NCBI RefSeq assembly: GCF_009834515.1
Contig: NZ_CP019426.1
Span: 434,001-498,000, forward strand
Length of the DNA stretch: 64,000 nt
Source: Pseudomonas sp. R84
GTDB taxonomy: Bacteria > Pseudomonadota > Gammaproteobacteria > Pseudomonadales > Pseudomonadaceae
Direction: 5' to 3'
Below are positions 1-64,000 of the stretch, in pieces (position 1 is the stretch's first letter; every line of letters begins with the position of its first letter). Both the position numbers and the translations under genes were made by a program. Under the pieces are notes generated by a model. That model was given only the letters and a program-made list of their open reading frames with translations, was not told where the DNA came from and did no database searches.

Positions 1-1007
1 CCGAACTGACTTCGATGCTGGTCGATGCGCTCGGCCCGGATTTGCTCGATAACCCTGAAGAGCGCCTGCTCGATCTAGAACCGTTCGCTGAAAAAGCCGC
101 ATTCCGCAAGGCCTTCGCCGAGCAACGCCTGCACAGCAAAAAAGCTTTGGCCTATCTGATTCACGAACGGCTGGGCATCGCGGTCAATCCGGCGGCGATG
201 TTCGATGTGCAGGTCAAGCGGATCCATGAATACAAACGTCAGTTGCTCAACCTGCTGCACACCGTGGCGCTGTATCAGGCGATTCGCGCCGAGCCGGAAG
301 TCGACTGGGTGCCACGGGTGAAGATCTTCGCCGGTAAAGCGGCGGCGAGTTATCACCAGGCCAAACTGATCATCAAGCTGACCAACGACATCGCCCGGGT
401 GGTGAACAACGATCCGACGGTGCGCGGCTTGCTGAAAGTGGTGTTTCTGCCTAACTACAATGTCAGCCTGGCGGAAAGCATCATTCCGGCGGCGGACTTG
501 TCCGAGCAGATTTCCACTGCCGGCTTCGAAGCGTCGGGCACCAGTAACATGAAGTTCGGCCTCAACGGCGCACTGACCATCGGCACGCTGGATGGCGCCA
601 ACGTGGAAATGTGCGAACGCATCGGTGCCGAGCACATGTTCATTTTCGGCCTCAGCGCTCAGCAGGTGGAGGCGCGCAAACAGAACCACGAGTTCAGCGC
701 GTTGCCGGACATCGCCGCGTCGCATCGTTTGAACGATGTGCTGCAAGCGATTCGCAGCGGGGTGTTCTCGCCGGATGACACTTCGCGCTATACCGGGCTG
801 ATCGATTCGCTGGTGGATTACGACCGCTTCCTGGTCTGCGCCGACTTCGATTCCTATTGGGAAGCACAGAAACGCGTTGAGGCGCATTGGCACGATTCCA
901 ACAACTGGTGGCGTTCGGCGGTCCTCAATACGGCGCGGATGGGCTGGTTCTCCTCGGACCGGACGATTCGCGAGTACGCCACGGATATCTGGAAAGCACT
1001 GGAGTAA
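1..1007 (+). CDS. glgP: Glycogen phosphorylase, C-terminal part (cut by window start)
   Basis: Phosphorolysis of glycogen or maltodextrin to glucose 1-phosphate in the cytoplasm. The reading frame is open from the first bases, so the N-terminal part lies outside the window; about 335 residues remain, against roughly 815 for the family. The pyridoxal-phosphate region is present: EASGTSNMKFGLNGA at about 535-580 contains the Lys that binds PLP, followed by the GTLDGANVEM segment typical of GT35 phosphorylases. The upstream DVQVKRIHEYKRQ motif is also characteristic. The gene ends at a TAA and is followed by a REP-type repeat pair. It stands alone here; whether it belongs to a glycogen operon cannot be seen. 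Confidence 0.95.
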   Translation, partial: ELTSMLVDALGPDLLDNPEERLLDLEPFAEKAAFRKAFAEQRLHSKKALAYLIHERLGIAVNPAAMFDVQVKRIHEYKRQLLNLLHTVALYQAIRAEPEVDWVPRVKIFAGKAAASYHQAKLIIKLTNDIARVVNNDPTVRGLLKVVFLPNYNVSLAESIIPAADLSEQISTAGFEASGTSNMKFGLNGALTIGTLDGANVEMCERIGAEHMFIFGLSAQQVEARKQNHEFSALPDIAASHRLNDVLQAIRSGVFSPDDTSRYTGLIDSLVDYDRFLVCADFDSYWEAQKRVEAHWHDSNNWWRSAVLNTARMGWFSSDRTIREYATDIWKALE

Positions 1008-1040
1008 CTTTCCACTCGGCTCGATATAATCGCGCGCCGG

Positions 1041-1119
1041 AAAAGATCGCAGCCTGCGGCAGCTCCTACAGAGGTGTTCACATAACCCTGTAGGAGCTTC
1101 CGCAGGCTGCGATCTTTTT
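1041..1119. repeat. REP-type inverted pair, AGCTGCCGAAGGCTGCGATC family
   Basis: Two head-to-head copies of a 20-odd base palindromic unit (AAAAGATCGCAGCCTGCGGC... and ...GCAGGCTGCGATCTTTTT) flank a short spacer between glgP and the DUF2339 gene. The same unit recurs at 14746, 44912, 50109 and 57336. The arrangement (two inverted REPs with a variable middle) is that of a REPIN. Confidence 0.85.
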
Positions 1120-1174
1120 GGGTCAGGCTGCGCTAATCTTCCCGGATTAGCCTTCGCGCTTAGGGATATCGACC

Positions 1175-4100
1175 ATGCAATGGATGTTCATGTTGATCGG
1201 GCTGGTGCTCGGCTGGCTGCTCGACGAGTCGTTCAGTGATGCGCTATTAGGCGCGTTGCTGGGGCTGGCATTCGGGCAGACGATCCGCATCGCGCGGCTA
1301 GGCTCGCAGGCTATGGAGCAGCAACGTCAACTTGAGCAGGCGAAGGTCGCTTTGCAGGGCGTCGAACAGCGTCTGTTTCTGCTCGAAGGTGCACCGGTTC
1401 GTGCCGCGTCATCACCGAGTACGCCGCCCGTTACCGAGCCAATCGTAGAAACGGTCAAAGCCGCCGAACAAGCCCCGGCCCCTGAACTGGTCTGGGAGCT
1501 ACCGCCCGAACTCGAACCGATTTCCGCCGTCGCCAGCGAGACCAGCCAACCGCTGCCCGCTGATGTGTGGCGCCTCGACGCCGTCACGCCCGAACCGTCA
1601 AAACCCGCCGAACCTCGTGGTCCGAACCTGATCGAACGCGGCATCAGTGCTGCGCGTAACTGGCTGTTCGGTGGCAACACCGTGCTGCGAGTCGGCGTGG
1701 TGTTGCTGTTCTTCGGTCTGGCGTTCCTGCTGCGCTACGCCACCGAAGGCATGGTCGTGCCGATCGAGTTGCGTTACGCCGGCGTCGCGGCGGCGGCGTT
1801 GGGCTTGCTCGCGCTGGGCTGGTGGCTGCGCCGGCGCAACAGTAATTACGCGTTGATGCTGCAAGGTACCGGGATCGCGGTGCTGTACCTGACGGTGTTT
1901 GCGGCGATGCGTCTGCATCCGTTGCTTGATCCATCGGCCGCGCTCGGCCTGCTGGTGGCGGTCACCGTTTTCTCGGCGATCCTCGCCATCACTCAGGATG
2001 CTTTAGGGTTGGCGGCTGCGGCGGCATTGGGCGGTTTCGCCGCGCCGATCCTGACCTCGACCGGCGCCGGCAACCACGTCGCGCTATTCAGTTATTTCGC
2101 GTTGCTCAACGCTGGCATTCTCGCCATCGCCTGGTTCAAGGCCTGGCGTCTGCTCAACCTGATCGGCTTCGTCGGCACCTTCGGCATCGGTTTCGCCTGG
2201 GGCTTGCGCTCTTATGCGCCGGAGCTGTTGTGGAGTACCGAGCCGTTCCTGATTCTGTTTTTCCTGATGTACCTCGCCATCGGTCTGTTGTTCGCGCGGC
2301 GCAAGTTGCTCGATATGCCAGATGCGCCGGCAGAGGGTGACCGTGAAGCGTTACTGCACTGGTCTGCGCGCAAGGGCGATTACGTCGACGGGACGATGCT
2401 GTTCGGCCCGCCGCTCATTGGCTTTGGTTTGCAGTTTGAGCTGGTGCAGCATCTGGAGTTTGCTGCTGCGTTCAGTGCGCTAGCGCTGGGCATGATCTAC
2501 ATGGCGCTGGCCAAGCTGTTAATGGGTGGACGCGCGGTGCTGCTGGGCGAAACCTGTCTGGCGCTCGGGGTGATTTTTGCCAGCCTGGCCATTCCGTTGG
2601 GGCTGGATGCGCGCTGGACCTCAGCGGCATGGGCGGTGGAAGGCGCGGGGATTTTCTGGCTCGGTCTGCGTCAGCATCGACCGTTCGCCCGGGCGTTTGC
2701 CTTGCTGCTGCAACTGGGTTCCGCGTTGGCCTTCCTCAGTCAGTTGGGCGTCGGCGAGAGCAGTTTGCTCGACGGTGCGCCGCTGGGCGCGTTGATGCTC
2801 GGCCTCGCGCTGCTGTTCAGTTTCTACCAATTGCGCAAGGCTTCGCCGGAACAGGCCGCGCCTTGGGAACGTCAAGGTTTGCCGGTGCTGGCGTGTCTGG
2901 GTTTGACGTTCCTCTATCTGCTCGCGCCACTGTTCTTCTTCGTCCAGGCCACGGCGATCAGTTGGGCGTTGGCCGGTTTGGTGACGCTGTTTGTCGGTCT
3001 GCGGATTCAGTCGCGTACGTTCCTGTTCAGCGCATTTGCCGTGCAGCTACTCGGTGGCGCGTTGTTCCTGCTGCGTCTGCAAGGTGCAGGGGAAGATTCC
3101 GCCGCAGTGTTCAGCGCCGGTTGGAGCGGCTTGCTCAGTGCGTCGTTGATTGGTCTGGCGTTGATCGCTGGCATGCTGTTGGCGGCTCGCGATGAAATGG
3201 TGCGCGGTGATGTGCGTCTGCTGCGCGGTTTGTCGGTGGTGCTGTTGGCCGGTCTGGTGCTGATCAATCTGGCAGTGCTGTTTGTGCTGCCGTGGCAGAC
3301 CGCGAGTGCGGTGTGGGCAGCGAGTGGTTTGCTGATTATCTGGTTGAGCCTGTACCTCAAGCAACGCGTAAGTTTTGTCTTTGGTCTGCTGTTGCAGGTG
3401 ATTGGCGGTGCGGCGTTTTTGCTGGCCGGCCCCAAGTTGCTTGGACCGTTGTCCAGCGAAGGTCTGAAGCCTTTGGCCGATGGCGGATTCTGGACGCCGC
3501 TGGTGTTGGGCCTGGCCGCGATGATCGGTGCGTGGCGCCTGCAACTGGGCAATCACGCCTCGGCATTCGATGCGTTGAGTTTGCAGCGGTTGTCCGAAGT
3601 ATTGCTGGTGTGGGGCGCCGGCTGGTGGGCGTTGGCGTGGGTCAGCGAGGTGCTGCGTTTTGCTGCTCCGAATCTGCAAGGCACGTTGCTGCTGTTGGTT
3701 GCAGCCGTCAGCGTGGCGGTGTGGACGCTGCTGTCGTTGCGGTTGAAATGGCCGGCGCTGGGCTTGCTCTGTACCTTGCTGATTCCGGCAGCAGGTCTGG
3801 TGTTGCTCGCTGCCTGGCATTCGCGTTATCACCCAGCGGCCGATTTCGGTTGGCTGGCGTGGGCGGCGGTGTTTGCCGTGCACTTCTTCAGTCTGCGACG
3901 CTTGGCGCCGATGCTGCCGGCGCGCGCCTTGAGTGCGGCACATGTACTCGGCTGCTGGCTGCTGATCGGCGTGCTGGCGCTGGAGTTGCGCTACGGCCTG
4001 CTGCTGTTGTCCGAGCAATACAACGCTTGGCGCTGGCTCGGTTGGGCGATTCTGCCGAGCCTTTATCTGCTGCTGGCGGCAGTACCGCGCAGTTGGCCGT

Positions 4101-4759
4101 GGCCGGTGGCGGCATTCCCTCGCGAGTACCGTTTGTACGCCGCTGCGCCGCTGGCGGTGTTGATGCTCGCATGGTTCTGGCTGGCCAATGGTGTCAGCGA
4201 TGGCAATGCCGAGCCGTTGCCGTACGTGCCGCTGCTCAATCCGCTGGAGTTGGGTCTGCTGTTCGCGCTGTTCGGTGTTTATGTCTGGTCGCGCAGTGCG
4301 GTTTCGCAGCTGTCGATTCGTCAGGACTACGCCGAATACGCGACGCAATTGATCGCCGGGGTTTCGCTGTTCGCCTTCTGCACGGCGCTGGTCACCCGCG
4401 CCGCGCACCATTGGGCGGGCATCCCGTTTGAGCTGGATACGCTGCTCGCCTCAATGTTGGTGCAGGCCGGATTGTCGATCGTCTGGACGCTGATGGCGCT
4501 CGGGCTGATGATCGGCGGGCATCTGCGTCATCGTCGCGAAGTGTGGCTGATCGGCGCGGCGTTGATTGCGCTGGTGGTGGCCAAACTGATTTTTGTCGAA
4601 TTGAGCAACCGTGGTGGCCTCGCCCGGATCGTCTCGTTTATCGGCGTTGGCGTGTTACTGCTGGTGGTCGGTTATTTCGCACCGCTGCCGCCCAAACGCG
4701 CTGAAGCTGAGCCGGCGGCGGACAAACCGATCCCGGACACCGAAGGAGTTTCATCTTGA
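1175..4759 (+). CDS. DUF2339-family large polytopic membrane protein
   Basis: A very hydrophobic protein of 1194 residues. Two short hydrophobic helices lie at about 1-36, followed by a coiled-coil stretch rich in Gln/Glu (about 46-72), a Pro/Ala/Glu-rich linker (about 75-150), and then from about 168 to 1180 an almost continuous series of Leu/Ala/Gly-rich membrane segments, by eye more than 25. The C-terminus is short and polar. Length, layout and composition match the DUF2339 family, whose function is not established. ATG at 1175 follows AGGGA at a good distance. The stop overlaps the start of the next gene, so the two are translationally coupled and probably act together in the inner membrane. 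No enzymatic motif was recognised. Confidence 0.85.
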   Translation: MQWMFMLIGLVLGWLLDESFSDALLGALLGLAFGQTIRIARLGSQAMEQQRQLEQAKVALQGVEQRLFLLEGAPVRAASSPSTPPVTEPIVETVKAAEQAPAPELVWELPPELEPISAVASETSQPLPADVWRLDAVTPEPSKPAEPRGPNLIERGISAARNWLFGGNTVLRVGVVLLFFGLAFLLRYATEGMVVPIELRYAGVAAAALGLLALGWWLRRRNSNYALMLQGTGIAVLYLTVFAAMRLHPLLDPSAALGLLVAVTVFSAILAITQDALGLAAAAALGGFAAPILTSTGAGNHVALFSYFALLNAGILAIAWFKAWRLLNLIGFVGTFGIGFAWGLRSYAPELLWSTEPFLILFFLMYLAIGLLFARRKLLDMPDAPAEGDREALLHWSARKGDYVDGTMLFGPPLIGFGLQFELVQHLEFAAAFSALALGMIYMALAKLLMGGRAVLLGETCLALGVIFASLAIPLGLDARWTSAAWAVEGAGIFWLGLRQHRPFARAFALLLQLGSALAFLSQLGVGESSLLDGAPLGALMLGLALLFSFYQLRKASPEQAAPWERQGLPVLACLGLTFLYLLAPLFFFVQATAISWALAGLVTLFVGLRIQSRTFLFSAFAVQLLGGALFLLRLQGAGEDSAAVFSAGWSGLLSASLIGLALIAGMLLAARDEMVRGDVRLLRGLSVVLLAGLVLINLAVLFVLPWQTASAVWAASGLLIIWLSLYLKQRVSFVFGLLLQVIGGAAFLLAGPKLLGPLSSEGLKPLADGGFWTPLVLGLAAMIGAWRLQLGNHASAFDALSLQRLSEVLLVWGAGWWALAWVSEVLRFAAPNLQGTLLLLVAAVSVAVWTLLSLRLKWPALGLLCTLLIPAAGLVLLAAWHSRYHPAADFGWLAWAAVFAVHFFSLRRLAPMLPARALSAAHVLGCWLLIGVLALELRYGLLLLSEQYNAWRWLGWAILPSLYLLLAAVPRSWPWPVAAFPREYRLYAAAPLAVLMLAWFWLANGVSDGNAEPLPYVPLLNPLELGLLFALFGVYVWSRSAVSQLSIRQDYAEYATQLIAGVSLFAFCTALVTRAAHHWAGIPFELDTLLASMLVQAGLSIVWTLMALGLMIGGHLRHRREVWLIGAALIALVVAKLIFVELSNRGGLARIVSFIGVGVLLLVVGYFAPLPPKRAEAEPAADKPIPDTEGVSS

Positions 4760-6120
4760 GTCGCATGCTGAATCTGGGTTGGTTGGCGTTGGGCGTGGTG
4801 ATGGTGGCCGGTGCCCAGGAAAAACCGGCGGACTTCGCCACGCAGGTGCCGCTGTCAGTCACAGGCAATGGCCCTTGGTATCGCCTCGAGTTGCCGTTGA
4901 GCGTGCAATTGCAGGCACGCCAGACCGATCTCAGTGATCTGCGTGTGTTCAACGCCGCCGGCGAACCGCAGGCTTACGCCTTGGCACGCGAATCGGCACA
5001 GACCCGCGACGACGGTCAGTTGCACGAGGTGAAGTGGTTCCCGCTGTACAACGCCGCCGACGCCAGCGAGCGCGCGCCGAATGTGCGCGTGCAATCGACG
5101 ACCAGCGGCACGCTGGTCGAAGTGCAACCGTCCAGCCAGTTGGAGGCGGGTGAAGAAGTGCTGCGTGGCTGGCTGCTCGATGCCAGCGCGATCAAGGCGC
5201 CGTTGCAGCAGTTGATCCTCGACTGGACCAGCGAGCGCGACGGCTTCCAGCGCTTCAGCATCGAAGCCAGCGACGACCTGCAACATTGGCAAGCCTGGGG
5301 CGAAGGGCAGGTGGCACGGCTGACCTTTTCCGATGAGCGCATCGAGCAGCATGAGGTGACGTTGCCGGGGCAATCGGCGCGCTATGTGCGGTTGCTGTGG
5401 GAATCGCCGAACTCGGCGCCGATCCTGACGGCGGCACAATTGAAAAGCAGTGATCCGCGCAATGTTCCGCTGCCGTTGGTCTGGTCGCAGGCATTGGCCG
5501 GCAGCAGTGCCAAGGTCGGCGAGTACACCTGGCAATTGCCGATGGGGCTGAATGTCGAGCGGGTGCAGGTCGAAATCAAACAACCGAACAGTCTGGCGCC
5601 GGTGACATTGGCGGGACGCCGCGAAAGCAGCTTGCCTTGGCAGGAGCTGAGCAGCGGGTTGCTCTATCGCCTGACCCAGAATGGTCAGGACGTGGTGCAG
5701 AACGAATTGCAGCTTTACGGGCAAACCGTGCAGCAGTTGAAGCTGACGGTGGATGAGCGTGGCGGTGGTCTGGGTGAGCAGGCGCCAAGCGTGAAGTACG
5801 CGGTGCGAGCGACGCAGGTGATTTTCCTCGCGCGCGGGGAGGGGCCGTACAGTCTGGCGTTGGGCAATCCGAGTGTGAAGACAGCGAATCTGCCGTTGGC
5901 GACGCTGATTCCGGATTTCAAACCGGAGAAACTGGCGGCGTTGAGTAAGGCTGCGGTTCAGGGAGAGGTGGTGGCTACGCAGACCTCCACGGCGACCACG
6001 GCGGCGGTGGCTGAGACCAACTGGAAAAAGATCGGGTTGTGGGCGGTGTTGTTATTGAGCGTGGTTTTCCTTGGGGCGATGGCGTTGAGCTTGTTGCGCA
6101 AGCCTCCAACTAACACCTGA
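4756..6120 (+). CDS. DUF3999-family envelope protein with discoidin-like domain
   Basis: 454 residues. A signal peptide occupies about 1-20 (MSRMLNLGWLALGVVMVAGA), beta-rich periplasmic domains follow, and one membrane helix at about 425-447 is followed by a short basic tail. Residues of about 140-235 resemble an F5/8 (discoidin, carbohydrate-binding) fold, with the pattern FSIEASDDLQHW and later SARYVRLLWES; this is my inference from pattern. The start is TTG at 4756, chosen because AAGGAG at 4743-4748 is spaced 7 bases from it; ATG at 4765 would be too far. The TTG overlaps the TGA of the DUF2339 gene. This genetic coupling suggests a complex with the polytopic partner. Function is unknown. 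Confidence 0.83.
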   Translation: MSRMLNLGWLALGVVMVAGAQEKPADFATQVPLSVTGNGPWYRLELPLSVQLQARQTDLSDLRVFNAAGEPQAYALARESAQTRDDGQLHEVKWFPLYNAADASERAPNVRVQSTTSGTLVEVQPSSQLEAGEEVLRGWLLDASAIKAPLQQLILDWTSERDGFQRFSIEASDDLQHWQAWGEGQVARLTFSDERIEQHEVTLPGQSARYVRLLWESPNSAPILTAAQLKSSDPRNVPLPLVWSQALAGSSAKVGEYTWQLPMGLNVERVQVEIKQPNSLAPVTLAGRRESSLPWQELSSGLLYRLTQNGQDVVQNELQLYGQTVQQLKLTVDERGGGLGEQAPSVKYAVRATQVIFLARGEGPYSLALGNPSVKTANLPLATLIPDFKPEKLAALSKAAVQGEVVATQTSTATTAAVAETNWKKIGLWAVLLLSVVFLGAMALSLLRKPPTNT

Positions 6121-6370
6121 GAATGGCTGGCGCTGCTCGCGAAAGCGGCGTTTCAGCCAATACATATTCCGAACTGATCAATTAACCCCCAGCCACACCC
6201 GTCCGATTTCGGACTACGCTAAATCCGCTACCTGAACTCTCCACCGACAATCACGTCTCATGCAGGCAATTACACCCCAACGCACGTTACCGGGCGTCTT
6301 CGCTCGCTACGTTTTCAGACTCCCTGTAAACTGCGCGGGTTTTTAGCCCCCCATTCCACCGGAGCCGTCC

Positions 6371-7381
6371 ATGTCCCGCGTTACCCTGAGTCGCTATTTG
6401 ATTGAGCAGACCCGCAGCAATAACACTCCTGCCGATCTGCGTTTCCTGATCGAAGTGGTGGCGCGTGCTTGCAAAGAAATCAGCCACGCCGTGTCCAAAG
6501 GCGCCCTGGGTGGTGTTCTGGGCAGCATGGGCACTGAAAACGTCCAAGGCGAAGTGCAAAAGAAGCTCGACGTGATCTCCAACGAGATCCTGCTCGAAGC
6601 CAACGAATGGGGCGGTCACCTGGCCGGCATGGCGTCCGAAGAAATGGACAATGCCTACCAGATCCCGGGCAAATACCCGAAAGGCGCGTACCTGCTGGTA
6701 TTCGACCCACTGGACGGCTCGTCGAACATCGACATCAACGCTCCGGTCGGTACCATCTTCTCGGTACTGCGTTGCCCGAACGAATACCTGAGCCAGAACG
6801 AGCCGCTGAACGAGAAAGCGTTCCTGCAGCCAGGCACTCAGCAAGTTGCCGCCGGTTACGCGATCTACGGCCCGCAAACCATGCTGGTACTGACCCTGGG
6901 CGACGGCGTCAAAGGCTTCACCCTCGACCGCGAAATGGGCAGCTTCGTGCTGACCCACGAAGACATCACCATTCCTGAGTCGACCCAGGAATTCGCCATC
7001 AACATGTCCAACCAGCGTCACTGGGAAGCCCCGGTACAACGCTACGTCGGCGAGCTGCTGGCCGGTGAAGAAGGTCCGCTGAAAAAGAACTACAACATGC
7101 GTTGGGTCGCGGCGATGGTTGCCGACGTGCACCGCATCCTGACCCGTGGCGGTCTGTTCATGTACCCGCGCGACAGCCGTGAGCCATCTAAGCCAGGCAA
7201 ACTGCGTCTGATGTACGAAGCCAACCCGATGTCGTTCCTGGTGGAACAAGCCGGCGGCGCGTCCACCGACGGTCACCAGCGCATCCTCGACATTCAGCCG
7301 GAAGGCCTGCACCAGCGCGTAGCGGTGTTCCTCGGTTCGAAAGAAGAAGTTGCTCGCGCTACGGCCTACCACAAGGAGTAA
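6371..7381 (+). CDS. fbp: Fructose-1,6-bisphosphatase, class 1
   Basis: Hydrolyses fructose 1,6-bisphosphate to fructose 6-phosphate in gluconeogenesis, in the cytoplasm. The 336-residue length is normal for class 1 enzymes. The metal and phosphate signature [11 protein letters not shown] lies at about residues 111-121, and the later sequence [20 protein letters not shown] is the usual C-terminal active-site region. ATG follows GGAG at a correct distance. The stop sits inside the ribosome binding site of the DUF924 gene, suggesting one transcript. The 250-base region upstream (6121-6370) has a degraded REP-like unit near 6128-6150 and a weak -10-like TAAACT near 6327, but no convincing promoter. 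Confidence 0.97.
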
Positions 7382-7384
7382 ACC

Positions 7385-7987
7385 ATGACCGCGCCCTGGC
7401 AGCCGTTGCTCGATTGGTGGTTCGGACAAGCCGAATCCCCCGACGAGATATCGGCTGACAAGGGCAAGTTGTGGTTCGGCAAGCGAGACAGCCAAGACCT
7501 CGAAGCGCGTGAGCGTTTCGGGGTCTTTGTCGATCAGGCCCTGGCCGGCGAATTGACCGAGTGGACGCAACGTCCCGAAGGTTGGCTGGCGGTGGTGTTA
7601 CTGCTCGATCAACTGCCGCGAATGATCTTTCGCGACTCTCCCAAAGCTTTCTCCGGCGATCTGCGTGCGCAGAAGCTCGTTGCGCAAGGCATTGCTGCGG
7701 ATTTCGATCGGCAGTTAAAACCGATTCAGCGTGTGTTCATTTATCTGGTGTTTGAGCACTGCGAGAATCTTGCGGTGCAGAACGAGGCGGTTTCCCGGTT
7801 TATCGAACTGGTGGCGGAACAGCCGGAAGCGCAACGGGCGGTGTTTGCTGACAATCTGGATTATGCCGAGCGGCATCAGAAGGTGATTGCGCGGTTTGGC
7901 CGGTTTCCGCATCGCAATGCGGTGTTGGGGCGGGAGTCTACGGCTGAGGAGTTGGTATTTCTCGATCAGCCTGGATCACGGTTCTAA
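7385..7987 (+). CDS. DUF924 family protein
   Basis: 200 residues of a soluble, mostly helical protein. The family signature is clear: WFG near the N-terminus, then DLEARERFG..VDQALAG, LLLDQLPRMIFR and the FEHCENLAVQN segment. DUF924 proteins have a TPR-like helical fold and no agreed function. The gene starts three bases after fbp, with AAGGAG overlapping the fbp end, so it is probably co-transcribed with fbp. Its stop is next to the convergent toxin gene. Confidence 0.88.
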   Translation: MTAPWQPLLDWWFGQAESPDEISADKGKLWFGKRDSQDLEARERFGVFVDQALAGELTEWTQRPEGWLAVVLLLDQLPRMIFRDSPKAFSGDLRAQKLVAQGIAADFDRQLKPIQRVFIYLVFEHCENLAVQNEAVSRFIELVAEQPEAQRAVFADNLDYAERHQKVIARFGRFPHRNAVLGRESTAEELVFLDQPGSRF

Positions 7988-7988
7988 A

Positions 7989-8321
7989 TCAAGGATTGCC
8001 TCGTAGAAGCCGTTTCATCAACAGTGCCGGTAGGCTTTTTCGCGTATCGACAATGATATGGATGAAAACCGTTTTTTCTCGCACCTCATAAATAATCCGG
8101 TTCCTTCCCAAAACAATCTGGCGGTATTGGCCGAGATTGAGCTTCTCGATTTCTTCGGGGATTGATCCTGAATAAGGCAGATCTGCGAGGCCGAGAATCG
8201 CAGTCTTGAGATCGGCATAAGTGCTTTGCCAAATTTGAAATGAGAACTGTCTGACGAGGTAGGAGCGAAGTTCTTTGAGATCTGCTTGTGCGGACTGGAG
8301 AATAACGACCTTTAAACTCAT
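7989..8321 (-). CDS. RelE/ParE-family toxin
   Basis: 110 residues. The N-terminal pattern VVILQSAQADLKELRSYL and the central LADLPYSGSIPEEIEKL...YRQIVLGRNRIIYEV are those of the RelE/ParE superfamily, with a C-terminal VFIHIIVDTRKSL strand. Such proteins are either mRNA interferases or gyrase poisons; the sequence alone does not decide, although the helix-rich ParE-like N-terminus favours ParE. It overlaps the upstream antitoxin gene by four bases (ATGA), the usual layout. Base composition is visibly less GC-rich than the neighbours (many Lys, Ile and Asn codons with A/T), suggesting a mobile accessory insertion between core genes. Confidence 0.88.
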   Translation of the reverse strand: MSLKVVILQSAQADLKELRSYLVRQFSFQIWQSTYADLKTAILGLADLPYSGSIPEEIEKLNLGQYRQIVLGRNRIIYEVREKTVFIHIIVDTRKSLPALLMKRLLRGNP

Positions 8322-8590
8322 TGGTGATCGGCCTTGTCCAAATCGGCAAAGACATCTTCAGCATCACTGAACTTGCCTTCCTCAATCTCCCGATTACCCA
8401 TCGCCAACAGTTTCAACAAGGCCATCGTGCCTTCTTGCTCTTCAAAGCTTTTCACATCCATCACCACTAGCTTGGCTTCACCGTTTTGAGTGATTACCAG
8501 AGGCTCGCGGCTTTCTGTGATTGATTTGACGATTTCGGCTGTGTGACTTTTCAGGTAACTGATGGGTTTGATTTGCGATGAAAGCTTCAT
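8318..8590 (-). CDS. Phd/YefM-family antitoxin
   Basis: 90 residues. The N-terminal half (IKPISYLKSHTAEIVKSI, then EPLVITQNGEAKLVVMDVKSFEE) is the Phd/YefM DNA-binding fold; the acidic C-terminal tail (EIEEGKFSDAEDVFADLDKADHQ) would wrap the toxin. It comes first in the pair and overlaps the toxin gene by four bases. Such antitoxins bind their own promoter, so autorepression is likely; the A/T-rich DNA just upstream (8591-8650) would hold the promoter, but no operator was defined by eye. Confidence 0.88.
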   Translation of the reverse strand: MKLSSQIKPISYLKSHTAEIVKSITESREPLVITQNGEAKLVVMDVKSFEEQEGTMALLKLLAMGNREIEEGKFSDAEDVFADLDKADHQ

Positions 8591-8751
8591 GGTTGAGCCC
8601 CGCTAAATTGAATGGGACTGAGTTTAGTCTTAATTCAGTCCAGCGTCAGTTCGAGCAGACGAGCGTGTTTCAATTCCAAATTCTTTCGTTGCTGATGCCG
8701 CCATCGCAGGCAAGTCCGCTCCCCCAGGATATCTGTGAACCATACAGAACC

Positions 8752-8783
8752 ATTGTAGGGCCGAGCTTGCTCGCGAAGGCGCC
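8752..8783. repeat. Single diverged REP-type unit
   Basis: TTGTAGGGCCGAGCTTGCTCGCGAAGGCG is a diverged copy of the GAGCCTGCTCGCGA unit, without a clear partner. It lies just past the 3' end of the chemoreceptor gene. Confidence 0.6.
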
Positions 8784-8797
8784 AAAAGCAGCGCCGC

Positions 8798-10690
8798 TTA
8801 AATGCGGAAACTACCCACCAGTTGCTTCAACCGCGCCGCCTGCTGCTCCAGATCCGAACAAGCCCGCAACGTCGCCTGCAAGTTCTCCACACCTTCCTGA
8901 TTCAGCGTATTGATCTCGTTGATATCGACATTGATCGACTCAACCACTGCCGTCTGCTCTTCAGTCGCAGTGGCCACCGACTGGTTCATCCCGTCGATCT
9001 CGCCGATACGCTGAGTCACGCTGCCCAGGCGCTCGCCTGCCTGGTTGGCGATGCCGACGCTGCTTTCGCTCTCACGCTGGCTCTCGGTCATGATGTTGAC
9101 CGCCTGACGTGCGCCGACTTGCAGCTCTTCGATCATCTTCTGCACCTGCTGCGCCGAATCCTGGGTGCGGTGGGCTAGGTTGCGCACTTCGTCAGCGACC
9201 ACGGCGAAACCACGACCGGCTTCACCGGCACGCGCCGCTTCGATCGCGGCGTTGAGCGCGAGCAGGTTGGTCTGCTGGGAAATGCTGGTGATCACTTCGA
9301 GAATCTGGCCGATGTTCACCGTGTTGCTGTTCAGGGTTTCGATGTTGCCGCAGGAATCGCTGATCTTCGCCGACAGCTGCTGCATGGCCTGGATGGTTTT
9401 ATCCACAACCTGCTGACCGTCGACCGCAAGGCTGCGCGCGTCGCTGGAATGCTGCGAGGCGAGGGCGGCGTTCTGGGCGATTTCCTGCGCGGCGGCACCG
9501 AGCTGGTTGATCGCGGCGGCGACGCTGTTGGTGCGGCTGGCTTGCTGGTCGGAGTTGTACATCGACGAGTTCGATGCCGCGACCACGCGCAGGGCGACTT
9601 CGTTGACCTGGCCGGTGGCCGAAGACACTTCGCGGATCGAGGTGTGGATACGTTCGACGAAGCGGTTGAACGAGGTGCCCAGTGCGCCGAACTCGTCGTT
9701 GCCATGGATCACCAGACGTTTGGTCAAGTCGCCTTCACCTTCGGCGATGTCGTGCATCGCGCGGCCCATGGTCAGTAGCGGTTGCATCAGCACGCGGATG
9801 AGCATGCCGAGCAGGGCGATGATGATCACCACCGCGATGATCATGGCGATCAGTGCCGAGGTGCGGAATTCGCTGAGCATGGCGAACGCGGTGTCTTTAT
9901 CGAGCACCAGCGCCACGTACCAGTCGGCCGACGGCACGCCGTTGACGCGGGTGAAGGAGATCAACTGAGTCTTGCCGTCGAACTCGACTTCTTTCAAGCC
10001 CGGGCTGACTTTCGGCGCGCCGTTCGGGTAGGCCTCGGCGAGAGTCTTGAGTACCAGTTTGCTGTCCGGGTGGATCAGGATCTTGCCCTCGCTGCTGACG
10101 ATGAACGCGTGGCCGTGGCCGCCGAAGTTCAGCGAGTTGATGATCGCGCTGACGCTGGTCAGGTCGATGTCGGCACCGGCGACGCCAAGCATCTGGCCTT
10201 GGCGCTGCACTGGCGTGGCAACGGTGATCACCAGTTTGCCCGAGGACGCGGCGATGTACGGTTCGGTGACGATGGTCTGCTGTGCGCTGTTGGCCGCTTT
10301 GTACCAACCGCGTGCGCGCGGGTCGTAGTCCGGGGCGCGGTTGCCGGCTGGCACCGAAAACATCACGCCGTCGGCGCCACCGAAGTAGCTGAGCTGGAAA
10401 TTGCCGGTATAGGCGGGCAGGTCAATGATGCGTTTCAGGCTGGCGGGAGCGTTACCGTCGACGGCGACTTGCTGCGACAACGATTGCAGCAACTGAATGC
10501 GGCTTTCCAGCCAGGTCTTGATGTTGCTGGTGGTCAGGCTGCCCAGCTCTTGCATCGAGGCTTCGGTGCTTGTGCTCAGGGCTTCGCGCTGTCGATAGTC
10601 GTTGAAGAAAATGAAACAGGCGAACGCAACGGCCACCACAAGGGCGGCAGCCAACAAGATCTTATGGCTGAATTTCATGTTTCTGGTCAT
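8798..10690 (-). CDS. Methyl-accepting chemotaxis protein with dCache ligand-binding domain
   Basis: Inner-membrane chemoreceptor. From the N-terminus: membrane helix at about 8-29; periplasmic double-Cache domain to about 275; second membrane helix ([20 protein letters not shown]); HAMP; then a cytoplasmic signalling domain with the conserved hairpin [20 protein letters not shown]. The Cache domain contains [13 protein letters not shown] and, further on, EPYI and GADIDL, which fits the Tyr/Arg/Trp-Tyr/Asp pattern known for amino-acid-binding dCache domains. I infer an amino acid or amine ligand. The start chosen is ATG at 10690; ATG at 10678 is an alternative. The longer open frame upstream lacks signal-anchor character and was not used. 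Confidence 0.93.
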
Positions 10691-10971
10691 CGAATGAACT
10701 ACCGCGAAGGGGCTGGTCAAGAAAGGGCGGCAATTTGCCACACTCGGGGGCTTTGCGCTGCTCTTATTTCGACCGCGGCGCGCCAAAGATTAGGCGTCTT
10801 TGGCGAAAGGCGACGAAATGCTCAATAGCCCTACAAAGTGTCTGATTTATCGGCAAATGCCAGACGGGCGGGCTAATAAATAGCCGTTCGCCCACGGAAC
10901 CAGATGAGGGTTTTCTCTTCTAAGCTTCTGGTTGGCACCATGCCATCCCCCCTCGTTCCAGGAGTTACACC

Positions 10972-11226
10972 ATGTCGCTGCGATCTATCGCCCTTCTGAC
11001 GTTTTGCGTGCTGCTGGCCGCATGCAGCAAGGTCAATCAGGAAAACTATTCGAAGCTCTCGGCCGGTATGGCCAAGGCCGAAGTCGAGACGCTGCTCGGC
11101 AAGCCCACCGATTGCTCGGGCGCGCTCGGCATGTCCAGTTGCACCTGGGGCGACAAGAACAGCTTTATCAGCGTGCAGTACGCCGGTGACAAAGTGCTGA
11201 TGTTTTCCGGCCAAGGCCTGAAGTAA
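10972..11226 (+). CDS. Small BamE/SmpA-like lipoprotein
   Basis: 84 residues. The signal peptide ends in the lipobox LLAAC with Cys18; Ser at +2 predicts an outer-membrane lipoprotein. The mature part (YSKLSAGMAKAEVETLLGKPTDCSG...) has the 'G..K.EV..LLG.P' pattern of small BamE-like folds (DUF3862 type). Two further Cys residues (in TDCSG and SSCTWG) could form a disulfide. ATG follows CAGGAG. The lipocalin gene follows after 30 bases, so both are likely co-transcribed. The specific function is unknown. Confidence 0.82.
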   Translation: MSLRSIALLTFCVLLAACSKVNQENYSKLSAGMAKAEVETLLGKPTDCSGALGMSSCTWGDKNSFISVQYAGDKVLMFSGQGLK

Positions 11227-11256
11227 ACCGGGGCTTCGCGCCCACGGAGAAGAAAA

Positions 11257-11826
11257 ATGAAGCGGTTATTGCTGATCCTTTTTGCCGGCCTGGTACTGGC
11301 CGGCTGCGCCACTTCCGGCGTCGACCCGTTGGCGCCGAAAACCGTCAACAGCGTCAATCTCAAGCGCTATCAGGGCACCTGGTATGAACTGGCGCGCTTG
11401 CCGATGTATTTCCAGCGCAATTGCGCGCAGTCCGAAGCGCATTACACCCTCAAGCCTGACGGCAATGTCGCGGTGCTCAATCGCTGCCTGACGCCGGACT
11501 GGCAGTGGGAAGAGGCCAAGGGCACGGCCTATCCACAGGTGCCGGGCAAGACCGACAAGCTCTGGGTCGAATTCGATACCTGGTTCTCGCGGCTGATTCC
11601 GGGTGTGGCGAAAGGCGAATATTGGGTGTTGTACGTCAGCGATGACTACAAGACGGCCATCGTCGGCGACCCGAGTCGCAAGTACATGTGGTTGCTGTCG
11701 CGCACGCCGACCGTTAATGGTGTGGTGCGTGAAGAACTGCTGAGCAAGGCGCGTCAGCAGGGCTATGACACCACGCGCTTGATCTGGCGGGCGTCGGATC
11801 GGCAGATGGCCAAGACTTCAAACTAA
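11257..11826 (+). CDS. blc: Outer-membrane lipoprotein lipocalin (Blc type)
   Basis: 189 residues. The signal peptide ends in a lipobox (VLAGC, Cys17) with Ala at +2, indicating the outer membrane. The lipocalin signature YQGTWYELARLPMYFQ follows, then the second conserved block FSRLIPGVAKGEYWVLYVSDDYKTAIVG and the C-terminal YMWLLSRTP. Bacterial lipocalins of the Blc type bind lipophilic ligands such as fatty acids or lysophospholipids in the envelope. The gene follows the small lipoprotein and is closed by a REP-type pair. Confidence 0.93.
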   Translation: MKRLLLILFAGLVLAGCATSGVDPLAPKTVNSVNLKRYQGTWYELARLPMYFQRNCAQSEAHYTLKPDGNVAVLNRCLTPDWQWEEAKGTAYPQVPGKTDKLWVEFDTWFSRLIPGVAKGEYWVLYVSDDYKTAIVGDPSRKYMWLLSRTPTVNGVVREELLSKARQQGYDTTRLIWRASDRQMAKTSN

Positions 11827-11842
11827 AGAACACCACAAAACC

Positions 11843-11937
11843 AATGTAGGAGTGAGCCTGCTCGCGATAGCGTTGTGTCAGAGCACAAATAAGTGACTGA
11901 CACGCTGCTATCGCGAGCAGGCTCACTCCTACATTGG
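11843..11937. repeat. REP-type inverted pair, GTAGGAGTGAGCCTGCTCGCGATAG variant
   Basis: Two inverted copies (CAATGTAGGAGTGAGCCTGC... and ...GCAGGCTCACTCCTACATTG) with complementary inner parts (GATAGCG and CGCTGCTATC). The whole can fold into one long hairpin between the convergent blc and hutF genes and may act as a bidirectional 3'-end structure. The same variant is found at 16875. Confidence 0.85.
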
Positions 11938-11945
11938 GTTATGCG

Positions 11946-13310
11946 TCAGCCTAGGAGGTCACGCAGGACCTGGGTGAAGGCGCTAGCACTGTCTTCTTCG
12001 CCAGCATGTCGACCATCACGCACTACCCACTGACCATTGACCAGCACATCGCGCACCTGACGATCGCCGCCGGCAAACAACCAGCGATTCAAAATCCCGT
12101 CACCGCTCGCCGTCGCCAGATACGGATCGTTGCCATCGAGCACAATCCAGTCCGCACGCTTGCCAACCTCCAGCGCACCAATCGGCTGCCCCAACGCTTG
12201 CGCACCGCCATCCAGCGCCGCGTCATATAGCGTGCGCCCGACCATTGGCTGATCCGCGCCATACAAGCGATTACGTCGCTGATCACGCAGGCGCTGACCG
12301 TATTCCAGCCAACGCAATTCCTCCACGACGCTGAGCGAGACATGGCTGTCGGAACCGATGCCCATGCGTCCGCTCTGGGCGAGGAAATCCACCGCCGGGA
12401 AAATCCCGTCGCCCAGGTTCGCTTCGGTGGTAAGGCACAGGCCGGCGATGGCGCGACTTTTGGCCATCAGCGTGACTTCTTCAGGGTTGGCGTGAGTGGC
12501 GTGGACCAGGCACCAGCGCTGATCGACTTCGGCATTTTCATACAGCCATTGCAGCGGACGCCGACCGCTCCAGCTCAGGCAGTCGTCGACTTCCTTCTGC
12601 TGTTCGGCGATGTGGATGTGCACCGGACATTGTTTGTCGCTGGCGGCCAATACTTCGCTGATCTGCTGTGGCGTCACCGCGCGCAAGGAGTGGAAGCACA
12701 GGCCCAGCGATTGCGCCTTTTGCTGCGCCAGCATTGGCTGCAAGCGCGATTGCAGATTCAGGTAATTTTCGGTGCTGTTGATGAAGCGGCGCTGGCCGTC
12801 ATTCGGCGTCTGCCCGCCAAAACCAGAGTGGCTGTAGAGCACCGGCAGCAGGGTCAGACCGATGCCGCTTTCACTCGCCGCCTGACTGATGCGCAACGCC
12901 AGCTCAGCGGGATCGGCATAAGGCTGACCATTGCTGTCGTGATGCACGTAATGAAATTCGGCCACCGATGTGTAACCGGCCTTGAGCATTTCGATGTACA
13001 GCTGCCGGGCAATCACGCCGAGCTGATCCGGGCTGATTTTTCCGACGAGCCGATACATCAGATCACGCCACGTCCAGAAACTGTCGTTCGGATTACCGGC
13101 CACTTCGGCCAGTCCCGCCATCGCGCGCTGGAAGGCGTGGGAGTGCAGATTGGGCATGCCCGGCAGCAATGGGCCGCTCAGCCGTTCGGCGCCATCTGCG
13201 GTGGAATCGGCCTGGATTTGGGTGAGCAGGCCATCGGCGCTGACTTCAAGACGTACATTGTTGGCCCATCCGTTAGGCAGCAGTGCGCGTTCGGCAAAGA
13301 AGGCGGACAT
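11946..13310 (-). CDS. hutF: Formimidoylglutamate deiminase
   Basis: Converts N-formimino-L-glutamate to N-formyl-L-glutamate and ammonia, the fourth step of the five-step histidine pathway. 454 residues of the amidohydrolase superfamily: the N-terminal metal site is PGMPNLHSHAFQRAMAG, a later His is in VHIHIAEQQKEVDDC, and the Asp-containing motif is IGSDSHVSLSVVEELRWLE. The C-terminal KRADWIVLDGNDP is usual for the fold. It is divergent from hutC; the shared region holds a probable HutC operator, so HutC probably represses hutF. Together with hutG it replaces the direct HutG-type formiminoglutamase route. Confidence 0.96.
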   Translation of the reverse strand: MSAFFAERALLPNGWANNVRLEVSADGLLTQIQADSTADGAERLSGPLLPGMPNLHSHAFQRAMAGLAEVAGNPNDSFWTWRDLMYRLVGKISPDQLGVIARQLYIEMLKAGYTSVAEFHYVHHDSNGQPYADPAELALRISQAASESGIGLTLLPVLYSHSGFGGQTPNDGQRRFINSTENYLNLQSRLQPMLAQQKAQSLGLCFHSLRAVTPQQISEVLAASDKQCPVHIHIAEQQKEVDDCLSWSGRRPLQWLYENAEVDQRWCLVHATHANPEEVTLMAKSRAIAGLCLTTEANLGDGIFPAVDFLAQSGRMGIGSDSHVSLSVVEELRWLEYGQRLRDQRRNRLYGADQPMVGRTLYDAALDGGAQALGQPIGALEVGKRADWIVLDGNDPYLATASGDGILNRWLFAGGDRQVRDVLVNGQWVVRDGRHAGEEDSASAFTQVLRDLLG

Positions 13311-13336
13311 GGTTCAGCACCCCATCGTGTGTTATT

Positions 13337-13352
13337 TGTATATACATATACA
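13337..13352. promoter_or_regulatory. Probable HutC operator in the hutF-hutC intergenic region
   Basis: TGTATATACATATACA is an A/T-rich alternating sequence with the perfect palindrome TGTATATACA at 13337-13346. It resembles the CTTGTATGTACAAG palindrome before hutU, and both are followed within a few bases by AGACGT. It lies about 30 bases before hutF and 65 before hutC, where a GntR-family repressor could control both. The assignment to HutC is inference. Confidence 0.6.
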
Positions 13353-13417
13353 GACGTTTGCCTGCCCGGTAAACTCCGGCAAGCTAGCAACCTTCATCCA
13401 ATGAACAGGGATCAACC

Positions 13418-14167
13418 GTGCCGACTCCGCCTCCAGTCTCCCCGTTGGCCGCGAACATGGGCGACAGTCCGGCGCCCTTGTACGCCCGCGTCAAACAGAT
13501 GATTACCCAGCAGATCGACAGCGGAAACTGGCCGCCGCACTACCGTGTGCCGTCCGAGAGCGAGCTGGTCAATCAACTCGGCTTCAGCCGCATGACCATC
13601 AACCGCGCGCTGCGCGAGATGACTGCCGATGGCCTGTTGGTGCGCATGCAAGGTGTCGGCACGTTCGTCGCCGAACCGAAGAGCCAGTCTGCGTTGTTCG
13701 AAGTGCACAACATCGCCGACGAAATCGCCTCCCGTGGCCATCGCCACACCTGCCAGGTCATTACCCTCGAAGAAGAGGCCGCCGGTTCCGAGCGCGCACT
13801 GGCGCTGGACATGCGTGAAGGGCAAAAGGTGTTTCACTCGCTGATCGTGCATTACGAAAACGACATTCCGGTGCAAATCGAAGACCGTTTCGTCAACGCG
13901 CTGGTCGCCCCGGAATACCTCAAGCAGGACTTCACCCTGCAAACGCCTTACGCGTATCTCAATCAGGTGGCGCCGCTGACTGAGGGCGAGCACGTGGTTG
14001 AAGCGATCCTCGCCGAGTCTTCCGAGTGCAAGTTGCTGCAGATTGAAAAAGGCGAGCCGTGCTTGTTGATTCGTCGCCGCACGTGGTCGGGGCGTCAGCC
14101 GGTGACGGCTGCACGTTTGATTCATCCGGGTTCTCGTCATCGTCTGGAAGGGCGCTTTCATAAATGA
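13418..14167 (+). CDS. hutC: Histidine utilization repressor HutC (GntR family)
   Basis: 249 residues. Residues of about 20-90 form a GntR winged helix (YARVKQMITQQIDSG..., VPSESELVNQLGFSRMTINR, GVGTFVAEP); residues of about 105-245 form the UTRA effector domain of the HutC/FadR-type subgroup. In Pseudomonas, HutC represses hut genes and is released by urocanate. The start is GTG at 13418 behind AGGG; the ATG at 13457 would remove part of the flexible N-terminus only. It overlaps hutD by four bases (ATGA), so repressor and HutD are made together. Confidence 0.96.
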   Translation: MPTPPPVSPLAANMGDSPAPLYARVKQMITQQIDSGNWPPHYRVPSESELVNQLGFSRMTINRALREMTADGLLVRMQGVGTFVAEPKSQSALFEVHNIADEIASRGHRHTCQVITLEEEAAGSERALALDMREGQKVFHSLIVHYENDIPVQIEDRFVNALVAPEYLKQDFTLQTPYAYLNQVAPLTEGEHVVEAILAESSECKLLQIEKGEPCLLIRRRTWSGRQPVTAARLIHPGSRHRLEGRFHK

Positions 14168-14733
14168 GTCAGGTGAAGGTTTTACGCGCTGAAGGCTACC
14201 CGCGCATGCCGTGGAAAAACGGCGGCGGCAGCACTGAAGAAATCACCCGTGATGCCGGTGCAGGGTTGGATGGTTTCGGCTGGCGCCTGTCGATTGCCGA
14301 CATCGCCGAGTCCGGCGGCTTCTCGACCTTCGCCGGTTACCAGCGAGTGATTACGGTATTGCAGGGTGACGGCATGACCCTATGCGTTGATGGCGACGAT
14401 ACGCGGCCGCTGTTACCGCTCGACCCGTTTGCCTTCAGCGGGGAAAGCCAGGTCTCGTGCACTTTACTTGGTGGCGCGATTCGCGACTTCAACCTTATCT
14501 ACGCGCCGCAGCGGTACAGCGCGCGGTTGCAGTGGCTTGAAGGTGAACAGCGGCTTTTCAGCTCGGCGGGGACGGTGCTGGTGTTCAGTGTCAGTGAGTT
14601 GCTGGAAGTGCAGGTTGGTGACGCCGTTTCGCAACTCGGTCGCCATGATTGCCTGCAACTGGACGGTAACAAGGGCTTGGTTGAAGTGTCCGTTGATGCG
14701 GGTTGCTGTGTCATTGAGCTGACTGCCCGCTGA
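14164..14733 (+). CDS. hutD: HutD family protein
   Basis: 189 residues of a cupin-like beta protein; the signature is PRMPWKNGGGSTEEI at the N-terminus, followed by FGWRLSIADI and SGGFSTFAGYQRVITVL. In P. fluorescens HutD has been described genetically as a governor that limits hut expression, with an unclear biochemical role. It overlaps hutC by four bases. A REP-type pair follows. Confidence 0.93.
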   Translation: MSQVKVLRAEGYPRMPWKNGGGSTEEITRDAGAGLDGFGWRLSIADIAESGGFSTFAGYQRVITVLQGDGMTLCVDGDDTRPLLPLDPFAFSGESQVSCTLLGGAIRDFNLIYAPQRYSARLQWLEGEQRLFSSAGTVLVFSVSELLEVQVGDAVSQLGRHDCLQLDGNKGLVEVSVDAGCCVIELTAR

Positions 14734-14745
14734 TTGAAAAATCTT

Positions 14746-14823
14746 AAAAGATCGCAGCCTTCGGCAGCTCCTACAATGGGATTGATGTACGCCCTGTAGG
14801 AGCTGCCGAAGGCTGCGATCTTT
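14746..14823. repeat. REP-type inverted pair, AGCTGCCGAAGGCTGCGATC family
   Basis: Head-to-head copies (AAAAGATCGCAGCCTTCGGC... and ...GCCGAAGGCTGCGATCTTT) downstream of hutD; same family as 1041, 44912, 50109 and 57336. Confidence 0.87.
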
Positions 14824-15015
14824 GTTTTTTGGGTGTTCCCAACCCACGCACCAACTTGTTACCGAACGCCCCAGCGTGGCGCAAAACCTCGCTTTAGTAA
14901 CAGTCCCTGACGCTCTCAATCAATATCCTCGAAAAATTTCATCAACGCCAGAACCCTTGATTCAGGCGCTCTCCAGCCCTGCCCGCGATTTTTCTTGAAC
15001 ACCCCTCCAACAAGT

Positions 15016-15031
15016 TGGCCGCTTGATTGCA
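15016..15031 (+). promoter_or_regulatory. Sigma-54 (-24/-12) promoter of hutU
   Basis: TGGCCG-CTTGA-TTGCA matches the consensus TGGCAC-N5-TTGCA with the essential GG (15017-15018) and GC (15029-15030) at exact spacing. The predicted start is near 15042. Sigma-54 control of hutU through CbrAB/NtrBC is established for pseudomonads; this match is seen directly, the activator is inferred. Confidence 0.72.
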
Positions 15032-15035
15032 TATG

Positions 15036-15049
15036 CTTGTATGTACAAG
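15036..15049. promoter_or_regulatory. Probable HutC operator overlapping the hutU start site
   Basis: CTTGTATGTACAAG is a near-perfect 14-base palindrome (CTTGTA-TG-TACAAG) that begins five bases after the -12 element and covers the predicted transcription start at about 15042. A repressor bound here would block sigma-54 polymerase escape. It shares its sequence type with the hutF-hutC site at 13337. Confidence 0.68.
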
Positions 15050-15181
15050 TAAAGACGTATGCGTATGAGTCGCTCGAGACTCTCCGCAGCGTCCACTGAT
15101 TCGCTTGTCGCGCATCGAAGCGCACAGGCTGCTTGCCCACTGCCAGGGTTGGTTTGAATTGATCGCTGAGGAGTCTTTTTC

Positions 15182-16864
15182 GTGACTGACAATAAGCCTA
15201 CTAAGGTTCGTAACGTCGAAATCCGTGCATCGCGCGGCAACAAGCTGACCGCCAAGAGCTGGCTGACCGAAGCGCCGCTGCGCATGCTGATGAACAACCT
15301 CGACCCGGAAGTCGCCGAGAACCCGAAAGAACTGGTGGTTTACGGTGGTATCGGTCGCGCCGCGCGTAACTGGGAGTGCTACGACAAAATCGTCGAAAGC
15401 CTGACCAACCTGAATGACGACGAGACCCTGCTGGTGCAATCCGGCAAGCCGGTCGGCGTGTTCAAGACCCACAGCAACGCCCCGCGCGTACTGATCGCCA
15501 ACTCCAACCTCGTTCCACACTGGGCGAGCTGGGAGCACTTCAACGAACTCGACGCCAAAGGCCTGGCCATGTACGGCCAGATGACCGCCGGCAGCTGGAT
15601 CTACATCGGCAGCCAGGGCATCGTCCAAGGCACCTACGAAACCTTCGTCGAAGCGGGTCGCCAGCACTACAACGACAACCTCACCGGCAAGTGGGTCCTG
15701 ACCGCCGGCCTCGGTGGCATGGGCGGCGCACAACCGCTGGCGGCAACCTTGGCCGGCGCCTGCTCGCTGAACATCGAATGCCAGCAAGTGAGCATCGATT
15801 TCCGCCTGAAAAGCCGTTACGTCGACGAGCAAGCCAAAGACCTCGACGACGCCCTGGCGCGCATCGACAAATACACCAAGGAAGGCAAGGCGATCTCCAT
15901 CGCACTGCTGGGTAACGCCGCAGAAATCCTCCCGGAACTGATCAAGCGTGGTGTGCGCCCGGACATGGTCACCGACCAGACCAGCGCCCACGACCCGCTC
16001 AACGGCTACCTGCCCGCCGGCTGGACCTGGGACGAATACCGCGCCCGCGCCAAGACCGAACCGGCTGCTGTGATCAAAGCCGCCAAGCAGTCGATGGCCG
16101 TGCACGTGAAAGCCATGCTGGAATTCCAGAAGCAAGGTATTCCGACCTTCGACTACGGCAACAACATCCGTCAGATGGCCCAGGAAGAAGGCGTCGAAAA
16201 CGCCTTCGATTTCCCGGGCTTCGTACCGGCCTACATCCGTCCGCTGTTCTGCCGTGGCATCGGCCCGTTCCGTTGGGCGGCGCTGTCGGGTGATCCGCAA
16301 GACATCTACAAAACCGACGCCAAGGTCAAAGAGCTGATCCCGGACGACGCGCATCTGCACAACTGGCTGGACATGGCCCGCGAGCGCATCAGCTTCCAGG
16401 GTCTGCCGGCACGTATCTGCTGGGTCGGCCTGGGCCTGCGCGCCAAGCTCGGCCTGGCGTTCAACGAAATGGTTCGTAGCGGCGAATTGTCCGCACCAAT
16501 CGTGATCGGTCGCGACCACCTCGACTCCGGCTCGGTGGCCAGCCCGAACCGTGAAACCGAATCGATGCAGGACGGTTCCGACGCCGTGTCCGACTGGCCA
16601 CTGCTCAACGCTCTGCTGAATACCGCGAGCGGCGCGACCTGGGTTTCCCTGCACCACGGCGGCGGCGTTGGCATGGGCTTCTCGCAGCACTCGGGCATGG
16701 TGATTGTTTGCGACGGTACGGACGAAGCGGCCGAGCGCATTGCGCGCGTGCTGCACAACGACCCGGCCACTGGCGTCATGCGTCATGCCGATGCCGGTTA
16801 CCAGATCGCCATCGACTGCGCCAAGGAGCAGGGCCTGAACCTGCCGATGATTACCGGAAAGTAA
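15182..16864 (+). CDS. hutU: Urocanate hydratase
   Basis: Converts urocanate to 4-imidazolone-5-propionate using NAD+ as an electrophile; second step of histidine breakdown. 560 residues, the family length. Typical segments are visible: [19 protein letters not shown] near the N-terminus, the glycine-rich NAD region [16 protein letters not shown], and near the C-terminus [16 protein letters not shown]. The start is GTG at 15182 behind GAGGAG. It is the first gene of the long hutU-to-hutG run and follows the sigma-54 promoter and operator described separately. Confidence 0.97.
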
Positions 16865-16874
16865 TGCTTTCCCC

Positions 16875-16964
16875 TGTAGGAGTGAGCCTGCTCGCGATAA
16901 GGCCGGCACATTCAGCAAATGTGCTGACTGACCCACCGCAATCGCGAGCAGGCTCACTCCTACA
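16875..16964. repeat. REP-type inverted pair, GTAGGAGTGAGCCTGCTCGCGATA variant
   Basis: Inverted copies TGTAGGAGTGAGCCTGCTCG... and ...CGAGCAGGCTCACTCCTACA lie between hutU and the permease gene, inside the presumed operon. The transcript would carry a stable hairpin here. Confidence 0.85.
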
Positions 16965-17017
16965 AAAGCAAAAGCCAAAAAAGAACAAAACCCGGAACAA
17001 TCCACAGAGGTTGAATC

Positions 17018-18490
17018 ATGGCTGTCAACACCGATCGTGCAGGCAACAAACCGTTGATCGAAAGGCGTTCGATCGACTACATCCCGGAAGCGGAAAGACA
17101 CGGTCGTCTGTTTAGCCAGTTCACCCTGTGGATGGGGGCCAACCTGCAAATCACCGCAATCGTCACCGGGGCCTTGGCCGTGGTGCTGGGCGGTGATGTG
17201 TTCTGGTCATTGATTGGTCTGTTGATCGGTCAATTGCTCGGCGGTGGCGTGATGGCGCTGCATGCCGCGCAAGGGCCGAAACTCGGTCTGCCGCAGATGA
17301 TCTCCAGCCGCGTGCAGTTTGGCGTCTATGGTGCGGCGATCCCTATCGTCTTGGTGTGCCTGATGTACCTGGGTTTTACCGCGACAGGCACGGTGCTTTC
17401 CGGTCAGGCGTTAGGCCAGCTATTCAATGTCAGCGACAGCGTCGGCATCCTGATTTTCGCTAGCGTTATCGTGCTGGTGACGGTGCTCGGTTATCGGGTG
17501 ATCCACTGGATTGGTCGTGTCGCCAGCGTCATTGGCGTGATCGCTTTCGTCTTCCTGTTCTGGCGTCTGATGAGCCAGACCGACGTCGGCGCACTCCTGC
17601 AAATCCGTCATTTCAGCTGGAGCAGTTTCCTCCTCGCAGTGTCGCTCGCGGCCTCCTGGCAGATCGCATTCGGTCCTTACGTGGCTGACTATTCCCGTTA
17701 CCTGCCGAGCAATACTTCGGCGGTAAAAACCTTCTTCGCCGCCGGTGCCGGTTCAGTGGTTGGCGCGCAAGTGGCGATGATCCTCGGCGTCTTTGCTGCG
17801 GCTTCGGCCAACGGCCAGTTCGCCGGTCATGAGGTGGCTTACATCGTCGGTCTGGGCGGCACCGGTGCCACCGCCGCGCTGCTGTACTTCAGCATTGCGT
17901 TCGGCAAGGTGACCATCTCGACGCTGAACTCCTACGGCAGCTTCATGTGCATCGCGACCATCATCAGTGGTTTCAAAGGCCATCTGACGGTGACCCGGAT
18001 GCAGCGTCTGGTGTTTGTGCTGGTGATCGTTGGCGCAGCGACCCTGATTGCGCTGCTTGGTCAGCACTCGTTCCTCGGTGCGTTCAAGTCTTTCATCCTG
18101 TTCCTGCTCGCGTTCTTCACACCGTGGAGTGCGATCAACCTGGTGGATTACTACTGCATCACCCGTGAGCGTTACGACGTGCCGGCACTGGCCGATCCGA
18201 ACGGACGCTACGGTCGCTGGAACCTGCTCGGTATCAGCGTCTATGTGTTCGGTGTGCTGGTGCAGCTGCCGTTCATCTCCACCAAGTTCTACACCGGCCC
18301 GCTGGTGGCTGCCCTCGGTGACGTGGATATTTCCTGGATCATCGGCCTGGTGCTGCCGGCCGTCGTCTACTACGTGTGCGCAAAAAAATGGCACAGCGCG
18401 GTGCCCGATCAACTGATTCTGCCGGTCGAGCAGAACAGCGTTGTACAACCTAAAACAAGCGGGGCCGGTCGCGCTGCGGCGCAGGCCTGA
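17018..18490 (+). CDS. NCS1-family (cytosine/purine type) permease of the hut cluster
   Basis: 490 residues with about twelve hydrophobic segments. The N-terminal IDYIPEAERHGRLFSQFTLWMGANLQ and the later FGPYVADYSRYLPSNTS are typical of the nucleobase-cation-symport-1 family. Placed directly after hutU, it most probably imports a pathway compound such as urocanate or histidine; pseudomonad hut clusters are known to carry dedicated transporters, but which substrate this one moves cannot be read from sequence. The gene has its own ATG after AGAGG. Confidence 0.9.
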   Translation: MAVNTDRAGNKPLIERRSIDYIPEAERHGRLFSQFTLWMGANLQITAIVTGALAVVLGGDVFWSLIGLLIGQLLGGGVMALHAAQGPKLGLPQMISSRVQFGVYGAAIPIVLVCLMYLGFTATGTVLSGQALGQLFNVSDSVGILIFASVIVLVTVLGYRVIHWIGRVASVIGVIAFVFLFWRLMSQTDVGALLQIRHFSWSSFLLAVSLAASWQIAFGPYVADYSRYLPSNTSAVKTFFAAGAGSVVGAQVAMILGVFAAASANGQFAGHEVAYIVGLGGTGATAALLYFSIAFGKVTISTLNSYGSFMCIATIISGFKGHLTVTRMQRLVFVLVIVGAATLIALLGQHSFLGAFKSFILFLLAFFTPWSAINLVDYYCITRERYDVPALADPNGRYGRWNLLGISVYVFGVLVQLPFISTKFYTGPLVAALGDVDISWIIGLVLPAVVYYVCAKKWHSAVPDQLILPVEQNSVVQPKTSGAGRAAAQA

Positions 18491-18560
18491 TTTGGACGTG
18501 GACAGGGCTGGATGCCTCTTGACTGCCGTAAGCCAATTCATGATTAGGAGCGTCACAACA

Positions 18561-19529
18561 ATGAAATCGAACAAGACCCTGCTGACCACATTGCTGTCCA
18601 TGGGCCTGCTGGCCAGTGCCGGTGCGACCCAAGCTGCTGGCTGGTGCGAATCGGGCAAACCGGTGAAGTTCGCCGGGCTGAACTGGGAAAGCGGCATGCT
18701 GCTGACCGACGTGCTGCAAGTGGTGCTGGAGAAAGGTTACGACTGCAAGACCGACAGTCTGCCGGGCAACTCCATCACCATGGAAAACGCCCTGAGCAGC
18801 AACGATATTCAAGTGTTTGCCGAAGAGTGGGTCGGTCGCAGCGAGGTCTGGAACAAGGCCGAGAAGGCCGGCAAGGTTGTTGGTGTAGGCGCTCCGGTCG
18901 TCGGCGCGGTGGAAGGCTGGTACGTGCCGCGTTACGTGATCGAAGGCGACGCCAAGCGCAAGCTTGAGCCGAAAGCCCCGGACCTGAAAAACATCGCTGA
19001 CCTGGGCAAGTACGCCGCCGTGTTCAAGGACGCTGAAGAGCCTTCCAAGGGCCGTTTCTACAACTGCCCGGCCGGCTGGACCTGCGAACTCGACAACAGC
19101 GAAATGCTGAAAAGCTACGGTCTGGAAAACAGCTACACCAACTTCCGTCCGGGCACTGGCCCGGCGCTGGATGCGGCGGTGTTGTCGAGCTACAAGCGTG
19201 GCGAGCCGATCCTGTTCTACTACTGGTCGCCAACCCCGCTGATGGGCCAGGTGGATCTGGTCAAACTCGAAGAAAAACCGGGCGTCGACAAGTCTGTGAG
19301 CATCAAGGTCGGCCTGTCGAAAACCTTCCACGACGAAGCTCCGGAACTGGTCGCCGTGCTGGAAAAGGTCAACCTGCCGATCGACCTGCTGAACCAGAAC
19401 CTCGGTCGCATGGCCAAGGAACGTATCGAGTCGCCAAAACTGGCGAAAATCTTCCTCAAGGAACATCCTGAAGTCTGGCATGCGTGGGTCAGTGCAGACG
19501 CTGCCAGGAAAATCGACGCGGCGCTGTAG
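18561..19529 (+). CDS. hutX: ABC transporter substrate-binding protein (OpuAC/ProX type)
   Basis: 322 residues. A signal peptide at 1-25 (KSNKTLLTTLLSMGLLASAG, then ATQA) indicates a periplasmic protein. The mature part has the OpuAC-type layout (VKFAGLNWESGMLLTDVLQVVLEKGYDCK, and C-terminal MAKERIESPKLAKIFLKEHPEVWHAWV). The family binds quaternary amines or, in hut clusters, histidine or proline. The start is ATG 18561, preceded by TAGGAG; an open frame upstream overlaps the permease gene but has no signal peptide. It is followed by a hairpin before the permease gene, as is common when the binding protein is needed in excess. Confidence 0.92.
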   Translation: MKSNKTLLTTLLSMGLLASAGATQAAGWCESGKPVKFAGLNWESGMLLTDVLQVVLEKGYDCKTDSLPGNSITMENALSSNDIQVFAEEWVGRSEVWNKAEKAGKVVGVGAPVVGAVEGWYVPRYVIEGDAKRKLEPKAPDLKNIADLGKYAAVFKDAEEPSKGRFYNCPAGWTCELDNSEMLKSYGLENSYTNFRPGTGPALDAAVLSSYKRGEPILFYYWSPTPLMGQVDLVKLEEKPGVDKSVSIKVGLSKTFHDEAPELVAVLEKVNLPIDLLNQNLGRMAKERIESPKLAKIFLKEHPEVWHAWVSADAARKIDAAL

Positions 19530-19537
19530 GTCGATAC

Positions 19538-19567
19538 CTCCCGGTCAACCGTGAGGCTGGCCGGGAG
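19538..19567 (+). other. Intercistronic hairpin hutX-hutW
   Basis: CTCCCGGTCA and TGGCCGGGAG form an inverted repeat with a ten-base loop and no T-run. It lies nine bases after the hutX stop, so it is more likely an mRNA-stabilising or processing structure than a terminator. Confidence 0.55.
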
Positions 19568-19612
19568 ATATGCCGTAAACGCTTGATTGAGATTTCTGAT
19601 TGAGAGCCGCTT

Positions 19613-20464
19613 ATGTTTCCCGAAAGCTTTACCTTTTCCATCGCCGACTGGGTCAACGGTTGGGTCGATTCGCTGGTCACCAACTACGGTGATGTATTCC
19701 GCCACATCTCCGACACCCTGCTCTGGGCCATCGTCAACCTCGAAGGCCTGCTGCGTGCGGCGCCATGGTGGTTGATGCTGGCCATCGTTGGTGTGGTTGC
19801 CTGGCACGCCACGCGCAAAGTCGTGACCACGGCGGTCATCGTCGGTCTGCTGTTCCTCGTCGGCGCCGTTGGCTTGTGGGACAAGCTTATGCAGACGCTG
19901 GCGCTGATGATGGTCGCGACGATCATTTCGGTGCTGATCGGCATCCCGCTGGGGATTCTCTCGGCGCGCAGCAATCGCCTGCGTTCGGTGCTGATGCCGC
20001 TGCTCGACATCATGCAGACCATGCCAAGTTTCGTGTACCTGATTCCGGTGCTGATGCTGTTCGGTCTGGGCAAGGTCCCGGCGATTTTCGCCACGGTGAT
20101 CTACGCCGCGCCGCCGCTGATTCGCCTGACTGATCTGGGCATTCGCCAGGTCGACGGCGAGGTGATGGAAGCGATCAATGCTTTCGGCGCCAACCGCTGG
20201 CAGCAACTGTTCGGCGTGCAACTGCCACTGGCCCTGCCGAGCATCATGGCCGGGATCAACCAGACCACCATGATGGCCCTGTCGATGGTAGTGATCGCCT
20301 CGATGATCGGCGCCCGTGGCCTGGGTGAAGATGTGCTGGTGGGGATTCAGACCCTCAACGTTGGACGTGGTCTCGAGGCCGGTCTGGCGATCGTGATTCT
20401 CGCAGTGGTCATCGACCGCATTACTCAGGCGTACGGTCGGCCACGGCATGAGGTGAGCAAATGA
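19613..20464 (+). CDS. hutW: ABC transporter permease (ProW type)
   Basis: 283 residues with six or more membrane helices. The EAA loop is seen as GEVMEAINAFGANRWQQLFGVQLPLALPSI, the pattern for glycine betaine/proline-type importers. It pairs with the binding protein HutX and the ATPase HutV; it overlaps hutV by four bases (ATGA). Inner membrane. Confidence 0.93.
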   Translation: MFPESFTFSIADWVNGWVDSLVTNYGDVFRHISDTLLWAIVNLEGLLRAAPWWLMLAIVGVVAWHATRKVVTTAVIVGLLFLVGAVGLWDKLMQTLALMMVATIISVLIGIPLGILSARSNRLRSVLMPLLDIMQTMPSFVYLIPVLMLFGLGKVPAIFATVIYAAPPLIRLTDLGIRQVDGEVMEAINAFGANRWQQLFGVQLPLALPSIMAGINQTTMMALSMVVIASMIGARGLGEDVLVGIQTLNVGRGLEAGLAIVILAVVIDRITQAYGRPRHEVSK

Positions 20465-21291
20465 GCAACGCAACCGTGAGCAAGATCGAAGTCAAAAACG
20501 TCTTCAAGATTTTCGGCAACCGCGCCAAGGATGCGCTGGCCATGGTCGGCCAGGGCAAGACCAAGGATCAGGTGCTGAGCGAGACCGGTTGCGTGGTCGG
20601 CGTGAACGATCTGTCGCTGAGCATCGGCACCGGCGAGATCTTCGTGATCATGGGCCTGTCGGGCTCGGGCAAGTCGACGCTGGTACGCCACTTCAATCGC
20701 CTGATCGATCCAACCAGCGGCGCGATCCTCGTCGACGGCGTCGACATCCTGCAATACGACATGGACGCCCTGCGCGAATTTCGCCGGCACAAGATCAGCA
20801 TGGTGTTCCAGAGCTTCGGCCTGTTGCCGCACAAGACTGTGCTCGACAACGTCGCCTACGGCCTGAAGGTGCGTGGCGAGAGCAAGCAAATGTGCACGGA
20901 ACGCGCGCTGCACTGGATTAACACCGTTGGCCTCAAAGGCTACGAAAACAAATACCCGCACCAGCTCTCCGGCGGCATGCGTCAGCGCGTCGGTCTGGCT
21001 CGGGCCTTGGCGGCGGATACCGACATCATCCTCATGGATGAGGCGTTCAGTGCGCTGGATCCGCTGATTCGTGCGGAGATGCAGGATCAGTTGCTGGAGC
21101 TGCAAAAGACGTTGCACAAGACCATCGTCTTCATTACCCACGACCTTGATGAGGCGGTGCGTATTGGTAACCGCATTGCGATTCTCAAGGATGGGAAGTT
21201 GATTCAGGTTGGTACGCCACGCGAGATTCTGCATTCGCCAGCGGATGAGTATGTCGACCGGTTTGTGCAGCGGCGGGCGGCGGTGGTTTAG
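20461..21291 (+). CDS. hutV: ABC transporter ATP-binding protein (ProV/OpuAA type)
   Basis: 276 residues. Walker A GLSGSGKSTLVRHFNR, Q-loop VFQSFGLLPHKTVLDN, signature LSGGMRQRVGLARALA, Walker B IILMDEAFSALDP, and the His switch FITHDLDEA are all present. The N-terminal insertion around ALAMVGQGKTKDQVLSETG is characteristic of the glycine betaine/proline subfamily; the C-terminal CBS domains found in ProV are absent, as the protein ends soon after the nucleotide-binding domain. It energises HutW for uptake of HutX ligand. Confidence 0.93.
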   Translation: MSNATVSKIEVKNVFKIFGNRAKDALAMVGQGKTKDQVLSETGCVVGVNDLSLSIGTGEIFVIMGLSGSGKSTLVRHFNRLIDPTSGAILVDGVDILQYDMDALREFRRHKISMVFQSFGLLPHKTVLDNVAYGLKVRGESKQMCTERALHWINTVGLKGYENKYPHQLSGGMRQRVGLARALAADTDIILMDEAFSALDPLIRAEMQDQLLELQKTLHKTIVFITHDLDEAVRIGNRIAILKDGKLIQVGTPREILHSPADEYVDRFVQRRAAVV

Positions 21292-21320
21292 GTAGATTTG
21301 TGTTGGCTGGGCTGGCCTCT

Positions 21321-21384
21321 TCGCGAGCAGGCTCGCTCCCACAGGGGACTGCATTCCAATGTGGGAGCGAGCCTGCTCGCGAAA
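21321..21384. repeat. REP-type inverted pair, GTGGGAGCGAGCCTGCTCGCGAA family
   Basis: Inverted copies TTCGCGAGCAGGCTCGCTCC... and ...GGGAGCGAGCCTGCTCGCGA separated by a short spacer, between hutV and the first histidase-family gene. Same family at 26870, 34410, 36221, 54658 and 59689. Confidence 0.88.
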
Positions 21385-21424
21385 GCGTCGGTAAAGCTGC
21401 ATCAATGTTCGGATGAGGTTAATG

Positions 21425-22948
21425 ATGTCCCAGGCTGAAAAAATCATTATCACCGGCGCCCCTCTGCGTTGGCAGGACGTGGTCGCCGTCGCCCGTCACG
21501 GCGCTCAACTCGAGCTGTCCAGCGACACCTGGGCGCGCATCGAAAACGCCCAAGCCATCGTCCAGCGCATCGTCGAAAGCGGCGAGCGCGCCTATGGCGT
21601 AAACACCGGCCTGGGCGGTTTGTCCAACGTTTCCCTGAAAGACGAACAACTCAGCCAGCTCTCGCGCAACACCCTGCTCAGCCATGCCTGCGGTGTCGGC
21701 CCGGTGCTTGCCGACGAGCAGACCCGCGCGATCATCTGCGCGGCGATCCACAACTACAGCCACGGCAAATCCGGCATCCACCGCCGCGTGGTTGAAGGCC
21801 TGCTGGCACTGCTCAATCGCGGCGTCACCCCGCAGGTTCCGTCGCAAGGCTCGGTCGGTTACCTGACCCACATGGCGCACATCGGCATCGCGTTGCTCGG
21901 CGTCGGTAATGTCCGCTATCGCGGGCAGATCACCTCGGCGCAACAGGTGCTGGCCGAAGAAGGCCTGCAACCAGTGCAACTCGGTGCGAAGGACGGTTTG
22001 TGCCTGGTCAACGGTACGCCGTGCATGACCGGCCTCAGCTGTCTGGCGATTGCCGACGCCACGCGGCTGGTGCAGTGGGCCGACGTTATCGGCGCGATGA
22101 GTTTCGAAGCCCAGCGCGGTCAGATCGATGCGTTCGATGCCGAGATCATCGCGCTGAAACCACATCCGGGCATGCAGCAAGTCGGCACAAATCTGCGCGC
22201 CTTGCTCGATGGCAGTGAAGTGATTGCGTCGAGCAAAGGCATCCGCACTCAGGATGCGCTGAGCATCCGCTCGATCCCGCAAGTGCACGGCGCCGCGCGT
22301 GATCAACTCGACCATGCGATCAAGCAGGTCGAAGCGGAACTCAACGGCTGCACCGACAACCCGCTGTTGCTCGGCACACCGGACAATTTCCGGGTGATGT
22401 CACAGGCCAACCCCCACGGCCAATCGGTGGCGATGGCGGCGGATTTGCTGGCAATTGCCATGGCCGAAATCGGTTCGATTGCCGAGCGTCGCCTCGATCG
22501 TCTGGTCAACCCGCACGTCAGCGGTCTGCCGGCGTTTCTGGTGGCCAATCCGGGGGTGAACTCGGGGATGATGATCGTTCAGTACGTCGCCGCATCGCTG
22601 TGTGCGGAAAACCGCCAATTGGCGCAACCGGCGGTGCTCGACAATTACATCACCTCGGGCCTGCAGGAGGACCATTTGAGCATGGGCACCAATGCCGCGC
22701 TGAAGCTGCATCGCGCGTTGGAAAACTGCACGCAGATCCTCGCCATCGAATACCTGCTGGCGGCGCAGGCGTTTGAATTTCTCAAGGAACAGCGCTTTGG
22801 CGCTGGCACCGATGTCGCTTGGCGACTGCTGCGCGAAAAAGTCCCGGCCTACGATCAGGATCGCTGGCTGGCGCCGGACATCGCTGCCGCTGCGAGCGTG
22901 TTGAAAAACCCGAATCTGCCGCACAACGTTTTACCGAATTTGCACTGA
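21425..22948 (+). CDS. hutH1: Histidine/aromatic ammonia-lyase family paralogue lacking the MIO-forming Ala-Ser-Gly
   Basis: 507 residues from ATG 21425 (GAGG at 21415-21418); ATGs at 21413 and 21422 are alternatives. The fold is clearly that of histidase: [35 protein letters not shown] and LQEDHLSMG are kept. However, the cofactor segment reads [12 protein letters not shown] where the neighbour HutH has [15 protein letters not shown]: exactly the three residues that cyclise to MIO are missing and the next Asp is Tyr146. QDPYSLR is changed to QDALSIR (the catalytic Tyr becomes Leu279), and GNFHAEP to ANPHGQS (Phe becomes Pro330). The frame is intact, so this is not decay by frameshift. Ordinary lyase activity is unlikely; a structural, regulatory or ligand-binding role is possible. 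Confidence 0.9.
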
Positions 22949-23064
22949 CCAATACCCACGCCAGCGTGCCAAGGCGCGACTCCCCAAAAGGCGAGACGCG
23001 ACGGACAACGGACATCTCCGGAGCGTCTGGCGAGTTAATAACAAACTCTCAAAAGGAGCACAAA

Positions 23065-24597
23065 ATGACTGCGCTGAACCTGATTCCCGGCCAACTGAGC
23101 CTGGCCCAACTGCGTGACGTCTACCAGAACCCGGTCAAGCTGACTCTCGACAACAGCGCCTCGGCACAGATCGAAGCCAGCGTCGCTTGCGTCGAGCAGA
23201 TCCTCGCCGAGAATCGCACCGCTTACGGCATCAACACCGGTTTCGGCCTGCTGGCCTCGACGCGCATTGCCAGCGAAGACCTGGAAAATCTGCAGCGCTC
23301 GCTGGTGTTGTCCCACGCCGCCGGTGTTGGCGTGCCGATCAGCGACGAGCTGGTGCGGCTGATCATGGTGCTCAAGGTCAACAGCCTCAGCCGTGGTTTC
23401 TCCGGCATTCGCCGTGTGGTGATTGATGCGCTGATCGCGCTGATCAATGCCGAGGTTTACCCGCACATTCCGCTGAAAGGTTCGGTGGGCGCGTCGGGCG
23501 ACCTGGCGCCGTTGGCGCATATGTCGCTGGTGCTGCTGGGCGAGGGCAAGGCGCGCTACAAGGGTGAGTGGATGGAAGCTGTCGAGGCGCTGAAAGTGGC
23601 CGGCCTGACGCCGCTGACACTGGCGGCGAAAGAAGGTCTCGCGCTGCTCAACGGCACTCAGGTGTCCACCGCGTTCGCGCTGCGTGGTCTGTTTGAAGGT
23701 GAAGACTTGTTTGCCGGTGCGTTGGCGCTGGGCGGTCTGACGGTTGAAGCGGTATTGGGTTCGCGTTCGCCGTTCGATGCACGTATTCACGCCGCGCGTG
23801 GCCAGAAAGGTCAGATCGACGCCGCTGCGGCTTACCGCGATCTGCTCGGTGAGCGCAGCGAAGTCTCCGACTCGCACCAGAACTGCGAGAAGGTTCAGGA
23901 CCCGTACTCGCTGCGCTGCCAGCCGCAAGTCATGGGCGCTTGCCTGACCCAGTTCCGTCAGGCCGCTGAGGTCTTGGCTGTCGAAGCCAATGCCGTTTCC
24001 GATAACCCGCTGGTCTTCGCTGCTGAAGGCGATGTGATTTCCGGCGGTAACTTCCACGCCGAACCGGTGGCCATGGCTGCTGACAACATGGCCCTGGCCA
24101 TCGCTGAAATCGGCTCGCTGAGCGAACGCCGAATCTCTCTGATGATGGACAAGCACATGTCGCAGCTGCCGCCGTTCCTGGTGGCCAATGGCGGGGTGAA
24201 CTCCGGTTTCATGATTGCTCAAGTGACGGCAGCGGCATTGGCTAGCGAGAACAAGGCGTTGTCGCATCCGCATTCGGTGGACAGCCTGCCGACTTCAGCC
24301 AACCAGGAAGACCACGTTTCCATGGCGCCTGCGGCTGGCAAGCGTTTGTGGGAAATGGCCGAAAACACGCGCGGGATTCTTGCGGTGGAGTGGCTGGCGG
24401 CGGTGCAAGGGCTGGATCTGCGTAACGGCCTGAAGACCTCGGCGAAGCTGGAGCAGGCGCGGGCTATTCTGCGTAAGGAAGTGCCGTTTTATGAGAAGGA
24501 TCGGTTCTTTGCGCCGGACATTAACGCGGCGACTGAGCTGTTGGCTTCGCGGTGTTTGACTGGGTTGGTTTCGGCGAAGCTTTTGCCTAGTTTGTAA
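23065..24597 (+). CDS. hutH: Histidine ammonia-lyase (functional copy)
   Basis: Converts L-histidine to trans-urocanate and ammonia, first step of the pathway. 510 residues, the length of the well-studied P. putida enzyme. The MIO triad Ala143-Ser144-Gly145 is in [14 protein letters not shown]; other catalytic positions are [24 protein letters not shown] (Gln278, Tyr281, Arg284), GGNFHAEP (Phe330) and [10 protein letters not shown]. The start is ATG 23065 after AAAAGGAG; the open frame running upstream from 22819 is an accident in another gene. It presumably supplies all histidase activity, since the preceding paralogue lacks the cofactor triad. Confidence 0.97.
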
Positions 24598-24637
24598 GTG
24601 TGTTTTCAGGGGGATGTTTGCAGTTGCTGAAATCGAT

Positions 24638-24800
24638 CCCCCTCACCCCAACCCTCTCCCCCAGGGGGGAGAGGGGGAAGGGAGTATATCTTCATCGTTT
24701 TCGAAGCCTGAGGTCGGCTCAAGACGTTCAGGTCGATGTATCTCGACAGAACAACCCGGTCAGTCCCCTCTCCCTCCGGGAGAGGGCTAGGGTGAGGGGC
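24638..24800. repeat. MITE-like inverted-repeat element, copy 1
   Basis: Ends CCCCTCACCCCAACCCTCTC and GAGAGGGCTAGGGTGAGGGG are inverted repeats, each with an internal hairpin (CTCTCCC...GGGAGAG). The middle carries AGGTCG motifs shared with copies at 33255, 46540 and 62496. It lies between hutH and hutI within the presumed operon. About 163 bases, with no coding capacity. Confidence 0.83.
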
Positions 24801-24845
24801 TTTTCAGAGGCCACCCACCAAACCAACCCCCAACGGAGGCCAACA

Positions 24846-26051
24846 GTGAAAACCCTCTGGCAACACTGCCACGTGGCAACCATGGCGCAGGGCGTCTACT
24901 CGATCATCGAGGATGCGGCTATCGTAACGTCCGGTGCGCTCATTGAGTGGATCGGCCCGCGTAATCAACTGCCATCTGGCGAATACCCGGCGGTCAATGA
25001 TCTGCAAGGCGCGTGGGTCACGCCCGGCCTGATCGACTGCCACACCCACACCGTGTTCGGTGGCAATCGCAGCGGCGAATTCGAAAAACGTCTGCAAGGC
25101 GTTAGCTATGCCGAAATCGCAGCCTCCGGCGGCGGCATCGCCAGCACCGTGCGTGCGACTCGCGAAGCTACCGAAGACGAGCTGTTCGCCAGCGCCGCGA
25201 AACGCCTGAAAAGCCTGATGCGCGACGGCGTGACCACGGTCGAAATGAAATCCGGCTACGGCCTCGATCTGGGCAACGAACGCAAAATCCTCCGCGTCAT
25301 CCGTCGCCTGGAAAAAGAGCTGCCGATCAGCGTGCGCAGTACCTGTCTGGCTGCCCACGCGTTGCCGCCCGAATACAAGGATCGCGCCGACGACTACATC
25401 GATCTGGTCTGCGACGTGATGCTGCCGGCATTGGCAGCGGAAGATCTGATCGATGCCGTGGATGCCTTCTGCGAATACCTGGCGTTCTCGCCAGAACAGG
25501 TCGAGCGTGTCTTCATCGCCGCGCAAAACCTCGGTCTGCCGGTGAAACTGCATGCCGAACAACTGTCGTCGCTGCATGGCTCCAGCCTCGCCGCGCGCTA
25601 TAAGGCGCTGTCCGCCGATCACCTGGAATTCATGGACGAAGCCGACGCCATCGCCATGGCCGAAGCAGACACCGTCGCGGTGCTGCTGCCGGGCGCGTTC
25701 TACTTTCTGCGCGAAACCCAGTTGCCGCCTATGGACGCCCTGCGCAAGCACAAGGTGAAGATCGCCATCGCCAGCGACCTCAACCCCGGCACTTCGCCGG
25801 CGCTGTCGTTGCGGCTGATGCTGAACATGGCCTGCACCTGTTTCCGCATGACCCCGGAAGAAGCCTTGGCCGGCGCGACCATTCACGCCGCGCAGGCACT
25901 GGGCATGGCCGACACCCACGGATCGCTGGAAGTCGGCAAGGTCGCGGATTTCGTTGCCTGGCACATCGATCGTCCGGCGGATCTGGCCTATTGGCTCGGC
26001 GGTGATCTGGACAAACGCGTCGTGCGTCACGGCGTCGAATCAAATCTGTAG
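24846..26051 (+). CDS. hutI: Imidazolonepropionase
   Basis: Hydrolyses 4-imidazolone-5-propionate to N-formiminoglutamate, third step. 401 residues of the amidohydrolase family: metal motif [16 protein letters not shown], then [18 protein letters not shown], the mid-protein KLHAEQLS and the Asp motif [10 protein letters not shown]. The start is GTG 24846, with GGAGG at 24835-24839 six bases upstream. A longer frame reaching to 24600 translates the repeat element and is not real coding sequence. It is followed closely by hutG. Confidence 0.96.
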
Positions 26052-26061
26052 GAGAGCGGTT

Positions 26062-26865
26062 GTGGATAAGGTTCTGAACTTCAAACAAGGCCGCGTGCCG
26101 TTGTTGGTCAGCATGCCGCATGCCGGGGTGCGGTTGACCCCAGCGGTGGAAGCCGGGTTGATCGCGGACGCGAAAAGCCTGCCGGACACCGACTGGCACA
26201 TTCCGCAGTTGTACGACTTCGCCGAAGAACTGGGCGCGAGCACTCTGGCTGCCGAGTACTCGCGGTTCGTCATCGACCTGAATCGTCCGTCCGACGACAA
26301 ACCGCTGTACGCCGGCGCCACCACCGGACTGTATCCGGCGACGCTGTTCGATGGCATTCCGTTGTTCCGCGAAGGGCACGAGCCGTCGCAAGAAGAGCGC
26401 GCGACTTATCTGGAGCAGATCTGGACGCCGTACCACCGCACGCTGCAAGAAGAGCTGGCACGACTGAAAGCCGAGTTCGGTTACGCGCTGCTGTTCGATG
26501 CGCACTCGATCCGTTCGATCATCCCGCATCTGTTCGACGGCAAACTGCCGGACTTCAACCTCGGCACCTTCAACGGCGCCAGTTGTGATCCGCAACTGGC
26601 CAGTCAGTTCGAAGCAATCTGCGCCGGCCACAGCCACTACAGCCACGTGCTCAACGGCCGCTTCAAGGGCGGCCACATCACCCGCCAATACGGCAACCCG
26701 GCCGAGAACATCCACGCGGTGCAACTGGAGTTGTGCCAGAGCACCTACATGGAAGAGTTCGAACCGTTCCGCTATCGCGCCGATCTGGCCGAGCCGACGC
26801 GGGTGGTGCTCAAAGAGTTGCTGCAGGGCTATCTGGCGTGGGCAAAGTCTCACTACACCGCATAA
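26062..26865 (+). CDS. hutG: N-formylglutamate deformylase
   Basis: Last step: N-formylglutamate to glutamate and formate. 267 residues with the FGase signature: VPLLVSMPHAGVRL, DTDWHIPQLYDFAEELG, RFVIDLNRPSDDKPLY, LLFDAHSIRS and GGHITRQYG. The start is GTG 26062 after GGAGAG; an open frame upstream overlaps hutI and is not used. Partner of hutF in the five-step pathway; end of the hut cluster, followed by a REP-type pair. Confidence 0.96.
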   Translation: MDKVLNFKQGRVPLLVSMPHAGVRLTPAVEAGLIADAKSLPDTDWHIPQLYDFAEELGASTLAAEYSRFVIDLNRPSDDKPLYAGATTGLYPATLFDGIPLFREGHEPSQEERATYLEQIWTPYHRTLQEELARLKAEFGYALLFDAHSIRSIIPHLFDGKLPDFNLGTFNGASCDPQLASQFEAICAGHSHYSHVLNGRFKGGHITRQYGNPAENIHAVQLELCQSTYMEEFEPFRYRADLAEPTRVVLKELLQGYLAWAKSHYTA

Positions 26866-26869
26866 CCCC

Positions 26870-26960
26870 TGTGGGAGCGAGCCTGCTCGCGAAGGCGTCC
26901 GGTCAGCCAACATCTACGTTGAATGACACACCGCATTCGCGAGCAGGCTCGCTCCCACAG
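26870..26960. repeat. REP-type inverted pair, GTGGGAGCGAGCCTGCTCGCGAA family
   Basis: Inverted copies CTGTGGGAGCGAGCCTGC... and ...GCAGGCTCGCTCCCACAG after hutG. About 140 bases then remain before pip, with no recognised signal. Confidence 0.88.
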
Positions 26961-27106
26961 GATGGTGTCCAGCCTGCGAAGTTTACGGCTGACAAACGGT
27001 GACTGCTCTGGAGCATGCTCATTGACGTAAATCGGGTTTATGATGCCCAACGGCAGAATAATAGAAGTCCCCCCAGGGATGACCACGACCCCTTACGGAG
27101 CGCGCA

Positions 27107-28078
27107 ATGCAGACTTTGTTTCCGCAGATCAAACCTCACGCCCGGCACGATCTGGCTGTCGATGACACCCATACGCTGTATGTCGACGAAAGCGGTTCAC
27201 CGGAGGGTTTGCCGGTTGTGTTCATCCACGGCGGCCCCGGCGCCGGTTGCGACGCGCAGAGCCGTCGCTATTTCGATCCGAACCTCTATCGCATTGTCAC
27301 CTTCGACCAGCGCGGCTGCGGTCGCTCCACGCCGCACGCCAGCCTGGAAAACAACACGACGTGGGATCTGGTCGCTGACCTTGAGCGCATCCGCAAACAC
27401 CTGGGCATCGACAAATGGGTGCTCTTTGGCGGTTCGTGGGGTTCGACCCTGGCGCTGGCTTACGCGCAAACCCACCCGGAGCGTGTTCACGGCTTGATCC
27501 TGCGCGGGATCTTTCTCTGCCGTCCGCAGGAAATCGAGTGGTTCTATCAGGCCGGTGCCAGTCGTCTGTTCCCTGATTACTGGCAGGACTACATCGCGCC
27601 GATTCCGCTGGACGAACGCGACGACCTGCTCAGCGCTTTCCACAAGCGTCTGACCGGTAACGACCAGATCGCCCAGATGCACGCGGCCAAAGCCTGGTCG
27701 ACCTGGGAAGGGCGCACCGCGACCCTGCGGCCGAACCCGCTGGTGGTCGATAGGTTCTCCGAGCCGCAACGCGCGCTGTCGATTGCGCGGATCGAATGCC
27801 ACTATTTCACCAACAATGCTTTCCTTGAGCCGAACCAGCTGATTCGCGACATGGGCAAGATTGCCCATCTGCCGGGCGTGATTATTCACGGCCGCTATGA
27901 CGTGATCTGCCCGCTCGACAACGCCTGGGAACTGCATCAAGCCTGGCCGAACAGCGAACTGCAGGTAATCCGTGATGCCGGCCACGCAGCCTCGGAACCG
28001 GGCATCACCGATGCACTGGTGCGTGCTGCGGGCAACATGGCCCGGCGCCTGCTCGACCTGCCGCCCGAAGAAGCATGA
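27107..28078 (+). CDS. pip: Prolyl aminopeptidase
   Basis: Releases N-terminal proline from peptides; cytoplasmic alpha/beta hydrolase of peptidase family S33. 323 residues. Oxyanion region HGGPGAGC, nucleophile elbow [11 protein letters not shown], later Asp in HGRYDVICP and His near DAGHAA complete the triad. The RBS GGAG lies before ATG 27107. It overlaps dtd by four bases, so they are co-translated. Confidence 0.95.
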
Positions 28079-28512
28079 AGGGCCTTTTACAGCGCGTTCG
28101 CGGTGCGCGCGTCGAGGTAGATGGAGAGGTAGTGGGCGCCGTTGATCACGGTTTGCTGGTGCTGGTGGCGGTCGAACCCGACGACACGCGTACCAGCGCC
28201 GACAAACTTCTGCATAAACTGCTTAACTATCGGGTATTCAGTGATGCGGAGGGCAAGATGAACTTGTCCCTCGCCGATGTCGGTGGCGGGTTGCTGCTGG
28301 TCTCGCAGTTCACCCTCGCGGCCGACACCAAAAGCGGGTTGCGCCCGAGCTTTTCGACGGCCGCGCCTCCAGCCTTGGGCGAGGAATTGTTCGACTATCT
28401 ATTGAGCAGTGCGAAACAGGTGCATGGCACTGTGGCATCAGGTAGATTCGGCGCCGATATGCAGGTGCATTTGGTCAATGATGGCCCGGTTACCTTTTTG
28501 TTACAGACCTGA
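28075..28512 (+). CDS. dtd: D-aminoacyl-tRNA deacylase
   Basis: Hydrolyses D-aminoacyl-tRNAs (and mischarged Gly-tRNA(Ala)), protecting translation. 145 residues, the family length. Motifs: [15 protein letters not shown] at the N-terminus, [15 protein letters not shown] (the SQFT active-site motif) and the C-terminal LVNDGPVTF with the cross-subunit GP dipeptide. It overlaps pip by four bases. Confidence 0.97.
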
Positions 28513-28831
28513 ATGCGCTTGAAACACCTTTTTGGGAAATTTCGACTGTTTTTAGGGTGTTTTCGCGATAAATACTTTGTTACCCCTGATGCGTTGTCAT
28601 GCGGGCTACTAGATAATCGCGCGCACTGGGATCAGCGTTCGCTGATCCATTTTCACTTAGGTAGAGACTTGTCCGGATCCGATTGGGGAATCATTTTGCC
28701 CCAGCGGAGTCGGAACAATGCTCGCCAACTTGGCAAGGGTGCTCTGGAAGCTCGGCTTTTCACTGCCGAAAGCCTCACAGGCACTTCATCTGGCCGTTGG
28801 TTTATTGATCTGTTTTCGGCGAGGGTTGCTC
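28513..28831. other. Leader region of opgGH with stem-loops
   Basis: 319 bases without a convincing gene. There is A/T-rich DNA at 28540-28620, a hairpin GGATCAGC-GTTC-GCTGATCC at 28629-28648, and a weaker one TGGGG...CCCCA at 28684-28703. An open frame covering most of the region has no family likeness. The hairpins would lie in the opgGH leader if transcription starts in the A/T-rich part. Confidence 0.5.
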
Positions 28832-30643
28832 GTGATTGTTAGTCCCTGTAATGCAGCAAAAATGTCTGCCAAACGCATGCGAAGTGCCCTGGTAGCGGGT
28901 TCGGCGCTCCTGTGCCTGCTCAGCGCCGGTCAGCTTTGGGCGTTCAATCTTGACGATGTATCGGCCAAGGCCAAAGAGCTGGCCGGGCAGAAGTTCGAGG
29001 CCCCGCGCAGCAACCTGCCGAACGAATTCCGCGACATGAAATTCGCGGACTATCAGAAAATCCGCTTCCTCACCGAAAAGGCTGAGTGGGCTGATCAGAA
29101 GACTCCGTTCAAACTCTCTTTCTATCACCAGGGTATGCACTTCGATACACCGGTGAAAATCAACGAAATCACGGCGAACACCGTCGAAGAGATCAAATAC
29201 GATCCGACGCGCTTCGATTTCGGCGACCTGAAATTCGATCCGAAAGCCACCGAACAACTGGGCTACGCCGGTTTCCGTGTGCTGTACCCGATCAACAAGG
29301 CTGACAAGCAAGACGAAATCATGACCATGCTCGGCGCGAGTTACTTCCGCGTTGTCGGCAAGGGCCACACCTACGGCCTCTCGGCGCGTGGTCTGGCGAT
29401 TGATACCGCGCTGCCGTCGGGTGAAGAATTCCCGCGTTTCCGCGAGTTCTGGATTCAACAGCCGAAGCCGGGCGACAAGCACCTGGTGATCTTCGCCCTG
29501 CTGGATTCGCCGCGTGCCACCGGTGCCTATCGTCTGATCCTGCGTCCGGGCAGCGACACCATTGTCGATGTCAAGGCGCAGATGTTCCTGCGTGACAAGG
29601 TCGGCAAACTGGGCATCGCGCCGCTGACCAGCATGTTCCTGTTCGGCGCCAACCAGCCGTCGAAGGTCCTCAACTACCGTCGTGAACTGCACGACTCCAG
29701 CGGTCTGTCGATCCATGCCGGCAACGGTGAGTGGATCTGGCGTCCACTGAACAACCCGAAACACCTGGCCGTGAGCAACTTCAGCGTCGAGAACCCGCGT
29801 GGTTTCGGTCTGCTGCAACGTGGCCGCGACTTCAGCCACTATGAAGACCTCGACGATCGCTACGACAAGCGCCCAAGCGCCTGGATCGAGCCGAAGGGCG
29901 AGTGGGGCAAGGGCACCGTTGATCTGGTAGAAATCCCGACCGCCGACGAAACCAACGACAACATCGTTGCGTTCTGGAGCCCGGAAAAAATGCCGGAGCC
30001 GGGCCAACCACTGGACTTCGCGTACCGCATGCACTGGACCATGGACGAAGCGGCGATTCACGCGCCTGACAGCGCCTGGGTATCGCAGACTCTGCGTTCG
30101 ACCGGTGACGTCAAGCAATCGAACCTGATTCGTCAGCCGGACGGCAGCGTTGCCTACCTGGTCGACTTCGAAGGTCCGTCGCTGGCCGCGCTGACCCCGG
30201 ATGCCGATGTGCGCAGTCAGGTCAGTGTTGGTGACAACGCCGAACTGGTTGAGAACAGCGTGCGCTACAACCCGGAAACCAAAGGCTGGCGCTTGACCCT
30301 GCGGATGAAAATCAAGGACGCGAGCAAGTCGACCGAGATGCGTGCCGCTCTGGTTCAGCCAGTCGTGACCGCTGATCTGGCGAAATCGGTGCCGGCGTCC
30401 AACTCGTCCGTCGCCAAGGCCGACAAGGTTGCCGCCAAGCAACAAGAGAAAATCGACAAGGAAGCCAAGGCCGCCGAGGCCAAACAGGCCGACGCCAAGC
30501 CAGCCGCGGATGCCAAGGACAAGGCCAACAAAGACGCCAAGCAGCCAGTTGCTGCGGACGCGGCCCCAGCCACACCGGAATCGGCACCGACTGAAGAAGT
30601 CCTGACCGAGACCTGGAGCTATCAGTTGCCTGCCGATGAGTAA
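28832..30643 (+). CDS. opgG: Glucans biosynthesis protein G
   Basis: Periplasmic protein needed for osmoregulated periplasmic glucan synthesis, acting on the glucan backbone made by OpgH. 603 residues from GTG 28832, which follows GAGG at 28821-28824; an internal ATG at 28862 is an alternative. The signal peptide is around [20 protein letters not shown], and the mature protein begins [15 protein letters not shown]. Body motifs [14 protein letters not shown], [20 protein letters not shown] and [19 protein letters not shown] are typical of MdoG. Unlike E. coli MdoG, there is a C-terminal Ala/Lys-rich extension (about 535-585). It overlaps opgH by eight bases. Confidence 0.95.
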
Positions 30644-33206
30644 CTCTCAAGTACAGCCAGAGACTCTGTCCGAGTATCTGGCGCATCTGCCGATGACCGA
30701 CGAGCAGCGCGCGGAACTCGCGGGCTGCCAGTCGTTCAGCGAGTTGCATGAACGCCTGTCGTCCTCGACATTCGACGCCCCTGCCGAAGCCGCCCAGGCT
30801 TCGGTGGGCAAGCGCCTGACGCTGAGCACGGCTGAAGAGCTGGAAGAAGCGGAAATGCTGGTGCTCGACGCCAGCGGTCGGGTCAGCCTCAAGGCCACCC
30901 CACCGATCCGCCGTACCAAGGTGGTTCCGGAGCCGTGGCGCACCAATATTCTGGTGCGTGGCTGGCGCCGTATGACCGGTCGCACCAACCCGCCGCAGCC
31001 GCCGAAGGACGAAAACGTCCTGCCGGCCGCGCGCTGGCGCACCGTCGGTTCGATCCGTCGCTACATTCTGTTGCTGCTGATGCTCGGTCAGACCATCGTC
31101 GCCGGCTGGTACATGAAAGGCATCATGCCGTACCAGGGCTGGTCCTTCGTCGATCTGGAAGAAGTCCTGCATCAACCGTTGTTGCAAACCGCCACGCAAG
31201 TGCTGCCATATGCGCTGCAAACCAGCATCCTGATTCTGTTCGGGATTCTGTTCTGCTGGGTATCCGCCGGTTTCTGGACCGCATTGATGGGCTTCCTCGA
31301 GTTGCTCACCGGTCACGATAAATACCGTATCTCCGGCAAAAGCGCCGGCAACGAGCCGATTGCCAAAGACGCCCGTACCGCGCTGGTGATGCCGATCTGC
31401 AACGAAGACGTACCGCGCGTGTTCGCCGGTCTGCGCGCAACGTTCGAATCGGTCGCCGCCACCGGTGATCTGGATCGTTTCGACTTCTTCGTGCTCAGCG
31501 ACAGTAACGACACCGATATCTGTGTCGCCGAGCAACAGGCCTGGCTGGATGTCTGCCGCGAAGCCAAAGGCTTCGGCAAGATCTTCTATCGTCGCCGTCG
31601 CCGTCGTGTGAAACGCAAGAGCGGCAATCTCGACGACTTCTGCCGTCGTTGGGGCGGTGACTATAAGTACATGGTCGTGCTCGACGCTGACTCGGTGATG
31701 AGCGGCGAGTGCCTGACCAGTCTGGTGCGCTTGATGGAAGCCACGCCGGACGCCGGGATCATCCAGACCGCGCCGCGTGCGTCGGGCATGGACACCCTGT
31801 ATGCGCGCATGCAGCAATTTGCGACCCGCGTGTACGGCCCGCTGTTTACCGCCGGTCTGCACTTCTGGCAGCTGGGTGAATCCCACTATTGGGGTCACAA
31901 CGCGATCATTCGCATGAAGCCGTTTATCGACCACTGCGCCTTGGCGCCGTTGCCGGGTAAAGGTGCGTTCTCCGGTGCGATTCTGTCTCACGACTTCGTT
32001 GAAGCCGCGTTGATGCGCCGTGCCGGTTGGGGCGTGTGGATTGCCTACGACTTGCCGGGCAGCTACGAAGAACTGCCGCCGAACCTGCTCGACGAACTCA
32101 AGCGTGACCGTCGCTGGTGCCACGGCAACCTGATGAACTTCCGCCTGTTCCTGGTCAAAGGCATGCACCCGGTGCACCGCGCGGTGTTCCTCACCGGCGT
32201 GATGTCGTACCTGTCGGCGCCGTTGTGGTTCTTCTTCCTGGTGCTGTCGACCGCGCTGCTGGCGGTGAACACGCTGATGGAGCCGCAGTACTTCCTTGAA
32301 CCGCGTCAGCTCTATCCGCTGTGGCCACAATGGCACCCGGACAAGGCGATCGCGCTGTTCTCGACGACCATCGTGCTGCTGTTCCTGCCGAAACTGTTGA
32401 GCATCATCCTGATCTGGGCCAAGGGCGCGAAAGAGTTCGGCGGCAAGTTCAAGGTGACCCTGTCGATGCTGCTGGAGATGCTGTTCTCCATGCTGCTGGC
32501 GCCGGTGCGGATGATTTTCCACACCCGTTTCGTCCTTGCCGCGTTCCTCGGCTGGGCGGCGACCTGGAATTCCCCGCAGCGTGACGACGACTCGACGCCA
32601 TGGAGCGAAGCGGTCAAACGCCACGGCCCGCAGACCCTGCTGGGCTTCTGCTGGGCGCTGCTGGTGATCTGGCTGAACCCGAGCTTCCTCTGGTGGCTGG
32701 TGCCGATCGTCGGTTCGCTGATGCTGTCGATCCCGGTATCGGTGATCTCCAGCCGTGTCGGTCTGGGCCTGAAGTCCCGTGACGAGAGCCTGTTCCTCAT
32801 CCCTGAGGAATACAATCCGCCACAGGCGCTGCTGGCGACTGATCAGTACACCCACGAAAATCGTTACCACGCCCTCAACGACGGCTTCGTCCGCGCGGTG
32901 GTCGACCCACAGCAGAACGCTTTGGCGTGCTCGCTGGCGACCTCGCGTCACGGTCAGGCCGAGCCGATCGAGTGGCTGCGTCAGGAACGTGTGCGTCACG
33001 CGATCAAGGTCGGCCCGGCCGGGCTGAACAACCATGATCGGTTGCAATTACTGAGCGACCCTGTGGCGCTGGCGCGTCTGCATGAGCTGGTCTGGGCCGA
33101 AGGTCACGCCGAGTGGCTGGATGCATGGCGCGCTTCGGTGAAAGCCGATCCGCATGCGCCGTTGTTGCCGTTGAGACCGGTGAGCTTGCAGGCTCAGCCG
33201 GCCTGA
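30636..33206 (+). CDS. opgH: Glucans biosynthesis glucosyltransferase H
   Basis: Inner-membrane glycosyltransferase (GT2) that polymerises glucose from UDP-glucose for osmoregulated periplasmic glucans. 856 residues: cytoplasmic N-terminus, membrane helices at about 140-165 and 195-220, then the catalytic domain with Asp motifs [10 protein letters not shown] and [24 protein letters not shown] and the acceptor motif [10 protein letters not shown], followed by several membrane helices (about 510-720). The ATG lies inside the end of opgG, implying translational coupling. A strong terminator follows at 33213. Confidence 0.97.
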
Positions 33207-33212
33207 TGAGAG

Positions 33213-33240
33213 AACCCCGCTGATTCAGCGGGGTTTTTTT
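33213..33240 (+). terminator. Rho-independent terminator of opgGH
   Basis: AACCCCGCTGA and TCAGCGGGGTT form an almost perfect stem with a one-base centre, followed by a run of T to 33240; seven bases after the opgH stop. Confidence 0.9.
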
Positions 33241-33254
33241 GTGGCGCCGAAAAG

Positions 33255-33432
33255 CCCCTCACCCTAGCCCTCTCCCAGAGGGAGAGGGGACTGACCGAGT
33301 TGGATGTTCGAGTTACACCGACCTGATCTTGCTTTACCGAATCCATAATCGACTCGATCTTTCAGGTCCGCGTATAGCTTGAGACACCTCGGTCGGCTCC
33401 CTCTCCCTCCGGGAGAGGGCTGGGGTGAGGGT
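33255..33432. repeat. MITE-like inverted-repeat element, copy 2 (178 bases)
   Basis: Ends CCCCTCACCCTAGCCCTCTC and GAGAGGGCTGGGGTGAGGGT. The inner part has GAATCCATAATCGACTCG, the reverse complement of CGAGTCGATTATGGATTC in copy 3, and the flanking inner sequences are also exchanged, so this copy is inverted relative to copies 3 and 4. Confidence 0.87.
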
Positions 33433-33582
33433 CAGCTCGTGATTGTTAAACAAATCGTCCATTAAACCTTGTGCAAAAAAACGAGTGCGTTAGCATCCGT
33501 CCCCGAATTGGCGCACCCGGGCTTTTTTGCCCGTCACTGTTGGTTTTCGCGCCGCACACGCAATGGTTTTGGGGACTTGAAG

Positions 33583-34380
33583 ATGAAGAAGTATCTGTCG
33601 ATGCTGCTGGTCGGCGTCACGGCACTGGTTGCAGTCAATGCGGCGCAAGCCGGTGCAATCGATGACGCGGTCAAGCGCGGCACGTTGAAAGTCGGTATGG
33701 ATCCGACCTACATGCCGTTCGAAATGACCAACAAGCGCGGCGAAATCATCGGCTTTGAAGTCGACATCCTCAAGGCCATGTCCAAGGCCATGGGCGTCAA
33801 GCTGGAGCTGGTTTCCACGGGTTACGACGGCATCATCCCGGCGCTGATGACCGACAAGTTCGACATGATCGGCAGCGGCATGACCCTGACTCAGGAACGC
33901 AACCTGCGCCTGAACTTCAGCGAACCGTTCATCGTTGTCGGCCAGACCCTGCTGATCCGCAAGGAGCTGGAAGGCACCATCAAGTCGTACAAAGACCTGA
34001 ACACTGCCGACTACCGTATCACCTCCAAACTCGGCACCACCGGCGAAATGGTCGCCAAGAAGCTGATCTCCAAAGCCAAATACCACGGCTACGACAACGA
34101 GCAGGAAGCCGTGCTCGACGTGGTCAATGGTAAGGCTGACGCCTTCATCTACGACGCGCCTTACAACGTGGTCGCGGTGACCAAAGTCGGCGCCGGCAAA
34201 CTGGTGTTCCTCGACAAGCCGTTCACCTACGAGCCTTTGGCGTTTGGTCTGAAGAAAGGTGATTACGACAGCCTCAACTTCATCAATAACTTCCTGCACC
34301 AGATCCACGAAGACGGCACCTACGATCGCATCCATGACAAGTGGTTCAAGAGCACCGAGTGGCTCAAGGACATGGAATAA
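33583..34380 (+). CDS. Polar amino acid ABC transporter, substrate-binding protein
   Basis: 265 residues. Signal peptide 1-23 (MKKYLSMLLVGVTALVAVNA, then AQA) gives a periplasmic protein. The mature sequence has the family-3 solute-binding pattern: LKVGMDPTYMPFEMTNKRGEIIGFEVDI, DMIGSGMTLTQERNLRLNFSEPF and DAFIYDAPYN. It binds a polar amino acid; the exact one cannot be told. The start is ATG 33583; an in-frame extension upstream is not signal-like. The next two genes supply permease and ATPase. A REP-type pair separates it from the permease. Confidence 0.94.
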   Translation: MKKYLSMLLVGVTALVAVNAAQAGAIDDAVKRGTLKVGMDPTYMPFEMTNKRGEIIGFEVDILKAMSKAMGVKLELVSTGYDGIIPALMTDKFDMIGSGMTLTQERNLRLNFSEPFIVVGQTLLIRKELEGTIKSYKDLNTADYRITSKLGTTGEMVAKKLISKAKYHGYDNEQEAVLDVVNGKADAFIYDAPYNVVAVTKVGAGKLVFLDKPFTYEPLAFGLKKGDYDSLNFINNFLHQIHEDGTYDRIHDKWFKSTEWLKDME

Positions 34381-34409
34381 CGCTGGTCTGCCAGACCGCG
34401 TCGCCCCTT

Positions 34410-34473
34410 TCGCGAGCAGGCTCGCTCCCACATTGGAATGCATTTCAAATGTGGGAGCGAGCCTGGTCGCGAA
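34410..34473. repeat. REP-type inverted pair, GTGGGAGCGAGCCTGCTCGCGAA family
   Basis: Inverted copies TCGCGAGCAGGCTCGCTCCC... and ...GGGAGCGAGCCTGGTCGCGA lie between the binding-protein and permease genes of one ABC operon. One base change (CTGGTCG) breaks the second unit. Confidence 0.86.
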
Positions 34474-34510
34474 GAGGGCCTTGTAAGCAACACCAATTCC
34501 GGAACCTGCA

Positions 34511-35470
34511 ATGAAACAGAAAAAAGCCCAATGGCCCTGGCACGTCCTCACCGTGCTGGTGCTGGTCGGCCTCGCGGGCGCGTTGTATTACGCGACGTCG
34601 CTGATGTCCTACGAATGGCGCTGGAATCGCGTGCCGCAGTACTTCGCCTATCAGGCTGAAGAAACCCAGCGTGCCACGGACATTTCCACCGTCACCGAAC
34701 TGGTGCGCAAGGGCAGCAGCGCGCAAGTCACTCTGCGCAATGACGCCGGTGACGAGCAGCACCTGACCGTCGACGAGAACAGCCTGCAATTCGCTCAGGG
34801 CGACGATGTGGCCGAAGGCGACGTCGTGGGCGTGACCCGGCATTGGGCGGCAGGACCGTTGTTGTGGGGCCTTTGGACCACGCTTTGGCTGTCAGTCGTT
34901 TCCGGTGTCCTGGGTTTGCTGATCGGTCTGGTCACTGGCCTGTGCCGGCTGTCGAACAACCCGACCCTGCGCGACCTCTCGACCATTTACGTCGAGCTGG
35001 TACGCGGCACGCCGCTGCTGGTGCAGATTTTCATTTTCTATTTCTTCATCGGCACGGTGATGAACCTGTCCCGCGAATTCGCCGGGATCGCCGCGCTGTC
35101 GCTGTTCACCGGTGCCTACGTGGCCGAGATCATCCGTTCCGGGGTGCAATCGATTGCCCGTGGCCAGAACGAAGCGGCGCGTTCGCTCGGTCTGAGTGCC
35201 GGTCAGTCGATGCGCCACGTGGTGCTGCCGCAAGCGCTGAAACGCGTGCTGCCGCCGCTGGCCGGGCAGTTCATCAGCCTGGTCAAGGACACCTCGCTGG
35301 TGTCGGTGATCGCCATCACCGAGCTGCTGAAAAGCGGCCGTGAAGTCATCACCACCTCGTTCTCGCCGTTCGAGATTCTGTTCTGCGTCGCCGGTCTGTA
35401 CCTGTTGATCAACCTGCCGCTGTCGAAAATCGCCAGCCGACTTGAGCGGAGGCTCGCGCAAAGTGATTGA
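34511..35470 (+). CDS. Polar amino acid ABC transporter permease
   Basis: 319 residues. One N-terminal membrane helix (about 10-32), then an unusual periplasmic stretch of about 85 residues, then the HisM-type domain with the signature [17 protein letters not shown] and the EAA loop [30 protein letters not shown]. The long first periplasmic loop makes it larger than the 220-250 residues usual for single-domain HisM proteins. It overlaps the ATPase gene by eight bases. Confidence 0.94.
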
Positions 35471-36197
35471 AGTCCGCGATCTGGTAAAAGTCTTCGACAC
35501 CCGTGGGCAAGTGGTGCGCGCGGTGGATAACGTCAGTACCACGGTGGCCAAGGGCGAAGTGCTGGTGGTCATCGGCCCGTCCGGTTCCGGAAAGTCGACT
35601 TTCCTGCGTTGCCTCAATGGCCTGGAGGAATTCGATTCCGGCTCGGTGAGCATCGACGGTCTGCAACTGGCCGACCCGACAACCGACGTCAACGCCTACC
35701 GCCGCGAAGTCGGCATGGTCTTTCAGCACTTCAACCTGTTCCCGCACATGACCGTGCTGGAAAACCTCTGTCTGGCGCAGAAAGTCGTGCGCAAGCGCGG
35801 CAAGAAAGAGCGCGAGGCCAAGGCGATTGAGTTGCTGCAGAAGGTCGGTATTGCACAGAAGGCCAATGAGTTTCCGTCACGCCTGTCCGGCGGTCAGCAA
35901 CAGCGCGTGGCGATCGCCCGGGCGCTGGCGATGGAGCCGAAGGTCATGTTGTTCGATGAGCCAACCTCGGCGCTCGACCCGGAAATGGTCGGCGAGGTGC
36001 TGGACGTGATGAAGAACCTGGCCGTGGAAGGCATGACCATGGTCTGCGTGACCCACGAGATGGGCTTTGCCCGGGAAGTGGCGGATCGGGTGTTATTTTT
36101 CGATCACGGCAAGCTGCTGGAAGATGCGGCGCCGGCGGAATTCTTTGATGCGCCGAAGGATCCGCGCGCGAAGGCTTTCTTACGTCAGGTCTTGTAA
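35463..36197 (+). CDS. Polar amino acid ABC transporter ATP-binding protein
   Basis: 244 residues, normal for GlnQ/HisP-type ATPases. Walker [19 protein letters not shown], signature [16 protein letters not shown], Walker [17 protein letters not shown], His switch [13 protein letters not shown]. The start is GTG 35463, placed 10 bases after GGAGG at 35448; a TTG at 35442 is in frame but would sit before that site. It forms one importer with the two genes upstream. Confidence 0.95.
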
Positions 36198-36220
36198 TTT
36201 CAGCGTCTCTCAGGACGCCT

Positions 36221-36300
36221 TCGCGAGCAGGCTCGCTCCCACAGTTGACCGAGTAGTCCAGGCGGACGCGGTCCAATGTGGGAGCGAGCCTGCTCGCGAA
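36221..36300. repeat. REP-type inverted pair, GTGGGAGCGAGCCTGCTCGCGAA family
   Basis: Inverted copies TTCGCGAGCAGGCTCGCTCC... and ...GGGAGCGAGCCTGCTCGCGA between the convergent ABC ATPase and chemoreceptor genes. Confidence 0.88.
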
Positions 36301-36344
36301 TGGCATCACCCCGGTCCACAGTGAACCGAGGCCGATGAATCACT

Positions 36345-38261
36345 TCAAACCTTGAATCGACCGACCAGCATCTGTAGATGCGTGCCCAAGCGCGCCAGCT
36401 CAACGCTGGAAGCCGCCGTCTCTTCGCTCGCCGCCGACGTCTGATCCGACACATCCCGCACATTCAGCACGCTACGGTTGATCTCTTCAGCCACCGCGCT
36501 CTGCTGCTCGGCCGCTGCCGCAATCTGTTGGTTCATCGCCTGAATCGCCGAAACTGTGCGGGTGATGCTTTCCAGCGAACCGCCCGCGCGACGGGTCAGC
36601 TCAACGCTGCTGTCAGTGAGGGTGCGGCTGTTGTCCATGATCGTTGCCACTTGCTGGGTGCCGTTTTGCAGACCGACGATCAGCTCTTCGATCTCTTCGG
36701 TGGACTTCTGCGTGCGCTGGGCGAGGCTGCGTACTTCATCGGCAACCACGGCAAACCCACGCCCGGCTTCACCGGCACGCGCAGCCTCGATGGCGGCGTT
36801 GAGGGCCAGCAGGTTGGTTTGCTGGGCCACGGATTTGATCACGTCGAGGACGCTGCCGATCTTGTCGCTTTCGCGTTTCAGTTCGCCCATGGCCTCGGTG
36901 GAGTGGCCGACTTCAACCGCCAGACGCTCGATCTGTGCGATCGCTTCGCCCACCACTTTGTCGCCTTCGCGAGCCTGTTGGTCAGCGGCGACGGCGGCTT
37001 CGGAAGCTTCTTCGGCGTTGCGCGCAACTTCTTGCACGGTGGCGGCCATTTCGTTCATGGCGGTGGCGACCTGATCGGTCTCGATTTTCTGATTATTGAC
37101 CCCGGCACTGGTTTGTTCGGTCACCGCCGACAGCTCTTCAGCGGCGCTGGCGATCTGGGTGACGCCATCGCTGATCCCGCCCACCAGTTCACGCAAGCCT
37201 TGAGTCATGCTCTGCATCGAGCGTTGCAATTGGCCCAGTTCATCGCGACGCAGGGACACCAGATTGTGGGTCAGGTCGCCAGCGGCCACGCGCTCGGCGA
37301 CTTTCAGGGTCTGGTTCAGCGGGATGATGATCTGCCGGGTGATCGCCCAAGCGGCCAGCAGACCGAATGCTACCGCCAGTGCGGTGGCGATCAGCAGCAG
37401 GTTTTTGGCACGCGCCGCGTCAGTGTCGCGAACCACGGTCTGCGATTCAGTGAGTTTCTTGCTCACAGCGATCAAAATGTCGCCCTGAGCAGACATGTTG
37501 GCCAGTGCTGCAGCGTTTTTTACTTGAGAATCACGGAATTGAGCCACGGCTGCACGGTAAGCCTTAAGCGAGTCGGTGGCTTGCTGCAGGTTGCCGATAT
37601 GCTGATCCGGGACGCGGGACGGCAGGCTTACGAGGTTTTTCAGGGCATTGTCGATCGCGGTCAGGGCGGGTTGCTCGGCATCGGCCTTGCCGCTGTAGGT
37701 GTAACCGCGCACCTGATATCGCGCTTGCTGCAGCAGTTTGCTCAGTTCTATCACCGCGTTGTATTGCGCGATGCTGTCGCCTTGTAGCAGTGCGCTCTCG
37801 ACCTCGCCGACCTTGGCCACGGCATTGTCGGCATTGGCGCCGAGCTTGCTGCGCGCGTCTTCACGCTGCACGGTGGCCTGCGTCATTTCACCGAAGGCAC
37901 GCTTGTATTCAGCCACGGCAGCCAATTGTTGATCAACCATCGCCACATCGGACGGCTGCTCGATCATGCCGCGTGCCGATTGCAGACCGCTTTCGAGTTT
38001 GCTCAGGAATTCGTTGACCGTGCCCGGTCCCTGCTCGCCGCGACGCATGTCGTAGTCCATGCGCGCCAGGCGCAGGTCCTTGGTCAGCTCGTTGAGGCTG
38101 GAGATAAAGCCGAGTTTGTCACCACGGCTGATGATGCCGCTCATGCCGGTCCAGCCGGTGAAGGTGATCAACAGGGTCAGCAACAGCACCAGGCCGAAAC
38201 CGATGCCCAGCTTGCGTTTGACGCTGACGTTTCCAAGACTCTCGGCTAACCAACGGTACAT
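36345..38261 (-). CDS. Methyl-accepting chemotaxis protein, HBM-type sensor domain
   Basis: 638 residues. N-terminal membrane helix (about 17-38), an all-helical periplasmic domain of about 250 residues ([23 protein letters not shown]... and [22 protein letters not shown]), a second membrane helix ([21 protein letters not shown]), HAMP, then the signalling hairpin [20 protein letters not shown]. The two repeated helical modules with R..Y signatures fit the helical bimodular (HBM) class. Receptors of this type in pseudomonads (McpS, McpQ, McpK) sense organic acids such as citrate, malate or 2-oxoglutarate; from memory, McpQ and McpK also lie near rsmE-tat. The ligand is inferred, not shown. 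Confidence 0.93.
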
Positions 38262-38354
38262 GCGACCACTCCCTTCGGACCACTAATTGGACTTATGGAG
38301 AGGGTATCGGCCGAATGATGGCAATCTGTAACACCACTTATCTGCTGCGCAGAA

Positions 38355-39062
38355 TCAGAAGAGGCGTGCGAGCAGGGCGGTGACGGCGGTTTCGACGCGC
38401 AGGATGCGTTCGCCGAGTTGCACCGGTTGCAGGCCGGACTTGGCCAGCAGATCGATTTCGTAGGGAATCCAGCCGCCTTCGGGGCCGATGGCCAGGGTGA
38501 CGGGTTCGCTGAGGGCGCGTGGGCACGGCGGGTAGTTGCCGGGATGGCCAACCAGTCCGAGAGTGCCTTCGGTAATCGCTGGCAGCCGATCCTCAACGAA
38601 AGGCTTGAAGCGCTTCTCGATGATGATCTCTGGCAGGACAGTGTCGCGCGCCTGTTCGAGGCCGAGGATCAGTTGCTCACGAATCGCCTCGGGTTCAAGA
38701 AACGGCGTCTGCCAGAAACTCTTCTCGACCCGATAGCTGTTGACCAGAATCACCTTCGACACGCCCATGGTCGCCACGGTCTGAAACACCCGGCGGAGCA
38801 TCTTCGGACGCGGAAGGGCCAGCACCAGCGTCAGTGGCAGTTTGGCCGGTGGCGGCTGATCGAGGCTGACACGCAACTCCGCTTCACCCGCTTCCAGACG
38901 CAGCAATTCAGCCGAACCCATCAGCCCATCGATGCGCCCGACGCGCAGGCTGTCACCGACTTCCGAACGGTGAACTTCCTGCATATGGGTCAGGCGTCGA
39001 TCACGCAGCACTACGCGGTCGGCCGCAATGAAGTCGGCCTCTTCGAGCAACAGCAGGTTCAT
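38355..39062 (-). CDS. rsmE: 16S rRNA (uracil(1498)-N(3))-methyltransferase
   Basis: 235 residues. N-terminal PUA-like part ([21 protein letters not shown]) and C-terminal SPOUT knot with [16 protein letters not shown] and [17 protein letters not shown]. It methylates U1498 of 16S rRNA with S-adenosylmethionine. It overlaps tatC by four bases and is the last gene of the minus-strand series starting at ubiE. Confidence 0.95.
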
Positions 39063-39850
39063 GCCTGGGTCGCTGGCGGCTGGTCGTTGTGGTCGTCGGC
39101 CGGGTTCTCGTCCGGACGTTCGCGCTTGCTGATCAAACCACCGAACAGAATGCCGATTTCAAACAGCATCCACATCGGCACGGCCAGCAGGGTCTGCGAG
39201 AAGATGTCCGGTGGCGTCAGGATCATGCCGACCACGAAGCAGCCGATGATCACGTACGGGCGGATCTTTTTCAGGTAGGCCACGTCGACCACGCCGATCC
39301 ACACCAGCAGCACCACGGCCACCGGGATCTCGAACGCCACGCCGAAGGCGAAAAACAGCGTCATGACGAAGTCGAGGTAACTGGCGATGTCGGTCATCAT
39401 TTCCACGCCGGCCGGGGTGGCAGCGGCGAAGAATTTGAAGATCAGCGGGAACACGAAGTAATAGGCGAACGCCATGCCGGTGTAGAACAACAGAATGCTC
39501 GACACCAGCAGCGGCACCGCGATGCGCTTCTCATGCTTGTACAGGCCCGGCGCGATAAAGCCCCAGATCTGATGCAGGATCACCGGGATCGCGAGGAACA
39601 GCGAGACCATCATCGTCAGCTTCAGCGGCGTCAGGAACGGCGACGACACGTCGGTAGCGATCATCGTCGCGCCGACCGGCAGGTATTGGCGCAGCGGCGT
39701 CGAGACGAAGGTGTAGATCTGCTGGGTGAACGCAAACAGCCCGGCGAAGATGATGAAGATCGCCGCCACACAACGCAGCAGGCGGGTGCGCAACTCGGTG
39801 AGGTGCGAAACCAGCGGCATGTGCTGGTCGTTTTCGGGGAGATCGCTCAT
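39059..39850 (-). CDS. tatC: Sec-independent protein translocase TatC
   Basis: 263 residues, six membrane helices, core of the twin-arginine receptor. Signature [18 protein letters not shown] at the N-terminus and, later, [22 protein letters not shown]. The polar C-terminal tail is longer than in E. coli. It overlaps tatB and rsmE by four bases each. Confidence 0.97.
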
Positions 39851-40305
39851 GGGGCTCGCGGCGGCAGAGTAGGGTCTTGAGGCGCTGGTGTGATCGGCGC
39901 GGCGGTTGGCGCAACGTGTTCAACAGATTGTTCCACAGCGGCTGGCGCCGGCTCTGTCGGTGCTACAACGGCAGCGGGTGCCGGTGCTGGCGTAACAGGC
40001 GCGGTCGGCGCATGAATTGTCTGCTGACCTACATGCTCAACCGGCGTCGGCTCTTGCTGAACCGGCGTGAAAATCTTCCGCGCCTCCTGCTCCAGCGACA
40101 GAATGTGCTCGTTGTGCAGTTGCCGACGGATCTCGTCGGCGCCGATTTCACGTTCAACTTCCTGTTTGATCGCGTTGAAGCTGCGCTTCAGCCGGCCGAC
40201 CCACAGGCCTGCGGTGCGTGCAGCGCCCGGCAGACGCTCGGGGCCCAGCACCAGCAGGGCGACGAGGCCGACGAGCAGCAGTTCAGAGAAGCTGATACCA
40301 AACAT
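39847..40305 (-). CDS. tatB: Sec-independent protein translocase TatB
   Basis: 152 residues. One membrane helix at about 3-21 ([20 protein letters not shown]), the [10 protein letters not shown] hinge, an amphipathic helix ([19 protein letters not shown]), then a Pro/Ala/Val-rich tail. It binds twin-arginine signal peptides together with TatC. It lies 10 bases after tatA. Confidence 0.95.
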
Positions 40306-40315
40306 TAGTCAGTGC

Positions 40316-40597
40316 TCACACGTCTTTGCGGATCGGCTCTTCGACTTTCTGCGCCTGCACGTCAATGGTGTGCGGCGGGTTGGCCTGAGCGGTGGCTTGC
40401 GGCTGCACCGGTGGCACTGGCTGCGCAGGCGTCACGGTTGGATCAGCGGCCGGTTTTTCATCGTCGTTCATGGCTTTGCGGAAGCCCTTGATCGATTCGC
40501 CAACGTCGGTGCCGAGGTTTTTCAGTTTCTTGGTGCCGAACACCAGCACCACGACAACCAGAATGACGATCCAGTGTTTCCAGTCAAAAATGCCCAT
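40316..40597 (-). CDS. tatA: Sec-independent protein translocase TatA
   Basis: 93 residues. The start [20 protein letters not shown] contains the short membrane helix, followed by the [20 protein letters not shown] amphipathic helix that forms the pore assembly, and an acidic, Pro/Gln-rich tail. An in-frame extension upstream to 40723 overlaps hisE and is not used. It forms the pore-forming subunit with TatB and TatC. Confidence 0.96.
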
Positions 40598-40622
40598 GTT
40601 GCTGTTCCTCTCTAAAAATTGT

Positions 40623-40955
40623 TCAGGCGGACGGACGCGAGGCTTTCTCGACGTGTCCGGACAGGCCGAAGCGACGATCCAGTTCATCCAGCACGGCCTG
40701 CGGATGCTGCCCCAGTTGAGCAAGCATGACCATGCTGTGGAACCACAGGTCGGCGGTTTCGTAGATCACGTCGCTGCAGTCGCCGCTGATGGCGGCGTCC
40801 TTGGCGGCAATAATGGTTTCGACCGACTCTTCGCCGACTTTCTCCAGAATCTTGTTCAAACCCTTGTGATACAGACTAGCCACATACGAGCTGTCGGCGG
40901 CTGCGCCTTTGCGCTCTTCAAGTACCTGAGCGAGGCGGGTCAGGGTGTCACTCAT
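40623..40955 (-). CDS. hisE: Phosphoribosyl-ATP pyrophosphatase
   Basis: 110 residues. Hydrolyses PR-ATP to PR-AMP in histidine biosynthesis. The MazG-like core has [31 protein letters not shown] followed by [18 protein letters not shown], with the Glu/Asp metal ligands. It overlaps hisI by eight bases, so the two activities, fused in enterobacteria, are separate but coupled here. Confidence 0.96.
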
Positions 40956-41349
40956 GTTTGTGTCCTGCGGAATAGATAGCGTGCGGATCTTTCAGAACCG
41001 GGTCGACGGTTTTCCAGTCGCCGTTTTCGAAGACACGGTAAAAGCAGCTTTGACGGCCGGTATGGCAAGCGATGTCGCCGATCTGTTCAACCATCAGGAT
41101 GATCACGTCGGCGTCACAGTCCAGACGCATTTCATGCAGCGTCTGTACATGGCCGGACTCTTCGCCCTTGCGCCACAGCTTGCCACGGGAACGTGACCAG
41201 TAGATTGCACGGTTTTCCGCAGCGGTCAGTTCGAGCGCTTCGCGGTTCATCCAAGCCATCATCAGTACGCGTCCGGTCTTGTGATCCTGGGCAATCGCCG
41301 GCACCAGGCCATCAGCGTCCCATTTGATCTCGTCCAGCCAGTTTTTCAT
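40948..41349 (-). CDS. hisI: Phosphoribosyl-AMP cyclohydrolase
   Basis: 133 residues. Opens the adenine ring of PR-AMP, third step of histidine biosynthesis. Motifs: [32 protein letters not shown] and [15 protein letters not shown] with the Zn-binding Cys, then [11 protein letters not shown]. The start is ATG 41349; an in-frame TTG six bases earlier is less likely. Overlaps hisE. Confidence 0.96.
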
Positions 41350-41369
41350 CTTCAATTCCCGAAACGCAG

Positions 41370-41466
41370 CTACAAGCTTTGAGCTCCAAGCTGCAAGTAA
41401 GAGCAGATTGCGGTGTTCCAGTATCGTCAGGCTTGCAGCTCGCAGCTTATAACTTGCAGCTGATTC
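41370..41466. repeat. AGCTGCAAGC-type short-word repeat between ubiB and hisI
   Basis: The 120-base gap is largely made of variants of the words AGCTACAAGCT, AGCTGCAAG, CTTGCAGCTCGCAGCTT and CTTGCAGCT in both orientations, which can fold on themselves. A related region is at 52528-52596. It probably acts as a 3'-end or spacer repeat; no function is known to me. Confidence 0.6.
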
Positions 41467-41469
41467 GTG

Positions 41470-43074
41470 CTATCGGCGAACGACCAGATACAAGCCGACG
41501 GCCACCATGATTCCGGCCGGCCAATGCCCCAATTCGTGCAGCGGGCCACCGATGGCGAGGATTACCCCGCCGGCCAGATGCGCGCAACCGAGCAGGCGCA
41601 GGAACCAGTCGTCCTTGCGTTTATGCCATGGCGGCGGTGGGTCGTAGGCGTGCGGTTGCGACATGCGTTCGAGCAGATCACGAGCCATGTTGGCCAAATG
41701 CGGCAGCTGTTCAAACTGGCTCTGCACGTTGCCCAGCAAGGCTTTCGGGCTGACGCGCTCGCGCATCCAGCGTTCGAGAAATGGCTGCGCGGTGTTCCAC
41801 AGGTCCAGATCCGGATACAGCTGACGGCCAAGACCTTCGATGTTCAGCAGGGTCTTTTGCAGCAGCACCAGTTGCGGCTGCACTTCCATGTTGAAGCGCC
41901 GCGCGGTCTGGAACAGGCGCATCAGCACCTGGCCAAATGAAATATCTTTTAACGGTTTTTCGAAGATCGGTTCGCACACGGTGCGGATCGCCGCTTCGAA
42001 TTCGTTGAGTTTGGTTTCTGCCGGCACCCAACCCGAATCGATGTGCAACTGCGCCACGCGACGGTAGTCACGCTTGAAGAAGGCGAACAGATTGCGCGCC
42101 AGATAATCCTGGTCTTCCGGGGTCAGGCTGCCGACGATGCCGCAGTCGATCGCGATGTACTGCGGGCTCCACGGATTGACGGTGCTGACGAAGATGTTGC
42201 CTGGGTGCATGTCGGCATGGAAAAAGCTGTCGCGGAATACTTGGGTGAAGAAGATCTCCACGCCACGTTCGGCGAGCATTTTCATGTCGGTGCGCTGGTC
42301 GGCGAGGGTTGCCAGATCGGTGACCTGAATGCCGTAGATGCGTTCCATCACCAGCACTTTCGGCCGGCACCAGTCCCAATAGACTTGCGGTACATACAGC
42401 AGCGGCGAGCCTTCGAAGTTGCGCTTCAACTGGCTGGCGTTGGCCGCCTCGCGAAGCAGATCGAGTTCGTCGTAGATGGTTTTTTCGTAGTCCTGCACCA
42501 CGTCGACCGGGTGCAGCAGACGCGCGTCGGCAGACAGTTTTTCAGCCGCGCGGGCAAGGATGAACAGCCACGCCAGATCCTGCGCGATGATCGGCTTCAG
42601 ACCCGGGCGGATGACCTTGACCACGACTTCTTCGCCGGTTTTCAGCTGCGCGGCATGCACCTGCGCCACCGAAGCCGAGGCCAACGGTTCGACGTCAAAA
42701 CGGCTGAACACGTCGCTGATCTTCTTGCCCAGTTGCTCCTCGATCAGCTTGATCGACAGCTGCGAATCGAACGGCGGCACGCGATCCTGCAAGCGCATCA
42801 GCTCATCGGCGATGTCTTCCGGCAGCAGGTCGCGGCGGGTCGAAAGAATCTGCCCGAACTTGATGAAAATCGGCCCGAGGTCCTGCAGCGCCAGGCGCAA
42901 ACGCGCGCCCCGGCTCAGGTCCAGCGGCTTGCGCGGGAACCAGCGCCACGGCAGCACATAGCGCAGCGCCAGGAGAAACCAGGGCAGCGGCAGATCGAAC
43001 AGCAGGTCATCGAGGCGGTAGCGGATCACGACAGACTGGATGCGCAGCAGACGGCGGACGGCGAGCAGCTTCAT
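41470..43074 (-). CDS. ubiB: UbiB, ubiquinone biosynthesis protein kinase-like ATPase
   Basis: 534 residues of the ABC1/ADCK/UbiB family. The hallmark KxGQ motif is [16 protein letters not shown]; the Ala-rich loop is [25 protein letters not shown] and [11 protein letters not shown] are the catalytic-loop and metal motifs. The C-terminus has two hydrophobic helices for membrane anchoring. It supports ubiquinone biosynthesis, probably by extracting membrane-bound intermediates. It overlaps ubiJ by four bases. Confidence 0.97.
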
Positions 43075-43694
43075 GCGTTATCGCTTGGGTCGAGGGATCG
43101 GGAAAGGCGCTCGAAACGCGCCTCGAGACGTTCCAGATCAAGTTTGATCCGGTCCAGTTCGCTAAACCGCGCTTCGGCTTCGCGCTGCCCGACGAGGGTG
43201 CGCGATTCTTCGGCGAGGTATTCGGCGAGGTTCTGGTTAAGGCTGGCAAATCCTTGTTGATACCAGCGCGCGCGGCTGCGCAGATGGCCACCGACCAGTT
43301 GCGTGGCGACCGGGCCGAGCCAGCGCGAGAGTTCGTACTCCCAGTCCAGCTCAAGATCCTGCAGCACACCGGCCAGTTCCAGCAGCACGCCGCTGTCGCC
43401 ATCGAGTTCGACTTCCGGGGCGTGCAGCACCGCAGTCTTGTCTTTGCTCACGGCCAGTTTGATCAGGCTCGAGGCCGGCGCACGCAGGGTGCAGTCGACA
43501 GCGGTTTCCCAATGGGACGCCAGCATCAAACCTTCGTCGCTCGGCAGAATGAACAGTTGCAGCGCCGGGCTGCGGCAGTCGACGGCAATCACCTTGCCGG
43601 TCAAATGCGCCAGCCGTGGCAACGCCGTGCTGTCGAGACGCAGCACCCGGTTGAGGCCGAGTTCAACGCTGGCGAGCAGCCCGGTGAGCAACAT
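43071..43694 (-). CDS. ubiJ: UbiJ, ubiquinone biosynthesis accessory factor (SCP2 domain)
   Basis: 207 residues. The first two thirds form an SCP2 lipid-binding fold ([22 protein letters not shown]..., [15 protein letters not shown]); the C-terminal third is a coiled coil ([25 protein letters not shown]). In E. coli, UbiJ organises the soluble Ubi complex. ATG 43694 overlaps the ubiE stop by one base; the long frame upstream is a shadow of ubiE. Confidence 0.93.
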
Positions 43695-44464
43695 CAGGGC
43701 TTGATGCCACGGTGCAGGGCGACGATGCCTGCGGTCATGTTGTGATAGGTCACGCGGTCGAAACCGGCGTCGACCATCATCGACTTCAGGGTTTCCTGAT
43801 TCGGGTGCATGCGGATCGATTCGGCCAGATAGCGATAGCTTTCCGAGTCGTTGGTGATCAGCTTGCCCATCAGCGGCATGAAGGCGAACGAATAGGCATC
43901 GTAGGCTTTCGACATCAGCGCGTTGGTCGGCTTGGAGAATTCCAGCACCAACAAACGACCGCCGGGCTTGAGCACGCGCAGCATTGAGCGCAGGGCGTCT
44001 TCTTTGTGCGTCACGTTGCGCAGGCCGAAGGCGATGGTCACGCAATCGAAATGGTTGTCCGGGAACGGCAGTTTTTCTGCGTCCGCCTGAACGAATTCGA
44101 CGTTGCCGGCAACACCCAGATCGAGCAGACGGTCACGACCGACCTTGAGCATCGATTCGTTGATGTCAGCCAATACCACCTGACCGGTCGGGCCGACCAG
44201 GTGCGAGAATTTTTTGGTCAGATCACCGGTACCGCCGGCGATGTCCAGCACGCGGTTACCGCTGCGCACGCCCGACAGTTCGATCGCAAAACGCTTCCAC
44301 AGACGGTGCATGCCGCCCGACAGAAGGTCGTTCATCAGGTCGTACTTGGCGGCTACCGAGTGGAAAACCTCAGCGACTTTTTCCGCTTTCTGGCTTTCCG
44401 GAACGTTTTTGAAGCCGAAGTGAGTGGTGGGTTCGGCATCGCTGCCTTTGCGCTGATCAGTCAT
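43694..44464 (-). CDS. ubiE: Ubiquinone/menaquinone methyltransferase UbiE
   Basis: 256 residues. C-methyltransferase of ubiquinone synthesis. N-terminal [21 protein letters not shown] and motif [14 protein letters not shown] are diagnostic; the C-terminal [14 protein letters not shown] ends the protein. The start is ATG 44464; a longer frame upstream overlaps the promoter region shared with the divergent plus-strand gene. First gene of ubiE-ubiJ-ubiB. Confidence 0.97.
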
Positions 44465-44630
44465 ATCGCTGTCACCAAAAGAGAATGCGCGACATTCTAA
44501 TCCCCAAGCCATGCTTTGTCTTGGAATGGCTAAAGGTAAGATGGGCAACCCTCGGGACGATTTGCCGCAGCGGCGGTCAAGATTTACCGACACATCTTTT
44601 TCGCCCCATTCAAAAAGCAGGAGTCAATCA

Positions 44631-44906
44631 ATGGCCAAAATCACTGTTGAGCGTGCCCACAATCTGGGTAAGGAAGCTGCCCGCGAGAAGGCCGACAAGC
44701 TGGCGCAAAAACTCTCCGAGCAATATGGCCTGGAGCCGCAATGGTCCGGCGACACCCTGAACCTCAAGCGCTCGGGCGTGAAAGGCGCGGTGCATGTGGC
44801 GGACGATTCGATCAAGGTCGACGTTGAGCTGGGCCTGATGATGTCGGCCATGAGCGGCATGATCAAAGCCGAAATCGAAAAAGCCCTCGACAAAGCTTTG
44901 GTTTGA
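44631..44906 (+). CDS. Polyhydroxyalkanoic acid system family protein
   Basis: 91 residues. Sequence ITVERAHNLGKEAAREKADKLAQKLSEQYGLE and then GAVHVADDSIKVDVELGLMMSAM is that of the small proteins annotated as PHA-system or PHA-granule-region proteins, found next to phasin genes. It has an alpha-beta-alpha layout. The role is unclear; binding to granules or to CoA-thioester enzymes is speculative. ATG 44631 follows GCAGGAG. It is divergent from ubiE and upstream of phaI. Confidence 0.87.
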   Translation: MAKITVERAHNLGKEAAREKADKLAQKLSEQYGLEPQWSGDTLNLKRSGVKGAVHVADDSIKVDVELGLMMSAMSGMIKAEIEKALDKALV

Positions 44907-44911
44907 ACATC

Positions 44912-44987
44912 AAAAGATCGCAACCTTCGGCAGCTCCTACAGACGTACACATTCCCCTGTAGGAGCTGCCGAAGGCTGCGATCTTTT
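44912..44987. repeat. REP-type inverted pair, AGCTGCCGAAGGCTGCGATC family
   Basis: Inverted copies AAAAGATCGCAACCTTCGGC... and ...GCCGAAGGCTGCGATCTTTT before phaI. The remaining 120 bases before phaI are A/T-rich around 45030-45050 but no clear promoter was defined. Confidence 0.87.
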
Positions 44988-45111
44988 CATTCAGGCACCA
45001 CCGATTCATGTCAGTTGTTAGGGTGCCGTTTCTAATTTTTCTGCCTACTTTGTGCCTGAGCCCGACACTTTCCCGGGCAGTTCCTCAAACCTTCTGCGCG
45101 TGGGGTGCACC

Positions 45112-45534
45112 ATGGCCAAAGTTATTTTGAAGAAAAAAATCGACGTTTCGACTTCTGCTCTGAGCGACGTCAAATCCTATGCCCGCAAGATCTGGCTGGC
45201 AGGCCTGGGTGCCTACGCCAAGGTCGGCCAAGAGGGCAGCGACTACTTTCAAGAGTTGATCAAAGCTGGTCAAGCTGTTGAAAAGAAAGGCAAAAAAGCC
45301 GTCACCGAAAAACTCGAAGCGGCCAACGCCGAGATCGATGAAGCCAAGAGCGAAGTGAGTTCTTTCAAAGGTCGTGTCGAAGTTCAGCTCGACAAGGTCG
45401 AGAAGGCGTTCGACTCCCGCGTAGCAAGCGCCTTGAATCGTATCGGCATTCCGTCTAAACATGACGTTGAGACACTCTCTGCTAAGCTCGATGAGCTGAC
45501 GGCATTGCTCGAACGCGTCGCGCGTAAATCTTAA
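45112..45534 (+). CDS. phaI: Phasin PhaI
   Basis: 140 residues. Granule-associated phasin: LSDVKSYARKIWLAGLGAYAKVGQEGSDYFQELIKAG is the conserved N-terminal helix, followed by Glu/Lys/Ala-rich amphipathic helices and a C-terminal leucine-rich oligomerisation coil (VETLSAKLDELTALLERV). ATG 45112 is preceded by a weak ribosome site (GTGGGG). It is followed after 10 bases by phaF, whose N-terminal domain is homologous, so the pair probably arose by duplication. Confidence 0.95.
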   Translation: MAKVILKKKIDVSTSALSDVKSYARKIWLAGLGAYAKVGQEGSDYFQELIKAGQAVEKKGKKAVTEKLEAANAEIDEAKSEVSSFKGRVEVQLDKVEKAFDSRVASALNRIGIPSKHDVETLSAKLDELTALLERVARKS

Positions 45535-45544
45535 GGAGAACGGG

Positions 45545-46468
45545 ATGGCTGGTAAAAAGAACACCGATAAAGAAGGCAGCTCGTGGATCGGGAAAGTCGA
45601 AGACTACTCCCGCAAAATCTGGCTGGCTGGTTTAGGCGTGTACTCGAAGATCGACACTGACGGCAGCAAGCTCTTCGATACATTGGTCAAAGACGGCGAG
45701 AAAGCCGAGAAGCTCACCAAGTCCGCAGTCGGCAAAAAAGTCGATGCCGCCAAGGACTCCGCTTCTTCGGCCAAGTCGCGCATCAGCGGCGTGAAAGATC
45801 GCGCACTGGGCAAGTGGGACGAGCTGGAAGGGGCTTTCGACAAGCGCCTGAACAGCGCGATTTCGCGCCTCGGTGTACCGAGCCGCAATGAAGTCAAAGC
45901 ACTCAACAGCAAGGTCGACACACTGACCAAACAGATCGAGAAACTCACCGGTCTGAAAGCCCAGCCTGTGGCGGCGAAAACCGCTGCGGCAAAACCGGCA
46001 GCGAAAACGGCTGCGGCCAAACCAGCGGCCAAGTCTGCTGCCAAGCCACTGGCCAAAGCGGCAGCTAAACCCGCGGCAAAAGCCGCGGCTAAACCGGCTG
46101 CGAAAACCGCTGCCGCCAAGCCCGCAGCCAAAGCTGCAGCCAAACCGGTTGCCGCCAAAGCCGCTGCCAAAACTGCAGCAAAACCTGCGGCCAAAACTGC
46201 AGCGAAACCAGCCGCCAAGCCAGCAGCGAAAACCGCTGCGGCCAAACCAGCTGCCAAGCCTGCGGCCAAACCGGCAGCAGCGAAGAAACCGGCAGTGAAA
46301 AAACCGGCCGCGCCGAAAGCCGCAGCGCCGAAGCCAGCAGCACCTGCTGCAGCCAGGCCGGCCACTCCGGCAGCCCCGGTGAGCGCGTCGAACTCCGCCG
46401 CGGCACCGACTCCGGCGGCTACCCCGACTGTTGCATCGACCCCGTCGACGCCAACCAGTCAGTCCTGA
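45545..46468 (+). CDS. phaF: Phasin PhaF with histone-like C-terminal domain
   Basis: 307 residues. The N-terminal phasin domain (about 15-135: VEDYSRKIWLAGLGVYSKI...) is like PhaI; from about 140 to 285 it has tandem AAKPAAKT-type repeats rich in Lys, Ala and Pro, resembling histone H1 tails. In pseudomonads PhaF coats mcl-PHA granules and binds the nucleoid through this tail, helping granule segregation. The repeat number is expected to vary between strains. Terminator follows at 46485. Confidence 0.96.
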   Translation: MAGKKNTDKEGSSWIGKVEDYSRKIWLAGLGVYSKIDTDGSKLFDTLVKDGEKAEKLTKSAVGKKVDAAKDSASSAKSRISGVKDRALGKWDELEGAFDKRLNSAISRLGVPSRNEVKALNSKVDTLTKQIEKLTGLKAQPVAAKTAAAKPAAKTAAAKPAAKSAAKPLAKAAAKPAAKAAAKPAAKTAAAKPAAKAAAKPVAAKAAAKTAAKPAAKTAAKPAAKPAAKTAAAKPAAKPAAKPAAAKKPAVKKPAAPKAAAPKPAAPAAARPATPAAPVSASNSAAAPTPAATPTVASTPSTPTSQS

Positions 46469-46484
46469 TTCTTCAGGGCAAAAC

Positions 46485-46516
46485 AAAACGCCCGGCCTGT
46501 GAAGGTCGGGCGTTTT
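46485..46516 (+). terminator. Rho-independent terminator of phaIF
   Basis: AAAACGCCCGGCCT and AGGTCGGGCGTTTT form a stem of about 14 pairs with one mismatch and a four-base loop, then TTGTTTG. A/T on both sides could let it work for both strands. Confidence 0.85.
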
Positions 46517-46539
46517 TGTTTGTGCTTTTTAAAAGCTTA

Positions 46540-46731
46540 CCCTCACCCCAGCCCTCTCCCGGAGGGAGAGGGAGCCGACCGCAATGTCTTGCGTCATGCA
46601 TCGACCTGAAAAACCGAGTCGATTATGGATTCAACAGAGAAATTTCAGGTCGGCGTAGCTCATCAGCATCCCCGGATCAGTCCCCTCTCCCTCCGGGCGG
46701 TCCGACGTTTCGGGAGGGTTAGGGGGAGGGG
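46540..46731. repeat. MITE-like inverted-repeat element, copy 3
   Basis: Ends CCCTCACCCCAGCCCTCTCC and GGGAGGGTTAGGGGGAGGGG. Inner sequence CGAGTCGATTATGGATTC and two TCAGGTCG/CGACCTGA motifs. The right end is altered (an extra GGTCCGACGTTTCGGG inside the hairpin), giving 192 bases. It lies between convergent phaF and phaD. Confidence 0.84.
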
Positions 46732-46739
46732 TTTTTGAT

Positions 46740-47360
46740 TCAGTCGTGATCTTCAAGGTACTGCAGGGCCATGCGTTCGGTGGCGACCTTAACCGGCGGC
46801 AGCAAGTGCGGCGCTACCAGCATCATGATCTGGTACACGACCAATCTCACCTCACCCTCCCGATCCAGAATCCGCTGATAATCCAGCGAAAACAGCAGCG
46901 TCATGGTGATCTGCTCCACCAACTGCCCCAACGCCTGCGTATCACTGACCAACTGCCCTCCAGCCTTCAACCGCGCCAGCAACGACGCTAGGGTGCGCTT
47001 CAACGCATTGAGCAGATGTCGAATGCCCTTGGCCAGTTTTGGCAGTCGTCCGGCGAGGTTCGACAGGTCCTGAAACAGAAAGCGATACTGCGCCAGCCGC
47101 TCGACGATCAAATGCAGAAACAGCCAGTAATCCTCAGGTGCCAGTTCCACATCCGCTGGCGGATCGAGCAGTGGCGCCAGTTCATTCTGGAAGCGTTCGA
47201 ACAACCCGAGAATCAGCGGTTCCTTGCCGTGGAAGTGGTAGTAGAGATTGCCCGGGCTGATCCCCATTTCGTTGGCCACCTCCATGGTGGAAACGTTCGG
47301 CTCGCCCTTTTCGTTGAACAGTTGCAAAGCACATTCGAGAATCCGGTCGCGGGTTTTCAT
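46740..47360 (-). CDS. phaD: TetR-family regulator PhaD
   Basis: 206 residues. N-terminal helix-turn-helix: RILECALQLFNEKGEPNVST and MGISPGNLYYHFHGKEPLI; all-helical ligand domain after about residue 60. In P. putida PhaD activates the pha genes, responding to a CoA intermediate of fatty acid oxidation. It is the last gene of phaC1-phaZ-phaC2-phaD and convergent to phaF. Confidence 0.95.
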   Translation of the reverse strand: MKTRDRILECALQLFNEKGEPNVSTMEVANEMGISPGNLYYHFHGKEPLILGLFERFQNELAPLLDPPADVELAPEDYWLFLHLIVERLAQYRFLFQDLSNLAGRLPKLAKGIRHLLNALKRTLASLLARLKAGGQLVSDTQALGQLVEQITMTLLFSLDYQRILDREGEVRLVVYQIMMLVAPHLLPPVKVATERMALQYLEDHD

Positions 47361-47390
47361 CCAGTCTTCTTAGAAAAGTTCGGTTAAGCG

Positions 47391-49073
47391 TCAGCGCACA
47401 CGCACGTAAGTACCGGGCGCTGCCTCCATCGGTGGATAGTTCGGATTGCCGAGGGTGAACGAGGTTTCGTGCTGGGCGCCGGAGCGCTGTTGAATCCATT
47501 CCAGCCACTGCGGCCACCAACTGCCGTCGACGTGCTTGCCGTCGTAGTACCAGGCGCGCGGGTCGCTGCTCATCTTGCCGTTCTCGACGTACGCGGCTTT
47601 CGGGTTGCTTGGCGGGTTGAGAATGCTCTGCACATGGCCGCTGTTGGACAGCAAGAAACGCCGCTCGCCACCGAGCAGCAGGGTCGAGCGATACACCGCA
47701 TCCCACGGTGTGATGTGGTCGTTCATGCCGGCGACGCTGAAGCTGTCGACGGTGACTTTCTGCAGATCGATCGGCGTGCCACAGACCTCAAGTCCACCCG
47801 GATGGGTCAGCGGGTTGTGCTTGAAGAAGTCCAGCAAGTCGCCGTGAAACGCGGCGGGCAGACGGGTGTTGTCGTTGTTCCAGTAGAGGATGTCGAAGGC
47901 CGGCGGCTCTTTGCCCAGCAGGTAGTTGTTGACGAAGTAGCTCCAGATCAGATCGTTGGGGCGCATCCAAGCGAAGACCTTGGCCATGTCGCGACCTTCG
48001 AGCACGCCTTTCTGATAGGAGCGACGCTTGGCCGCTTCGAGGGTTTGCTCATCGGCAAACAGCGTAGCCGAGGTTTCGATTTCGCTGTCGAGCAGGCTGA
48101 CCAGATACGTCGCGCTGGAAACCCTTCGCAGCTGCCGCTTGGCCTGCAAATGCCCTTGCAGCGCGGCGATGGTCAGCCCGCCAGCGCAGGCGCCCATCAG
48201 GTTGACCTCGCGGGCGCCGGTGATCGCCCGGCAGATGTTCATCGCTTCTTCCACAGCCTCGACGTAGGTCGACAGGCCCCATTCGCGATGGCGCACATCC
48301 GGGTTGCGCCAACTGATCATGAACGTCTGCAAACCGTTTTTCAGGGCGTACTGGACGAAGCTGTTGTGCGGGCTCAGGTCGAAAATGTAGTACTTGTTGA
48401 TTTGCGGCGGCACCACCAGCAGCGGCTTGGCGTACTGCTTTTCGCTCATCGGTTTGTACTGGATCAGTTCCAGCATCTCGTTGCGAAACACCACCGAGCC
48501 GGTGGTGGTGGCGACGGTTTTGCCGACCTCGAAAGCCTGTTTGGTCACCTGACGTGGCAAGCCGTCGTTGTGCAGCAGGTCATCGAACAAATGACTGAGA
48601 CCGCGCACCAGGCTGTGCCCACCGGAGTTGAACAGCTCCTTGACCGCCAGTGGATTGAGCAGGGTGTTCGACGGCGCCACGGCGTCGTTGAGCAGGGTGA
48701 AGGCGAAGTGCGCACGAGCGCGATCGTCCGGGCTCATGTTGCTTTCATCGATCCAGCTTTTGACCTGCTTCTGCCAGGCCAGATAGGCCTGCAGGCTACG
48801 CCGGTAAAACGGGTTGAGGCTCCACGCCGGATCGGCGAAGCGGCTGTCGTTCGGATTGGTCGGGTGCAGAGTTTCGCCGAGCAGCACGCGGCCCAATTGG
48901 CCGCCGAGTTTCAAGGCATGCTTCGCACTGTGGATCGGGTTACGCAGGCCATGGGCTGCCACATTGCGCAAGGTCGAAATCAAATCCCGCCCACGCAGGC
49001 CGGTGATCGCACTTTGTGCGTTGATGAACACGGCGGGGCTGGGCACTACGCCCGTCGCTGGTTTGTCGCGCAT
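47391..49073 (-). CDS. phaC2: Class II PHA synthase PhaC2
   Basis: 560 residues. Polymerises (R)-3-hydroxyacyl-CoA of medium chain length into PHA at the granule surface. The lipase-like box is MGACAGGLTIAAL (catalytic Cys), the Asp is in AGMNDHITPWDAVYRST and the His in SNSGHVQSILNPP. Between them the family sequence LVVPPQINKYYIFDLSPHNS is seen. Close paralogue of phaC1, with phaZ between. Confidence 0.96.
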   Translation of the reverse strand: MRDKPATGVVPSPAVFINAQSAITGLRGRDLISTLRNVAAHGLRNPIHSAKHALKLGGQLGRVLLGETLHPTNPNDSRFADPAWSLNPFYRRSLQAYLAWQKQVKSWIDESNMSPDDRARAHFAFTLLNDAVAPSNTLLNPLAVKELFNSGGHSLVRGLSHLFDDLLHNDGLPRQVTKQAFEVGKTVATTTGSVVFRNEMLELIQYKPMSEKQYAKPLLVVPPQINKYYIFDLSPHNSFVQYALKNGLQTFMISWRNPDVRHREWGLSTYVEAVEEAMNICRAITGAREVNLMGACAGGLTIAALQGHLQAKRQLRRVSSATYLVSLLDSEIETSATLFADEQTLEAAKRRSYQKGVLEGRDMAKVFAWMRPNDLIWSYFVNNYLLGKEPPAFDILYWNNDNTRLPAAFHGDLLDFFKHNPLTHPGGLEVCGTPIDLQKVTVDSFSVAGMNDHITPWDAVYRSTLLLGGERRFLLSNSGHVQSILNPPSNPKAAYVENGKMSSDPRAWYYDGKHVDGSWWPQWLEWIQQRSGAQHETSFTLGNPNYPPMEAAPGTYVRVR

Positions 49074-49212
49074 GACTCAACACTCCTTCGTCTTCAGGCC
49101 AAAAACAAACTCACCGAACCAGAACACCATAGACGCTGTTGCGGGTTGTTGCCTGCGCGGCGTCCTGCCGCGCACTCTTTGCCAAAGGCCTGCATAAAGC
49201 CTGCCGCCGGGT

Positions 49213-50067
49213 TTAACCGCCGAGCGGTGTCGGATGCGGATGCATCACCGCGCGCTGACGTTCCTCCTGGAGGAATTTCATGATGATCGGCGCCACCGCT
49301 TCGGCGCGGGTAATCAGGAACAGATGACCGTCGTCGATGATGTGCAGTTGGGCGTTGGGAATGCGCCAGGCGAGCATGCGCATGTTGATCAGCGGGATCA
49401 GCGGATCGTCATCGCCGGCCAGCACCAGCGTCGGCTGATGGATCTTGTGCAGCCAGTGAATGCTGGTCCAGCCCAAGCCGGCGAACAGTTGCCAGTAGTA
49501 ACCGAGCTTGCCCGCCGAACGCACTTTCGCGGCGTGGCTGGCCGCGAGCGTCGGGTCGCGACGGAACGAGCCGCCGTAGATCAGCGGGGCGATGCGGATC
49601 ACATGGGACGGCTGGATGTAGCGCCGGGGACTGGCCATCATCCACAGCACTTTCGGTTTGCCCGGCACCATCACCGCACCGGCAGCGGTCGCCGCCAGCA
49701 CCAGTTTCTTGCAGCGCTCGGGGTAGTCGTAGGCGAACTGCTGCGCGAGCGCGCCGCCCCACGACACGCCAATGACGTTGACCTGACCGTAGTCGAGGTA
49801 ATCGAGCATGCGCGAGGTCAGCTTGGCCAGACCGGGAAAGCGATACGGCCGGTTCGGCGTCGAGGAACCGCCGACACCGGGCACGTCGAAGGCGATCACT
49901 TCCAGATCTGGATCCAGTGCCGCGACAAACGGAAACACCAGCTCCAGGTTGGCGCCGATGCCGTTGAAAATCAGCAAGGGCGTCAAGTGAGGCTTGCCGG
50001 GGCGTACCGCCGTGCGGAGGGTCTGGCCATCCAGATCGACGGTACGGAATATGAACGGTTGCGGCAT
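49213..50067 (-). CDS. phaZ: Intracellular PHA depolymerase PhaZ
   Basis: 284 residues. alpha/beta hydrolase that mobilises mcl-PHA. Nucleophile elbow VIGVSWGGALAQQFAYDYP, Asp in LVLAGDDDPLIP, His in IIDDGHLFLITR. Position between phaC1 and phaC2 is standard. The 139-base gap before phaC2 holds no recognised signal. Confidence 0.96.
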   Translation of the reverse strand: MPQPFIFRTVDLDGQTLRTAVRPGKPHLTPLLIFNGIGANLELVFPFVAALDPDLEVIAFDVPGVGGSSTPNRPYRFPGLAKLTSRMLDYLDYGQVNVIGVSWGGALAQQFAYDYPERCKKLVLAATAAGAVMVPGKPKVLWMMASPRRYIQPSHVIRIAPLIYGGSFRRDPTLAASHAAKVRSAGKLGYYWQLFAGLGWTSIHWLHKIHQPTLVLAGDDDPLIPLINMRMLAWRIPNAQLHIIDDGHLFLITRAEAVAPIIMKFLQEERQRAVMHPHPTPLGG

Positions 50068-50108
50068 GCGTCAGGCCCTGTGGATTTCAAGTACACCCCG
50101 CCCCCTGT

Positions 50109-50190
50109 GTAGGAGCTGCCGAAGGCTGCGATCTGTTGATCTTGATTTTAAAAACAGAATCAAAAGATCGCAGCCTGCGGCAGCTCCTAC
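50109..50190. repeat. REP-type inverted pair, AGCTGCCGAAGGCTGCGATC family
   Basis: Inverted copies GTAGGAGCTGCCGAAGGCTG... and ...CAGCCTGCGGCAGCTCCTAC between phaC1 and phaZ; here the outer ends point inward-out compared with the copies at 1041 and 14746. Confidence 0.87.
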
Positions 50191-50209
50191 ATTGGGCCGG
50201 GTGTGTCAG

Positions 50210-51889
50210 TTACCGCTCGTGAACGTAAGTGCCCGGCGAGGCTTCACCCGCCGGATACGCTTTATTGCCCAGTTTCAGCGGGGCCTTTTTCAGGTTGCCC
50301 GAGCGCTCGGCCTGCCACGTCTGCCAGTACAGCCACCAGGAGTCGGTGTGCTTGGTCGAGTTCTCTTGCCATTCATCGGCATTGGCAGCCACTTCTTCGC
50401 TGGTCATGTAGCGCGATTTCGGATTGCCCGGCGGGTTCAGGATGCTCTGGATATGCCCACTGCTCGACAGCACGAATTCCACTTTGCCGCCGAACAACTG
50501 CGCCGACTTGTAGCAGGACTTCCACGGCGTGATGTGGTCGTTGGTGCCGGCCAGCGAGAAGATATCGGCCGTGACCTGCTTGAGGTCGATCGGCGTGCCG
50601 CACACTTCCAGTGCATTCGGGCGGATCAGTGGGTTGTTTTTGAACATCTCGATCAGGTCGCCGTGGAACGCAGCGGGCAACCGGGTGGTGTCGTTGTTCC
50701 AGAACAGGATGTCGAACACCGGCGGCTCATTGCCGAGCAGGTAGTTGTTGACCCAGTAGTTCCAGATAAGGTCGTTGGGACGCATCCAGGCGAAGACCTT
50801 GGCCATGTCTTTGCCTTCGAGCACGCCGGCCTGGTACGAATGGCGCTTGGCGGTCTCCAGAGTCTGCTCGTCGACGAACAGGGCGACGTCGCTGTCCAGC
50901 GTCGTGTCGAGCACGCTGACCAGCAGCGTGAGGGCATTGACCTTCTTCTCGCCGATCGCCGCGTAATGGCCGAGCAGGGCGGTGCAGGTGATGCCGCCGG
51001 AGCAGGCGCCGAGCATGTTCACGTCTTTGCTGCCGGTAATCGCGGTGACCACGTCGACGGCTTCTTTCAGCGCGTCGATATAGGTCGACAGGCCCCACTC
51101 GCGCTGTGCTTTGGTCGGGTTGCGCCAGCTGACGATAAACGTCTGCACGTTATTGCGCAGGCAGAAGCGCGCCAGACTCTTGTCCGGGCTCAAATCGAAT
51201 ACGTAGAACTTGTTGATCTGCGGCGGCACCACCAGCAAAGGGCGCTCGTGGACTTGCTCGGTGATCGGCTTGTACTGGATCAGCTCCAGCACGTCGTTGC
51301 GAAACACCACCGCGCCTTCGGTGACGCCGAGGCTCTTGCCGACTTCAAACGCGCCCATGTTGACCTGGCTCGGCATGCCGCCGTTGTGCACCAGATCCTT
51401 GGCCAGATGCGAGAGACCGTCGAGCAGGCTTTTGCCGCCGGTTTCGAAGAAGCGTTTCACGGCGGCCGGGTTGGCGGCGGTGTTGGTCGGGGCCATGGCT
51501 TCGGTCATCAGGTTGATGACAAAGTGGCCGCGGGCAATGTCTTTGGGTGACAGGCTGCTGTCATCGATCCAGGCATGGAGTTCCTTGCGCCACGCCAGGT
51601 AAGTTTGCAGATAACGTTTGTAGAGCGGGTTCTGGCTCCACGCAGGATCAGCGAAGCGACGGTCATCGCCAGCCGGTTGCAGTTCGGATTTTCCAAACAA
51701 CACGTTCTTCAGTTCGAGGCCGAAATGGGTGACGTGCTTGACGCTATGGATCGGTTGTCTGATGGCCTGTTTCAGCACCATACGAGCAGAGGCCAGCAGA
51801 TCCTTTCCGCGTAGCCCAACGACGGGATTAAGCCCCAGGGTGTTTTCCGAGGCTTGGTACTTCAGGTCATCGTTATTCTTGTTACTCAT
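50210..51889 (-). CDS. phaC1: Class II PHA synthase PhaC1
   Basis: 559 residues. Main mcl-PHA synthase. Catalytic Cys in MLGACSGGITCTALLGHYA, Asp in AGTNDHITPWKSCYKSA, His in SSSGHIQSILNPPGNPKSRY. The N-terminus NTLGLNPVVGLRGKDLLASARMVL is typical. First gene of the phaC1ZC2D run; a sigma-54 type promoter match lies about 120 bases upstream. Confidence 0.97.
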   Translation of the reverse strand: MSNKNNDDLKYQASENTLGLNPVVGLRGKDLLASARMVLKQAIRQPIHSVKHVTHFGLELKNVLFGKSELQPAGDDRRFADPAWSQNPLYKRYLQTYLAWRKELHAWIDDSSLSPKDIARGHFVINLMTEAMAPTNTAANPAAVKRFFETGGKSLLDGLSHLAKDLVHNGGMPSQVNMGAFEVGKSLGVTEGAVVFRNDVLELIQYKPITEQVHERPLLVVPPQINKFYVFDLSPDKSLARFCLRNNVQTFIVSWRNPTKAQREWGLSTYIDALKEAVDVVTAITGSKDVNMLGACSGGITCTALLGHYAAIGEKKVNALTLLVSVLDTTLDSDVALFVDEQTLETAKRHSYQAGVLEGKDMAKVFAWMRPNDLIWNYWVNNYLLGNEPPVFDILFWNNDTTRLPAAFHGDLIEMFKNNPLIRPNALEVCGTPIDLKQVTADIFSLAGTNDHITPWKSCYKSAQLFGGKVEFVLSSSGHIQSILNPPGNPKSRYMTSEEVAANADEWQENSTKHTDSWWLYWQTWQAERSGNLKKAPLKLGNKAYPAGEASPGTYVHER

Positions 51890-52011
51890 CTACGACGCTC
51901 CATTGTCCTGAGACGAGTACCCGGTTTTCTGTGCAGTTCCACAGCCAATGCCAGGTACTACTGCTCGGGTGACCGTTAATTCTGCATAGCTGCTTTACAG
52001 TCGTAGAGCAC

Positions 52012-52027
52012 TGCAGGGAACTTGCCA
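52012..52027 (-). promoter_or_regulatory. Sigma-54 type promoter match upstream of phaC1
   Basis: Read on the minus strand: TGGCAA-GTTCC-CTGCA, with GG and GC at the exact ten-base spacing (consensus TGGCAC-N5-TTGCA). The predicted start is near 52000, leaving a leader of about 110 bases. A -24/-12 sequence before phaC1 has been noted in other pseudomonads; use in vivo is unproved here. Confidence 0.55.
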
Positions 52028-52144
52028 GCTCCATTGGTTACCCGAGTTTAATTTTTTTCGCAAGCGGGCCGATCCTCGGCCACACAGCGGAGCATTCAAA
52101 CAGATGAATTTAGAAAATGCCCTCTAATGAGCGCAAGGCTCGGG

Positions 52145-52516
52145 CTAGAGCATCAGCTTGACGATCGACTCGTTCGGGTCGCGGGTTTTTCCGGCGGCTT
52201 TGAGCTCGGCCAGATAATCGGCCCAGAGTGCGTCATAACGTCGCCCCAGCTCGTAGAGATAATCCCAGGTGAACAAGCCGCTGTCGTGACCGTCGTCGAA
52301 GGTCAGTTTCAGTGCGTAGTGACCGGCCGGTTGCAGCTTGCTCAGACCGACGTTGATCTTGCCGAATTGCAGGATCGGTTTGCCGTGGCCCTGGACCTCG
52401 GCGGAGGGCGAATGCACGCGCAGGAATTCGGCGGGCAGGGTGTATTCCTCGCCGGACGCGTAGGTGAGCGTCAGGGTTTTCGAGGCTTTGTGCAGTTTGA
52501 TGTCGGTAGGAATCAT
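52145..52516 (-). CDS. DUF971 (gamma-butyrobetaine hydroxylase-like N-terminal) protein
   Basis: 123 residues. Pattern LHKASKTLTLTYASGEEYTLPAEFLRVHSPSAEVQGHG and DGHDSGLFTWDYLYELG is that of DUF971 proteins, which resemble the small N-terminal domain of gamma-butyrobetaine hydroxylases. Commonly adjacent to hslVU in pseudomonads. It may bind iron-sulfur or metal in other proteins; its role is unknown. The start is ATG 52516; a TTG-initiated extension of seven residues is less likely. Confidence 0.88.
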   Translation of the reverse strand: MIPTDIKLHKASKTLTLTYASGEEYTLPAEFLRVHSPSAEVQGHGKPILQFGKINVGLSKLQPAGHYALKLTFDDGHDSGLFTWDYLYELGRRYDALWADYLAELKAAGKTRDPNESIVKLML

Positions 52517-52527
52517 AAAAACAGCCT

Positions 52528-52592
52528 TGAGCTGCAAGCAACAAGCTGCAAGCTTAACTCAGCTTGCCGCTTGTAGCTCGGAGCTTGCCGCT
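52528..52592. repeat. AGCTGCAAGC-type short-word repeat between hslU and DUF971 gene
   Basis: Words GAGCTGCAAGCAACAAGCTG, CAAGCTT, AGCTTGCCGCTTGTAGCTCG and GAGCTTGCCGCTT fill the gap. Same type as 41370-41466. Confidence 0.6.
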
Positions 52593-53930
52593 TTACAGAA
52601 TATAACGGGACAGGTCTTCGTTCTTCGCCAATTCGCCGAGGTGGCTGTTGACGTATTCGGCGTCGATCAGAATCGGCTTCTCATCGTGGGTGCTGGCCAG
52701 ATCGCCGGCACTGAACGACACCTCTTCGAGCAAACGCTCAAGCAGCGTGTGCAGACGACGGGCACCGATGTTCTCGGTCTTCTCGTTGACCTGCCAGGCG
52801 ATCTCCGCCAGACGCTTGATGCCTTCCGGCTGGAACTGGATGTTCAGGCCTTCGGTTTTCAGCAGCGCGCAGTATTGCTCGGTGAGCGAAGCGTGCGGTT
52901 CGCTGAGGATGCGCTCGAAGTCCGACGGGCTCAGGGCTTTGAGTTCGACGCGGATCGGCAGGCGACCTTGCAGCTCAGGCACCAGATCGCTCGGCTTGCT
53001 CAGGTGGAACGCACCGGACGCGATGAACAGGATGTGGTCAGTCTTGACCATGCCCAGTTTGGTGTTGACGGTGCAGCCTTCGATCAGCGGTAGCAGGTCG
53101 CGCTGTACGCCTTCACGGGAGACATCGGCGCCGCCGACATTGCCACGTTTGGCGACTTTGTCGATCTCGTCGATGAACACGATGCCGTGCTGCTCAACCG
53201 CTTCCAGCGCTTTGGCCTTCAGCTCTTCTTCATTGACCAGACGCCCGGCTTCTTCGTCGCGCACCAGTTTCAGCGCTTCTTTGACCTTGAGCTTGCGCGC
53301 CTTCTTCTTGCCCTTGCCCATGTTGGCGAACAGCGACTGCAACTGGTTGGTCATCTCTTCCATGCCAGGCGGCGTGGCGATTTCGATGCCGGCAACTTCG
53401 GCGACTTCGATCTCGATTTCCTTGTCGTCCAGCTGACCTTCGCGCAGGCGCTTGCGGAACAGCTGACGAGTGTTGGAATCGCTGCTCGGCGCTTCTTCAT
53501 TGCTGAAGCCCATGCGCGCCGGCGGCAGCAGTGCGTCGAGGATACGATCCTCGGCAGCATCTTCAGCGCGATGGCGAACGCGGGTCATTTCCTGCTCGCG
53601 GAGCATCTTGATCGCAGCGTCGGCCAGATCACGGATGATCGACTCGACGTCGCGGCCAACGTAGCCGACTTCGGTGAACTTGGTCGCTTCGACCTTGATG
53701 AACGGCGCGTTGGCCAGTTTCGCCAGACGACGGGCGATTTCGGTTTTACCGACACCGGTCGGGCCGATCATCAGGATGTTCTTCGGGGTCACTTCAACGC
53801 GCAGCTCTTCAGGCAGCTGCATGCGGCGCCAGCGGTTGCGCAGGGCAATCGCGACGGCGCGCTTGGCATCGTCCTGGCCGATGATGTGGCGGTTGAGTTC
53901 GTGGACGATTTCGCGGGGAGTCATGGACAT
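52593..53930 (-). CDS. hslU: ATP-dependent protease ATPase subunit HslU
   Basis: 445 residues. AAA+ unfoldase partner of HslV. N-terminal [34 protein letters not shown], Walker [16 protein letters not shown], pore GYVGRD (YVGR loop), I-domain at about 110-240, Walker [12 protein letters not shown], sensor [17 protein letters not shown] and the C-terminal DLSRYIL tail that docks into HslV. Lies 54 bases after hslV. Confidence 0.98.
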
Positions 53931-53984
53931 AGTAGTTGACGGTCCTCAAGCAGAAACAAGCCGTGGCACAGGGCCGCGTCAGGC

Positions 53985-54515
53985 TTATTCAGCGAGATCC
54001 TGCTCCTCAATGGTCTGAGTGTGGTTGGTGAATACACAGATGTCGCCAGCGATACCGAGGGCGGTCTCGACGATTTCACGGGCCGACAGGTCGGTCTTTT
54101 TCAACAGCGCGCTGGCGGCGGCTTGCGCATAGGCGCCACCGGAACCCATGGCGATCAGGCCGTCTTCGGGTTCGACCACGTCACCGTTGCCGGTGATGAT
54201 CAGCGAGGCGTCTTTGTTGGCAACCGCGAGCATGGCTTCGAGGCGGCTCAGGGAGCGGTCGGTGCGCCATTCTTTGGCGAGTTCGACAGCGGCGCGCACC
54301 AGGTGGCCCTGATGTTTTTCAAGCTGGCCTTCGAAACGTTCGAAGAGGGTAAAGGCGTCGGCGGTGGCACCGGCAAAACCGGCGATGACCTGGCCGTGGT
54401 ACAGGCGACGGACTTTTTTCGCGTTGCCTTTCATCACGGTATTGCCGAGAGAAACCTGGCCGTCGCCGCCCATGACGACTTTGCCGTGACGGCGGACTGA
54501 AACGATGGTGGTCAA
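53985..54515 (-). CDS. hslV: ATP-dependent protease peptidase subunit HslV
   Basis: 176 residues, the same as the E. coli enzyme, when started at TTG 54515. The protein then begins [20 protein letters not shown], and loss of Met exposes the catalytic Thr. GGAGA lies nearby upstream. A longer frame beginning with ATG at 54563 would bury the Thr and covers the predicted promoter leader, so it was rejected. The gly-rich [15 protein letters not shown] is usual. Preceded by a heat-shock promoter match. Confidence 0.96.
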
Positions 54516-54561
54516 GGGAAGAGTCTCCACACAGCGGGGCGAAAGTGCCTTATGCCCATTC

Positions 54562-54588
54562 ATATGGGGGTGCTGGAGAGGATTTCAA
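54562..54588 (-). promoter_or_regulatory. Heat-shock (sigma-32) promoter of hslVU
   Basis: On the minus strand TTGAAA (54588-54583), a 13-base spacer, then CCCCATAT (54569-54562). This fits the RpoH consensus CTTGAAA-N11-16-CCCCATNT closely. The start would be near 54555, about 40 bases before the hslV TTG. The spacing, match and known heat-shock control of hslVU agree. Confidence 0.72.
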
Positions 54589-54657
54589 CCGGGGAGGGTG
54601 CGCAGGGACGAACGGCGGGTGTTTGATCGGGGGGATCTAGTGCTTGATAAGACGCCT

Positions 54658-54720
54658 TCGCGAGCAGGCTCGCTCCCACAGGGACTGCGTTATTCCTGTG
54701 GGAGCGAGCCTGCTCGCGAA
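54658..54720. repeat. REP-type inverted pair, GTGGGAGCGAGCCTGCTCGCGAA family
   Basis: Inverted copies TCGCGAGCAGGCTCGCTCCC... and ...GGGAGCGAGCCTGCTCGCGA between the SPOR gene and hslV. Confidence 0.88.
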
Positions 54721-54749
54721 TGAACGATGACGCGGTACTACTGGTGGAA

Positions 54750-55466
54750 TCAGCGGCTCTGGCGTTGTTGTAACAACAGGTTGCTGAAGCCGGCGCCGGC
54801 CAGTTGTTTCTGCGCGGTGGTCAGTTGTTCGCGGTTGCTGAACGGGCCGACCAGTACGCGGTACCAGGTTTCATCCTTCACTGTGCCGGACTCAACCGCC
54901 ACCGCCTGACCGAGCAGAATGATCTGCGCGCGGACCTTGTCGGCATCGGTTTCCTTGCGGAACGAGCCGGCCTGCAGGAAGAACTTGGTCACCGGCGCCG
55001 CTTTGCTCACTGGTGGCGCTGGCGGTGGGGTAATCCCGGCCAGGGCTGCCTGCGCGCGCGCGGTGTCGATCTTCGCCGCTTCCGCCGGGGTCACCGGCGT
55101 GGTCGGGATGGCCGGCACTTGTGGCGTCGGCAAGGTCTTCTCCGGCACGGCGTCCGGCGGCACGATCACCTCCGATTCCGGCAGCAGGGTGTAGAAGTCG
55201 TACTTCGGCTTGACCGGTTGCGTCGGGCTCGGCGGGGTCTTGTTGGCCTCGGCAATCTTCGACGCTTTCTGCTGTTGTGCCTGCTCGACCTTCTCACGCT
55301 TGACCGTGTCGCTGCCCTTGCCCGGCTCCAGCTTCATCAGGAACACGATGAACGCGCCGACTGTCAGGCCGATGGCCATCCACAGCCAGCCCGGAATCGG
55401 TTGCTTCGCAGGAGCTTGGTAACGGCTGGCGCCACGTTTGGGTGCAGGTTTTTTCTTGGCAGCCAA
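54750..55466 (-). CDS. SPOR-domain (FtsN-like) protein
   Basis: 238 residues. Short basic cytoplasmic N-terminus (AAKKKPAPKRGASRY), one membrane helix at about 26-45, a Pro-rich periplasmic linker and a C-terminal SPOR domain (about 160-236: KFFLQAGSFRKETDADKVRAQI, TWYRVLVGPFSNREQL). SPOR domains bind denuded septal glycan. The layout is that of FtsN, and position after argS is where many pseudomonads keep this gene, but the cell-division role is inferred. Lies next to argS with no gap. Confidence 0.9.
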   Translation of the reverse strand: MAAKKKPAPKRGASRYQAPAKQPIPGWLWMAIGLTVGAFIVFLMKLEPGKGSDTVKREKVEQAQQQKASKIAEANKTPPSPTQPVKPKYDFYTLLPESEVIVPPDAVPEKTLPTPQVPAIPTTPVTPAEAAKIDTARAQAALAGITPPPAPPVSKAAPVTKFFLQAGSFRKETDADKVRAQIILLGQAVAVESGTVKDETWYRVLVGPFSNREQLTTAQKQLAGAGFSNLLLQQRQSR

Positions 55467-55467
55467 C

Positions 55468-57204
55468 TTACATACGCTCCAGAGTTTCCAGACCCAACAG
55501 CTCCAGGCCTTGCTTGAGGGTGCGACCGGTCAGCGCGGCCAGACGCAGACGGCTCTGCATCTGGGCCGGGGTGTCGGCGGCGAGGATCGGGCAGTTCTCA
55601 TAGAAGCTGGAGAACAGACCGGCAACGTCGTACAGATAAGTACAGAGAATGTGCGGCGTGCCTTTGTCGGACACGTTATTCAGCACTTCACCGAACTGCG
55701 CCAGTTTTGCCGCCAGCTCTTGTTCGTGCGCCGCTTCCAATACTATCTGGCCATCGACTTCGCTGAAGTCCTTGCCGAGTTTGCGGAACACACCGGCGAC
55801 GCGGGTGTAGGCGTACAGCAGGTAAGGCGCAGTGTTGCCTTCGAAATTCAGCATCAGGTCGAAGTTGAAGCTGTAGTCGCTGGTGCGGTGCTTCGACAGG
55901 TCGGCGTATTTCACCGCGCCGATGCCGACGACTTTGGCGATGTTGCGTAGTTCGTCTTCGGCCAGCTCCGGGTTCTTCTCTTTCACCAGGCTGTAGGCGC
56001 GTTCCTGCGCTTCGGTCAGCAGATCGATCAGCTTCACGGTGCCGCCGTCACGGGTCTTGAACGGACGGCCGTCGGCGCCGTTCATGGTGCCGAAGCCCAT
56101 GTGCTCCATTTCCATCGGATGGGTGACGAAACCGGCCTTGCGCGCCACGGCAAACACTTGCTGGAAGTGCAGGGCCTGACGCTGATCGACAAAGTACAGC
56201 GCGCGATCGGCTTTCAGTTTGCCGCTGCGATAGCGCACGGCTGCCAGGTCAGTGGTGGCGTACAGGTAACCGCCATCAGCCTTGACGATGATCACCGGCA
56301 GCGGGTCGCCGTCGGCGTTCTTGAACTCGTCGAGGAACACGCATTGGGCGCCGTTGCTCTCGACCAGCATGCCTGCGGCTTTCAGATCGTTGACCACGTT
56401 GATCAGGTCGTCGTTGTAGGCGCTTTCGCCCATCACGTCGGCCATGGTCAGTTTGACGTTGAGCAGTTCGTAGATCTTCTGGCAGTGCGACAGCGAGATG
56501 TCCTTGAACTTGGTCCACAGCGCCAGGCACTCGGCATCACCGGCCTGCAGCTTGACCACCAGGCCACGGGCGCGGTCGGCGAATTCTTCGGATTCATCGA
56601 AACGTTGTTTGGCGGCGCGGTAGAAGTTTTCCAGATCCGACAGCTCGTCGCTGGTGATCGGGTTTTCCTGCAGATACGCCATCAGCATGCCGAACTGGGT
56701 GCCCCAGTCGCCGACGTGGTTCTGACGGATCACTTCGTCGCCAAGGAACTCAAGGACGCGGGCCACGCCGTCGCCGATGATCGTCGAGCGCAAATGGCCG
56801 ACGTGCATTTCTTTCGCCAGGTTCGGTGCCGACAGGTCGACCACGGTGCGCTGCGCAGGGCCGGCCTTGCGTACGCCAACATGGGCATCAGCCAAGGCAG
56901 CGTCGAGACGCGAGGCCAAAGCCTGGGTGTTCTGGAAGAAGTTGATGAAGCCCGGGCCAGCGATTTCGGCTTTGGTGACGTTCTCGTCAGCCGGCAGTGC
57001 GGCGATGATTTTTTCCGCCAGATCGCGCGGTTTCATGCCCGCAGGCTTGGCCAGCATCATGGCAATGTTGCTGGCGAAATCACCGTGGGTCTTGTCCCGG
57101 GCGTTCTCCACCTGAATCGCCGGCGACAGGCCTTCAGGCAACACACCTTCGTTGACGAGTTGGGTGAGGGCTTGTTGGATCAGCTGGCGAATGGTGTCTT
57201 TCAT
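55468..57204 (-). CDS. argS: Arginyl-tRNA synthetase
   Basis: 578 residues, class I synthetase. The N-terminal tRNA-binding Add-1 domain (about 1-110), the HIGH-type motif in [26 protein letters not shown]-like segment [15 protein letters not shown] in place of a strict KMSK, and the C-terminal anticodon domain ending [16 protein letters not shown]. The start is ATG 57204; a 30-residue frame extension was rejected because it is not conserved-looking. Charges tRNA-Arg. Confidence 0.97.
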
Positions 57205-57335
57205 GGTCTTCTCTTTCGACCGCAAGCGCGGCGGGCGCATCGATGCGCGGGTGGAAAAACTGGGCATTATCCGTTGCGAAGACGGGCTTGCCAACCTTAG
57301 CAGGCAGCTTATGGATATGTGGTGACATTCAGATC

Positions 57336-57413
57336 AAAAGATCGCAGCCTTCGGCAGTTCCTACACGGTGATACGCATTTTCCTGTAGGAGCTGCCGAAG
57401 GCTGCGATCTTTT
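57336..57413. repeat. REP-type inverted pair, AGCTGCCGAAGGCTGCGATC family
   Basis: Inverted copies AAAAGATCGCAGCCTTCGGC... and ...GCCGAAGGCTGCGATCTTTT end six bases before the priA stop, between argS and priA. Confidence 0.87.
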
Positions 57414-57418
57414 GAATT

Positions 57419-59638
57419 TCAATACAAATCGACGGGATCGACATCCAGCGACCAGCGCACCGCGCGCCCACTCGGCATCTGCTCCAGCACCAGCAACCAA
57501 CTCGCCAGCAACCGATGCAGCGGCGCCCGCGCCGTCGCCTGCAACAACAACTGCGCGCGATAACGGCCAGCACGGCGCTCCATCGGCGCAGGCACTGGCC
57601 CGAGCAATTCGATCCCGCTCAGATTCTGCTCAGCCAGCAAGCGCTCGGCTTCGCTGCACGCCTCATCGAGAAAGCCTTCTGCTTGCCCCGGCTTGTGCGC
57701 TTCGGCACGCAACAATGCCAGATGCGCAAACGGCGGCAACCCGGCAGCCCGGCGCTCGCTCAAGGCCTGTTCGGCAAAGGCGAAATAGCCCTGTTCGGTG
57801 AGCTGCACCAATAATGGATGGTCGGCGAGGTGCGTCTGAATGATCACCTTGCCCGGTTCTTCTGCTCGCCCGGCACGCCCGGCCACCTGCACGATCAGCT
57901 GCGCCATGCGCTCGCTGGCGCGGAAGTCGCCGGAGAACAAACCGCCGTCGGCATCGAGGATCGACACCAGCGTCACTCGTGGAAAGTGGTGCCCTTTCGC
58001 CAACATTTGCGTGCCGACCAGAATGCACGGCTGCCCCTTCTGAATCGTCGCGAACAATTGATTCATCGCGTCCTTGCGCGATGTGCTGTCGCGGTCAACG
58101 CGCAGCACCGGATAGTCCGGAAAAAGAATCGCCAGGCGTTCTTCGGCGCGCTCGGTGCCGGCGCCCACGGGCCGCAAATCAACCTTGTTGCACTTCGGGC
58201 ACTGGCGCGGCGTGCGCTCGACATAGCCACAATGGTGGCAACGTAATTCGCCGTAGCGCTGGTGCACGGTCATCCGCGCATCGCAGCGCGAACACTCGGA
58301 CATCCAGCCGCAATCGTGGCACAGCAACGTCGGTGCAAAACCGCGACGGTTGAGGAACACCAAAACCTGTTGCCCGTTTGCCAGTGTCTGACCGATAGCT
58401 TGCTGCATCGGCCCGGAAATACCGCTGTCCAGTGGGCGGCTTTTTACATCCAGGCGCAGGAAGCGTGGTTGCTTGGCGCCGCCGGCACGTTCATTCAGGC
58501 GTAGGAGACCGTAACGGCCGGTGTAGGCGTTGTGCAGACTTTCCAGCGATGGGGTGGCTGAACCCAGCACGATCGGGATGTTTTCCTGGCGGGCACGTAC
58601 CAGCGCCAGATCGCGGGCGTGGTAGCGCAAACCTTCCTGCTGTTTATAAGAGCCGTCGTGCTCTTCGTCGATGATGATCAGCCCGGGATTCTTCATCGGC
58701 GTAAACAGCGCCGATCGGGTACCGATAATAATGTCGGCCTCGCCATCCCGGGCGGCGAGCCAGGCGTCGAGGCGCTCGCGGTCATTGACTGCCGAGTGCA
58801 GCAGGGCGATCCGCGCGTTGAAACGCTGCTCGAAGCGCGCCAGGGTCTGCGGGCCGAGGTTGATCTCCGGGATCAGCACCAGCGCCTGCTTGCCGGCTTC
58901 GAGGGTTTCGCGGATCAGTTGCAAATAGACTTCGGTCTTGCCGCTGCCGGTAACCCCGGCCAGCAGGAACGCGTGATAACTGTCGAAACCGGCGCGGATC
59001 GCCTCATAGGCAGCGCGCTGTTCGGCGTTGAGCGGCAATTCCGGCTGAGCGAGCCAGTGTTCGTGACGCGCGCCCGGGGCATGGCGGCGTATTTCCACTT
59101 GCACCAGATTTTTCGCCAGCAACAGATCGAGGCTGTCCTTGCTCAGCATCAGTTTGCTCAGCAACTGATGGGCGACGCCGTGTGGGTGCTGGGCCAGCGT
59201 CGCCAGTGCTTCACGCTGACGCGGCGCGCGGGCAACGCGCGGATCATCAAGGCTGGCGCCGGGGGTGATCGACCAGAAACGCTCCTGGCGGGCTTCGGCC
59301 AGCTCACCCTGACGCAGCAGGACTGGCAGTGCCCAGTTCAGGGTGTCACCTAGGCTGTGCTGATAATACTGCGAGGTCCACAGGCACAACTTGAAGAGTG
59401 CCGGTGGCAGCGGCGGCGTGGCATCGAGCAGGGCCAGCGCCGGTTTGAGTTTCTCCACCGGCACTTCGCTGGTGTCCGTGACCTCGACCAGAATGCCAAT
59501 CATCTCGCGCCGGCCGAACGGCACCCGCAGGCGCATGCCCGGCTGCAATTGTTCGCGCAGCACGCCGGCCGGCGCCCGATAGTCGAACAGGCGGCGCAAG
59601 GGCGAAGGCAAGGCGAGGCGCAAGATGGCGTCGGGCAC
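57419..59638 (-). CDS. priA: Primosomal replication protein N' (PriA helicase)
   Basis: 739 residues. Restarts stalled replication forks. 3'-DNA-binding N-terminal domain, Walker A GVTGSGKTEVYLQL, DEEH box IIIDEEHDGSYKQQEGLRYH, zinc-binding Cys clusters LLCHDCGWMSECSRCD and CHHCGYVERTPRQCPKC, and helicase motifs VGTQMLAKGHHFPRVTLV and QVAGRAGRAEEPG. Full length for the family. Starts on the minus strand and ends near the REP pair. Confidence 0.98.
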   Translation of the reverse strand: MPDAILRLALPSPLRRLFDYRAPAGVLREQLQPGMRLRVPFGRREMIGILVEVTDTSEVPVEKLKPALALLDATPPLPPALFKLCLWTSQYYQHSLGDTLNWALPVLLRQGELAEARQERFWSITPGASLDDPRVARAPRQREALATLAQHPHGVAHQLLSKLMLSKDSLDLLLAKNLVQVEIRRHAPGARHEHWLAQPELPLNAEQRAAYEAIRAGFDSYHAFLLAGVTGSGKTEVYLQLIRETLEAGKQALVLIPEINLGPQTLARFEQRFNARIALLHSAVNDRERLDAWLAARDGEADIIIGTRSALFTPMKNPGLIIIDEEHDGSYKQQEGLRYHARDLALVRARQENIPIVLGSATPSLESLHNAYTGRYGLLRLNERAGGAKQPRFLRLDVKSRPLDSGISGPMQQAIGQTLANGQQVLVFLNRRGFAPTLLCHDCGWMSECSRCDARMTVHQRYGELRCHHCGYVERTPRQCPKCNKVDLRPVGAGTERAEERLAILFPDYPVLRVDRDSTSRKDAMNQLFATIQKGQPCILVGTQMLAKGHHFPRVTLVSILDADGGLFSGDFRASERMAQLIVQVAGRAGRAEEPGKVIIQTHLADHPLLVQLTEQGYFAFAEQALSERRAAGLPPFAHLALLRAEAHKPGQAEGFLDEACSEAERLLAEQNLSGIELLGPVPAPMERRAGRYRAQLLLQATARAPLHRLLASWLLVLEQMPSGRAVRWSLDVDPVDLY

Positions 59639-59688
59639 GCGGGGGGATCTCTATCAACAGGCGATTAAAAGGACTGCGTACATAACCT

Positions 59689-59778
59689 GTGGGAGCGAGC
59701 CTGCTCGCGAAAGCGGTGTGTCAGGCGGCTAATATGCTGGCTGATAGATCGTCTTCGCGAGCAGGCTCGCTCCCACAG
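59689..59778. repeat. REP-type inverted pair, GTGGGAGCGAGCCTGCTCGCGAA family
   Basis: Inverted copies TGTGGGAGCGAGCCTGCTCG... and ...CGAGCAGGCTCGCTCCCACA between the divergent priA and rpmE genes. Confidence 0.88.
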
Positions 59779-59829
59779 GGACAGCGCAATGGGCCGGGAG
59801 CCTAGCAGACGGTCGGTCTCGGTGACAGC

Positions 59830-59857
59830 TTGCGTGTTTGAAAAGGTCTGGTAGAAT
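59830..59857 (+). promoter_or_regulatory. Sigma-70 promoter of rpmE
   Basis: TTGCGT (59830-59835), 16-base spacer, TGG then TAGAAT (59852-59857), that is an extended -10 with five of six matches. Predicted start near 59864, giving a leader of about 62 bases. Confidence 0.65.
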
Positions 59858-59871
59858 CCGCGGCCTAATTA

Positions 59872-59908
59872 CGTGCGGTATTCAACAATAGTGTTGGATG
59901 GCGGCACG
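59872..59908 (+). promoter_or_regulatory. Foldable rpmE leader (possible L31 autoregulatory element)
   Basis: CGTGC (59872-59876) can pair with GCACG (59904-59908), enclosing a hairpin TTCAACA-ATAG-TGTTGGA (59881-59898; one wobble). L31 autoregulatory leaders are known in gammaproteobacteria; whether this is one is inference from position and fold. Confidence 0.45.
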
Positions 59909-59926
59909 CTAGCTGAGGAAGACACC

Positions 59927-60154
59927 ATGAAAGCTGATATCCACCCGAATTACCCAGTCATCGCTGTTACCTGCAGCTGTGGCAACAAGTTCGAAACCCG
60001 TTCGACTTTCGGCAAAGCTCTGCCAATCGACGTGTGCAACGAATGCCACCCGTTCTACACCGGTAAGCAGAAGACTCTGGACACCGGTGGTCGCGTTCAG
60101 AAGTTCGCAGACCGTTTCGGTGCTTTCGGCAAGAAACCTGCTGCTGCAGAGTAA
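59927..60154 (+). CDS. rpmE: 50S ribosomal protein L31 (zinc-containing form)
   Basis: 75 residues. The Cys residues 16, 18, 37 and 40 (TCSCGNKF and VCNECHPF) are the zinc ligands, so this is the C+ type; a Cys-free paralogue used in zinc starvation is not in the window. [17 protein letters not shown] is invariant in the family. The start is ATG 59927 after GAGGAAG. It has its own promoter; a terminator hairpin lies 36 bases downstream inside the next gene. Confidence 0.97.
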
Positions 60155-60168
60155 GGTTGAAGGGCCCG

Positions 60169-60969
60169 GTGGGCTTTTCCTCATTGCTGAAAAAGGCGTC
60201 CCTTGCGGGCGCCTTTTTTGTGTCCGCGTTTTGGCTGTCCGGCGCGCACGCTTTCTGTCCGACGCCTGCGCAGCTGACCAGCGTCACGGTGCAGCGCGTG
60301 GTCGATGGTGACACGCTGCGCCTGAGCGACGGTCGCAGCGTGCGGATGATCGGCCTCAACACGCCTGAGCTGGGCAAACAGGGCCGCGGCGATGAACCCT
60401 TCGCGGTGGCGGCACGCAAACGCCTGCAAGCGCTGGTCGATGCCAGCGGCGGACGTGTCGGTTTGCGCCCCGGCAAGCAAGCCAAAGACCATTACGGGCG
60501 TACGCTTGCGCATATTTACAGCGCCAGCGGCGCCAATCTCGAAGCGCAGATGCTCGCCGATGGCCTCGGTTTCCAGGTCGCCGTTGCGCCGAATGTCGAT
60601 CTTGTTACCTGTCAGCAAGCCGCCGAACGCAGTGCGCGAAAGGCCGGGCTGGGCCTCTGGCGGCAGTCTCCTGTACTGAAAGCGGAGCAGATCCAGCGCT
60701 CGGGTTTTGCTGTGGTCAGTGGGCGTGTGAGCAAGGTTCAGCGCAATCGCGGGGGAATCTGGATCGAGTTGCAGGACGCGCTTGTATTGCGCGTTGCACC
60801 CAATCTGGTCGGACAATTCGACAATACCCGGTTGCAGGCGCTGAAAGGCAAGCAGATCGAGGCTCGCGGCTGGATCGTTGATCGCTCGCGGCGCGGCGGA
60901 TTGCAATCCGGTCAGTCGCGTTGGCTACTTCCGCTGACCGATCCATCGATGTTGCAAACGCCGCGCTGA
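60169..60969 (+). CDS. Secreted thermonuclease (SNase)-family protein
   Basis: 266 residues if started at GTG 60169; a TTG at 60157 would add four residues but has no ribosome site. Signal peptide LLKKASLAGAFFVSAFWLSG then AHA, so export to the periplasm is likely. The SNase domain follows (about 40-155): VQRVVDGDTLRLSDGRSVRMIGLNTPELGKQGRG and DHYGRTLAHIY, with the Asp/Arg/Glu of the active site visible; a C-terminal OB-like part (RVSKVQRNRGGIWIELQDALVLRV) is of unknown role. Transcription apparently has to pass the terminator hairpin in its first codons. Confidence 0.85.
   Translation: MGFSSLLKKASLAGAFFVSAFWLSGAHAFCPTPAQLTSVTVQRVVDGDTLRLSDGRSVRMIGLNTPELGKQGRGDEPFAVAARKRLQALVDASGGRVGLRPGKQAKDHYGRTLAHIYSASGANLEAQMLADGLGFQVAVAPNVDLVTCQQAAERSARKAGLGLWRQSPVLKAEQIQRSGFAVVSGRVSKVQRNRGGIWIELQDALVLRVAPNLVGQFDNTRLQALKGKQIEARGWIVDRSRRGGLQSGQSRWLLPLTDPSMLQTPR
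60190..60219 (+). terminator. Intrinsic terminator inside the thermonuclease signal-peptide codons
   Basis: AAAAAGGCG (60190-60198) pairs with CGCCTTTTT, and CCC (60200-60202) with GGG (60207-60209) around a TTGC loop, with T60199 bulged; six T follow. It is a strong terminator form 36 bases after the rpmE stop, yet within the next reading frame. Confidence 0.75.
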
Positions 60970-60982
60970 AGAAAAAATTGTA

Positions 60983-60997
60983 GACATTTTTTATGTC
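60983..60997. promoter_or_regulatory. Inverted repeat upstream of maeB
   Basis: GACAT-TTTTT-ATGTC lies in an A/T-rich stretch 157 bases before maeB. It could be an operator or part of the 3' end of the upstream gene. TTGACA at 61061-61066 is a possible -35 for maeB, with a poor -10 17 bases on. Confidence 0.35.
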
Positions 60998-61153
60998 GAT
61001 TGTGAACAGTCTAGCCCTTGTGCGCCGTGGCTCTTGGCCCAAAGTCGTAGGGCAGGGCGCTTGACAGGGGTGACCGCTCAGTCTTGTGGGGACTTTGCGA
61101 GGCGCGTATCCTCGCTGACCAGTCTGTCCAACAGTAAAAAGCGGAATGCCAAA

Positions 61154-62422
61154 ATGTCTGATCTGAAAACTGCCGCTCTCGAATATCATGCCAATCCTCG
61201 TCCAGGGAAGCTGAGTGTCGAGCTCACCAAGGCCACTGCTACCGCTCGCGACTTGTCGCTGGCGTACAGCCCCGGCGTAGCTGAACCAGTGCGTGAGATC
61301 GCCCGCGATCCCGAACTGGCCTACAAATACACCGGCAAGGGCAACCTGGTTGCAGTCATTTCCGATGGCACCGCGATTCTCGGTCTGGGCAACCTCGGCC
61401 CATTGGCTTCCAAGCCAGTGATGGAAGGTAAAGGCGTACTGTTCAAGCGCTTCGCCGGCATCGACGTTTTCGACATCGAAGTCGACTCCGAAAGCCCGCA
61501 AGCCTTCATCGACACGGTAAAACGCATCTCCATCACCTTCGGTGGCATCAACCTGGAAGACATCAAGGCGCCAGAGTGCTTTGAGATCGAACGTGCTCTG
61601 ATCGAGCAGTGCGACATTCCGGTATTCCACGATGACCAGCACGGCACCGCGATCGTGACCGCTGCGGGCATGATCAACGCCCTGGAAATCGCCGGCAAAA
61701 CCCTGCCAGACGCCAAGATCGTCTGCCTGGGCGCCGGCGCTGCCGCCATCTCCTGCATGAAACTGCTGGTGAGCATGGGCGCACGCATCGAAAACATCTT
61801 CATGGTTGACCGTACCGGCGTGATCCACTCCGGCCGTGACGACCTGAACCAGTACAAAGCAGTATTCGCTCACGCCACCGACAAGCGCAGCCTGGCTGAC
61901 GCACTGGCAGGCGCTGACGTGTTCGTCGGTCTGTCCGGTCCGAACCTGCTGAGCGCTGAAGGCCTGCTGTCGATGGCGGCCAACCCGATCGTGTTCGCTT
62001 GCTCGAACCCGGATCCGGAAATCTCCCCGGAACTGGCGCACGCCACCCGTAGCGACGTGATCATGGCGACCGGCCGTTCGGACTACCCGAACCAGGTCAA
62101 CAACGTACTGGGCTTCCCGTTCATCTTCCGTGGTGCCCTGGACGTTCGCGCCAAGCGCATCAACGAAGAAATGAAAGTGGCTGCTGCCAACGCCCTGCGT
62201 GAACTGGCCAAGCTGCCGGTTCCACAGGACGTGTGCGATGCCTACGGTGGCGCGCCGCTGGAATTCGGCCGTGAGTACATCATTCCGAAGCCAATGGACA
62301 AGCGCCTGATCACCCTGATCTCCGACGCTGTAGCCAAGGCCGCGATCGAGACTGGTGTGGCGACCCTGCCGTATCCGAAGAACTACCCGCTGAAAAGCGT
62401 GGATGACGTGTTCAACGGCTAA
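61154..62422 (+). CDS. maeB: Malic enzyme (NAD(P)-dependent, short form)
   Basis: 422 residues. Oxidative decarboxylation of malate to pyruvate. Motifs: [39 protein letters not shown] (metal and substrate), and the nucleotide fold [18 protein letters not shown]. The phosphotransacetylase-like C-terminal domain of E. coli MaeB is absent, so this is the short class. The start is ATG 61154. The cofactor preference cannot be read safely. Terminator at 62444. Confidence 0.94.
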
Positions 62423-62443
62423 GTCGTTGTAGCGCTTCAACCG

Positions 62444-62475
62444 AAAGCCCCGGCTCGTGAGAGTCGGGGCTTTTT
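62444..62475 (+). terminator. Rho-independent terminator of maeB
   Basis: AAAGCCCCG and CGGGGCTTT form the stem with a loop of GCTCGTGAGAGT, followed by TTATT; 22 bases after the stop. Confidence 0.87.
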
Positions 62476-62495
62476 ATTGCCTGAAGATCAAGAGC

Positions 62496-62675
62496 CCCCT
62501 CACCCTAACCCTCTCCCGGAGGGAGAGGGGACTAACCGAGTCGTCTGGGGTTATATGCCGACCTGAAAGAGTGGTGTCGATTATGGATTCGGCACAGCAC
62601 GTTCAGGTCGGCATCCCTCACCAGCATCCCCCAATCAGTTCCCTCTCCCTCCGGGAGAGGGCTAGGGTGAGGGGC
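62496..62675. repeat. MITE-like inverted-repeat element, copy 4 (180 bases)
   Basis: Ends CCCCTCACCCTAACCCTCTC and GAGAGGGCTAGGGTGAGGGG, nearly perfect inverted repeats. Inner TCGATTATGGATTC with CGACCTGA and TTCAGGTCG on either side, same orientation as copy 3. Confidence 0.88.
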
Positions 62676-62692
62676 TGTTGATCTTCAGCCAT

Positions 62693-62725
62693 AAAAAAGC
62701 CCCGCACTTCAATCGAAGGCGGGGC
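62693..62725 (-). terminator. Rho-independent terminator of the PBP1A gene
   Basis: On the minus strand GCCCCGC and GCGGGGC form the stem around an inner CTTC/GAAG, followed by TTTTTTAT; 18 bases after the stop codon of the penicillin-binding protein. Confidence 0.82.
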
Positions 62726-62742
62726 TTTTCAATGCCGCTGGA

Positions 62743-64000
62743 TCAGAACAAATCGATCGGCGCCTGCTCATCCGCCGGCAACGGGCTGCCCGGCGCCGTA
62801 CCATTGCCCAGTTCATTCACCGACGGCGGCGTGTCTTCGGACTTGAATAGCTCGAAGTACGCGCCCGGCGTGCTCGGCGTCGCCGCACGGCCACTGACCG
62901 GATCCACACGCAAGCTCAGCAAACCTTCCGGCTCAGGCTGCACGTGCGGCGGCTTGTCCTTGAGCGCAGCCGACATGTAGTTCATCCAGATCGGCAGCGC
63001 CACGGTGCCGCCGAACTCACGACGGCCGAGGCTTTCCGGCTGGTCGAAACCGGTCCAGACCGTGGTCACGTAATCGGCGTTGTAACCAGAGAACCAGGCA
63101 TCTTTCGATTCGTTGGTGGTACCGGTTTTACCGGCGATATCGCTGCGGCCCATGGCCAATGCGCGACGGCCGGTGCCGAGCTTGATCACGTCCTGCAACA
63201 TGCTGTTGAGGATATACGTGGTGCGGCCGTCGACAATTCGTTCAGCCACGGCCGGCGCTTGCGGTACCGCTGCGTTGCCTGGCGCTTCACCCGCAACCGG
63301 TGCGGCGTTGACCGTAAAGGATTCGGTATTCGGTGCCGCGATACCGTCCGTCGCCGAACCACCCTGAGGCACAGTCGGCGGGTTGGCGACGAACAGCGTG
63401 TCGCCGTTACGGCTTTCGATCTTGTCGATGATGTACGGGGTGATCTTGTAGCCGCCGTTGGCGAACGTACTCCAACCGGTGGCAATCTCCATCGGTGTCA
63501 GCGTTGCGGTGCCCAGCGCCAGCGACAGGTTTGGGGGCAGGTCCTGCTTGTTGAAGCCGAAGCGGGTGATGTAGTCGATGGTCTTGCCCACGCCCATCGC
63601 CTGCAGCAAGCGGATCGATACGAGGTTACGCGACTTGTAAAGCGCTTCACGCAAGCGGATCGGGCCGAGGAAGGTGTTGGTGTCGTTCTTCGGACGCCAG
63701 ACCTTGTCCAGGTACTCGTCGACGAACACGATCGGTGCGTCGTTGACCAGCGTGGCAGCGGTGTAGCCGCTGTCCAGCGCAGCGCTGTAGACGAACGGCT
63801 TGAAGCTCGAACCCGGCTGACGCTTGGCCTGCATCGCGCGGTTATAGTTGCTCTGTTCGAAGGCGAAACCGCCGACCAGCGAGCGAATCGCACCGTTCTG
63901 CGGATCCAGCGACACCAGCGCACCTTGCGCTTGTGGAATCTGGCTGAATTTCAGCGAATTGTCTTTCTGACGCTGCACGCGAACCAGATCACCGACCGCC
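62743..64000 (-). CDS. mrcA: Penicillin-binding protein 1A, C-terminal part (cut by window end)
   Basis: About 419 residues of the transpeptidase half of a class A PBP. The SxxK nucleophile is in QPGSSFKPFVYSAAL, YKSRNLVSIRLLQAMG contains the SxN-like region, and KTGTTNESKDAWFSGYNADYV holds the KTG triad. After the catalytic part there is an acidic Pro-rich tail. The glycosyltransferase part would lie beyond 64000, so identity as PBP1A (rather than 1B or 1C) is from the sequence style and could be refined. Cross-links peptidoglycan. Confidence 0.92.
   Translation of the reverse strand, partial: AVGDLVRVQRQKDNSLKFSQIPQAQGALVSLDPQNGAIRSLVGGFAFEQSNYNRAMQAKRQPGSSFKPFVYSAALDSGYTAATLVNDAPIVFVDEYLDKVWRPKNDTNTFLGPIRLREALYKSRNLVSIRLLQAMGVGKTIDYITRFGFNKQDLPPNLSLALGTATLTPMEIATGWSTFANGGYKITPYIIDKIESRNGDTLFVANPPTVPQGGSATDGIAAPNTESFTVNAAPVAGEAPGNAAVPQAPAVAERIVDGRTTYILNSMLQDVIKLGTGRRALAMGRSDIAGKTGTTNESKDAWFSGYNADYVTTVWTGFDQPESLGRREFGGTVALPIWMNYMSAALKDKPPHVQPEPEGLLSLRVDPVSGRAATPSTPGAYFELFKSEDTPPSVNELGNGTAPGSPLPADEQAPIDLF

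Follow-up and report, generated by a model that had tools for sequence, protein, structure and literature searches.

A histidase-family protein lacking the MIO triplet is conserved beside importers in Pseudomonas hut operons and may be a lyase for a histidine betaine

The closest described enzymes to the gene product analyzed here are two of the aromatic amino acid lyase fold. In Pseudomonas putida histidine ammonia-lyase (HAL), a change at Ser143 lowers activity more than a thousandfold, and the same report also describes a mutant PAL made without MIO (PMC3903478). Ergothionase converts ergothioneine to trimethylamine and thiourocanate and has no MIO (PMC13405746). A search for descriptions of enzymes lacking MIO led to both of these reports, and otherwise to work on D-amino acid synthesis and to unrelated studies. 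A search by phrase of the open-licence literature found no paper on hercynine lyase or on hercynine degradation, catabolism, or utilisation. Hercynine (histidine betaine) is ergothioneine without the sulphur, and its elimination product is urocanate. In strain SBW25, Zhang and Rainey are said to have reported in 2007 that one hutH copy is non-functional and that HutXWV has a minor role in histidine uptake. We take PA5093 to be the hutH1-like gene of PAO1. That identity disagrees with the label in PMC12772324 (P. aeruginosa), where PA5093 is named hutG and "hutH1" is absent from the text. Urocanate is given as the effector of Pseudomonas HutC in passages of PMC12977541 (P. aeruginosa) that make no mention of a second hutH, and two hutH genes appear in an expression table of PMC8069873.

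The window, the whole 64,000-nucleotide stretch of DNA analyzed, covers positions 434001-498000 of the single contig that makes up the 6.6-Mb genome of Pseudomonas sp. R84. It contains a hut locus in the order hutF (minus strand), hutC, hutD, hutU, a cytosine-permease-family gene, hutX, hutW, hutV, hutH1, hutH2, hutI, and hutG. Genes other than those for the importer, the permease, and the lyases were named from sequence resemblance and from similarity to annotated relatives, and the labels HutU, HutI, HutG, HutC, HutD, and HutF are putative. The position of hutH1 between the ABC importer and the true histidase, given in the first-pass annotation, was confirmed. The features, in window coordinates, are as follows.

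11946..13310, minus strand, HutF (putative)
13418..14167, plus strand, HutC repressor (putative)
14164..14733, plus strand, HutD (putative)
15182..16864, plus strand, HutU, urocanase (putative)
17018..18490, plus strand, cytosine-permease-family transporter (PF02133)
18561..19529, plus strand, HutX, OpuAC-type substrate-binding protein of a betaine-family ABC importer (PF04069, 206.3 bits)
19613..20464, plus strand, HutW, permease (closest NCBIfam models choline permease and ProW, below their cut-offs)
20461..21291, plus strand, HutV, ATPase of the betaine/proline/choline family (TIGR01186, 370.5 bits; cut-off 326.6)
21425..22948, plus strand, HutH1, triplet-less (MIO-less) histidase-family protein of 507 aa (PF00221, 556.7 bits)
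21848..21865, plus strand, MIO site of HutH1, GSVG-Y-L in place of GSVG-ASGD-L (sequence and alignment)
22250..22270, plus strand, QDALSIR of HutH1, residues 276-282, with Leu279 at the HAL Tyr280 position and Gln276 and Arg282 kept
22406..22426, plus strand, ANPHGQS of HutH1, residues 328-334, with Pro330 at the HAL Phe329 position
23065..24597, plus strand, HutH2, canonical histidase with ASG, Tyr, and Phe intact (sequence comparison)
24846..26051, plus strand, HutI (putative)
26062..26865, plus strand, HutG (putative)

A REP-like inverted repeat of 32 nt lies between hutV and hutH1 (21320-21383); its arms are 91% complementary with no spacer, and it might act in processing or attenuation inside the operon. 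The genome contains three PF00221 genes, hutH1, hutH2, and a third paralog 32 kb past the window (G000:C1:530051-531448), which has an intact ASG, is 29-32% identical to both hut copies, and presumably originates from an aryl-polyene cluster. Matches 32-37% identical to hutH1 recur in other Pseudomonadaceae.

The frame around hutH1 is open over 21413-22948, and the start at 21425 yields a 507-aa protein, in agreement with the length of most homologs listed for HutH1. From 21848, the codons GGC TCG GTC GGT TAC CTG encode G142-S143-V144-G145 followed by Y146-L147, and the 11-residue HutH1 site aligns with a 14-residue counterpart in HutH2, to which HutH1 is 38% identical overall. Where HutH2 has 16 residues of counterpart sequence and GNFHAEP, HutH1 has GSVGYL, QDALSIR, and ANPHGQS. 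Four residues (ASGD) are thus replaced by a single Tyr. The first-pass annotation had described a loss of exactly ASG; the net loss of three residues stands, and which triplet went missing is a matter of alignment, since a loss of ASG with Asp changed to Tyr fits as well as a loss of SGD with Ala changed to Tyr. The two accompanying substitutions that it had noted, Tyr to Leu279 and Phe to Pro330, were borne out by alignment to HutH2. In P. putida HAL numbering, which is used for HAL residues throughout, HutH1 contains neither the Ala-Ser-Gly MIO triplet nor Tyr280 nor Phe329, and it contains His83, Arg283, and Glu414 of the imidazole and carboxylate sites. We assume the residue roles in HAL, with Tyr280 as the catalytic Tyr and Tyr53 as the presumed proton-abstracting residue.

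Window HutH1 passes the NCBIfam histidase model TIGR01225 with 546.5 bits (cut-off 539.15). Two of the four triplet-less proteins scanned with this model pass, the window protein and that of a Priestia plasmid (591.8 bits), while those of a Klebsiella plasmid (501.7) and of genome G488 (533.1) fall below. The equivalog model therefore accepts some MIO-less proteins, and annotation names these histidine ammonia-lyase. No solved structure named as a member of the triplet-less clade was present among the 39 PDB sequences matched, the best of which was 7tqr, a probable histidase.

The triplet deletion is conserved. The HutH1 site is common to the best 120 of 7457 homologs. Of 99 genomes from the genus, 72 (counting that of the window) carry the exact DNA motif for its 11 residues, each of them once, and two further genomes have GYLSHMAH or GYLAHMAH in its place. 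A sequencing error and a strain-specific deletion were both ruled out by the recurrence of the site in these homologs and genomes. In a class-wide survey, the exact DNA motif was found in 2 of 369 genomes, one of them the window's own, which indicates that the motif covers the HutH1 subfamily only. Every plasmid homolog read from Erwinia, Burkholderia, and Rhizobium/Sinorhizobium (50-70% identity) shows this net loss of three residues, and more distant triplet-less relatives are found on plasmids of Priestia (46%) and Klebsiella (43%). The Klebsiella-type lyase was present at ≥95% identity in 163 of 72,556 plasmid records (108 + 55).

The pattern of retained and lost residues was determined from an alignment of 369 relatives, comprising 350 of the 360 hits obtained with three triplet-less queries (480-560 aa; 10 excluded by length) and 19 reference sequences. 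In this set, 296 proteins were three residues short, 69 had the MIO triplet, and 4 were one residue short, among them ergothionase (6s7j). His83, Gln277, Arg283, and Glu414 were invariant in all 296 triplet-less proteins, and Tyr53 was retained in 295. The Tyr280 position was Leu in 295 and Ile in 1, and the Phe329 position was never Phe (Pro 126, Gly 112, Cys 33, Ala 23, Ser 2), while Asn195 was kept in 182 and replaced by Ser in 100, Gly in 13, and Val in 1. Tyr280 and Phe329 were both retained in 69/69 MIO-bearing relatives. When columns separating the classes were selected at a cut-off of 85% in each class (95 non-redundant triplet-less versus 33 non-redundant MIO-bearing proteins), only the MIO loop, with a new and invariant Tyr146, and Tyr280 passed. 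Together, these residue counts indicate that the histidine-shaped site is conserved and that the ammonia-activating apparatus is gone.

hutH1 is under purifying selection. Median dN/dS in Pseudomonas was 0.072 for hutH1 (81 sequences) versus 0.042 for hutH2 (79 sequences), a paired median ratio of 1.7, and the frame at hutH1 was open over at least 507 codons in 80/80 of the closest Pseudomonas loci, with integrity judged by length in frames that had been cut stop to stop. A dN/dS of 0.07 indicates that the gene is not decaying, and the earlier view that selection rather than decay maintains it holds. A decayed pseudogene was ruled out on the same two grounds.

Triplet-less genes are linked to importer genes. 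An importer (betaine-type ABC, BCCT, HisJQMP, or MFS) was nearby in 106 of the 108 triplet-less neighborhoods read, and in the two exceptions (L057 and L063) the locus begins at a contig end, within 150 bases of hutH1. In the closest Pseudomonas relatives and the window, a betaine-type importer lay within 4.5 kb in 79 of 81 cases. Considering only the reference genes that were looked for, the order importer ATPase, hutH1, canonical hutH held in 76 of the 80 Pseudomonas loci, all of them closest relatives, and the other 4 end on one side before the neighbor. A further 27 triplet-less loci were chosen among search hits and not at random. Each had an importer on its own strand no more than 4.5 kb away, which was of the OpuAC type in 11, HisJQMP in 12, BCCT in 3 (PF02028, 385.7 to 390.9 bits), and MFS in 1. 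None of the 12 Pseudomonas loci read that contain canonical hutH without hutH1 (12 of 17 such genomes) had an importer of these types. Canonical HutH was itself near the same importer in 77/79 loci of the closest set and the window and in 8/15 other mixed loci because both lyases share the operon.

A HutX ortholog (≥78% identity) was detected in 26 of 27 genomes with hutH1 versus 1 of 25 without it (Fisher p = 2e-12, a value that ignores species kinship and linked loss); the former were 27 of the 71 hutH1-positive genomes other than the window's own. Two of 27 motif-negative genomes, G409 and G431, contained a divergent hutH1 with BCCT and no HutX. A canonical-type match (41-43%) was found in 19 of the 27, none of which had HutX, and GSVGASGDL was present in all 14 of these that were read at the locus. 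In G391, hutH1 is accompanied by the permease and ATPase genes, the binding protein is absent from the locus, and no HutX match was found at 78%. Conversely, G411 (L163) has kept HutC and HutXWV, and no match to HutH1 or HutH was found in its genome at E 1e-30. HutX of the window has Trp at the positions aligned to Trp140 and Trp188 of ProX, which we take to be two of three cage residues, and it scores under the cut-offs of the ProX and choline models.

Plasmids provide a second setting for the gene. On the Klebsiella pneumoniae plasmid (L105, L111), the triplet-less lyase lies among hutF, hutC, hutD, an OpuAC importer, hutU, hutI, and hutG; on the Priestia plasmid the genes ahead of it are hutU, hutI, one of the agmatinase family, and two encoding MFS proteins. 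In both plasmid records it is the sole match to HutH1, and no canonical hutH was found in the plasmid stretches scanned. The simplest reading of these gene sets is that the lyase would supply urocanate from something other than histidine. A second, divergent triplet-less gene of G488 (L179:8282-16609; GSVGYLGPEGH) neighbors HisJQMP genes and genes for a VanA-type Rieske oxygenase, a reductase, and a formaldehyde dehydrogenase of the glutathione-dependent type (TIGR02818, 710.9 bits). Such a combination would suit the removal of methyl groups and looks like another methylated-substrate pathway. A solA-like N-methyl-amino-acid oxidase gene is directly downstream of the triplet-less gene in three of the five annotated rhizobial loci read. 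Both neighborhoods fit a methylated substrate without proving one.

On the basis of the residue conservation, the purifying selection, the importer linkage, the plasmid clusters, the Trp residues of HutX, and the parallel with ergothionase, we propose that HutH1 is probably an MIO-independent lyase that converts hercynine to urocanate and trimethylamine. As one of a widely distributed group of aromatic amino acid lyase-fold proteins that lack MIO, it would act on a histidine bearing an amine that can depart readily as it stands, for which N-alpha-trimethylhistidine is the likeliest candidate. The betaine would be imported by HutXWV, or elsewhere by BCCT or HisJQMP-type carriers. In the predicted active site, His87 and Glu415 would hold the imidazole, Arg282 and Asn196 would hold the carboxylate, and the beta-proton would be abstracted by Tyr57. 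The space freed by the loss of the triplet, Tyr280, and Phe329 would receive the departing trimethylamine. Trimethylammonium leaves readily and cannot be deprotonated, so that MIO activation is not needed. The urocanate formed would enter the HutU-HutI-HutF-HutG pathway and would induce the operon via HutC.

Several observations weigh against hercynine as the substrate. HisJQMP, the importer at 12 of the 27 further loci, is not betaine-specific, and importers of the HutXWV type carry histidine. A canonical histidase with intact ASG was also present in all 10 triplet-less genomes checked (PF00221), no trimethylamine-use gene was recognised among the operon genes of the window, and hutH1 evolves under a higher dN/dS than HutH. 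The importer persists in G411, where no hutH-like match was found, and the lyase persists in G391, where HutX is missing. Finally, canonical HutH is often near the same importer, and linked loss of one block could explain the co-occurrence in Pseudomonas without shared function.

The best of the alternatives is an MIO-independent lyase acting on another N-alpha-substituted histidine: ergothioneine, ergothioneine sulfonate, histidine with one or two methyl groups, or, in some subfamilies, a related betaine. The variation between subfamilies at Asn195 and Phe329 and the rhizobial solA-like oxidase are consistent with such substrates, as is the binding protein of the Klebsiella plasmid, which matches choline-, betaine-, and ergothioneine-binding proteins in the PDB (EgtUC, E 1e-22). 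However, the companions of the lyase in the window and on the plasmids are of the ordinary HutU/HutI type, which suits urocanate better than thiourocanate, and the Lys of the ergothionase QK motif is Tyr in HutH1. We consider this alternative unlikely.

The first-pass annotation had favored a non-lyase role, which we judge to be less likely than a lyase: the residues of the substrate site persist, no columns other than the MIO loop and Tyr280 pass the 85% cut-off for separating the classes, and ergothionase is a working MIO-free lyase. One form of this role, a ligand-binding pseudoenzyme serving as a histidine or urocanate sensor or as a moonlighting protein, would account for the retention of ligand-binding residues alongside the loss of the triplet and Tyr280, and it agrees with the more than thousandfold loss of activity in P. 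putida HAL without its MIO serine (PMC3903478). Against it stand the near-complete retention of Tyr53, the plasmid clusters that hold the lyase without canonical hutH, the recurrence of importer linkage with unrelated importer families, and the example of ergothionase, in which MIO loss has not ended lyase activity (PMC13405746). A pseudoenzyme therefore seems rather improbable.

A further possibility, that HutH1 is an inactive partner subunit that forms a heteromer with HutH and tunes the histidase, is suggested by the adjacency of the two genes in the window, by the conserved placement of hutH1 between importer ATPase and HutH in Pseudomonas, and by the presence of both genes in all 10 genomes checked. 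In G391 and G471, however, the distance from hutH1 to canonical HutH on the same contig is 0.39 Mb and about 0.98 Mb, respectively, and the Klebsiella and Priestia plasmid records show no second match to HutH1. That the lyase travels with importers and is found in plasmid clusters without canonical hutH makes an obligate HutH partner hard to reconcile with the data, and we regard a partner subunit as quite improbable. Least credible is a decaying or dispensable duplicate, for although normal histidase function is impossible without MIO and dN/dS exceeds that of HutH, the low dN/dS, the open frames, and the conservation of residues across relatives that span several classes and the Bacillota make this very improbable.

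For a wider proposition we see an even balance of confidence and doubt. The triplet-less clade may constitute a family, so far unrecognised and spread over several phyla, of MIO-free trimethylamine-lyases for amino-acid betaines, with hercynine lyase as its leading member. Many Pseudomonas hut operons may then encode a dual pathway for histidine and histidine betaine with HutXWV as betaine importer, and the plasmid copy may provide a trimethylamine-releasing route in Klebsiella that is now annotated as histidase or aromatic amino acid ammonia-lyase. Such a family would give a joint function to the Pseudomonas hutH copy that is reportedly non-functional and to its betaine-family importer, and it would add a trimethylamine-producing reaction in soil, plant-associated, and plasmid-bearing bacteria. 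It would also show that TIGR01225 names some MIO-less proteins histidase (two of the four scanned). More generally, it could be tested on one fold whether a lyase may, perhaps on more than one occasion, dispense with its electrophilic cofactor when a good leaving group is already part of the substrate.

Among known systems, ergothionase (T. denticola; PDB 6s7j and 6s7q) shares with HutH1 the fold, the PF00221 superfamily, and the absence of MIO, and Tyr280 is replaced by Leu in both. Its loop is one residue short (SSIGEGD), whereas that of HutH1 is three residues short, and ergothionase has kept Phe329. Ergothionase and two rhizobial relatives have the Lys of the QK motif, which presumably has a functional role in ergothionase, while HutH1 has QY. 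Two one-residue-short genes of the ergothionase class, on Rhizobium plasmids (L106 and L107), are like hutH1 located by or near betaine-type ABC importer genes: one adjoins an OpuAC binding-protein gene and hutC, and the other shares its stretch with genes for glycine-betaine ABC components and for LLM flavin oxidoreductases. Three trees were built to compare one loss of MIO with two. In a first tree (72 rows), the triplet-less and ergothionase classes were apart; in a second, with trait columns removed, the one-residue-short rows fell on the triplet-less side and the triplet-less rows were not one clade; and in a third (52 rows, with more MIO rows and trait columns removed), the two classes were again apart. 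A single MIO-less group was not rejected by the AU test (p 0.53).

The importers ProXWV, ChoXWV, and HutXWV, all of the OpuAC type, correspond to the binding-protein and ATPase families encoded directly upstream of hutH1; the window's substrate-binding protein is below the ProX and choline model cut-offs. With HutH (EC 4.3.1.3; P. putida 1b8f family), HutH1 shares the fold, His83, Asn195, Gln277, Arg283, Glu414, and the operon, and it differs from HutH in having lost the MIO triplet, Tyr280, and Phe329.
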